Assembly (NCBI GenBank): GCA_030433115.1
Contig: JAUILH010000031.1
Coordinates: 1-34,649, forward strand
Direction of reading: 5' to 3'
DNA length: 34,649 nt
Source: Bacteroidia bacterium
Lineage (GTDB): Bacteria; Bacteroidota; Bacteroidia; Flavobacteriales_D; JAUILH01
The stretch's first letter is position 1, and each line of letters begins with the position of its first letter. The translations under genes and the position numbers were made by a program. Positions 1-34,649 of the stretch are shown piece by piece. Below the pieces are notes generated by a model. The model had not been told where the DNA came from and ran no database searches. It saw only the letters and a program-made list of their open reading frames with translations.

Positions 1-1448
1 GTAACTGTTCCGGATATGTCATATTCTAAGAAGCCTCCGTTTACGTAACAGTTGGTTACGTTGATGTCGAAGGTGTTCATGGAGCAGCAGCTTCCTGAGC
101 CAACGGTCACGGTTGCAGGTGTGCTGGTTCCACAAGTAGGGTCATTGACTGTAACGGTGTAATTACCCGGACAAAGACCAGTGATAGTGGGAGAGGTTTG
201 TCCACCAGGTGCCCATGAGTATGTGTAAACACCACTTCCTCCTGATGTTGCAACGGTTGCTTCTCCATCGCAATCTCCGGGACAAGTTTCATCAATTCCC
301 GATTCATTAAGGACGATAGGTCCGAATAATTGCACAAATTCAGTATGAGTTGATGGGCATGCTCCTCCAAAAGAGGCTGTAATGGCATAAGTTCCTGGAG
401 TAGTGTAGTTATGGGGAGGAGGGTTGTTACCAGTAAAGGTCGTACCATCTCCAAAGTCCCAATCCGGGGCACCAACGCTTAAATCATTAATGGTCACATT
501 CACACTGGCACCACAAGTTACGGTAGTCGGATTAATGGTGAAATCGGCAACCGGAGCTATCAGTGCAGACCCTCCATTTACTGAGAAATCAAGCGTTCCA
601 GTCGTTCCACTGGAGAAGAAATCCACGACAATTGCGTAAGTTCCAACGGGGAGGTTGGATGGGGGGTTGAACTCCCCAGTTCCTCCTGGAGTCTGTCCAG
701 CAGGGCTGTTATTTCCAAAATCGTAATTGTAGTTACAGTCAATTTCTGTTCCCGGACATCCCCCAGTAATATTAAATAAAGCCCAGTCGAGTTCCACACC
801 CGTTGAGGCGCCGCTTGGCGTGGCAGACCATTCAAATGTTCCAGCCTGAAGGACATCAAAAGTAAACCATACATCTTGATTGACAGCTCCACCAAAACAA
901 CTTGGAAAAGTCGCAGATGATGACATGTTATTCATATCCGCAACCAAAGTCCCTTGACAGATAGGCAAAGCTCCCGAACAGGCATTACCACCAGTTGGAG
1001 GAGGTGTATAAGAATCAATGCACAATTGGAACGTACCTTGCGTGTTGGTACTTGACATTACCCCAATCCACACTTGTGTGCCTGGTGCAAGTCCCCAGGA
1101 AGAATTTAAAGAAGCACCCCCGGCAGCGTTGTCACAAAATTCAAGTAAACCGGTTGGAGGACATCCACCGGTGTAAACCACAATTTCGGCATCTTGCAAT
1201 GTGCCCGGGTTAATTTGAAAGTCGTTTTGAGTCCCCTGAGTCACGTATGTGTACCATACTTCATTGACTGGTGCAGCGTTACATGCTCCATACATGGTGT
1301 TAGAACTGGTCGCATTAACAGTGGTTCCATTAACACAGGTATTTCCATTGACGTTCACAACGGTTGCTGTAGCACAGTTGTCGCTCTGGGTTCTACCAGC
1401 AAATCCAAACACCAAACAAGCACCGATAAGTAGTAATAAATTTTTCAT
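1..1448 (-). CDS. Large secreted PKD/SprB-repeat surface protein (C-terminus outside window)
   Basis: The frame read down from the ATG at 1446-1448 stays open to the window edge, giving at least 482 residues; its C-terminus lies beyond base 1. It begins with a signal peptide (MKNLLLLIGACLVFGFAGRTQ). Two Cys- and Gly-rich beta-sandwich-like segments follow (roughly residues 20-150 and 155-295). A PKD domain comes next, with its core WDFGDGT and the ending PGTYAITASF. After it is a SprB-type repeat recognisable by CPGDCDGEATV, YSWAPGGQT and GNYTVTVND. Such Bacteroidota proteins are normally T9SS cargo exported to the cell surface or medium, with adhesin or gliding-type roles; the sorting domain would be in the missing part. 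It starts 2 bases after the stop of the upstream small secreted protein, so the two are probably co-transcribed. The family call is firm; the function is unknown. Confidence 0.88.
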   Translation of the reverse strand, partial: MKNLLLLIGACLVFGFAGRTQSDNCATATVVNVNGNTCVNGTTVNATSSNTMYGACNAAPVNEVWYTYVTQGTQNDFQINPGTLQDAEIVVYTGGCPPTGLLEFCDNAAGGASLNSSWGLAPGTQVWIGVMSSTNTQGTFQLCIDSYTPPPTGGNACSGALPICQGTLVADMNNMSSSATFPSCFGGAVNQDVWFTFDVLQAGTFEWSATPSGASTGVELDWALFNITGGCPGTEIDCNYNYDFGNNSPAGQTPGGTGEFNPPSNLPVGTYAIVVDFFSSGTTGTLDFSVNGGSALIAPVADFTINPTTVTCGASVNVTINDLSVGAPDWDFGDGTTFTGNNPPPHNYTTPGTYAITASFGGACPSTHTEFVQLFGPIVLNESGIDETCPGDCDGEATVATSGGSGVYTYSWAPGGQTSPTITGLCPGNYTVTVNDPTCGTSTPATVTVGSGSCCSMNTFDINVTNCYVNGGFLEYDISGTV

Positions 1449-1450
1449 GC

Positions 1451-1789
1451 TTATTCGATTTCGTTGGAAGTAATGAATGTATAATAGTCAAGCGGAACGA
1501 AATCGGCCTTCTCTATTTCTTTGTAGGGTAGAATTTTGATTCTCATTCTGTCAGAAACACGATGATATACAACTTCTTCAGAATCCCTGAGTTCTGCAAT
1601 GGTCTTAAACATGGTGAGCTCCACAGAAGGTAAGGTACGTGTATCTATCATTTGAATTTGATAGGTGCCTTCTAAATCTGATTTGAGTTGAACAAGCGAT
1701 TTAACTTCATCTTCAGAAAGATGTGATTGTGCTTGGGTTCCGTGACCAATAAAGGCACACAAAATAATTAAACCTAATAGTTTTTTCAT
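1451..1789 (-). CDS. Small exported protein of unknown function
   Basis: A 112-residue protein starting at ATG 1787-1789, with a clear signal peptide (MKKLLGLIILCAFIGHGTQAQ, cleavage probably after AQA or AQ). The mature part is about 90 residues, charged, with no cysteines and no motif I recognise. It lies 2 bases upstream of the large PKD/SprB gene on the same strand, which implies translational coupling and suggests it may act with that surface protein in the periplasm or at the outer membrane. The upstream leader carries two hairpins and a possible promoter at 1897-1924. The exported location is well supported; the role is not known. Confidence 0.8.
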   Translation of the reverse strand: MKKLLGLIILCAFIGHGTQAQSHLSEDEVKSLVQLKSDLEGTYQIQMIDTRTLPSVELTMFKTIAELRDSEEVVYHRVSDRMRIKILPYKEIEKADFVPLDYYTFITSNEIE

Positions 1790-1808
1790 AGCGCAAGTGT
1801 GTTAAGGT

Positions 1809-1858
1809 AAATCCGTCCATATAACCAGACGGATTTTTCCAAAATGGTTGCCCATTTT
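1809..1858 (-). promoter_or_regulatory. Double hairpin in the 5' leader of the small secreted protein/PKD operon
   Basis: On the minus strand the leader first forms AAAATGG-GCAA-CCATTTT (1858-1841), then AAATCCGTC with loop TGGTTATATG and GACGGATTT (1836-1809). Both stems are perfect. No T-run follows the second stem, so it is not an obvious terminator. It ends 19 bases before the ATG at 1789, close enough to influence translation or mRNA stability. Confidence 0.45.
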
Positions 1859-1896
1859 CTAAAAATAAAATCCTAATAACCAGCAGAGAGAGAGGA

Positions 1897-1924
1897 TAAA
1901 TATACAAGAAATATCTAAAAACAA
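1897..1924 (-). promoter_or_regulatory. Possible promoter of the small secreted protein/PKD operon
   Basis: On the minus strand TTG (1924-1922) is followed after 17 bases by TATATTTA (1904-1897), one base off the Bacteroidota -7 consensus TAnnTTTG. Transcription would begin near 1890 and give a leader of about 100 bases containing the two hairpins. The match is imperfect, so this is tentative. Confidence 0.35.
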
Positions 1925-2006
1925 GGAAAGGAGACTATTGCCTCCTTTCCTGACCTACTACATAAATTACTATTAGATAGTAATCTCTGCTATTTGCTCA
2001 CTTACC
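1917..2006 (-). ncRNA. Candidate small RNA or attenuated leader RNA
   Basis: On the minus strand a perfect -7 box TATATTTG (2020-2013) is preceded by TTTG (2039-2036) with a 15-base spacer, shorter than the usual 17-21. About 60 bases downstream is a 9-bp perfect stem (1950-1942 with 1933-1925, GC-rich) followed by TTGTTTTT, an intrinsic-terminator layout. A weaker AT-rich hairpin lies at 1966-1984. No open frame of useful size is inside. Transcription from this box would yield an RNA of about 90 nt. It could be a free small RNA or an attenuator placed ahead of the operon starting at 1789. Bases are seen; transcription is inferred. Confidence 0.4.
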
Positions 2007-2171
2007 TCACAACAAATATACAAATCAATTTAAACCAAAGAAGTCATTAATCGGCTTAATATTGGAATCCAATTTCTGTAATCTCACGTTGAGGGCATAA
2101 AAATGAAAACCTAATCTTTTTATTAAATTTAGAGATTCAAATAATTCGATTACCAAAAAAAGTTAGACACA

Positions 2172-2546
2172 ATGGGAGACTATACGGTTATGCAAACCAA
2201 TTATTCACCAAAAGTAAGTCTGAAAAATTCAGGCGAATTTCATATTGAAGGGGTATCACTTTCTGAAAATAGTCAAGCATTTTTTGAACCGATCATTCAA
2301 TGGACAGATTCTTATTGTGAAAAGCCTGCAGATCAGACAGAAGTCAAATTGAATCTAGAATATTTAGATTCAGGATCATTGGGGTACTTTAATCGCTTTT
2401 TGGAAGCACTGAACAACCTGCATAAATCAGGTAAAAGCTCCGTCAATGTGGAATGGTGTTTTGAGGATGATGATCAGGATATGGAGGATTATGGCAAGGA
2501 TATTGAACAAATGTTCGACTTTAACGTGAATTTAAAAGCCATTTAG
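2172..2546 (+). CDS. SiaC/DUF1987-family regulatory phosphoprotein-like protein
   Basis: A 124-residue cytoplasmic protein with no signal peptide. The pattern LNLEYLDSGSLGYFNRFLEA (residues 61-80), then VNVEWCFEDDDQDMEDYGKD and a C-terminal FDFNV, matches my memory of the DUF1987/SiaC family, which is about 120 residues. In Pseudomonas SiaC is switched by phosphorylation through the kinase SiaB and the PP2C phosphatase SiaA, and controls a diguanylate cyclase. Here the segment usually read as N-T-S-S is D-S-G-S, so a phosphorylatable Ser remains in place of Thr. No SiaB- or SiaD-like gene is adjacent; the nearest PP2C protein is 26 kb away. Its TAG is directly followed by the ATG of the next gene, implying coupling. 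Family membership is probable; partner and output are unknown. Confidence 0.68.
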   Translation: MGDYTVMQTNYSPKVSLKNSGEFHIEGVSLSENSQAFFEPIIQWTDSYCEKPADQTEVKLNLEYLDSGSLGYFNRFLEALNNLHKSGKSSVNVEWCFEDDDQDMEDYGKDIEQMFDFNVNLKAI

Positions 2547-3524
2547 ATGTCGAGACGCTTTCATAGAGCGGTTTGTTTACTCATTGTTTTGTCTTTGGGA
2601 ATGACTGGATACCCCCAGGAAGTACCTTCCAAGGAAGAGAATATTCCCTATTTGGTGACCTTCAGTAAGCAAGCTGATAAGTCTTACGGAGATGATGATT
2701 TCAACCAAACATTCTTTTTTGTGCTACCAGAGAATTATAACAAGGCTTTTTATATCAAGGTGTTTGATCCGGATGTAGGGGGGAAGCACGATGAAAAAGT
2801 GGGTGAATTTAATTCCAAAACCAAATTTTCTGTGTACGGTGGTAAGGGATGTATTAGTGACAAGGATGCACGTCAGACCAATCCTTCCGGAAACTACAGG
2901 AGTGGCACATTATTGGGGTCCAAAACTTTCGGAACAGATGAAAAGTACGATGGGAAATGGTATACTTTCGGACCGTTCGACCCTAAGTCGGGAGAAAAAT
3001 CGTCCATGTACAATGGCTATGTCTTCAAAGTAATTGCTCAGGGTTATTCCGGAGATGATGGAAATCTCTATAAGTATTTCTTAAGTACAGATAAAACCAA
3101 TAATGTGGCTATAGAAGGTGCCAATGCCTTCACTTTTGAATATACATTTCGTCTCCATGATGATAAGAATCAAGTGGCACATTTGTATCCCTTTATCTCC
3201 AATAAGGTAGTAGCCGTTCAGGTATCTAATTTTGACTGGGATAATGACGGCGGTATTTTGGTGTATTCGACCGCAGTTATCGGAAAGGAACTGAGAAGCT
3301 CAGGAGATAAAGAGTGGTCAAAAGATACTTACTCCATTAAGAAGGAAGAAAAAGGAGGGTCTCTTGATATTCGGTTTGTAAAAAATCAAAAGGCGCCTCA
3401 GGAAAACAACAATGTAGTAGTACATGTGACCAATCAATATGGAGAGAATTTACCCTTTTACTCGGCACCAATAGGTGGGATTCCTAAGTTTAAACCTGAC
3501 ATTGATGTCAGAATTATTAAATAA
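2547..3524 (+). CDS. Exported protein of unknown function, co-transcribed with the SiaC-like gene
   Basis: A 325-residue protein with an N-terminal signal peptide (RFHRAVCLLIVLSLGMTGYP), probably cleaved near GYPQ-E. The mature protein is rich in Gly, Asp, Tyr and Lys with alternating beta-like stretches (FYIKVFDPDVGGKHDEKVGE, YVFKVIAQGYSGDDGN, NKVVAVQVSNFDWDNDGG). This suggests a periplasmic or outer-membrane beta-sandwich protein. Asp/Gly-rich turns could bind Ca2+, but I see no clean EF-hand or dockerin motif. There is no C-terminal T9SS domain. Its ATG abuts the TAG of the preceding gene with no gap, so expression is linked to a cytoplasmic phosphoprotein-like gene, an unusual pairing. 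I do not recognise the family. Confidence 0.8.
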   Translation: MSRRFHRAVCLLIVLSLGMTGYPQEVPSKEENIPYLVTFSKQADKSYGDDDFNQTFFFVLPENYNKAFYIKVFDPDVGGKHDEKVGEFNSKTKFSVYGGKGCISDKDARQTNPSGNYRSGTLLGSKTFGTDEKYDGKWYTFGPFDPKSGEKSSMYNGYVFKVIAQGYSGDDGNLYKYFLSTDKTNNVAIEGANAFTFEYTFRLHDDKNQVAHLYPFISNKVVAVQVSNFDWDNDGGILVYSTAVIGKELRSSGDKEWSKDTYSIKKEEKGGSLDIRFVKNQKAPQENNNVVVHVTNQYGENLPFYSAPIGGIPKFKPDIDVRIIK

Positions 3525-3582
3525 CCTTGTGCGTAAATACCTTATGGTCTGATAATCAACTTTTGTCGACCAAAAAATTAAA

Positions 3583-6045
3583 ATGACAAAAAATTCTGAA
3601 CGCATAGACCAGATTAATCCAGAGATTGAACTGGCATATCAGTTTATCGTACAAACCAATAAAAACTTATACCTGACCGGAAAGGCAGGGACAGGTAAAA
3701 CGACCTTTCTTGAAAGAATTCGGTCGTCAGTGCCCAAACGAATTGCTGTTGTGGCTCCAACAGGTGTAGCTGCCATTAATGCCAAAGGCATTACCATCCA
3801 CTCTTTGTTTCAGTTACCTTTTGGACCAATCCCTCCCGGATCACTCAAAAAAAATGGCAATCAAAGACGATTTAATCGGAACAAGATCAAGCTTATTTCT
3901 GGCATTGAGTTATTGGTAATTGATGAGATTAGTATGGTGCGGGCAGATTTGTTGGATGCCATCGATGAGGTACTCCGTCGTTATAAAAATCCGATCAAAC
4001 CCTTTGGAGGTGTTCAACTGCTTTTAATCGGAGACCTCCATCAACTTCCTCCGGTTGTGAATCATCAGGAGTGGCAAATTCTGTCGCAGTATTACACAAC
4101 ACCCTATTTTTTCGGAAGTCAGGCACTGCAAGCCTCCAATCCGGTTACCATTCAATTGAAACACATCTATCGTCAATCCGACCAGACATTTATTGATTTG
4201 TTGAACAGGGTTCGGAATAATGACATTGATCAGGTAGTACTGGATACCCTCAATTCGAGATATCAAGCATCTTTTGACCATAGTGCACAAGAAGGATATA
4301 TCACTTTGTGTTCCCATAATCATGCGGCCAATGCGATTAACCAGAAAAGACTGGATGATTTGGAAGCCAAACCACATACGTTCAGTGCAAAAGTGTCGGG
4401 TGATTTTCCCGAACATGCTTATCCTACCGAGGAAAAATTGGTTCTAAAACCTGGCGCACAAGTCATGTTTGTTAAAAATGATCCGGGTCCCGATAAGACT
4501 TATTATAATGGAAAGATTGGGCAGGTTTTGATTGTTAACAATGAGAGTGTAACTGTAGAGTGTGATGACGGGAAGCGATTGGTTGTTGAGGCACAATCAT
4601 GGGACAACCGGCAGTTTAAGCTCAACGAAACATCTAAGGAAATTGAGGAAAATATTGTGGGAAGTTTTGAGCAACTCCCATTAAAGCTGGCGTGGGCAAT
4701 TACCATTCACAAAAGTCAGGGACTCACCTTTGATAAGCTCATTATTGATGCACAGGATGCATTTGCGCATGGGCAGGTTTATGTTGCGCTTAGCAGATGC
4801 AGAAGTTTTGAAGGGATTGTTTTGAAAACACCTCTCAAAGCTTCTAGTGTGCGCACAGATTTGGCTGTGGATAGTTTCTCGAAAGACGCTGAAGCCAATC
4901 ATCCCGACCAGCAGCAGTTGTTACAAGCGAAAATTGAGTTTCAAAGAGAGTTGCTGTGGGACTTATTTGAGATGCGAGACCTCCAAAGACGGCTTACCAT
5001 ACTAGAGCGAATCTATCAACTGAACGAAAGCAAGTTACTTGGATCAGCATTTAAAGACTTTTCAAAACTTAATAAAAAAGCCACAGAGCTGATAGATGTA
5101 GCGCACAAGTTTATGCCAGAATTGAAAAGGTTGTTGGCGATTGAAGAGTTACCCGAGACCAATGAATCATTGCTGAACAGGTTGTCAAAAGCAGCCAATT
5201 ATTTCTTGCCGTTTTTTGACGGCATATCCGAACAACTGAATGCCATTTCGGTGATTAGCGATAATAAAGACTCGAAAAAGAATGTGACAGAAAAAACAGA
5301 TGATCTTCAAAAGTCACTTGGAAAGCTATTGCTCGGATTGAGGTCTTGCGCTTCCGGTTTTAACCCAATCGCTTATGCCCGTGAGAAGGCGAATCTCGAT
5401 CTGGACCTTGAACAAAAAAAGAAATCGCCAAAACCGAAAACAGTTGACAAGGACATTGTGCATCCTGAGTTGTATCAGGAGTTAACGTCCTGGCGCAAGG
5501 ATTTGGCATCACAAAATAACCTGCCTGCCTATCGAATCATTTCGACCAAAGCCATTATTGAGATTGGTCATGTGTTGCCAAGCAATGCTCAATCACTTTT
5601 AAGAATTAACGGGATTGGCAAAAAGAAATTAGACCTGCACGGAGAGGATATTTTGGAAATTGTAAATAGATACGCTGAGACAAAAAAAATCAGTGAAAGA
5701 GATGTTCTGAGCAATGCCAGTGGTCCGATGAAGCCCGTCAAAAAAGAAAAAATAGACACCAAAAAAGTGAGTTTCGACTTATTTAAGGAAGGGAAGTCCA
5801 TTGATGAAATTGCCCGGGAACGGGGTTTTACCAAACCTACTATTGAAGGTCATTTGGCTCATTTCATTGAATTGGGAGAGTTGTCAATTGAGCAGGTATT
5901 GGACATTCAAATTATTGAAAAACTGATGCCCACATTGAAGAAGAACAAACAAGGAAATCTGTCTGATATCAAGTATAGATTAGGTGATGAATTTACCTAT
6001 GGGGACATTAAGTTGGTGCTGGCTCACCTGAATCGCAAAGCATAA
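3583..6045 (+). CDS. Pif1/RecD-like SF1 helicase with C-terminal HRDC and helix-turn-helix domains
   Basis: An 820-residue protein. N-terminal helicase core: Walker A GKAGTGKTT (33-41), Walker B VIDE (112-115), motif III LLIGDLHQLPP (147-157), motif V-like ITIHKSQGLTFDK (373-385) and motif VI VALSRCRSFEG (401-411). These are typical of Pif1-family ATP-driven 5'-3' DNA helicases acting on G-quadruplexes, R-loops or stalled forks. After a linker comes an HRDC-like region (about 627-698, with LLRINGIGKKKLDLHGEDIL), then an HTH_40-like region (about 728-772, with GKSIDEIARERGFTKPTIEGHL). That tail is familiar from RecQ helicases. The region between about 430 and 620 is unassigned. It lies 58 bases after the secreted-protein gene. 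Helicase identity is secure; the precise substrate is inferred. Confidence 0.93.
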   Translation: MTKNSERIDQINPEIELAYQFIVQTNKNLYLTGKAGTGKTTFLERIRSSVPKRIAVVAPTGVAAINAKGITIHSLFQLPFGPIPPGSLKKNGNQRRFNRNKIKLISGIELLVIDEISMVRADLLDAIDEVLRRYKNPIKPFGGVQLLLIGDLHQLPPVVNHQEWQILSQYYTTPYFFGSQALQASNPVTIQLKHIYRQSDQTFIDLLNRVRNNDIDQVVLDTLNSRYQASFDHSAQEGYITLCSHNHAANAINQKRLDDLEAKPHTFSAKVSGDFPEHAYPTEEKLVLKPGAQVMFVKNDPGPDKTYYNGKIGQVLIVNNESVTVECDDGKRLVVEAQSWDNRQFKLNETSKEIEENIVGSFEQLPLKLAWAITIHKSQGLTFDKLIIDAQDAFAHGQVYVALSRCRSFEGIVLKTPLKASSVRTDLAVDSFSKDAEANHPDQQQLLQAKIEFQRELLWDLFEMRDLQRRLTILERIYQLNESKLLGSAFKDFSKLNKKATELIDVAHKFMPELKRLLAIEELPETNESLLNRLSKAANYFLPFFDGISEQLNAISVISDNKDSKKNVTEKTDDLQKSLGKLLLGLRSCASGFNPIAYAREKANLDLDLEQKKKSPKPKTVDKDIVHPELYQELTSWRKDLASQNNLPAYRIISTKAIIEIGHVLPSNAQSLLRINGIGKKKLDLHGEDILEIVNRYAETKKISERDVLSNASGPMKPVKKEKIDTKKVSFDLFKEGKSIDEIARERGFTKPTIEGHLAHFIELGELSIEQVLDIQIIEKLMPTLKKNKQGNLSDIKYRLGDEFTYGDIKLVLAHLNRKA

Positions 6046-6075
6046 AAAATCCCTGCCACAATTTGTAGCAGGGAT
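6044..6075 (-). terminator. Intrinsic terminator of the PKD-repeat gene (minus strand)
   Basis: ATCCCTGC (6049-6056) pairs perfectly with GCAGGGAT (6068-6075). On the minus strand the stem is followed by a run of six T (6049-6044). It lies between convergent stops and overlaps the TAA of the helicase gene; on the plus strand there is no T-run, so it chiefly serves the minus-strand gene. Confidence 0.8.
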
Positions 6076-6100
6076 AAACTAAGCTTTAGGAAACTACATA

Positions 6101-7762
6101 TTAATGCTTAATAAAGCGCTTTACAATTTGAGTGTTTTCCGATTTAATCGTCAGGTTGTACATTCCGGAAGACAAATCACTGATGTTGATATTGTGCGAC
6201 TGGTTTCCAGTGCTACCAACCAGGTTGTTGCTGTAAATAGTTCTTCCAGTCATATCTGTGATCGTCAATGATACATCCTCTCCATTGATGTTGTTGATAT
6301 CAACGGTGATGTTGTCATTCGCCGGGTTAGGATATAATTTATTGAATTCAAGTCCTGTTTCCTCAACACTCAACTCATCGTTAGACCCCAATGGTAGGAT
6401 ATTGATTGTGAAACCTTCCTGTCTTTGAGTATACGATACCGTGTCGCAGTAAGTATCGGTACATCCTGCACCATCATCAATAGTCAAACAGATCATATAC
6501 GTTCCGTTTTGCTGGTACTGATGTGTTGGATACGCCTGGTTTGAAGTGTTTCCATCACCAAAATCCCACGAGTAAGTCAGGTTGTTTCCAGTTGCAGTGT
6601 TGAAAATGTAAACCGTGTTTGTAGATCCAGTGCTGAAAGCAGAATCAACGAACCAAACAAAGCCAGCGCTACAAGTAGGTCCACCAGTTGGACTATTTAC
6701 TGTTACAGGGTAACAAATGGTATCTGAACAAGTGCTGTTCCATACAGTCAGGCACACGGTGTAAACACCAGCAGCACTGTAAGTATGATTTGGGTGCGTC
6801 AAAGAAGACGTACTACCGTCACCAAAATCCCAGAAGTAATTTAAAGCACTTCCATTTGATGTGTTGATGAAGTACAGTGTATTCAAAGAATCCACTGACC
6901 AGAAGTTTGCCATACAAGGAGTTGTGCCAGAACCACCACCAGACGCAACGGTCACAGTGCTACATGTTGAATCTACACAACCTGCACCATCATCAATAAC
7001 CAAACAAACAGTATAGGTTCCCGCAGATGCGTAGTTATGAGAAGGGTTCATTCCAGTTCCAGTAGAGCCATCACCAAAATCCCACGAATAGTTTAAGCCT
7101 ACTGCAGTACCTCCTGTAGAGGAAGAGCCGTCAAACCATACCGTAGAAGATGTGCTGTCTGGATAAGCAGCAAATACAGCACTACAATTTGATGATACAC
7201 CACTTATGGTGATATTGGTCCATGTAGAATCACAAAACTGTCCACCAGCATCATAACCATGCAGGTACACTTGATAAGTTCCGTTCATCAATGCAGTGTG
7301 CGAAAATGAATTGTTCGTGGTATTAACAACCAGGTTCGAGTTGGGGTCAAAAACATACCACTCGTTTGTAGCTGCAGTAGAGGTGTGCGATCCGTAGATT
7401 ACGCCATTAGATTCATAGACATTTGAAGTGACGTTACAAGCACTTCCGCTAGCATTGGTTACAACAATTGAGTCACAAAAAGTATTGCTACAACCTGCTG
7501 TGGAATCAATGATAGTTAGACATACCATGTAAGTTCCATTACTACCAAAGGTATGAACTGGGTTCGTCGAATTATCAAATGTCCCGTCGTCAAAATCCCA
7601 GTAAAAATGAACGTTTGGTCCACCAGATGGGGTTGAGTTGTTAGTAAAATTGACCACCTGGCTACCTGCCGGTGATTGTGAGCTCGTATAATTAGCCACA
7701 CATTGCCCAAATGACCAGGAGCTGATCGCCAGGGCTGTTAAAAGGGTTAATAATCTATTCAT
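6101..7762 (-). CDS. Secreted multi-PKD-domain protein with T9SS type A sorting domain
   Basis: I start at ATG 7762 (553 residues) because the upstream in-frame alternative at 7780 is a TTG, and the ATG opens directly into a signal peptide (MNRLLTLLTALAISSWSFGQ). Five PKD-like modules follow. Four carry the core YWDFDDGT or WDFGDGST/NT and endings such as GTYMVCLTI or GVYTVCLTV. The second, with NEWYVFDPNS, lacks the DFGDG core and is degenerate. Paired cysteines recur near module borders. The last 80 residues are a type A sorting domain: KLYPNPANDNITVDI, DMTGRTIYS, SGMYNLTIKS and a basic end. The protein should be moved across the outer membrane by T9SS and anchored or released. No enzyme domain is visible, so an adhesive or structural role is likely. 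Confidence 0.93.
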   Translation of the reverse strand: MNRLLTLLTALAISSWSFGQCVANYTSSQSPAGSQVVNFTNNSTPSGGPNVHFYWDFDDGTFDNSTNPVHTFGSNGTYMVCLTIIDSTAGCSNTFCDSIVVTNASGSACNVTSNVYESNGVIYGSHTSTAATNEWYVFDPNSNLVVNTTNNSFSHTALMNGTYQVYLHGYDAGGQFCDSTWTNITISGVSSNCSAVFAAYPDSTSSTVWFDGSSSTGGTAVGLNYSWDFGDGSTGTGMNPSHNYASAGTYTVCLVIDDGAGCVDSTCSTVTVASGGGSGTTPCMANFWSVDSLNTLYFINTSNGSALNYFWDFGDGSTSSLTHPNHTYSAAGVYTVCLTVWNSTCSDTICYPVTVNSPTGGPTCSAGFVWFVDSAFSTGSTNTVYIFNTATGNNLTYSWDFGDGNTSNQAYPTHQYQQNGTYMICLTIDDGAGCTDTYCDTVSYTQRQEGFTINILPLGSNDELSVEETGLEFNKLYPNPANDNITVDINNINGEDVSLTITDMTGRTIYSNNLVGSTGNQSHNINISDLSSGMYNLTIKSENTQIVKRFIKH

Positions 7763-7812
7763 AATTAAGTGGTTTTTCAATTTCTATGGAACAAATATCC
7801 ACCACTTAATTA
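7762..7812. repeat. Perfect 11-bp inverted repeat around the start of the PKD gene
   Basis: TAATTAAGTGG (7762-7772) and CCACTTAATTA (7802-7812) are exact reverse complements separated by 29 bases. One arm touches the ATG of the minus-strand PKD gene. Between the arms is GATATTTG, one base off a -7 box, with a TTG 20 bases further upstream. It may be an operator pair flanking the promoter or, if transcription starts further upstream, a leader stem covering the start codon. Confidence 0.5.
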
Positions 7813-7851
7813 AAGTACACAATCCAGAATTGTAAAATCTTACGCGTTCAA

Positions 7852-9252
7852 CTATCCAATAGCTCGAATAATGTCGTTGGCATTGGCATAAATTACAAGA
7901 GACAATATGAGGACGAAACCTGCAATTTGAGCATATTCTAACACCTTTTGATTAGGCGGCCTTCCGGAAATAGCTTCATAGAGTAGGAACATGACGTGTC
8001 CACCGTCCAATGCCGGAATGGGTAAAATATTCATGAAAGCCAGAATAATAGAAATGAAAGCCGTAATTCTCCAAAATGCTTCCCATTCCCATTGCGGTGG
8101 GAACAGATTTCCAAATGCACCAAATCCACCAACAGATTTAGCACCTTTTTTGGTAAATACGTATTTCATTTGTCCTGCGTATGTTCTAAGACTTTTAACG
8201 CCTTCCGACCATCCAGCAGGAATGGCAGCGAAAAAACCGTAGGTAGTATTTTTCATTTTGAAGAGTGTCTCCATGTCCGTTTCGTGCCTTATTCCAATAG
8301 CTTTTGACGCATTTATGGGTACCATGAGTTCCATGGTTTCACCATCTCTCAGCACACCAATGCTTAGGTTTCTTTCATAGTTTTTGGAAAAATTCTGAAT
8401 TTCTTTATAGGAGTAGCTGGTTTCCCCTAAATGAGCTACCAAAGCTTCATGAGTCGTGTTGTAGGATTTTCTAACCTCAGTAGACATTTCATTCCAGTAC
8501 TTAACTGACTTTCCCTCAACGGATACAATAATGTCACCCTTTTTGAGTCCGGCTTTTTCGGCAGGACTATTGTCATCAACAATTGCCAATTTGGTGAGCA
8601 CTCGTGGTGAAAAACTGGCATCATGACGGAAAAATTCATAGTCAATGTCCTCTGGTAGCGTAATGGTTTCTATTTCGCCATCTTCATGCCTTACCTTAAA
8701 TTCGGATACGTTTTCAATGAGCATCATGCGGTTAATGTCCAAAGCATTGGTAAGTTCTTCGCCGTCTACCTCAAGAATCACATCTCCGTCTCTAAAACCA
8801 TATTCTTCAACAATTTCCGGCACATCATAGCCGTGCGTTAAATTTTCCGGTGGCAATTCGTCCTTGCCCCATACAGACATAATCATCACATAGATTAAAA
8901 CGGCTACAATGACATTGACAGTAACTCCACCAATCATAATGATGAGTCGCTGCCAAACAGGTTTGGATCTGAACTCCCATGGTTCCGGATCCTTTTCCAT
9001 TTGTTCGGTATCCATGCTCTCATCGATCATTCCGGATATTTTCACATAACCACCAAGTGGCAGCCAACCAATCCCGTACTCTGTTTCTCCTTTTTTAGAT
9101 TTCCAAAGAGAAAACCATGGATCGAAGAACAAGTAAAACTTTTCAACCCTTGTTTTAAAGAGCTTAGCCGGAATAAAATGCCCCAATTCATGCAATACAA
9201 TGAGGAGAGATAAACTCAAGAGTAACTGACCAGCTTTAATCCAAATTTCCAT
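7852..9252 (-). CDS. rseP: RseP-type site-2 intramembrane metalloprotease with PDZ domains
   Basis: A 466-residue membrane protein. The zinc site HELGH is at residues 21-25 in the first membrane helix, and the third ligand lies in NILPIPALDGGHVMF (D416). A second membrane helix is near 104-126, then two PDZ-like regions (about 140-200 and 220-315, with NSPAEKAGLKKGDIIVSVEG), and closing helices at about 395-410 and 440-457. RseP cleaves membrane-embedded anti-sigma factors and clears signal-peptide remnants at the inner membrane. Length and motif order are normal for the family. In many bacteria, including Bacteroidota, it is next to dxr; here dxr is on the same strand but about 7.4 kb upstream. 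A -7 box just upstream suggests its own promoter. Confidence 0.96.
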   Translation of the reverse strand: MEIWIKAGQLLLSLSLLIVLHELGHFIPAKLFKTRVEKFYLFFDPWFSLWKSKKGETEYGIGWLPLGGYVKISGMIDESMDTEQMEKDPEPWEFRSKPVWQRLIIMIGGVTVNVIVAVLIYVMIMSVWGKDELPPENLTHGYDVPEIVEEYGFRDGDVILEVDGEELTNALDINRMMLIENVSEFKVRHEDGEIETITLPEDIDYEFFRHDASFSPRVLTKLAIVDDNSPAEKAGLKKGDIIVSVEGKSVKYWNEMSTEVRKSYNTTHEALVAHLGETSYSYKEIQNFSKNYERNLSIGVLRDGETMELMVPINASKAIGIRHETDMETLFKMKNTTYGFFAAIPAGWSEGVKSLRTYAGQMKYVFTKKGAKSVGGFGAFGNLFPPQWEWEAFWRITAFISIILAFMNILPIPALDGGHVMFLLYEAISGRPPNQKVLEYAQIAGFVLILSLVIYANANDIIRAIG

Positions 9253-9273
9253 AAAGAATAATTAATGAGAGTG

Positions 9274-9281
9274 CAAATGTA
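9274..9281 (-). promoter_or_regulatory. Bacteroidota -7 promoter box of rseP
   Basis: On the minus strand TACATTTG matches TAnnTTTG exactly and ends 22 bases before the rseP ATG (9252). A TTTA rather than TTTG lies about 19-20 bases upstream. It would give a short leader and lets rseP be expressed independently of dxr. Confidence 0.5.
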
Positions 9282-9337
9282 CGAAAATGACTTACTAGTT
9301 TAAATTACGTAGTTTACCCTAGTAACAGACCGGATTT

Positions 9338-10525
9338 ATGCCCGTAAATATGTACAAAATGAAACCCATGAAACAAATTTTGACCGCAATGTGTGTTTGT
9401 TTAATTACACAAACGTCACTGGCTGATAGTCCGCTGACATCCACCAGTTTTTACAAGGCATATGAATCGGAAACGATAGTTCAAGAAGCACTCACGAATA
9501 AATTAAGCCGAAAAGTGATTCAATATTTAAACGGCGACCATCCTATTGATGTGAAAATCGCTGCCATCAATGCCATATCGTGGGGCAATAAAGAAGTAGT
9601 TAAAGCCTACGAAATGTCTTTAAAAGCTGAATATAAGTCGCTTCCTAAAGCCTATTTCGATACGCTGAAGACCTATTTTAGTCAAGCAGGTTTTTTGGAA
9701 AACGCAGGAAATACCCCATCTCAACTAAGTGATGACCAATTGATTTGTTGGGCCTACTTACAAGGCATGGGTGATTATTTTGCACCGGAAAAAGCATTGG
9801 GAGCTGCAGCAATAGCGCGTTCTCGGAATAACAAAAACCAGACTTATGGGATGATAACCGGTCTTTTGATTGCTCAGATACAATTAAATACCAATTGGTG
9901 CGGGGTTTATGAGGCCATGAATGATTTAGTTCTTGTACCCGATTACTCCGAAGGTTTGATGAAACAAGAAGCCATTGATATCGTGTTCAGGTACATCAAC
10001 TTGTACAAATCGTCCTGTGATGAAGAAGATGAACCAGTGGTAGAGGAGTCGTTTGAAGTCGGAGCAGAAGTGATTGTGGACGATCGTGACCTTATCGGCA
10101 TAAATGATGGGGAGATTTATGTGCCGGAGGGCTTGTTAAAAAAACAGATAATTGAAAAAGGCAGTAGACCAGATCTTAAAATCCAAGAAACACTGTCGGT
10201 AGAGTATGATAGTGATATTAAAGGAACTAAGGTGGGAGTGGTTGTCGTGAATAGTGGAAAAGTCGCCAGCCTTCCATGTGTTGCCTTACTTGAAAATAAT
10301 CAGTTCGATTCGATCGAAATGGGTGATAAGATAGTTTACTATAAGTCAGCTGCTACTCTCATTCCTGCTCTTGAACCAGGTGAAATGACAACGATTTATC
10401 TGAAAATTCCGGACTATTGGGTTTACGATCCCAATTGTGAAATTCGAGTGACTCTGGATGCCCTAAACCACATTCCTGAGAAGAATGAAAACAACAATGT
10501 AGAGGAATACGCGGAATATGGATAA
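9338..10525 (+). CDS. Exported protein with C-terminal CARDB-like domain
   Basis: A 395-residue protein. In-frame ATGs occur at 9338, 9350, 9359 and 9368; the last two give the most ordinary signal peptide (MKQILTAMCVCLITQTSLAD), so the true start may be there. The region 30-225 looks helical and HEAT/TPR-like (VKIAAINAISWGNKEVVKAY). An acidic linker (CDEEDEPVVEESFE) follows. The C-terminal 120 residues (RPDLKIQETLSVEY, GVVVVNSGKVASLP, ALEPGEMTTIYLKIP, IPEKNENNN) resemble a CARDB/APHP beta-sandwich, common in cell-surface proteins. No T9SS tail is seen. It diverges from rseP with 85 bases between. A terminator at 10569-10593 separates it from the kinase gene. The function is not known. Confidence 0.82.
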   Translation: MPVNMYKMKPMKQILTAMCVCLITQTSLADSPLTSTSFYKAYESETIVQEALTNKLSRKVIQYLNGDHPIDVKIAAINAISWGNKEVVKAYEMSLKAEYKSLPKAYFDTLKTYFSQAGFLENAGNTPSQLSDDQLICWAYLQGMGDYFAPEKALGAAAIARSRNNKNQTYGMITGLLIAQIQLNTNWCGVYEAMNDLVLVPDYSEGLMKQEAIDIVFRYINLYKSSCDEEDEPVVEESFEVGAEVIVDDRDLIGINDGEIYVPEGLLKKQIIEKGSRPDLKIQETLSVEYDSDIKGTKVGVVVVNSGKVASLPCVALLENNQFDSIEMGDKIVYYKSAATLIPALEPGEMTTIYLKIPDYWVYDPNCEIRVTLDALNHIPEKNENNNVEEYAEYG

Positions 10526-10568
10526 GTCCGGTTTGGTGATAAGATTTTCATGAACTAAAAGATACTTA

Positions 10569-10593
10569 GAAGCATCCCGTTAGGGGTGCTTTT
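10569..10593 (+). terminator. Intrinsic terminator after the CARDB-like gene
   Basis: AAGCATCCC (10570-10578) pairs with GGGGTGCTT (10583-10591) through one G-T wobble and a GTTA loop; a short T-run follows. It lies 43 bases after the stop at 10525 and upstream of the kinase promoter, so the kinase forms a separate unit. Confidence 0.7.
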
Positions 10594-10611
10594 GCCGTTC
10601 CTAAAGCAGAT

Positions 10612-10641
10612 TTTGTTGATTGAAACAGACTCATAACTTTG
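10612..10641 (+). promoter_or_regulatory. Promoter of the histidine kinase gene
   Basis: TTTG (10612-10615), an 18-base spacer and TAACTTTG (10634-10641) give an exact match to the Bacteroidota TTTG / TAnnTTTG pattern. The -7 box covers the alternative TTG start at 10639, which argues that translation begins at ATG 10657, with a leader of about 10 bases. Confidence 0.65.
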
Positions 10642-10656
10642 CCGGAAAAACCGTTG

Positions 10657-12549
10657 ATGCGATTTTTATTACTCTGTTTTTTCTTGATCTGCATTAGTGC
10701 TCAAGCACAATATATTCAAAGAGATTCGGCAAGTATTGATAGTCTGAAAAACGCGTATTTGTCTGAACCCCATATGGATACTTCTAAAGTGTCTAGTTTG
10801 TTGTCTTATTTGATGAGTAAGGAACAGCGCTTTTCTGGCAATGACAGCACCTTCCTAGAAGCAGGCATAGACCTGGCTATTTCACTCGATTTCAAGCAAG
10901 GCATCATAAACCTATATGATCTTAAGGCCAAATACAATCAACAGAAATCCAGATTTGAGCAAGCCACTTATTGGGCAATTCAGAGTGATAGTATGGCAAG
11001 AACTATTGGTGATAAAAGGGGCATTTTAATCGCCCAATCCACTTTAATAAATGTGGCTTTTATCCAGCGGGACTTCAAGAGTGCCTTGCATGCAGCAGAG
11101 GAAATAGTTCAATTGATCGAGAATGATCCGCTAAATGTAGACAATGCACGACACTATTTTACTCTGGGTAAATGTTTGGGTGCTTTGAGCCGACATGATG
11201 AAGCCTTGAGTGCTTATCAGACTGCTCTTAGCATTTCTGAAGAAACTGGTTTTGCTCCCGGAATAACAATTTCATATGCCAGTATAGCGGACACCTACAT
11301 ACATCTAAAGGACTACGAAAAAGCCTTGCCACTTTTGATTAAGGTGCATGAGGTCTTCAAATCCGAGGGACGATCAACAAACTTTGCAGCCAGTCACTTT
11401 ACTCTGGCACGTTGCTATCTTGGCTTGCAACAGGTCAATAAAGCAATATATCATGCACAGCTTGCCAGAGACATTAACAGAGACCTTAATAACATGTCTT
11501 ATCTAAAGGACAATTACCTCACTCTGGCAAAGGGGTATATGTTGCAAGGAGACATGGATAAATCAGAGACCTATATTGATAGTGCGTTTATGGTTTTAGA
11601 TAGTATCAATGATGAACAACGAATAGAAACCATAGAGAATCTTAAAACCAAGTACCAAACAGATCGAATTGAGCAAGAGAAAGAATTGGTTGAAACCCAG
11701 AATAGACTTATCGCCAAAGAAAAGGAAGAAGCCAGAATTGAAGCCGAAAAGAACCGTCTGATCAGCATCATTGCCATAATATCATTGTTCCTTATCTCTG
11801 GACTGCTGTGGTTTGCAATGAATCGTTGGTTGCTCAGCAGAAGGCAAAAAGAAGAGCTGGATGTGGCATATGAAAAATTGGAGGAAAGCAAGAAACTGGA
11901 GTTGGCCGCCTCAAACCTCAAAGCCATCAAATCACAGATGAATCCACACTTCATTTTCAATTCTATTAACTCTATTCAGGATACGATTCTGCAACAAGAT
12001 ACTTTACAGTCCTACGATCATTTGGTGATTTTCTCTCAACTGGTTAGAACTGTTTTGGACCATTCCGAGCGTGAGTTTATACCAATTGCAGAAGAAATAC
12101 AGTTTCTCAAAACGTATCTGGACCTGGAGAAACTAAGATTTAAAGACGATTTTTCGTTCAACCTTGAAAACCAGGTAACCTCAGGAGGTGTATTGATCCC
12201 TTCCCTTATTATTCAACCTTTCATAGAAAATGCCATTAAGCATGGTCTCATGCACAAATCTGGTCTCAAACATCTGCAGATCACCTTAACCGATTTGAAT
12301 GATACTACCATCAAATGTGCACTGGAAGATAATGGCATTGGCCTCACAAAATCTAAAGAAATTAACCAAAAACGAACCAATCATAGATCGTTTTCTACTC
12401 AAGCCATTCAACAGCGACTTGATTTATTATCTGATCAGACACAATCTAAAGCAGCATTTACAATGCGCGCAATTACAAATGAAACCGGAGATGAAATCGG
12501 GACTAGAGTAGACCTAATTCTTCCCATTAAAGCAGTTGTTAAAGTATAA
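10657..12549 (+). CDS. TPR-containing LytS-type sensor histidine kinase
   Basis: 630 residues from ATG 10657; the in-frame TTG at 10639 overlaps the promoter and is rejected. A signal peptide (MRFLLLCFFLICISAQAQ) leads into a periplasmic stretch of TPR-like helix pairs (about 80-320; e.g. RHYFTLGKCLGALSRHDEAL). A coiled coil rich in Glu/Lys precedes one membrane helix (about 368-388). The cytoplasmic part is a His_kinase/HATPase module: SQMNPHFIFNSINSIQD (phospho-His near 431), the N box QPFIENAIKHGL (about 520-531) and DNGIG (558-562). The family autophosphorylates on that His and passes phosphate to a LytTR regulator. The likely partner is at 13648, one gene downstream. The signal sensed by the TPR domain is unknown. 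Confidence 0.93.
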   Translation: MRFLLLCFFLICISAQAQYIQRDSASIDSLKNAYLSEPHMDTSKVSSLLSYLMSKEQRFSGNDSTFLEAGIDLAISLDFKQGIINLYDLKAKYNQQKSRFEQATYWAIQSDSMARTIGDKRGILIAQSTLINVAFIQRDFKSALHAAEEIVQLIENDPLNVDNARHYFTLGKCLGALSRHDEALSAYQTALSISEETGFAPGITISYASIADTYIHLKDYEKALPLLIKVHEVFKSEGRSTNFAASHFTLARCYLGLQQVNKAIYHAQLARDINRDLNNMSYLKDNYLTLAKGYMLQGDMDKSETYIDSAFMVLDSINDEQRIETIENLKTKYQTDRIEQEKELVETQNRLIAKEKEEARIEAEKNRLISIIAIISLFLISGLLWFAMNRWLLSRRQKEELDVAYEKLEESKKLELAASNLKAIKSQMNPHFIFNSINSIQDTILQQDTLQSYDHLVIFSQLVRTVLDHSEREFIPIAEEIQFLKTYLDLEKLRFKDDFSFNLENQVTSGGVLIPSLIIQPFIENAIKHGLMHKSGLKHLQITLTDLNDTTIKCALEDNGIGLTKSKEINQKRTNHRSFSTQAIQQRLDLLSDQTQSKAAFTMRAITNETGDEIGTRVDLILPIKAVVKV

Positions 12550-12621
12550 TCTGCAGTTCTTAAATTCTTTTTCCCGGACCCAAACTACTGGATTAGTTTG
12601 GTGGTCTCAAAAAAAGAAAAC

Positions 12622-13620
12622 ATGAAATCAGTAATTATTATTGCATCCATATTTGCAGGTAGCCAATTAATGGCACAAGACAATTTTTATCAAGCAGCGG
12701 AAAAGAACAAAGATGCTGTGTATCACAAATTTTCAACGGTCATCGAAAAGGGAGATGGTACCACGGGGTTAGATCATTATGAAGGAGATTTTAAGATCAA
12801 CTTAACCAAATTGGAGAGTGGCCAATATTCAGGATTTGAGTTAATTGAAGTTGAAGATGGATCGGTTGACTCTAAAGCCAATATCATGGAAGGAAAAGAC
12901 CGTCAGTTTGGCTATCCTAATACCACTATTATGATGTTCAACTCAAGATACGACGGCTTCATGATTGTGGGCAATTTACTATATGAAATCACCACGTTTG
13001 ATAAGGAGGGGACTACTTTTACTACCATCGATAATATATACATCAAGAAAGAGGACAAGCCAGCTGAAGACGGTAAGAAAAAAGGACTGAAAGCTAAAAT
13101 GCAGGCTAAAATGGGACCTTACTTCTCAGAAGAAGTAAAAGCAGTTAAAAAAACAGATGTATTCAAAATAGGCAAGGACTATCTCGCTAAAATGAAAGCT
13201 CTAAGAGATGGGTATGCCATGAGTTCAAAGGATCAGGCCGATTTAGCTTTGTTTGAAAAAATGCGTCAGGATGAAAAAGACGAAATCAATGCTTATAATG
13301 AAGCCTACAAAAGAAAACCTGAATACCACAGAATTCTTCAAAACAATGCCAATGCGCAAGTTGGAAAGGATAGAGAAAACTTCAAAAGACTACATGGGAC
13401 CGATAAAGATGTCGATAATTGTAAATACATCATTAAAAATGAGAGTTCTAAGACCTTTACTTATGCCATTTCAACCGAAGAAACAGGTACAATTCCTCCT
13501 GGTGGACAACAAGAGTTTAGTTGTTATTACATCACCTTTTTTGCGGAAGGAGAGCACAAAGGAAAGGTGATTCGTGGCGGTGGACAGGGTGCTAGAGACG
13601 CCGTTTTCATCTACAAATAA
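12622..13620 (+). CDS. Exported protein of unknown function lying between kinase and regulator
   Basis: 332 residues from ATG 12622; the longer reading from TTG 12598 adds eight residues ahead of a good signal peptide (MKSVIIIASIFAGSQLMAQ) and is unlikely. The middle is Lys- and Glu-rich and probably helical (DGKKKGLKAKMQAKMGPYFS; ALFEKMRQDEKDEINAYNEA). The last 60 residues look like a small beta domain (CKYIIKNESSKTFTYAISTE, GTIPPGGQQEFSCYYITFF, KGKVIRGGG) with paired cysteines. It has no T9SS tail. Gaps are 72 bases to the kinase and 27 bases to the regulator, all same strand, so the three genes probably form one operon. It might be a periplasmic ligand or modulator of the kinase. The family is not recognised. 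Confidence 0.8.
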   Translation: MKSVIIIASIFAGSQLMAQDNFYQAAEKNKDAVYHKFSTVIEKGDGTTGLDHYEGDFKINLTKLESGQYSGFELIEVEDGSVDSKANIMEGKDRQFGYPNTTIMMFNSRYDGFMIVGNLLYEITTFDKEGTTFTTIDNIYIKKEDKPAEDGKKKGLKAKMQAKMGPYFSEEVKAVKKTDVFKIGKDYLAKMKALRDGYAMSSKDQADLALFEKMRQDEKDEINAYNEAYKRKPEYHRILQNNANAQVGKDRENFKRLHGTDKDVDNCKYIIKNESSKTFTYAISTEETGTIPPGGQQEFSCYYITFFAEGEHKGKVIRGGGQGARDAVFIYK

Positions 13621-13647
13621 AATATAGTTTAAATTCGACACCTTAAA

Positions 13648-14412
13648 TTGGAAAATCCAGTTAGCATAAAAGCAATTTTAGTAGACGATGAGCCCAGCGC
13701 AAGAAATGTGCTGGGCAATTTGTTGAAACTCGCCCATCCAAATGTTGAGGTAGTCGCAGAAAGTTCCAGTGTGCCTGAAGCGGTGGTAAAAATCAATGCC
13801 CTTAAACCGGATGTGGTTTTTCTGGATATTGAAATGCCTAAATATGCAGGCTACGAAATCATCCGTTTCATCAAGGAGATAGATTTTCAGATTGTGTTTG
13901 TAACAGCTTACGATCAATATGCCATCAAAGCCTTTGAGTTGAGTGCAGTGGATTATTTGCTGAAACCGGTCGAAAGAGCCAGGCTATCAGCAACAGTCAA
14001 AGTCTTAGAGCAGCGCGTTGAACTTAAAAGCAATGCTCAACGTCTTGAAAAGCTTCTGGTAGAAATGGAAAGGGAGAAATCTCCAACCATTTCATTTTCG
14101 GAATCGGGTAAGAAACACTTAGTTAAAACCCGAGATATCATCGCCATTTGCGCTCAGGGAGCTTATTCTGATATACTCATTGCCGATGGAAAAAAAATAA
14201 CCATCAGTAAGAACATTGGCACTATGGAGAATGAGTTGTCCAGTGAGTCGAGCATCTTTCGGTCTCACAAATCCTGGCTGGTCAACTTAAATCATATTCA
14301 GAGCTACAAAAAGGGCCTACAAGTCATTATCATGTCTAATGGCACCGAATGCAAGCTGTCGAGATTCAAAAAGGCAGAATTTGAAGACCGTCTCAATTCA
14401 GTGGAGCAATAG
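13648..14412 (+). CDS. LytTR-family response regulator (TTG start)
   Basis: A 254-residue regulator. The receiver domain (about 7-120) has the acidic pair D13-D14 in LVDDEP, phospho-acceptor D60 in VVFLDIEMP, T86 in FVTAYD and K106 in YLLKP. A linker helix (about 118-143) leads to a LytTR DNA-binding domain (about 147-252: DIIAICAQGAYSDILIADGK, FRSHKSWLVNLNHI). There is no ATG between the upstream stop and the receiver motif, so the TTG at 13648-13650 is almost certainly the true start. It is the natural partner of the LytS-type kinase at 10657, from which it is separated by one secreted-protein gene. LytTR regulators bind paired direct repeats; the T9SS gene 155 bases downstream is a candidate target. 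Confidence 0.94.
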   Translation: MENPVSIKAILVDDEPSARNVLGNLLKLAHPNVEVVAESSSVPEAVVKINALKPDVVFLDIEMPKYAGYEIIRFIKEIDFQIVFVTAYDQYAIKAFELSAVDYLLKPVERARLSATVKVLEQRVELKSNAQRLEKLLVEMEREKSPTISFSESGKKHLVKTRDIIAICAQGAYSDILIADGKKITISKNIGTMENELSSESSIFRSHKSWLVNLNHIQSYKKGLQVIIMSNGTECKLSRFKKAEFEDRLNSVEQ

Positions 14413-14567
14413 CAAAAATCAGACGCTGTCGCTAATAGATCTCTTGATTTCATTTCTGTCCATTCAGAAGTGGTTTATGTCTGCACTTCATTAAGTTTTC
14501 AAAACACTTCTTAAAGTCTTTTAGATTATGCTTGATGCATGATTCACCTTTGGGTAAAAATTAAATT

Positions 14568-16409
14568 ATGAGAAAGATTTTACCCTTGGTGCTTGGGATG
14601 TCAACAATCATGGCAAATGCACAATACGACATAAAATGGAACCAAACCTATGGCAATCCATCTGAAGATGAATATGGAGAACAAGTTACCACAGATTCAA
14701 GCGGAAACTTGTACAGTTCTGTGAGCTTTTATGCCGCACATGATATTGATCCGAATCCCGGCAATACAGTAAATGTGAATGCTGCCCCAGCCTTTACAAC
14801 ACACACTTACATTAAAAAAATGGATTCGAATGGTGATTATTTAGATCATGTGGTTTTAACCAGTGATTCGCAAGTTGAGATTAGAGACATGGAAACAGAT
14901 GCCTCCGGTAACTTGTATGTAACTGGTTCTTTTCGATCAGATGCTGTGTTTGATCCTGTCAACCCAATTGGTATGCTTTCGGCAGTTGGTAGTAACGATA
15001 TTTTTGTGGCTAAATATGATGGCAACTTAGATTTAGATTGGATCAGACATTTTGGAAATGCAAACAATGATGAAGGACGCCAGATTGAACTCTCGAATAA
15101 TACGATTTATGTTGGCGGAAGGTATACCAATGAAATTGATTTTGACTCAAGTTCATCTGCTGGGTATCATACAACCGGTAGTACCAGTTTCAACGCTACT
15201 TTCGTTGTGAGCCTTGATTATAATGGAAACTTCCAAAACTCTATGGATTTCTTTAGAATCACGCTAAATGATTTGGAATCTGATACAGCGGGTAACTTCA
15301 TTTTTACTGGCAGTGGTTTCGCAACAGTAGATTTAGATGCAGGAACGGGAACCGTGAATTATACTCCAAATAATATGAGTTTTGGTGTCATATGTAAGTA
15401 TAATTTTGGCTTTGGGTATGAAGATCACTTTATATTTGACGGTGGTCTGTCGACCCAAAACAGCATGATTGATGCGGCACTCAACGAAAATGGAGAAGTG
15501 TATGCCGTTGGTTCTACAGATGGCTCGCAAAACCTTGATCCGGGAGACCCTTCTTCTAGTGTGAGCTCTAACGCGAAATTTGTTTTTAAACTGGACAATC
15601 AAATGGATTACGATTGGAGTATAGATAACTATGGGAATCCCTTTGTTCTGGACAACCAAGACAATATGTATATCTATGGCTCCTTTGGCGGGAACTATGA
15701 TTTTGATCCATCGCCAACTACAGATTCAACTGTCAACGCAGTGCTTTTCGATGGATACCTAGTCAAATTAAATTCGGTAGGCACATTTGAATGGGTAAAA
15801 ACATTTGCGTCTAACTCTGTTTTTGTAGAGCCTGGTAATGCTGTCATTACAGAAAACAATCAGGTATTTATGATTGGCGATACCGATGGTTCTGTGGTAG
15901 GCCTTCAAGGCGGAGGCGGAGCCACTCAAGTAGTTGAACTGTTGTTCGGACCGGCATGTGCTTTGAATGACGGTGTGTTACAAAACGGCATCATGCTAAG
16001 CGCTGATCAGTCAAACGTGACATATCAATGGATCGATTGCAATACCAATCAACCCATTCCAGGCGAAACCAACCAGAGTTTCACACCGTCAACTAATGGC
16101 AATTATGCTGTGGTTTTGACCGATGGGACTTGCTCGGATACCAGTGTTTGTGTAAACGTCACAACAGTGAGCATCAATGAGGTTTTTAATTTCAACGCTA
16201 CCTTGTATCCCAATCCGGCAACAGATGTAGTGAGAATCACATCCAATGAGCTCATTGAAACCGTGCGCATCTTAGACATGAATGGTCGATTGGTTTTGAG
16301 CACACATGACTCTCTGGAAATTCCACTTCACAACATAAGTAAAGGAATGTACACCGTTGAAATTGTATCAGGAAATAAGCTTGCACGCACTAAACTGCTT
16401 ATTCAATAA
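14568..16409 (+). CDS. T9SS-secreted beta-propeller-like (SBBP-type repeat) protein
   Basis: A 613-residue protein with signal peptide MRKILPLVLGMSTIMANAQ. Repeats of the form D-x-x-G-N-x-Y-x-x-G-S-F, each followed by an Asp-rich segment and F-V-x-K-hydrophobic-D (TDASGNLYVTGSF, IFVAKYDGN, NENGEVYAVGST, FVFKLDNQ), resemble SBBP repeats and suggest a beta-propeller over about 20-440. A short Ig-like module follows (VTYQWIDCNTNQPIPGETNQ, NGNYAVVLTDGTC). The C-terminus is a T9SS type A sorting domain (LYPNPATDVVRITSNE, DMNGRLVLST, SKGMYTVEIVSGNK, KLLIQ). It is therefore exported to the surface. It follows the LytTR regulator and has a strong terminator just after it. Ligand or enzymatic activity is not evident. 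Confidence 0.9.
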   Translation: MRKILPLVLGMSTIMANAQYDIKWNQTYGNPSEDEYGEQVTTDSSGNLYSSVSFYAAHDIDPNPGNTVNVNAAPAFTTHTYIKKMDSNGDYLDHVVLTSDSQVEIRDMETDASGNLYVTGSFRSDAVFDPVNPIGMLSAVGSNDIFVAKYDGNLDLDWIRHFGNANNDEGRQIELSNNTIYVGGRYTNEIDFDSSSSAGYHTTGSTSFNATFVVSLDYNGNFQNSMDFFRITLNDLESDTAGNFIFTGSGFATVDLDAGTGTVNYTPNNMSFGVICKYNFGFGYEDHFIFDGGLSTQNSMIDAALNENGEVYAVGSTDGSQNLDPGDPSSSVSSNAKFVFKLDNQMDYDWSIDNYGNPFVLDNQDNMYIYGSFGGNYDFDPSPTTDSTVNAVLFDGYLVKLNSVGTFEWVKTFASNSVFVEPGNAVITENNQVFMIGDTDGSVVGLQGGGGATQVVELLFGPACALNDGVLQNGIMLSADQSNVTYQWIDCNTNQPIPGETNQSFTPSTNGNYAVVLTDGTCSDTSVCVNVTTVSINEVFNFNATLYPNPATDVVRITSNELIETVRILDMNGRLVLSTHDSLEIPLHNISKGMYTVEIVSGNKLARTKLLIQ

Positions 16410-16434
16410 TCACACTTAGCCATATCATATCACA

Positions 16435-16466
16435 AAGAAGCACCTCAAAAAGAGGTGCTTCTTTTA
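16435..16466 (+). terminator. Strong intrinsic terminator after the beta-propeller gene
   Basis: AAGAAGCACCTC (16435-16446) and GAGGTGCTTCTT (16452-16463) form a perfect 12-bp stem with a five-A loop, followed by TT. It lies 25 bases after the stop codon. Confidence 0.88.
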
Positions 16467-16500
16467 TGTAATGCTGCCTCTGCGAACTTCCCTTAATCCT

Positions 16501-16624
16501 CAACCAGACTCCTTCGTCGTTCCTTTTCTGAGAACGGTTGCTGGATTTTACTCATTCATTTGACCCCCAATGGCACTATACCTATACTATTAACCGTTAC
16601 TCAGACGAAGGAAAGAGTCAGTTG
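16501..16624. repeat. Imperfect inverted-repeat element between the beta-propeller gene and dxr
   Basis: The left arm (16501-16539) reads CAACCAGACT, then CCTTCGTC, TTCCTTTT, CTGAG and ACGGTT. The reverse complement of 16592-16624 reads CAACTGACTC, TTTCCTTCGTC, TGAG and AACGGTT. The arms match with short gaps and flank about 52 unpaired bases. No ORF is inside. The shape suits a degenerate miniature element or a large extragenic palindrome; a purely structural mRNA role is not excluded. Confidence 0.5.
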
Positions 16625-16667
16625 CTCGATACCCTGAACCTTTCTGCTAAAACGAACTGACCTTAGT

Positions 16668-17819
16668 TTAAATCAACGAGTCAACATAGCTTCTCACAGA
16701 ATCATCCAAAGCAATCAACTCCTGAATGCTGGAAGCCGAGCTACCGGAAAAATGGATCATCGCTTTTTCATTGTAATTGGCAATATCTAAAAACTGAATT
16801 TTCTCTTCCAAAAACGCCTGGACAGTTACTTCATTGGCGGCATTTAGCACGCACGGCATGCCATTGGAAGCCCCCATGGCATCAAAAGCCAATTGCAAAT
16901 TTTTGAAAGTGTCTTTATCTGGCTGCTCAAAGGTCAGGTTTGGAAAATCGGCAAAATTGAATCGTGGAAAGTCAGACTTAAACCTATCCGGATAACTTAA
17001 TGCAAACTGAATGGGTAGCTTCATGTCTGGCAATCCCATTTGAGATTTGATGCTCCCGTCTTCAAATTGAACCAAAGAGTGCAAAATCGATTGTGGGTGT
17101 ACAATAACATCTATTTGCTCTGGTTTCAAGCCAAATAACCATTTCGCTTCAATAACTTCTAGTCCCTTATTCATCAAGCTGGCAGAATCTATGGTGATCT
17201 TGGCACCCATGTCCCAATTGGGGTGATTCAATGCTTGAGCTTTAGTAACTGACTTTAAGTCTTCAGTGGTCTTTCCCCTAAACGGACCGCCAGAAGCAGT
17301 GAGGTAAATTTTCTCAATTTTATTATGGAACTCGCCAACAATGCATTGGAAAATGGCGGAATGTTCAGAATCTACAGGATAAATATTTACGCCTTTTTCT
17401 TGAGCACGTTGAGTCACCAACTCGCCGGCCACAACCAAAGTTTCTTTATTGGCAAGGGCAATGTTTTTTCCGGCTTCAATGGCACTCATAGTAGGTTCCA
17501 AGCCGGCAAAGCCTACCAATGCGGTTAGTACGATCTCAATCTCATCCATCTGAACGACCTGAGAAAGCGCTTCTTTTCCTGCAAACACTTTAATATCGTC
17601 TTCCCAAAGGGCATTTTTTACCTCCTCAAATCGATTCTCATCCGCAATTACCACCGTATTCGGTAAGTATTTTTTTGCTTGCTCTATCAACAAAGCGGCA
17701 TTTGAATTGGCTGTAAGCACCACCAATTCAAATTTGTCTGAGTGTGCTTCAAATACTTCCAGCGCTTGCGTTCCAATAGAACCTGTGGACCCTAAAATGG
17801 CCAAACCTCTTTTCTCCAT
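16668..17819 (-). CDS. dxr: 1-deoxy-D-xylulose-5-phosphate reductoisomerase (MEP pathway)
   Basis: A 383-residue cytoplasmic enzyme of normal length. NADPH-binding GSTGSIG is at 10-16. Family signatures in order are ANKETLVVAGE, PVDSEHSAIFQC, TASGGPFRGKT, NHPNWDMGAKITIDSASL, NKGLEVIEAKWLF and VIVHPQSILHSLVQFEDGSI. The SEHSAIFQ and NKGLE segments hold the metal- and substrate-binding acidic residues. It converts DXP to MEP in isoprenoid synthesis. It is on the same strand as rseP, the usual neighbour, but about 7.4 kb of plus-strand genes separate them. Its ATG is 154 bases from the divergent T9SS gene. Confidence 0.98.
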   Translation of the reverse strand: MEKRGLAILGSTGSIGTQALEVFEAHSDKFELVVLTANSNAALLIEQAKKYLPNTVVIADENRFEEVKNALWEDDIKVFAGKEALSQVVQMDEIEIVLTALVGFAGLEPTMSAIEAGKNIALANKETLVVAGELVTQRAQEKGVNIYPVDSEHSAIFQCIVGEFHNKIEKIYLTASGGPFRGKTTEDLKSVTKAQALNHPNWDMGAKITIDSASLMNKGLEVIEAKWLFGLKPEQIDVIVHPQSILHSLVQFEDGSIKSQMGLPDMKLPIQFALSYPDRFKSDFPRFNFADFPNLTFEQPDKDTFKNLQLAFDAMGASNGMPCVLNAANEVTVQAFLEEKIQFLDIANYNEKAMIHFSGSSASSIQELIALDDSVRSYVDSLI

Positions 17820-17923
17820 TCTGTAAAGTTATAACAATCGCAAAGGTTCTTGTGTTTGCCAAGGCTTAACTTTTTTTAACATCCTTTAAGGTCCTTTTAA
17901 CAGTGATCCGGAAATCGATCTCG

Positions 17924-17931
17924 TAGATTTG
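17924..17931 (+). promoter_or_regulatory. -7 box of the acidic T9SS gene
   Basis: TAGATTTG fits TAnnTTTG exactly and lies 42 bases ahead of the ATG at 17974. No clear TTTG is found at the expected -33 position, so the assignment is moderate. Confidence 0.42.
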
Positions 17932-17973
17932 AACTGTGCACAAGACGATTAACTCACATTAAATTTTAAACAG

Positions 17974-19044
17974 ATGAAAAAAAATATACTTAAAATAAGT
18001 GCCATTCTCGGTTTGTGTTTGGTGGCTTTTGTTGGCATTGCTCAGACACAAAAAACGGGGGATGATGACGACAAAAAGAAGAAGAAAACCAAAATTGAAA
18101 AGCGTGTTGAAGTAGAGCAGGAAAATGGCGAAACTACCGTAACCATCACCACCATTAAAGATGGCAAAAAAACCGTTGAAAAATTGACTGGTGATGATGC
18201 GCAGGTTTTTCTTGATGAACATGCACATGAAGGTGGTGAAGGAGAAGATATCGAAATCAGAATTGACATGAGTGGTTCTCATTCGGCAATGTCTCAAGAA
18301 GGAACTACAAGCAAGCGTGTTGAGGTGAACGACATCAATGGAGAAAAAGTAGTGAAAGTTGTGACAATAAAGGATGGAGAGGAAACGGTTGAAGAGTATC
18401 GTGGAGCAGAAGCAGATGAATATCTGGAGAATCAGCACGAAAAGATGGGACATACTGGCATGCACCAATTCAAATTCGACTTCAGTGATATGGAAGGAAT
18501 GGATATGGACACTATGAATGAAAAACTCAAGGAAATGATGTCTCAAATGGAAGGCAATGCTTTTTCATTCGATTTTGATACTGAAGGCGGAGAGGGTAAA
18601 GGAGATATGGATGTCAAGATTTTTATGGATGGAGATGATATTCCGGAGGACATGAAGAAAATGTTGGAAGAGATGGACATCAATCTCGATCAGTTAATGG
18701 AAGAAGCGAAAGGCTCTGGTAAAACAAAGGTGATGGTAACCACTATGGTAATGGTTGAAGATGTGGAGAATGAAGAAGGTGAAGCCGATCTGGAGCTGGA
18801 TGCCTTCGAGTTATTCCCCAATCCTAGTGAGGGACAATTAAGAATTAAGTTCGACACTGGAAACGAAAAAGAGGCCACAGTTACTGTTAGAGATCTCAAT
18901 GGTAAAGAAGTGTACAAAAACCGTGTTGAAGGTGCCACTAACTATGAATTAACAGTTGATTTAGGTGAGGAAGCCTCCGGAACTTATATCGTTACCGTTG
19001 ATCAAGATAAGAAACGCAAAAGCAAAAAGCTTATTCTCAAATAG
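17974..19044 (+). CDS. Acidic, Met-rich T9SS-sorted protein with an internal tandem repeat
   Basis: 356 residues. Signal peptide MKKNILKISAILGLCLVAFV is followed by a DDDDKKKKK stretch. Two copies of a roughly 43-residue unit occur at 43-86 and 114-156; both have KRVEV, then NGE, TIKDG, TVE and a final acidic helix ending near DEHAHE or ENQHEK. The middle (about 160-245) is rich in Asp, Glu, Met and Gly (FSDMEGMDMDTMNEKLKEMM). The end (277-356) is a type A sorting domain: ELFPNPSEGQLRIKFDTG, VRDLNGKEVYKN, SGTYIVTVDQDKK and KKLILK. It is therefore a T9SS cargo protein. The acidic Met/His content might bind cations, which is a guess. I do not recognise the repeat family. Confidence 0.88.
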   Translation: MKKNILKISAILGLCLVAFVGIAQTQKTGDDDDKKKKKTKIEKRVEVEQENGETTVTITTIKDGKKTVEKLTGDDAQVFLDEHAHEGGEGEDIEIRIDMSGSHSAMSQEGTTSKRVEVNDINGEKVVKVVTIKDGEETVEEYRGAEADEYLENQHEKMGHTGMHQFKFDFSDMEGMDMDTMNEKLKEMMSQMEGNAFSFDFDTEGGEGKGDMDVKIFMDGDDIPEDMKKMLEEMDINLDQLMEEAKGSGKTKVMVTTMVMVEDVENEEGEADLELDAFELFPNPSEGQLRIKFDTGNEKEATVTVRDLNGKEVYKNRVEGATNYELTVDLGEEASGTYIVTVDQDKKRKSKKLILK

Positions 19045-19077
19045 TTAATTTAGTCAAACCTAAAATTAGCAACAACC

Positions 19078-19108
19078 AAACCGCCTCCATTCCGGAGGTG
19101 GTTTTTTT
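19078..19108 (+). terminator. Intrinsic terminator after the acidic T9SS gene
   Basis: AAACCGCCTCC (19078-19088) pairs with GGAGGTGGTTT (19094-19104) with one G-T wobble and a five-base loop, followed by further T. It lies between convergent genes and may work weakly on the minus strand for the AI-2E-family operon as well. Confidence 0.88.
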
Positions 19109-19122
19109 ATTCGGTCCAAATT

Positions 19123-20202
19123 TTATTTCTGGGTATTTGAGGCAATGCTTTTGTCGCGCAGGTCAACACTTGTGCTTAAGAGCAAACCATAGTGTTTGGT
19201 GTCTGGGTTATTGTCCAGAATAATTTTAATGATGGCAACGATTGGCACGGCCAGAATCATCCCCAGAATTCCACCTATAAACCCAATCACCACAATAGAT
19301 AACACCACCACTAGCGGATTTAAATCTACCTGGTTGCCCACTATTTTTGGTGTGATGATATTGCCTTCCAAAAATTGAATAAGCATCACAGAAAGCAATA
19401 CACCAATTGGATACCAAACACTGTCTTTTGTTGCCAATGCCACAAATGCCGGAATAATGGCACTCATGTATACACCAATGTACGGGATTAGGGTAAGAAT
19501 GGCCGAACACAGACCTAAGAAGATGGCATATGGTAGTCCTAGTGCCAGGTAAGCTATGCAAGAAAGAATGGCTACCACCACTAAAACAATTCCCATGCCT
19601 TTGATATAGGCACGAACAGCCGACTTTATTTTATTTAAAAGCGCCATTCTTTTGTCAATACCGGAAGAATTATCAGCACCGATTTTTAGAAATGCTGTGA
19701 AATTATCGCGGTACTGTAACATAAAAAATACATAAACCGGAACGCTCACTATAAAAAATATGACTGTACTAATGGTAGATACAGCATAGCCTGCAGCGTC
19801 TCCGGAGTGACTTAGCAACTTTTTAGGACTCCAGATTTTTTTCTGAGACTCCATTCCCATGAAATCCATAATATGATTTGAAAATTCGTTGAGTTTCACA
19901 GTGAAACTACCGGATAGATCTGGCATACCACCAATAAAAGCTTTGGTTTGTAGAATTAACATCCCCAAAAGAAGTGATAAAAAACTGGCGATCCCGACTA
20001 CAATTAATAAAACAGATATGGTTCGGTTCATACCTTTATCTTCAAGCTTCTCACACCACGGTTCCAGCGCCAATGCAATAAATGCGGCAAAAATAATTGT
20101 CATTACCAAATTGCTGGCAAAATAGACCGCCACAATGGCTGCCAGCGCAATAAACATTGAGTGGGCAACATACTGTACTTTTGAAAGTTTTTCTTCTGTC
20201 AT
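19123..20202 (-). CDS. AI-2E/PerM-family membrane transporter
   Basis: A 359-residue inner-membrane protein with about eight hydrophobic helices. Helices 1-3 lie in the first 90 residues, a soluble segment follows (about 95-140), and the rest cluster after 140. The conserved family region LGLPYAIFLGLCSAILTLIP and GNQVDLNPLVVVLSIV are clear, followed by the Gly-rich GFIGGILGMILAVP. Members have been linked to AI-2 export, Na+/H+ exchange or osmotic tolerance, so the substrate cannot be assigned. It is the last gene of a four-gene operon; 14 bases separate it from the preceding gene. The company of YtxH- and holin-family proteins points to envelope stress rather than quorum sensing. Confidence 0.92.
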   Translation of the reverse strand: MTEEKLSKVQYVAHSMFIALAAIVAVYFASNLVMTIIFAAFIALALEPWCEKLEDKGMNRTISVLLIVVGIASFLSLLLGMLILQTKAFIGGMPDLSGSFTVKLNEFSNHIMDFMGMESQKKIWSPKKLLSHSGDAAGYAVSTISTVIFFIVSVPVYVFFMLQYRDNFTAFLKIGADNSSGIDKRMALLNKIKSAVRAYIKGMGIVLVVVAILSCIAYLALGLPYAIFLGLCSAILTLIPYIGVYMSAIIPAFVALATKDSVWYPIGVLLSVMLIQFLEGNIITPKIVGNQVDLNPLVVVLSIVVIGFIGGILGMILAVPIVAIIKIILDNNPDTKHYGLLLSTSVDLRDKSIASNTQK

Positions 20203-20216
20203 TTTAATCTGTGTGC

Positions 20217-20528
20217 TTAGTGGTTTATAAATTGGGAGACCAAGTCCTTAAACTTCAATTTTGCATCTGTGAACATACCACTAAGTGTATGTGCAAATGG
20301 TGATTTGTCTGAGGTGTCTTTTTTGGGTGAGGGCCTCATGAAAAAATTAAGTAAAAAGGCCGTCGTTTTTATCCAGTTACCCGATTGAGATAGAGACGTT
20401 CTTGCGCGTGATTCTAGCTTTGAATAATTGGTTGATAAATTCTTAGTCAGCGCTTTTTGCTCCAACTTAATGCTCAAACGCCGTCTTTGAAGATCTTCTA
20501 TGGTTTCTATTTTGTGCGATTGTTTCAC
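20217..20528 (-). CDS. Small basic protein of unknown function in the YtxH/holin operon
   Basis: 103 residues, starting at GTG 20528. The GTG overlaps the TGA of the holin-family gene (GTGA overlap), which is good evidence for a real, translationally coupled gene. It has a helical, charged N-terminal half (IEDLQRRRLSIKLEQKALTK), a short moderately hydrophobic stretch (TTAFLLNFFMRP) and no signal peptide. It is rich in Lys, Ser and Thr. Proteins of this kind accompany phage_holin_3_6 and YtxH genes in Bacteroidota, but I cannot name a domain. It may be a peripheral membrane partner of the two small proteins upstream. Confidence 0.75.
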   Translation of the reverse strand: MKQSHKIETIEDLQRRRLSIKLEQKALTKNLSTNYSKLESRARTSLSQSGNWIKTTAFLLNFFMRPSPKKDTSDKSPFAHTLSGMFTDAKLKFKDLVSQFINH

Positions 20529-20887
20529 CTGTCTTCGTCGATTTCTTCAAGGAGTGATTTAACAATGATATTGGAAACGGGCTTGCTAATTAATTGTCGT
20601 TTAAGTTTCATGACAAGCCAGGTACTTATAGCTGCGCTAAAGGCAACCACACAAAATCCAAGCGCCATGCTTCCCAGTAAATCTCCCAGAAACAATGCCC
20701 CGGCCACCAAAAGCAAAGCCACAACACAGAGAAAAATAAATATGGTGATTACCAAACTTGAGAGTTGTCCGCCCATTCGAGCCAGGCGCTCAACAACTCT
20801 CAGTTTAGTGTCTTCTACTTGCAGTTTCACATAGTCTTGTGAATCTTTTACAAGTGCTTGAATGTGTTTATTTAGTTCCGAATCCAT
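20525..20887 (-). CDS. Phage_holin_3_6-family small membrane protein
   Basis: A 120-residue protein with an N-terminal amphipathic helix (MDSELNKHIQALVKDSQDYV) and two adjacent membrane helices (about 43-65 and 71-91) with a short GDLLGS turn. The C-terminus is charged. The layout matches the Phage_holin_3_6 / DUF1469 family, which despite the name is mostly chromosomal and tied to membrane stress, not lysis. It starts 10 bases after the YtxH gene stop and overlaps the next gene by 4 bases. Confidence 0.85.
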   Translation of the reverse strand: MDSELNKHIQALVKDSQDYVKLQVEDTKLRVVERLARMGGQLSSLVITIFIFLCVVALLLVAGALFLGDLLGSMALGFCVVAFSAAISTWLVMKLKRQLISKPVSNIIVKSLLEEIDEDR

Positions 20888-20897
20888 TCAACGTTAA

Positions 20898-21134
20898 TTA
20901 GGCTTGTCCGTTAGTAGCTTCTTGTGCTGTTTCAGCAGCTTCTTTGGCAGCTTTTTGCGTTTTTTTCACGGTAGATTTCACAGCGTCTGCCACTTCATCT
21001 TTGGCATCTTCTAATTTGCCAGCTAACTTTTGTCTTGTTTCTTTTCCGCTCGCTGGGGCTAATAATACACCTGCAATTGCTCCTACTGCTACACCGGCCA
21101 ATGCTGCCAATGCTATTTTTCCATTGTTTGTCAT
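20898..21134 (-). CDS. YtxH-domain small protein
   Basis: 78 residues. The N-terminal half is a Gly/Ala-rich membrane helix ending in GVLLAPASGKETRQKL, the hallmark of YtxH-like proteins. The rest is a Lys/Ala/Glu helix (KLEDAKDEVADAVKSTVKKT) with LEA/apolipoprotein-like periodicity. Such proteins are commonly induced by stress and sit at the inner membrane. It is the first gene of the four-gene operon. About 248 bases separate it from the divergent aldehyde dehydrogenase. Confidence 0.88.
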   Translation of the reverse strand: MTNNGKIALAALAGVAVGAIAGVLLAPASGKETRQKLAGKLEDAKDEVADAVKSTVKKTQKAAKEAAETAQEATNGQA

Positions 21135-21290
21135 TTTGATTTTTGTTTTTGGTTAATAATTGATTTTGACTGTCGTAATGAAAAAGTGATGCCCTAATCA
21201 ATGAAGTGTTTTATGTTGTTGATTGTCAGCGTTTTTTGTTTTTTAGAATAATTTGTGATGGCGCATGAATGTTTCTTTATTACACTGCTT

Positions 21291-21306
21291 TGTAGAAAAA
21301 TCTACA
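21291..21306. promoter_or_regulatory. Operator-like palindrome in the ytxH-type/ALDH divergent region
   Basis: TGTAGA-AAAA-TCTACA is a perfect 6-bp dyad, 77 bases upstream of the ALDH start. A -7-like box TATTTTTG lies downstream at 21359-21366. It is the type of site a dimeric repressor or activator could use, but no regulator gene is adjacent. Confidence 0.35.
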
Positions 21307-21382
21307 CGTTCTTATTGGGCATCTGGTAATTTATGGGCAGAGAGTCATGAATGATTAGTATTTTTGGATCAAACCATAAGCT

Positions 21383-22825
21383 ATGATCGACATTCAGAAT
21401 TATCTTAACGGAACTTTGCAAGCCGCCAGATCGGGGAGCTACCTAGACAATGTAAACCCATCTATTGGAGAGGTGTACAGCAGAATTCCACGTTCTGGCA
21501 AGGAAGACGTTGATATGGCTGTAGAAGCTGCTGAGGAAGGGTTTAAAGTATGGTCCAACATGAGTAAGGAGGCACGTTCCAATATTATGTTGAAGATTGC
21601 CGATTTAATTGAAGCCAATCACGCTAAACTGGCAGAGGCTGAATCTATAGATAATGGAAAACCATTGAAGTTGGCTGAGCATGTTGATATTCCCAGAGCC
21701 GCTTCCAATTTCAGGTTTTTCGCTACGGCTGTATTGCATTTTTCGTCGGAATCTCATGATATGGACGGTCAGTTCATCAATTATACTTTAAGAAATCCAA
21801 TTGGCATTGTGGGTTGCATTTCACCATGGAACTTGCCCCTTTATTTGTTTACCTGGAAAATTGCACCAGCTCTGGCCACAGGAAATGTTGTAATTGCCAA
21901 GCCTTCTGAAGTGACACCAATGACGGCTTATTTGTTATCTGAATTATGCATTGAGGCCGGGTTGCCAAAAGGAGTGCTTAACATTCTTCACGGATTAGGG
22001 GGAGAAGTAGGCGCTGCCATCACGGAGCACCCAAAAATTAAGGCAGTATCTTTTACTGGTGGGACATCAACAGGCGCTCATATTGCCAAAGTGGCGGCGC
22101 CCATGTTTAAAAAATTGTCACTTGAACTGGGAGGGAAAAACCCAAATATCATTTTTGATGATTGTGATTTTGATAAAGCCTTGTCCACAACCATGCGCTC
22201 TTCATTTGCCAATCAAGGGCAAATCTGCTTATGTGGCTCCAGGGTTTTTGTCCAACGAGGGATTTATGAGAAGTTTAAGACGGCTTTTGTAGAGAAAACC
22301 AAACATGCAAAAGTGAGCTATCCGATGGACCCGGAGGCGAAATTGGGTGCGGTTGTGTCAGAAGATCATATGAATAAGGTGCTGTCTTACGTGGATTTGG
22401 CAAAAGAAGAGGGAGGAACGGTGCTGTGTGGCGGAAAGCGAAAGATACTTGAAGGGGAGTACGCCAACGGCTATTACATTGAACCCACGATCATTGAAGG
22501 ACTGGATCATATGTGTAGAACGAATCAGGAGGAGATTTTTGGCCCTGTGGTTACCATTACGCCATTTGATACTGAGGAAGACGCTCTAGAAATGGCCAAT
22601 TCCGTTGAATACGGTTTGGCTTCCACTATCTGGACTCAGGATATCACCAAAGCGCATAGAGTGGCCGCCAAAATTGAATCGGGCATAGTATGGATCAATT
22701 GCTGGTTGGTACGTGATTTGAGAACCCCTTTTGGAGGCGTTAAGAATTCTGGCGTTGGGCGAGAAGGTGGTTTGGAAGCCTTGAGGTTTTTTACTGAGCC
22801 GAAGAATGTTTGCGTGAGCCTTTAA
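21383..22825 (+). CDS. ALDH8-type aldehyde dehydrogenase, probable 2-aminomuconic/2-hydroxymuconic 6-semialdehyde dehydrogenase
   Basis: A 480-residue NAD-dependent enzyme. Motifs: SPWNLP (oxyanion N150), GNVVIAKPSE (NAD binding), FTGGTSTG, general-base E248 in LELGGKNP, nucleophile C282 in NQGQICLCG, and EEIFGPVV. The C-terminal INCWLVRDLRTPFGG, NSGVGREGG and FFTEPKNVC are characteristic of the ALDH8 group. That group includes 2-aminomuconic semialdehyde dehydrogenase of tryptophan/kynurenine catabolism and 2-hydroxymuconic semialdehyde dehydrogenase of aromatic meta-cleavage. No other kynurenine- or catechol-pathway gene lies in the window, so it is isolated. A -7-like box (21359-21366) lies 16 bases before the ATG. 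General activity is certain, the exact substrate less so. Confidence 0.92.
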   Translation: MIDIQNYLNGTLQAARSGSYLDNVNPSIGEVYSRIPRSGKEDVDMAVEAAEEGFKVWSNMSKEARSNIMLKIADLIEANHAKLAEAESIDNGKPLKLAEHVDIPRAASNFRFFATAVLHFSSESHDMDGQFINYTLRNPIGIVGCISPWNLPLYLFTWKIAPALATGNVVIAKPSEVTPMTAYLLSELCIEAGLPKGVLNILHGLGGEVGAAITEHPKIKAVSFTGGTSTGAHIAKVAAPMFKKLSLELGGKNPNIIFDDCDFDKALSTTMRSSFANQGQICLCGSRVFVQRGIYEKFKTAFVEKTKHAKVSYPMDPEAKLGAVVSEDHMNKVLSYVDLAKEEGGTVLCGGKRKILEGEYANGYYIEPTIIEGLDHMCRTNQEEIFGPVVTITPFDTEEDALEMANSVEYGLASTIWTQDITKAHRVAAKIESGIVWINCWLVRDLRTPFGGVKNSGVGREGGLEALRFFTEPKNVCVSL

Positions 22826-22854
22826 AGCAGGTTTTTTGCTAACTAAATTGAATA

Positions 22855-23017
22855 GACAGTGTCCTAGAATTGGGTTATTTTAGTTCTTGATGGTCATTTT
22901 GACCAACGTGGAGAAATCTCTGCTAATGCCAGGAATAAAGATTTAGCCCCGCTGATTTTCAATTCTCGGCTATGCTCGAAATGACTTTGTTGGACAACCA
23001 AATTCTAGGACACTGTC
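22855..23017. repeat. 163-bp inverted-repeat (MITE/REP-like) intergenic element
   Basis: Terminal arms GACAGTGTCCTAGAATTGGG (22855-22874) and the reverse complement of 22998-23017 agree at 19 of 20 bases. Inside is a second, looser inverted pair: GTCATTTTGACC...GGAGAA (22893-22915, plus) and GTCATTTCGAGC...CGAGAA (22963-22985, minus). The latter resembles extragenic repeats that I recall as common in Bacteroidota genomes. It holds no ORF and lies between the ALDH stop and the terminator of the convergent lipoprotein gene. It looks like a non-autonomous mobile element or a bacterial interspersed mosaic-type element. Confidence 0.7.
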
Positions 23018-23024
23018 ATTAAAT

Positions 23025-23049
23025 AAAAAAGCGCGGGATTCCCCACGCT
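23025..23049 (-). terminator. Intrinsic terminator of the 190-residue lipoprotein gene
   Basis: On the minus strand AGCGTGGG pairs with CCCGCGCT (one G-T wobble; positions 23049-23042 with 23037-23030) and a six-T run follows (23030-23025). On the plus strand the wobble becomes a C-A mismatch, so the signal is meant for the minus strand. Confidence 0.82.
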
Positions 23050-23070
23050 TCATTTTAAAATAATTTCTAT

Positions 23071-23643
23071 TTATTCGAAGGCTTTTTCCATTTCTTCATC
23101 CAATGGATTCTCCGTAAGTGTCATGTTGTTGTTTCGAGCGAATTCCTGCTGAGCGGCCTCAAATTCAGCATCTGCAGCAGCCTCACCTTCGTCCAATGTC
23201 TCAAGCAATTCATTGTACTCGGCTTCATCTTCCTCAGTGTATTCTTCCTGCCCTTCAATTTCAAGCATTCTTTTCAACTTCTCAAACGACTTTTGATTAA
23301 CTTCTATTGAAGCAATTAGGGCATTGAGAAGTCTTCGTCCTCCTGAGTATGGTTTTACATCATCCAAACTCGCCAAAACATCATCACATTCTGCCAGAGC
23401 TTTGTCAACAATTTTTACTTTGTCTTCATGCTCTTCAGCGTTTCCTAATTCAATAAAGTATTGGTATACACGTCCTTGCATGCCAACAAGTCCATCATTG
23501 TACTCTACGGCATCATTGGCGTTACCGTTTTCAAGGTTTTCGGCATCTTTTTCCATGTCCTCAATCTTCTCTTCAGTGGTTTTTTCGCCACAAGAGCTTA
23601 CAACTAAGGCGGATAATAGTAATAGTGTAAGTAATTTTTTCAT
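23071..23643 (-). CDS. Acidic helical lipoprotein of unknown function
   Basis: 190 residues with a lipoprotein signal MKKLLTLLLLSALVVSSC (lipid Cys at 18). The mature part is highly acidic and almost entirely predicted helix, e.g. EEKIEDMEKDAENLENG, VDKALAECDDVLASLDD and the Glu-rich EYTEEDEAEYNELLETLDEG. No Asp directly follows the Cys, so retention signals cannot be judged; in Bacteroidota such proteins may be at either membrane. It stands alone, with a terminator after it and a small ORF upstream. I do not recognise a family. Confidence 0.85.
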   Translation of the reverse strand: MKKLLTLLLLSALVVSSCGEKTTEEKIEDMEKDAENLENGNANDAVEYNDGLVGMQGRVYQYFIELGNAEEHEDKVKIVDKALAECDDVLASLDDVKPYSGGRRLLNALIASIEVNQKSFEKLKRMLEIEGQEEYTEEDEAEYNELLETLDEGEAAADAEFEAAQQEFARNNNMTLTENPLDEEMEKAFE

Positions 23644-23714
23644 CGTTAAATTTTTCTAAATGTAGAAAAAAACGATGATTAATTTAAGTGAATGGTTTGA
23701 ATGTTTTGGAATGT

Positions 23715-23813
23715 CTATTCCTCTACAGCTTTATTGCCATTGGTGAAAAACCAGGCAAACTTCTTATTAAACCACGCCTCAAATTGATAGTACTTTTCGA
23801 TTAAATAACTCAT
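23715..23813 (-). CDS. Possible 32-residue aromatic mini-protein
   Basis: An ATG at 23813 opens a 33-codon frame ending in TAG at 23715. It encodes MSYLIEKYYQFEAWFNKKFA followed by WFFTNGNKAVEE. The clustering of Tyr, Phe and Trp on a short amphipathic helix with basic residues is not what random sequence gives, and it suggests a membrane-surface peptide. I have a vague memory of similar tiny Bacteroidota proteins with the WFFTNG ending, but cannot verify it. It lies on the same strand as its neighbours, 111 bases after the 95-residue gene. Treat as probable but unproven. Confidence 0.45.
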   Translation of the reverse strand: MSYLIEKYYQFEAWFNKKFAWFFTNGNKAVEE

Positions 23814-23924
23814 TGCTCAAATGTTTTCGCCAGATGTGAGGGTCTGATCGGTTCGTAAAATCAACAGCATAATTACCGGGTAGTAAGCGGTAGGAGGTAC
23901 TATTATAACCCTAAAGTGTAACTT

Positions 23925-24212
23925 TTATTGTGTAGGCAGGTCGTATTTTTCCGATAAAAAGTCACTGAAAGGGCTCAAATTCGCTTTGGCTTGAAGCTCC
24001 TCATATCTCTGATGAAACTCCCACTCTCCCTGAGCTGAATTTAAGTACCAAATTCGGTAATTGTCAAACCTGGAAAGTGCTTTCAATTCTTTCTCATTCA
24101 AGCTCTCACCATTAAAGTACTTATCACGAACGTCATTGATGCTCGTAGGTAAGCTCTGGGTAGCTTTTCCTCTTTTAACTGATTCGGCTATGTCTTTCCA
24201 GGATTTCTCCAC
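23925..24212 (-). CDS. Small cytoplasmic protein of unknown function (GTG start)
   Basis: 95 residues starting at GTG 24212; there is no in-frame ATG nearby. It is charged, with no signal peptide and no membrane segment. Aromatic residues are concentrated in FDNYRIWYLNSAQGEWEFHQ (residues 49-68), and the rest looks helical. It lies 94 bases downstream of the SCO gene on the same strand, and may belong to the same transcript. No domain is recognised. The even length and coding-like composition make it a likely real gene. Confidence 0.6.
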   Translation of the reverse strand: MEKSWKDIAESVKRGKATQSLPTSINDVRDKYFNGESLNEKELKALSRFDNYRIWYLNSAQGEWEFHQRYEELQAKANLSPFSDFLSEKYDLPTQ

Positions 24213-24306
24213 GAAACAAAAGTAAACACTCAGATGAAATTGTTGACCAATACCTTCAAAAATGTATTAACAAAATGGTGTGAAGATCAAACGTTTGAGT
24301 AAACGG

Positions 24307-25017
24307 TTAGTTCTCCAACAGGTACGCCATATCTTTGATCAGTCGACTGACTTCCGCAAATTCTGTACCCTTGTAGTAACCACGAATGCGTCTGTTTTTA
24401 TCCACCAGTACAAACTGATTGGTGTGAATGAAGTCGCTCTCACCATCTCCCTTCCCTTTCACAGCTGCAGGTTTAAGCACAAAATAGGATTTTCGGGCTA
24501 AGTTGTAGAGTTCATCTTTATCACCGGTTAGAAAGAACCATTTGCCATCAATGGCACCGTGCTCCTCCGCATAAGCCTTCATAACTGACACACTGTCGCG
24601 TTCCGGCCAAACCGTATGAGACAAAATCACTACGTCATCATTGTCTTTAAATGCCTCCTGAACACGCTCCATCTGCTTAGTCATTGCCGGACAAATGCCA
24701 CCGCAAGTGGTGAAGAAGTAATCAGCCACATATATCTTTCCTTCAGTGATGGACTGATCAACCTCAAGTCCATTTTGATCTATAAAAGTAAAGTCGCCCA
24801 CAAAGTGCTCGCTACTTGAGTTAAGCAAACTCGGGTCTATCAAAGATTTATCTATTAAATCGGCAGGGGCATAAACATCTGGTTTGGCTTCACGCTTCTC
24901 CTGATTCTTCTTTTTGGCCGCTTCATTATCGGAAATCATCTTGAAGCCAATAAACGAACACACCAAAAAGATCAGTGCAACTGAACCAACGGTATATATC
25001 CAGGTGTTTTTTCTCAC
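24307..25017 (-). CDS. SCO1/SenC-family copper chaperone
   Basis: 236 residues, starting at GTG 25017. One N-terminal membrane anchor (about 7-26) is followed by a Lys/Glu-rich linker and a thioredoxin-fold domain (about 70-230). The copper-binding set is complete: C105 and C109 in TTCGGICPAM, and H198 in SDFIHTNQFVLVD. The SHTVWPERDS segment is the usual S-x-T-V/D-P-E-R-D position, with Trp for the common Asp. SCO proteins deliver copper to the CuA site of cytochrome c oxidase or keep it reduced. No oxidase genes are in the window. It starts 13 bases after the OmpA-like gene and is probably co-transcribed with it. Confidence 0.94.
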   Translation of the reverse strand: MRKNTWIYTVGSVALIFLVCSFIGFKMISDNEAAKKKNQEKREAKPDVYAPADLIDKSLIDPSLLNSSSEHFVGDFTFIDQNGLEVDQSITEGKIYVADYFFTTCGGICPAMTKQMERVQEAFKDNDDVVILSHTVWPERDSVSVMKAYAEEHGAIDGKWFFLTGDKDELYNLARKSYFVLKPAAVKGKGDGESDFIHTNQFVLVDKNRRIRGYYKGTEFAEVSRLIKDMAYLLEN

Positions 25018-25030
25018 ACCGCAAATTTAC

Positions 25031-26044
25031 TTATTCGTTGTTAATGATTCGATATAATTCGTCCAGATTTGGCGTTAAAATAATCTCTATTCGTCTGTTT
25101 TTCGATTTGTCATCACTTACAGGCAAGAATTCACTACGACCACTGGCAGATAAAATCTTTGGGTCCATTGAAGAATTTGCCAACATGATTTCAACCACAG
25201 ATGTTGATCTTAAAACAGACAATTCCCAATTGTTTTTAGGATGATTTGGAGATTTGAGCTTGTCTGTGTCTGTATGACCTTCAACCACAACTTCCATGTC
25301 CTTTTGCTCTTCCAATACCTTCGCCAATTTAACCAAAGCATCTTTTCCTTCAGCACCCACTTTAGTACTTCCGGAAGCAAACAACAATTTGGCTTCCATC
25401 TTCACGTAAACTTTGCCATTACGTTCTTCAACCGTTAGGCCCTTGTCTTTAAATCCGAGTAAGGCTGCAGCCACTTTGTCCTTAAGCGCATTCACCGTTT
25501 CGTCTTTCTTTCTCAAAAGCTCCTCCAGCTCATCCACTCTGGCTGATTTCTCCGCCAATTCGTCTTTTTGCTTGTTTAGGTCGGCTTCCAGTAACTTGAG
25601 TCTTGCTTCAGTTTCTTTCAGTTCAGCTTCAAGCTTTCTTAGCTCATCCTCTTTTTGCTGAAGTTCTAGTTGTTTTAATTTGAGTTCAGTAGTCAGGTTA
25701 GCGTTTTGATTTTCCGCCATTTTTTGAAGCCTCTCTATCTGATCTAATAGTGTTTGGTTAACTTCATTCAACTTGTCGTAACGCGTGGTTAAGTTGTTGT
25801 AAGAGTCTTCCTTAAGTTTGTTGTCGCGTCTTAATTGCTCCGTTTCGTCTTTCAGTTTTTCATGCTCTACTTCAAGGTCTTTGAGCTTCTTAATGGCAGA
25901 TTCAGAATCATCTTTGTATTTAGCCAACTCTTCGTCGCAGGACTTGTACTTGGCTTCCAATTCTTCATATTTTTTAGCAGGAACGCAGGCACTTAAAACT
26001 GTGGCGCCGATAAAACCTGCAAGCAGTTGTTTCTTTTTTATCAT
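25031..26044 (-). CDS. OmpA-family lipoprotein with long coiled coil
   Basis: 337 residues from ATG 26044; the longer reading from TTG 26065 adds seven residues before a good lipoprotein signal (MIKKKQLLAGFIGATVLSAC, lipid Cys 20), so ATG is preferred. Residues about 25-200 form a continuous heptad-rich coiled coil (KLKQLELQQKEDELRKLEAE). The C-terminal 120 residues are an OmpA-like peptidoglycan-binding domain: LLFASGSTKVGAEGKDAL, VVVEGHTDTDKL, WELSVLRSTSVVEIML and SKNRRIEIIL. The protein should tether the outer membrane to peptidoglycan. The coiled coil is long enough to span part of the periplasm. It probably heads an operon with the SCO gene. Confidence 0.93.
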   Translation of the reverse strand: MIKKKQLLAGFIGATVLSACVPAKKYEELEAKYKSCDEELAKYKDDSESAIKKLKDLEVEHEKLKDETEQLRRDNKLKEDSYNNLTTRYDKLNEVNQTLLDQIERLQKMAENQNANLTTELKLKQLELQQKEDELRKLEAELKETEARLKLLEADLNKQKDELAEKSARVDELEELLRKKDETVNALKDKVAAALLGFKDKGLTVEERNGKVYVKMEAKLLFASGSTKVGAEGKDALVKLAKVLEEQKDMEVVVEGHTDTDKLKSPNHPKNNWELSVLRSTSVVEIMLANSSMDPKILSASGRSEFLPVSDDKSKNRRIEIILTPNLDELYRIINNE

Positions 26045-26117
26045 GATAGTCCTTTTTAGGGGCAACTACAAATGTCGCGCCTAAAAGCGAAATCACCTAA
26101 ATATTGAAACCCAAATT

Positions 26118-26834
26118 ATGCACATTTCGTTATTAATACTAATGGATTTGTATTCTGATACACAATGGTTTTTGAAACCGAGCTTTGATTTGGAAATGAA
26201 GCAATACCAATGTTTGGCGATTGGTCAAAGGGTTTCTAAGGACATTGATATGGTCAAATTATGGCCATGGCATGATTATTTGCATGAAACAGTAAAGATG
26301 ATGAGTGCTTTTCAGGAAAATGTTAAAACCCAGAAGGATGCCTGGAAGAAGGCATTGCGTCACATAGACCTAAAGAACAAGGCCCTTTTTTATGAATCCG
26401 ATGAGCCTGGGAACGATATAGAGGATGTTCACCAAATTATTGAGTTTGCCTATCCCAAGTTGAATGCACTCAACAAGAGATTGATCAATAAGAAAGAAGA
26501 TGTTTTAAGTAACTGGAATGTGAGTCATTTAGGACTTTTTGCCAGTGATTTGCGGAACGGCTTTTTGGCAGTAGAGCATCTCTCCGGATTGCGTTTGTAT
26601 GATTATTACCTTCCCTCAATCACCTATAGAAATAAACGATTGAATTTGACTTATCTTGATACGGTCGACCAAAATTTATCTACTCCTAAATTGATCAAAC
26701 ATGTCTACCAAATAGTCCCCGGACCTTACAAGCAGTTTTGGTATGTCTCAGGTACGAATGATTTGCCTGTTGAAGAAAGTCTAGAACCTTTACTAAGTAG
26801 TTATATGGTGGATGTGATTCAGGAGGTGCAGTAA
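26118..26834 (+). CDS. Protein of unknown function, 238 residues
   Basis: Starts at ATG 26118 (an alternative ATG at 26142 would drop eight hydrophobic residues). There is no convincing signal peptide; the start MHISLLILMDLYSDTQ is short and followed by polar sequence. The middle is helical and Lys/Trp-rich (MVKLWPWHDYLHETVKMMSA; DAWKKALRHIDLKNKALFYE). The C-terminal half is mixed (LAVEHLSGLRLYDYYLPSIT). No motif recognised. The next gene starts one base after its stop, so the two form a transcription unit. The first gene is divergent from the OmpA-like gene. Confidence 0.72.
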   Translation: MHISLLILMDLYSDTQWFLKPSFDLEMKQYQCLAIGQRVSKDIDMVKLWPWHDYLHETVKMMSAFQENVKTQKDAWKKALRHIDLKNKALFYESDEPGNDIEDVHQIIEFAYPKLNALNKRLINKKEDVLSNWNVSHLGLFASDLRNGFLAVEHLSGLRLYDYYLPSITYRNKRLNLTYLDTVDQNLSTPKLIKHVYQIVPGPYKQFWYVSGTNDLPVEESLEPLLSSYMVDVIQEVQ

Positions 26835-26835
26835 T

Positions 26836-27315
26836 ATGATGCGATTATTACTTATTCTATCTTTTTTTCTAACCGCATGCTCATATGAATCAGAAGTATG
26901 GAAATCTGAGGAAGGGAGTGTGGTTACTATAACTAATCGTCAAATCCATATAAAAATGAGTGATTCAGATGAGTTTGGCAATGACATGTTTTCAGATTTT
27001 GATGGCACAATTGATGAGGTTTTGAAGGGAGAGCCAGCTTCCGATCATCAGTACATTTATGTGATTCGAAATAAGGATGGTTTCGTTAGTATGCTGCCGA
27101 TAATTGAAGTGAATGATCAATATTGTTACTTTTTTTTGCACACTTATGCTAGGAATGAAGGTTATTATAGATCACTAAAAGAAATGAAGGACACAATGAT
27201 CGCAAATGCGCCTAGCTGGGCAGCTCTGGATTTACTGAAACAGTCTTGGTATGATTTGATATTTGAGGATTATTTGTATTTAAGTGATGAGCGTTTCCTT
27301 TTCAAGAAGCAGTGA
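26836..27315 (+). CDS. Small lipoprotein of unknown function
   Basis: 159 residues with lipoprotein signal MMRLLLILSFFLTAC (lipid Cys 15). The mature part is acidic and Tyr/Phe-rich (SDEFGNDMFSDFDGTIDE, YCYFFLHTYARNEGYY, SWYDLIFEDYLYLSDE). Its ATG is one base after the TAA of the upstream gene, so expression is coupled. It converges on the 232-residue exported protein, 2 bases away, without a visible terminator between them. No family recognised. Confidence 0.75.
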   Translation: MMRLLLILSFFLTACSYESEVWKSEEGSVVTITNRQIHIKMSDSDEFGNDMFSDFDGTIDEVLKGEPASDHQYIYVIRNKDGFVSMLPIIEVNDQYCYFFLHTYARNEGYYRSLKEMKDTMIANAPSWAALDLLKQSWYDLIFEDYLYLSDERFLFKKQ

Positions 27316-27317
27316 AT

Positions 27318-28016
27318 TCAACAGGTACACTCGCTAATCACGATTACTCTGGAGAGTTCGAGTTGAGACATCAAGTCGCCAATCTGATCATCAAAAAGGT
27401 CCTCATCCAATTCTTCTCCGTCATCTAATTCATAGTTCTCGACACGTCTGTAGTAATCATCAATCTCTTGTTGTTTGTTCAGTAATTTTTCAAAAATGAG
27501 TTTGTTTTTAGCACTCAATTCGTGGGCAAACACCTGATAAGAGCAAAGATAACCTGAGAAAGTGTAGGACTGCACCGGCGGCTTTTTAATCCAGCGAACA
27601 TCTTGTACATCCAGCTCGTTCCAGATGCCAACCAAATAGGTGTAGTCTATGATGTCCTTGACTTGAATTGATTGAATATCGGAAATCGCAATAGAATCTA
27701 TATGACTCAAAGAAAAGATCCTATTTTTTTCACCATTTTCCGCCCAGTTTGGCGTAAACTCGTACTTAATTCGCTGAGAAGCATATTTAATATGTCCGGG
27801 ATTGTTATAATTACCCAAACCTTGCTGAATCCTTCTGATGATATGTTGAATATTTTGCAAGGAGTCCGGATCAATGCCATTTACAGTGATGTATGAATAA
27901 GCTTCAATTGTATTCCCAGATTTAGTTTTGATTTCTAAACTCAGATGATAGCCATTGTATTCTGCTAAAGTGCTCGTACACAAGAATAGTCCAAAAAGTA
28001 AACCCAATGCTTTCAT
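27318..28016 (-). CDS. Exported protein of unknown function
   Basis: 232 residues with a probable signal peptide (MKALGLLFGLFLCTSTLA), cleaved before EYNGYH. The mature protein has beta-like N-terminal sequence (YHLSLEIKTKSGNTIEAYSY), an internal region with RIFSLSHIDSIAISDIQ and a strongly acidic C-terminal part (ENYELDDGEELDEDLFDD) ending in SECTC. No T9SS tail, no recognised domain. It stops 2 bases from the convergent lipoprotein gene. Confidence 0.76.
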   Translation of the reverse strand: MKALGLLFGLFLCTSTLAEYNGYHLSLEIKTKSGNTIEAYSYITVNGIDPDSLQNIQHIIRRIQQGLGNYNNPGHIKYASQRIKYEFTPNWAENGEKNRIFSLSHIDSIAISDIQSIQVKDIIDYTYLVGIWNELDVQDVRWIKKPPVQSYTFSGYLCSYQVFAHELSAKNKLIFEKLLNKQQEIDDYYRRVENYELDDGEELDEDLFDDQIGDLMSQLELSRVIVISECTC

Positions 28017-28286
28017 AGAACTAAGCTAATTAAATCGTTGCCAAGTCAATCTAAGGTCTATTATTAGTATTGGAACCAATTATTATTTGAAAAAGCACCT
28101 CATTTTATTCGCGAGATGGTCAATTTTTAATAGAATCACGTCAGATTCGGAACCTATAAAATTTGTGTAAGCCACCAGTAGCATATTCATTCTCACCATA
28201 TGCTCAACAGTGCAGTCAATTCAGGGTTTTCAACTGTTTCTGGCGCAATGCTTGCAGCCTTTTAGATACACCAAAACCAATAAGTT

Positions 28287-29030
28287 ATGACATCTAAAAA
28301 ATCAAAAAAAGCAGATTTAGAGCACAAAAGAGCAGTTCTGCTTCCAATTGGATTGGCAGTGGCAGCCGCCATCACGTTAACCGCATTTGAATGGATTCAG
28401 GTAGAGACAAATACACTCCGCGAACAGTCAAATAAAGGCAATGAACTCGCTTTCGAGCCAATCTTTGAGGAAGAACAAAAAGAGGAAAAGGAAAAAATAA
28501 TTGATGTAAAACCTGAGCCCAAACCAAAAGACCGCACACATGATCAAAAAGATGATGAGACGCCGGATGTTCAAGCCAACGTGATCACAAACTTTGAAAC
28601 TCAGGAATCCGATGAACCAGATGACACACAGGGAGCAGAGCTAATTGACCCAGGGACTGAGTTTGGAGGAATCAGTATTGGAATCGGGGATAAACCGGAA
28701 GTAGATTTAATTGTTGACGATATTGATTTGAGCAAGTCTGCCAAGTTTGTCGGGGGCGAGAAAGCCATGTACGCTTTTTTGGGTAAGCACATTACCTATC
28801 CTCAGTCCGCAAAAAGACTGGGAAAAACAGGAAAGATCTTTGTTGAATTTGTCATAGATAAGGAAGGGAATGTTGGGTCTACCAAGATTCTGGGGAAACC
28901 TTTTGATGAGGCTTGTGCAAGAGAAGCCTTGTCGGCAGTGAACAAAATGCCACAGTGGATTCCCGGTGAACAATTTGGCAGGAAAGTAAAAGTGCGGTTT
29001 AGAATTCCTGTTTTCTTTACCCTACAGTAA
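28287..29030 (+). CDS. TonB-family protein (C-terminal TonB domain)
   Basis: 247 residues. One membrane anchor (about 18-34) is followed by an acidic/Pro-rich periplasmic linker (EEEQKEEKEKIIDVKPEPKP). The C-terminal TonB domain (about 155-247) has FVGGEKAMYAFLGKHITYP, GKIFVEFVIDKEGNVGSTKI and MPQWIPGEQFGRKVKVRF, standard for the Bacteroidota type. TonB couples the proton motive force, via ExbB/ExbD, to outer-membrane receptors; no exbBD genes are in the window, so this is an extra TonB paralogue or a partner for a distant system. A good terminator follows at 29043-29078. Confidence 0.93.
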   Translation: MTSKKSKKADLEHKRAVLLPIGLAVAAAITLTAFEWIQVETNTLREQSNKGNELAFEPIFEEEQKEEKEKIIDVKPEPKPKDRTHDQKDDETPDVQANVITNFETQESDEPDDTQGAELIDPGTEFGGISIGIGDKPEVDLIVDDIDLSKSAKFVGGEKAMYAFLGKHITYPQSAKRLGKTGKIFVEFVIDKEGNVGSTKILGKPFDEACAREALSAVNKMPQWIPGEQFGRKVKVRFRIPVFFTLQ

Positions 29031-29042
29031 AGAATGAATCAT

Positions 29043-29078
29043 AAAAAGGCGTGTTCCAGGTGAATACGCCTTTTTTTT
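29043..29078 (+). terminator. Intrinsic terminator after the TonB-family gene
   Basis: AAAAAGGCGT (29043-29052) pairs with ACGCCTTTTT (29066-29075) across a 13-base loop; a run of eight T begins at 29071. Confidence 0.88.
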
Positions 29079-29106
29079 GTAATTTGTAGGGCTATTTGCT
29101 GCCTAC

Positions 29107-32100
29107 ATGTCAACCAACTACCCAAATACTGCAAGCCCCAGTGCAATCGAGCAATATAAAGAGGACATTAATCTTCTCAGCGAGATTGGTCAAACCCTGA
29201 CTTCTTCATTGGATATTGAGGATGTTTTTGAGAATACCTATAAAAAGGTGAATGAACTCATGGACGCCAATGTATTCTTAATCGGATTATTGGATGAAGC
29301 ACGTCAGGAAATTGTATTCAGGTATATCATTGAAGAAGGGCAAAGACACCCGGAGTCACGAAAGAGCTTGGAGGAAAAACATCAAATAGGAATTTGGGTA
29401 GCCAATCATAAGAAAGAAGCCATTGTGCTTGATATGGCTGTAGATTATCCAAAGTACACAGGGCACAAAGCCAGTCAGCCAAAAGCTGGCAAACAACCTG
29501 AATCTGTGATCTACATGCCAATTATGGACGGTGACCGCTTGCTTGGTATATTTTCAGTTCAAAGTTTTACACCTCATGCGTATTCCGATTACCATGTCAA
29601 TATTCTCAGGAATGTGGGTGTTTATGTGGGGATAGCAGTGAAAAATGCATCAAATTACCACAACATTGAATCTCAGGTTGAGAAGCGAACGGCCCAAATT
29701 GAAGCTCAAAAACAAGAGATAGAAAAAGCGCATAGTGACACCAATATTTTGAATGCCATAGGTCAACAATTGATCTCAACTCTCGACATTGAAGAGGTGT
29801 TCAGTAGTCTTCATGAAAATGTCAATCAATTGATGGATGCGGCCTGTTTTGGCATTCGTTTATACGATCCGGAAGAACGCGTGATCAATTACAAATATGA
29901 ATACGAGCGCGGAGAAAGGCATCCTCCCGGCCAGGTGTCCATGGATACTTCCAACAATTACTCGGTTTGGTGCGTGGAGAACAAAGAGGCTATTTTTATC
30001 AATGACAATTCCACTGAGTACGTTAAATACGTGGATGAAGTACATGTAGTAACAGGAGATTTTCCGTATTCATTGATCTTCCAGCCATTATTGAAGGGAG
30101 ATGACATTCTGGGTGTGATTACCGTGCAGAGCTTTGAAAAAAATGCCTTCACACAACGTCATTTGGATATCTTGAATACTTTGGCTTCTTACACCGTTAT
30201 TGCTTTAACCAATGCCACGGTCTATGAAACCATGGAGCATAAAGTAGCAGAACGAACCAAAGAGCTTGAGAAGCAGTCTAAAGATGTGATTCTTTTGAGT
30301 GAAATGGGTCAGAAAATCACTGCGCACTTGTCGGTTGAAAAAATCATTGAAGAAATTAACGACAATATTAACCAGGTGATGCCGGTAGAAAGCATGGGCG
30401 TTGGTCTGGTAGACAAGGATCAAAATATCATTGAATTTCCCGGGTACATTGAACGCGGAGAGATTCTTGAAGGTGCCCGTTATAAGTTAACAGACGACCA
30501 ATACCTGGCAGTAAAATGCTTTAATTCAGGAGAGCACATTCTGATCAATGACTACTTTGGTGAGTACATGACAGGAACGGATCAGGAGGATACTGATACT
30601 AAAGGAGATTCTACCAATTCCATCATCTATTTGCCTCTTATGGTCAAGGATCAAAAGTTAGGTGTAATTACCGTGCAGAGTTTTCAAACAAATGCCTACA
30701 CCCACTATCACGTGAATTTTCTGAAGAATCTGGTGGTTTTTGTTGGAATTGCACTTGAGAATGCCCAGTTATATGGTGGTCTGGAGGATTTGGTGGAAGA
30801 AAGAACTTCAGAGGTGGTCAAACAAAAAGAGGAAATTGAACAGACTCATAAGAATGCTCAATTGCTCAATAGCATTGGAAAAGAGCTGATCTCTACAGTT
30901 GATTTGAAGAGTATTTTTGACCGCCTGCACAATAGCATTGGTCAACTGATGGACGCCACGGTCTTTGGCATTCGTTTATACAATAAAGTGCGCCATGTAA
31001 TTTCCTACAAATACGAAATTGAAAATGGTGAACTTCAGTCTGAAGATGTTGAGGTGCCTATGACGGCAGATAACAATTATTCGGTTTGGTGCGTCAAAAA
31101 CAAGACCCCCATCTTTATTAATGATAATTCTACAGAGTACGTTCGATATGTGGATGAAGTGCATGTGGTGCAGGGAGAATTTCCCTATTCTCTCATTTTT
31201 CAACCTTTGATGAAGGGAGATGAGGTCTTGGGTGTGATCACTGTGCAGAGCTATGAAAAAGACGCTTATACGAGTTATCATTTAAGTATTTTGGAGGCAT
31301 TGGCGTCCTATTCCGTGATCGCATTGAACAATGCCAGTATGATCGAAGAGCTCGAAGAACGTGTTCAGCACAGAACAAGCATGATTACTGAGCAGAAAGA
31401 GATCATTGAGGAAAAGAATAAGAACATTACCGACAGCATCAAATATGCCAAGCGCATCCAAAAGGCGATTTTACCAGACATGGAAAAGATCAAACACTCC
31501 TTTGAGGACGCTTTTGTGATTTTTCAACCAAAGGATATTGTGAGTGGCGACTTTTATTGGTTCGAAGAAGTGGGCAACAAAGTGTTGTTTGCAGTCGTAG
31601 ATTGTACAGGGCATGGTGTTCCTGGGGCTTTCATGAGTTTGATTGGAAGCAATGCCCTCAAAAAAATTGTGATAGAACAACAAGAGACCACTCCCGGGAG
31701 GATTCTGGACCTATTGGACGATTCCGTCTCTGAAACACTGTCTCAGAATATGCAACATGGTACGGTAAAAGATGGTATGGACCTGGCGCTGTGTTCGTTT
31801 AACAGAGATACCATGGTGTTAGAGTTCGCCGGAGCCTTCAATCCTTTATGGATCATTAGAAATGGTGAATTGATTGAATTCAAAGGCGATAAAAGAGCCA
31901 TTGGTCTGTCAGACTCTTTGAACTCTTCTAATTTTACAACGCAAGTGATCAAGTTGGAACCTGATGATCAGCTATTCCTCACCTCTGATGGTTTTGCGGA
32001 CCAATTTGGTGGTGCGAATAACAAAAAGCTGAAGATTAAACGATTCAAACAAATGATCAATACGGCCACGACTTCTATGGAACAAAAGGGCAATAAGCTT

Positions 32101-32175
32101 CTCCAGGAATTCATCAACTGGAAAGGTGATTTTGAACAGTTGGATGACGTTTGTGTAATAGGCGTTCGCATTTAG
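29107..32175 (+). CDS. Four-GAF-domain SpoIIE-type PP2C serine/threonine phosphatase
   Basis: 1022 residues, no signal peptide, so cytoplasmic. Four GAF-type sensor domains lie at about 35-180, 225-370, 405-553 and 600-743. They are joined by coiled-coil linkers (VEKRTAQIEAQKQEIEKAH; VEERTSEVVKQKEEIEQTH). A final linker EEKNKNITDSIKYAKRIQKA leads to a SpoIIE-type PP2C domain (about 800-1022) with metal-binding acidic residues in VSGDFYW, VVDCTGHGVPGAFMS, DGMDLALC, TSDGFADQFGG and LDDVCVIGV. Such enzymes dephosphorylate anti-sigma-factor antagonists. Domains 2 and 4 are near copies, as are 1 and 3, showing duplication of a GAF pair. No anti-sigma or antagonist gene is adjacent. The ligands of the GAF domains are unknown. 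Confidence 0.95.
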   Translation: MSTNYPNTASPSAIEQYKEDINLLSEIGQTLTSSLDIEDVFENTYKKVNELMDANVFLIGLLDEARQEIVFRYIIEEGQRHPESRKSLEEKHQIGIWVANHKKEAIVLDMAVDYPKYTGHKASQPKAGKQPESVIYMPIMDGDRLLGIFSVQSFTPHAYSDYHVNILRNVGVYVGIAVKNASNYHNIESQVEKRTAQIEAQKQEIEKAHSDTNILNAIGQQLISTLDIEEVFSSLHENVNQLMDAACFGIRLYDPEERVINYKYEYERGERHPPGQVSMDTSNNYSVWCVENKEAIFINDNSTEYVKYVDEVHVVTGDFPYSLIFQPLLKGDDILGVITVQSFEKNAFTQRHLDILNTLASYTVIALTNATVYETMEHKVAERTKELEKQSKDVILLSEMGQKITAHLSVEKIIEEINDNINQVMPVESMGVGLVDKDQNIIEFPGYIERGEILEGARYKLTDDQYLAVKCFNSGEHILINDYFGEYMTGTDQEDTDTKGDSTNSIIYLPLMVKDQKLGVITVQSFQTNAYTHYHVNFLKNLVVFVGIALENAQLYGGLEDLVEERTSEVVKQKEEIEQTHKNAQLLNSIGKELISTVDLKSIFDRLHNSIGQLMDATVFGIRLYNKVRHVISYKYEIENGELQSEDVEVPMTADNNYSVWCVKNKTPIFINDNSTEYVRYVDEVHVVQGEFPYSLIFQPLMKGDEVLGVITVQSYEKDAYTSYHLSILEALASYSVIALNNASMIEELEERVQHRTSMITEQKEIIEEKNKNITDSIKYAKRIQKAILPDMEKIKHSFEDAFVIFQPKDIVSGDFYWFEEVGNKVLFAVVDCTGHGVPGAFMSLIGSNALKKIVIEQQETTPGRILDLLDDSVSETLSQNMQHGTVKDGMDLALCSFNRDTMVLEFAGAFNPLWIIRNGELIEFKGDKRAIGLSDSLNSSNFTTQVIKLEPDDQLFLTSDGFADQFGGANNKKLKIKRFKQMINTATTSMEQKGNKLLQEFINWKGDFEQLDDVCVIGVRI

Positions 32176-32297
32176 TAATGTTCCTTCCCACACGGCAGGT
32201 GTTCGCGTGTAGCAAGCTTCAGCCCAGACATTAGCAGAAGCCTGTGCGGAGGAAAAACAAAGAGGGTGTCTTCAGAACATAGTATCGCATCAAAACA

Positions 32298-32327
32298 AAA
32301 AGCGCATACTGGATTGAATGCGCTTTT
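32298..32327. terminator. Bidirectional intrinsic terminator
   Basis: AAAAGCGCAT (32298-32307) and ATGCGCTTTT (32318-32327) form a perfect 10-bp stem with A/T-rich tails on both strands. It lies between the PP2C gene stop (32175) and the convergent beta-barrel gene stop (32355) and can serve both. The 120 bases between 32176 and 32297 hold no gene that I can support. Confidence 0.85.
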
Positions 32328-32354
32328 CGATTGTAGTAGTTTGGTTAATGTTGT

Positions 32355-32858
32355 TTATTCTCCCAGATTAAATAACAGACCAACACTCACAACGGCCTGA
32401 TCATAATCTGAAATTACGTATTTACCTTCAATGAATGGTGTTACTGCCCCAAGATTAACTCCCAATCCACCACCAAGGTTAAGTCCCATCTCGGTTCGAG
32501 TGTCTTCAAAGTCTCCCAATTCACTTTTAATGGTAGTAATATTCAATCCGGCCAAAGGATATACATACAAACCTTCATTAGATGGTAAAATGAATGCACC
32601 ATTAAAGTTTAAGCCCCACACATCAACATCATAAAAACCATCATCACCAGGGAAAAAATAGTTCAGGTCTCCACTGATTCTGAAGTTATCTCCCAACATG
32701 GCACCTCCTCTTATATTGATTCCGGGCTCGTCAATTTCACTGCCGTAGGACACTCCACCACCCAGACTGGTTTGAGCTGATAAGTTAAAATTCATAAAAA
32801 AAGCTACCAGGAAAAGTCCTGCAAGCTTGAAGGTATGGTTTGATTTAAAAAATTTCAT
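32355..32858 (-). CDS. Outer-membrane beta-barrel protein
   Basis: 167 residues with signal peptide ending LSAQ (FLVAFFMNFNLSAQ). The mature part shows alternating hydrophobic/polar strands and Gly-rich turns (SLGGGVSYGSEIDEPGINIR, YVYPLAGLNITTIKSE, MGLNLGGGLGVNLG, VVSVGLLFNL), ending with a hydrophobic strand, typical of a small eight-stranded OmpX/OmpW-like or outer_membrane_beta-barrel family protein. The charged loop GDFEDTRTEM may be exposed. Function is not assigned. A dyad ATGTGTA-N10-TACACAT lies upstream. Confidence 0.85.
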   Translation of the reverse strand: MKFFKSNHTFKLAGLFLVAFFMNFNLSAQTSLGGGVSYGSEIDEPGINIRGGAMLGDNFRISGDLNYFFPGDDGFYDVDVWGLNFNGAFILPSNEGLYVYPLAGLNITTIKSELGDFEDTRTEMGLNLGGGLGVNLGAVTPFIEGKYVISDYDQAVVSVGLLFNLGE

Positions 32859-32979
32859 AGTTTTTAAGTTTTTTGGTTCGGGGTATTCAATTCAAAAACC
32901 GGACATCAAATGGAAATTTAGAGCAATCATTTGTTTTTCAGAATGTTAGGCTCTTGATTGCTGTCGCTTAGAAGACCTT

Positions 32980-33003
32980 ATGTGTAGAAATTTTGATACA
33001 CAT
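32980..33003. promoter_or_regulatory. Operator-like dyad in the beta-barrel/rluF divergent region
   Basis: ATGTGTA and TACACAT are perfect 7-bp inverted arms separated by 10 bases. The site is 122 bases from the beta-barrel ATG and 60 bases upstream of the rluF -7 box. One helical turn between half-site centres suits a dimeric regulator, but no regulator gene is near. Confidence 0.38.
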
Positions 33004-33039
33004 TGCGCAAGATTTCCTACCATATTTATGATGAGATAC

Positions 33040-33071
33040 TTGCATTGAGCTGTTTTTCGGGTGTACCTTTG
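33040..33071 (+). promoter_or_regulatory. Promoter of the rluF gene
   Basis: TTG (33040-33042), a 21-base spacer and TACCTTTG (33064-33071) fit the Bacteroidota pattern exactly at the -7 box. It would start transcription near 33078, just upstream of the GTG at 33089. Confidence 0.55.
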
Positions 33072-33088
33072 CCAGCTAAATTGAAGAG

Positions 33089-33958
33089 GTGGAAGACGGA
33101 ATTCGAATCAATAAGTTTTTAAGTGAAATTGGTTACTGTTCAAGACGGGAAGCAGATAAACTAGTGGAGCAGGGTAGAGTAACGGTCAACAATAAGGCGC
33201 CACAAATTGGGCAGAAAGTAACTTACCAAGATCGAGTACATGTGGATGGGGAATTGGTGTCAAAGCCCGATGATAATCCCATTTATATTGCTTTCAACAA
33301 GCCTAAGGGCATTGTATGCACCACAGACACTCAAAATGAAAAGGACAACATCATTGATTTCATTCGTCACCCCAAACGCATTTTCCCTATTGGTAGATTA
33401 GATAAATTGAGTGAAGGCTTGATTTTTCTGACAAGTGATGGAGACATTGTCAACAAGATCTTAAGGGCGCACAACAGACATGAAAAAGAATATGTTGTTA
33501 CAGTTGACAAGCCAATTACTCCTGGTTTCATAAAGAAAATGAGCAATGGTTTGCCAATATTGGGTAAGACGACTAAAAAGTGTACCGTTAAATCGCGTGG
33601 AAAGTACGTGTTTACCATTGTATTGACTCAGGGTCTTAACAGGCAAATTCGTCGAATGTGTGAATATTTAGACTACAAAGTGACCAAATTGAAGCGTGTC
33701 CGAATCATGAACGTGAATTTAGACATTCCTTTAGGGGAGTGGCGAGATTTGTCTGAAACTGAGCTCAAAGAAATCAAAGAGGCCATTGGGAAGTCCACTA
33801 AAACATCCAGGTCAAAGAAGCCGGCAAAAAAAGGACCCGGCTTGTCGAAAAATCCAAAAGCCAATTCTGGGAAGAAGTTTGGATCAGACCGAAAAAATGG
33901 AACTTTTAAGAAGAAAAAAAGTAACGCGGGCGGTCGTGGAAGAGGTAAACGCTCGTGA
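33089..33958 (+). CDS. rluF: RluF-type 23S rRNA pseudouridine synthase with a basic tail (GTG start)
   Basis: 289 residues from GTG 33089. An N-terminal S4 RNA-binding domain (about 5-55, [20 protein letters not shown]) precedes the RsuA/RluB/E/F catalytic domain. The nucleophile is D105 in [20 protein letters not shown]. Typical RluF sequence follows: [40 protein letters not shown] and [16 protein letters not shown]. RluF modifies U2604 of 23S rRNA (E. coli numbering). Residues from about 236 on form a Lys/Arg/Gly/Ser low-complexity tail ([32 protein letters not shown]), probably for rRNA binding. The stop is 38 bases before the next gene. Confidence 0.94.
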
Positions 33959-33996
33959 GGGTATGGAATTTGCTTAACTATGGCATCCTCAAAGCA

Positions 33997-34649
33997 ATGA
34001 AACTCGCAGTGATCATAGCATTATTCGTCTTGAATACATTACGTGCTCAAGACTCGATTATTGTGCGTGAACCAGTGGGTAAGTATGAATTAAGGATTAC
34101 ATCAAAGATCAGTTATTTCGGTCCTGGAGAAGCCAAGGTAGACTATTTCGCCGGGCACTTGCTCAATAACGATTACCAAAATGTTATCAGCTACAATGGT
34201 CCAACGGATTTTCAGGCTTTTGGAATTGTTGATACCTGCTTCCATTATTTTGGGACTTTTGGTAAAAAGACAGAGCTTGGTAAAAAGCAATTCATTCGTG
34301 AACAATATGTAGTTGACGTTTATGATGTGTCTGTCAATTTTGAGGCAATAGACAGCATCTATGAGTATGATAAATCCGGGGACGATTATCAGGAATTCAC
34401 GCGGTCTAATCGACCGTTTATCGACCTGAATAATCACATGTTGAATGACTTATCAGATTCTCTTTGGAGTCACTCTGCGGATTATCTTGAATTTGCACGA
34501 ATATGTCATGACTACGTTGCTCAGCATTTTGCTTATGGCGATCCATTGACCGGTTTTCATCCAATTAAGAAAATACTGGAAAACGGTGGTGGAGATTGTG
34601 GCAATTTGAGTTCTATTTGGGTTAATTTATTGAGAATACAGGGAGTTCC
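33997..34649 (+). CDS. Exported transglutaminase-like protein (C-terminus outside window)
   Basis: Opens at ATG 33997 and runs off the window after 217 residues. Signal peptide MKLAVIIALFVLNTLRAQ. The first 170 residues of the mature part are unassigned mixed alpha/beta (e.g. YELRITSKISYFGPGEAKVD). Then a transglutaminase-like motif appears: ILENGGGDCGNLSSIWVNLL, where the Cys in GDCGN corresponds to the catalytic Cys of the papain-like transglutaminase superfamily; the His and Asp partners would lie downstream. The preceding YVAQHFAYGDPLTGFHPIKK is the usual lead-in helix. It is 38 bases after rluF. Function unknown; cysteine-protease or transglutaminase activity possible. Confidence 0.85.
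   Translation, partial: MKLAVIIALFVLNTLRAQDSIIVREPVGKYELRITSKISYFGPGEAKVDYFAGHLLNNDYQNVISYNGPTDFQAFGIVDTCFHYFGTFGKKTELGKKQFIREQYVVDVYDVSVNFEAIDSIYEYDKSGDDYQEFTRSNRPFIDLNNHMLNDLSDSLWSHSADYLEFARICHDYVAQHFAYGDPLTGFHPIKKILENGGGDCGNLSSIWVNLLRIQGV

Follow-up and report, generated by a model that had tools for sequence, protein, structure and literature searches.

A LytTR two-component locus of a Bacteroidia bacterium linked to a rare exported protein and to type IX secretion cargo, with a candidate operator

In this study we analysed a locus in which a LytS-type histidine kinase, an exported protein that we call X, a LytTR response regulator and a cargo protein of the type IX secretion system (T9SS) are encoded on one strand. 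The linkage of these four gene types is not a matter of chance: our computations find it in other genomes, always with regulators of the same clade, through a change of the kinase sensor, and together with an operator-like sequence upstream of the T9SS gene. With a probability of roughly 0.55, we read the locus as a self-contained sense-and-display cassette, whose co-regulated outputs would be X and the T9SS protein, with X acting on the cargo side.

Results

The window, that is, the whole stretch of 34,649 nucleotides analysed here, carries on its plus strand the genes of the histidine kinase (10657-12549), of X (12622-13620, 332 amino acids), of the LytTR regulator (13648-14412, a member of the clade that we designate S) and of the T9SS type A cargo protein (14568-16409). 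The intergenic gaps are 72 bp (12550-12621), 27 bp (13621-13647) and 155 bp ahead of the T9SS gene, so that X lies between the kinase and regulator genes; all four genes, their order and the two short gaps are as described in the initial annotation. The cassette sits between dxr and an M50 protease gene, on the opposite strand to both, and these two genes directly adjoin in at least four relatives.

The kinase consists of a signal peptide, a periplasmic sensor made of TPRs (found by Pfam), one transmembrane helix (around residues 368-391), a His_kinase domain (PF06580, E 9e-22, residues 420-499) with the H-box motif SQMNPHFIFN, and an HATPase domain, for which the HATPase_c match is weak. In the regulator, Response_reg (PF00072, E 8e-23) is followed by LytTR (PF04397, E 1e-14); its receiver motifs DDE and FLD are invariant in set A5, and TTG is the only start found for its gene. 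The T9SS protein begins with a signal-like stretch, MRKILPLVLGMSTIMANAQ, contains SBBP-like beta-propeller repeats and ends with a Por_Secre_tail (PF18962, 50.8 bits, residues 546-612 of 613).

Upstream of the kinase gene lies a strong Bacteroidota promoter, TTTG-N18-TAACTTTG (10612-10641; TTTG at 10612-10615, TAACTTTG at 10634-10641), judged by the consensus of PMC6847099. It is the sole perfect match on the plus strand of 9500-17500, but shuffles are expected to give 0.33 such matches, and a single one is no rarity. On its upstream side the cassette is isolated by a terminator hairpin (10567-10594, plus strand, z -4.2 for the folded stretch) that closes the CARDB gene, and it ends in an intrinsic terminator (16434-16464, plus strand, -20.7 kcal/mol, z -6.5). 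The single strong promoter and the terminator proposed previously were therefore both found, but further candidate promoters, of the regulated kind, lie upstream of X and of the T9SS gene, and one promoter does not here equate to a single transcript only. From the -7 positions of PMC6847099, the predicted leaders are 11 nt for the kinase gene, about 17 nt for X and about 11 nt for the T9SS gene.

As claimed earlier, X is an exported protein of no known family: it has a signal-peptide-like N-terminus, ending MAQ/D and devoid of a lipobox cysteine, no membrane segment past this peptide, and neither a Pfam family over cut-off, nor an NCBIfam match, nor a sequence relative in the PDB. An AlphaFold2 model built from 15 sequences (mean pLDDT 77.5) divides it into a beta domain at the N-terminus (33-142), a helical middle part (156-265) and, at the C-terminus, a second, small beta domain, XC (268-330), the window copy of which lacks the second conserved cysteine. 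XC modelled alone, from a stand-alone copy of the same genome, reached a pLDDT of 88. Foldseek pointed weakly to pVHL-beta or thaumatin-like folds (best E 0.013 with the complete X and 0.08 with isolated XC, TM 0.15-0.6), too weakly to name the XC fold, and neither name had a sequence-family match. Por_Secre_tail, the type A sorting domain, gave no match in X or in any other member of set A2, and X thus does not qualify as T9SS type A cargo itself.

Searches with the single sequence and then with a profile recovered 15 X family members, spread over 13 of the 399 same-order genomes searched, the window's own genome, where X is single-copy, included. They are only about 16-27% identical to the window copy; a scan of genome contigs with X gave no match, the protein being too divergent, and weak matches in two genomes (G170 and G389) were rejected as unrelated proteins. 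Ten of the 15 members lie in loci with a kinase, a LytTR regulator and T9SS cargo, spread over eight genomes, two lie after T9SS cargo at contig ends (G300 and G231 C3), and three are alone (G344, G233 and G027). T9SS cargo adjoins X on the same strand in 12 of 15 cases, and wherever the contig of such a pair could be followed, kinase and regulator were present (10/10). The gene order varies. The arrangement kinase-X-regulator-T9SS belongs to the window only, and nowhere else does X stand between kinase and regulator. We found kinase-regulator-T9SS-X in G277 C61, G231 C51 and G193 (here with several T9SS ORFs intervening), kinase-regulator-X-T9SS in G059, G002 and G065, regulator-kinase-X-T9SS in G277 C59, and regulator-kinase-T9SS-X in G080 and also in G231, where the locus spans two contigs with identical ends of 141 bases.

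This census of X neighbourhoods, which the initial annotation had called for, reveals a linkage beyond chance. LytTR genes number 6 to 23 per genome, and by rough inference a LytTR gene would fall within three genes of X by chance in a few per cent of cases. X is rare, rather than widespread without the kinase pair. It was found at none of 40 control LytTR loci, and none of the 15 members lies at a kinase/regulator locus devoid of T9SS cargo. The cargo found beside X ranges widely, from LamG and BspA-like leucine-rich proteins to SBBP propeller and beta-helix proteins. T9SS neighbours occur at 13 of 19 clade loci versus 14 of 40 control LytTR loci (Fisher p 0.025), and at 16 of 40 loci of an independent clade set, so that T9SS adjacency is not specific enough to be a clade hallmark. 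Since such neighbours are common at LytTR loci and each genome has many T9SS tails (94 to at least 150), adjacency to T9SS cargo is by itself weak evidence.

Among 63 LytTR regulators taken from these genomes, all ten that are linked to X fall in one 18-member clade (support 100/99), inside which the presence of X is scattered, as expected if it was gained or lost. The sensors of the nine other X-linked kinases are of the propeller/Y_Y_Y kind (seven by Pfam, all nine by profile), and among the X loci the TPR sensor is found in the window only. The window kinase core nevertheless falls together with the clade's Y_Y_Y kinases (support 94/93), despite its TPR sensor. These groupings indicate that the sensor of this kinase was exchanged while X persisted, which argues against X as a dedicated ligand of the TPR sensor.

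XC itself behaves as a mobile module, recurring as the C-terminal domain of other secreted proteins, mostly at LytTR loci. In the window's own genome it is the last domain of two long proteins (974 and 989 amino acids) and, together with a signal peptide, makes up a protein of 104 amino acids; all three adjoin LytTR regulators. A search of 299 genomes gave 18 XC matches, 13 at LytTR loci (one of them assigned through a contig junction), four elsewhere and one cut by a contig end, that is, 13 of the 17 determinable. A further stand-alone XC was seen at a LytTR locus of a Tenacibaculum MAG (L218). Because some proteins of 100-105 amino acids consist solely of a signal peptide and XC, XC is unlikely to be a sorting signal. 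For the N-terminal domain of X, no sharing with other module proteins was found: profile iteration stayed within the X family.

The upstream regions of clade loci contain a candidate LytTR operator, a paired 9-bp repeat TTCRYAAAR with a period of 20-21 bp, located 27-29 bp before a TAnnTTTG -7 box. The half-site matrix was built from upstream regions of clade loci, then fixed before being applied to 40 further clade loci. In these independent loci, at none of which full-length X was found, a period of 21 was the commonest of 24. At three successive thresholds it was found in 17, 9 and 6 sequences, where the other periods gave about 4.4, 1.3 and 0.5 (9 against 1.3 being the counts at a score of 11). 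The -7 box stood at 27-29 bp in 19 cases (12 under the stricter setting) against 3.55 (0.86) expected, and at control LytTR loci in 2 (0) against 1.47 (0.43). Nothing notable was seen for the -7 box after repeats at wrong periods.

When the window was scored with a matrix built without it, the composite upstream of the T9SS gene (14487-14552) came out best on both strands, and it is equalled in only 2 of 2000 shuffles and 1 of 210 control upstream regions. Its repeats, TTCATTAAG-N12-TTCTTAAAG, lie at 14487-14516 on the plus strand, and a -7-like box, CACCTTTG, follows 28 bp past them (14545-14552). The paired LytTR repeats that the initial annotation proposed to look for upstream of 14568 thus have a good candidate. 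The candidate operator of X, TTGTTAAAG-N12-TTCTTAAAT (12536-12565, plus strand, score 13.3), overlaps the kinase stop and is followed 27 bp further by a -7-like box, TTAGTTTG (12593-12600). Its composite (12536-12600) is the third-best distinct plus-strand site, with a score reached by 6 of 210 control upstream regions; it is weak, and alone it is not convincing. Two of the three best distinct plus-strand composites precede the T9SS gene and X. At the kinase promoter there is no more than a weak half-site (55/2000 shuffles).

Elsewhere in the same genome, strong composites precede a T9SS gene (24.1) and a 944-amino-acid secreted protein (19.7) at locus C245, and an XC protein (19.7) at locus C90. 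A strict genome-wide scan for the repeats gave no excess over the reversed control (9 versus 7 in 12 genomes), and the published LytTR consensus, [TA][AC][CA]GTTN[AG][TG], gave no paired matches. LytTR sites described so far pair 9-bp repeats across a spacer of 12 bp, or rarely 11 bp, and lie immediately upstream of the promoter; the Bacteroides examples precede a TATCTTTG box, and the HdrR site reads ACCTCTTAG-12-ACCACTTAA (PMC6193735). Our candidate, ACTTCATTA-12-ACTTCTTAA, aligns with the latter in the same register.

Discussion

We propose that the TPR kinase would sense a periplasmic or envelope signal and phosphorylate the LytTR regulator, which would then bind the paired 9-bp repeats upstream of the T9SS propeller gene, and probably also those of X. 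The bound regulator could recruit RNA polymerase to a poor -7 box located 27-28 bp downstream. The T9SS protein would be displayed on the cell surface or released from there, whereas X, exported by the Sec route, would act with the cargo and not on the kinase; it could, for instance, be a periplasmic or outer-membrane partner, escort or anchor, of which XC may be the binding module. The idea that the T9SS protein is the output of the circuit is probable, given the linkage in ten loci and the paired repeat upstream of 14568. A contact between X and cargo is suggested by gene adjacency, and the diversity of the cargo implies that X would act through some general feature of it, or else be an independent effector.

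The role first attributed to X, whether as ligand, chaperone or brake for the TPR sensor, has lost ground: the other sensors are of the propeller/Y_Y_Y kind, the genes are not always in the same order, a candidate operator precedes X itself, and XC is also found in other secreted proteins encoded next to T9SS cargo. A related possibility starts from CpxP, a periplasmic modulator that binds and inhibits its sensor kinase. X, induced by the regulator, would bind the periplasmic part of the kinase or its ligand, and thereby damp or tune the signal. Its export, its position between the kinase and regulator genes of the window, its candidate operator and the kinase and regulator at all ten checkable X loci with T9SS cargo agree with such feedback. 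However, the kind of sensor differs between the window and the nine other loci, X never accompanies kinase and regulator without T9SS cargo, and XC is found on other cargo-side proteins. Moreover, the absence of full-length X from the 40 independent clade loci means that their kinases manage without it. We consider this feedback role unlikely.

We also think it improbable that X is a secreted effector or a structural surface component that merely shares a regulon with the T9SS protein and never contacts it. The very diverse cargo suggests no fixed binding partner and three X genes stand alone, as such a role would allow, but T9SS cargo accompanies X on the same strand in 12 of 15 cases, which runs against it. 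Finally, the insertion of the cassette between dxr and the M50 protease gene, the few genomes that carry X, and its location inside the kinase-regulator pair in the window only could evoke a chance assembly of functionally unrelated genes. The recurrence of the four gene types in ten loci of eight genomes, in varied orders and with a single regulator clade, and the operator geometry common to clade loci make this very improbable.

Beyond the cassette itself, and with somewhat less than even odds, these loci may represent a modular sense-and-display class in Bacteroidota, in which one LytTR clade and a shared operator code would serve interchangeable sensors (TPR or propeller) and T9SS cargo, joined by X or XC exported proteins that pair with the cargo.

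The individual parts, LytS/LytTR and T9SS cargo, are ordinary. The cassette shares with other LytS/LytTR systems (PF06580 and PF04397) the kinase and regulator domains with their phospho-sites, and, in its candidate sites, the paired 9-bp direct repeats, 11-12 bp apart, ahead of target genes (PMC6193735). It differs from them by the dedicated exported X and the T9SS cargo as linked genes, by the letters of its repeat (TTCRYAAAR) and by the placement of the latter 27-29 bp before the Bacteroidota -7 box. It resembles three described systems in part, and lacks the defining features of each. In FimS/FimR of Porphyromonas gingivalis, a kinase with a periplasmic TPR sensor controls surface-structure genes (PMC11053733). 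The window kinase also has a TPR sensor, but this is an exception in its clade, its linked targets are T9SS cargo and X rather than fimbriae, and it matches the FimS model (NCBIfam NF053520) over the TPR part only, with 54.6 bits against an equivalog cut-off of 600. PorX/PorY-SigP likewise ties a two-component system to type IX secretion; however, PorX has no DNA-binding domain and acts via SigP to control the T9SS machinery (PMC5445135), whereas the LytTR regulator of the cassette is linked to individual cargo genes. The LytTR Regulatory Systems (HdrRM, BrsRM) share paired repeats and an accessory protein encoded with the regulator. Their accessory protein is an inhibitory membrane protein and they have no kinase, while the cassette has a histidine kinase and an exported X without membrane segment after its signal peptide, and it cannot be classed among them.

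In the literature searched, largely outside subscription journals, we found no description of this combination, of the X and XC families or of the operator, nor any paper in which LytTR regulators control T9SS cargo. Each of these genomes holds about a hundred or more T9SS cargo genes. The PorXY-SigP route, which has been characterised, governs the secretion machinery, and a regulator clade with a cargo gene of its own would offer a direct handle on cargo-specific control, on which cargo is made and when. The candidate operator, a paired TTCRYAAAR about 28 bp before a -7 box, makes this control testable, and X and XC, which had neither Pfam nor NCBIfam annotation, gain a context in one signalling clade.

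Genomic setting of the cassette

In at least four relatives (loci L297, L298, L301 and L302), a gap of about 10 bp is all that separates dxr from the gene for the M50/RseP-like protease. In the window, the two genes (7852-9252 and 16668-17819, both on the minus strand) are separated by 7.4 kb, occupied by a CARDB protein gene (9338-10525) and, on the opposite strand, by the cassette. The cassette looks inserted, and the conserved pair appears to be its insertion site. Close to the cassette lies a second T9SS cargo gene (17974-19044), whose highly acidic product contains the repeat 'V.TIKDGKKTVE' twice. The region upstream of this gene yielded no good operator.

Inside the cassette, the start of the regulator gene contains a strong GC-rich hairpin (13692-13716; -19.7 kcal/mol, z -5.3), followed by a T-rich stretch. 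Lying between X and the regulator, this hairpin may serve a regulatory or attenuating function.

Related loci and their exported proteins

The 4.4-Mb draft genome to which the window belongs encodes at least 23 LytTR regulators. Its T9SS tail domains number at least 150, and several paralogous kinase/regulator/secreted-protein loci are present (C63, C78, C90, C245 and C96).

A second small protein that is exported and recurrent adjoins LytTR/XC loci in two genomes (L077:12727-13137, L210:3896-4300 and L075:9559-9975); it is 134-138 aa long and shows the pattern AEKAKxxLKK.

Immediately 3' of other clade regulators, we observed secreted proteins with variable N-terminal domains and C-terminal glycine-rich (GGNGG) repeats (L184:2682-3992, L185:5661-6971, L188:8500-9900, L168:6249-7571, L173:8597-9976 and L186:8713-10041). 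These GGNGG-repeat proteins are a further class of exported protein linked to the clade regulators.
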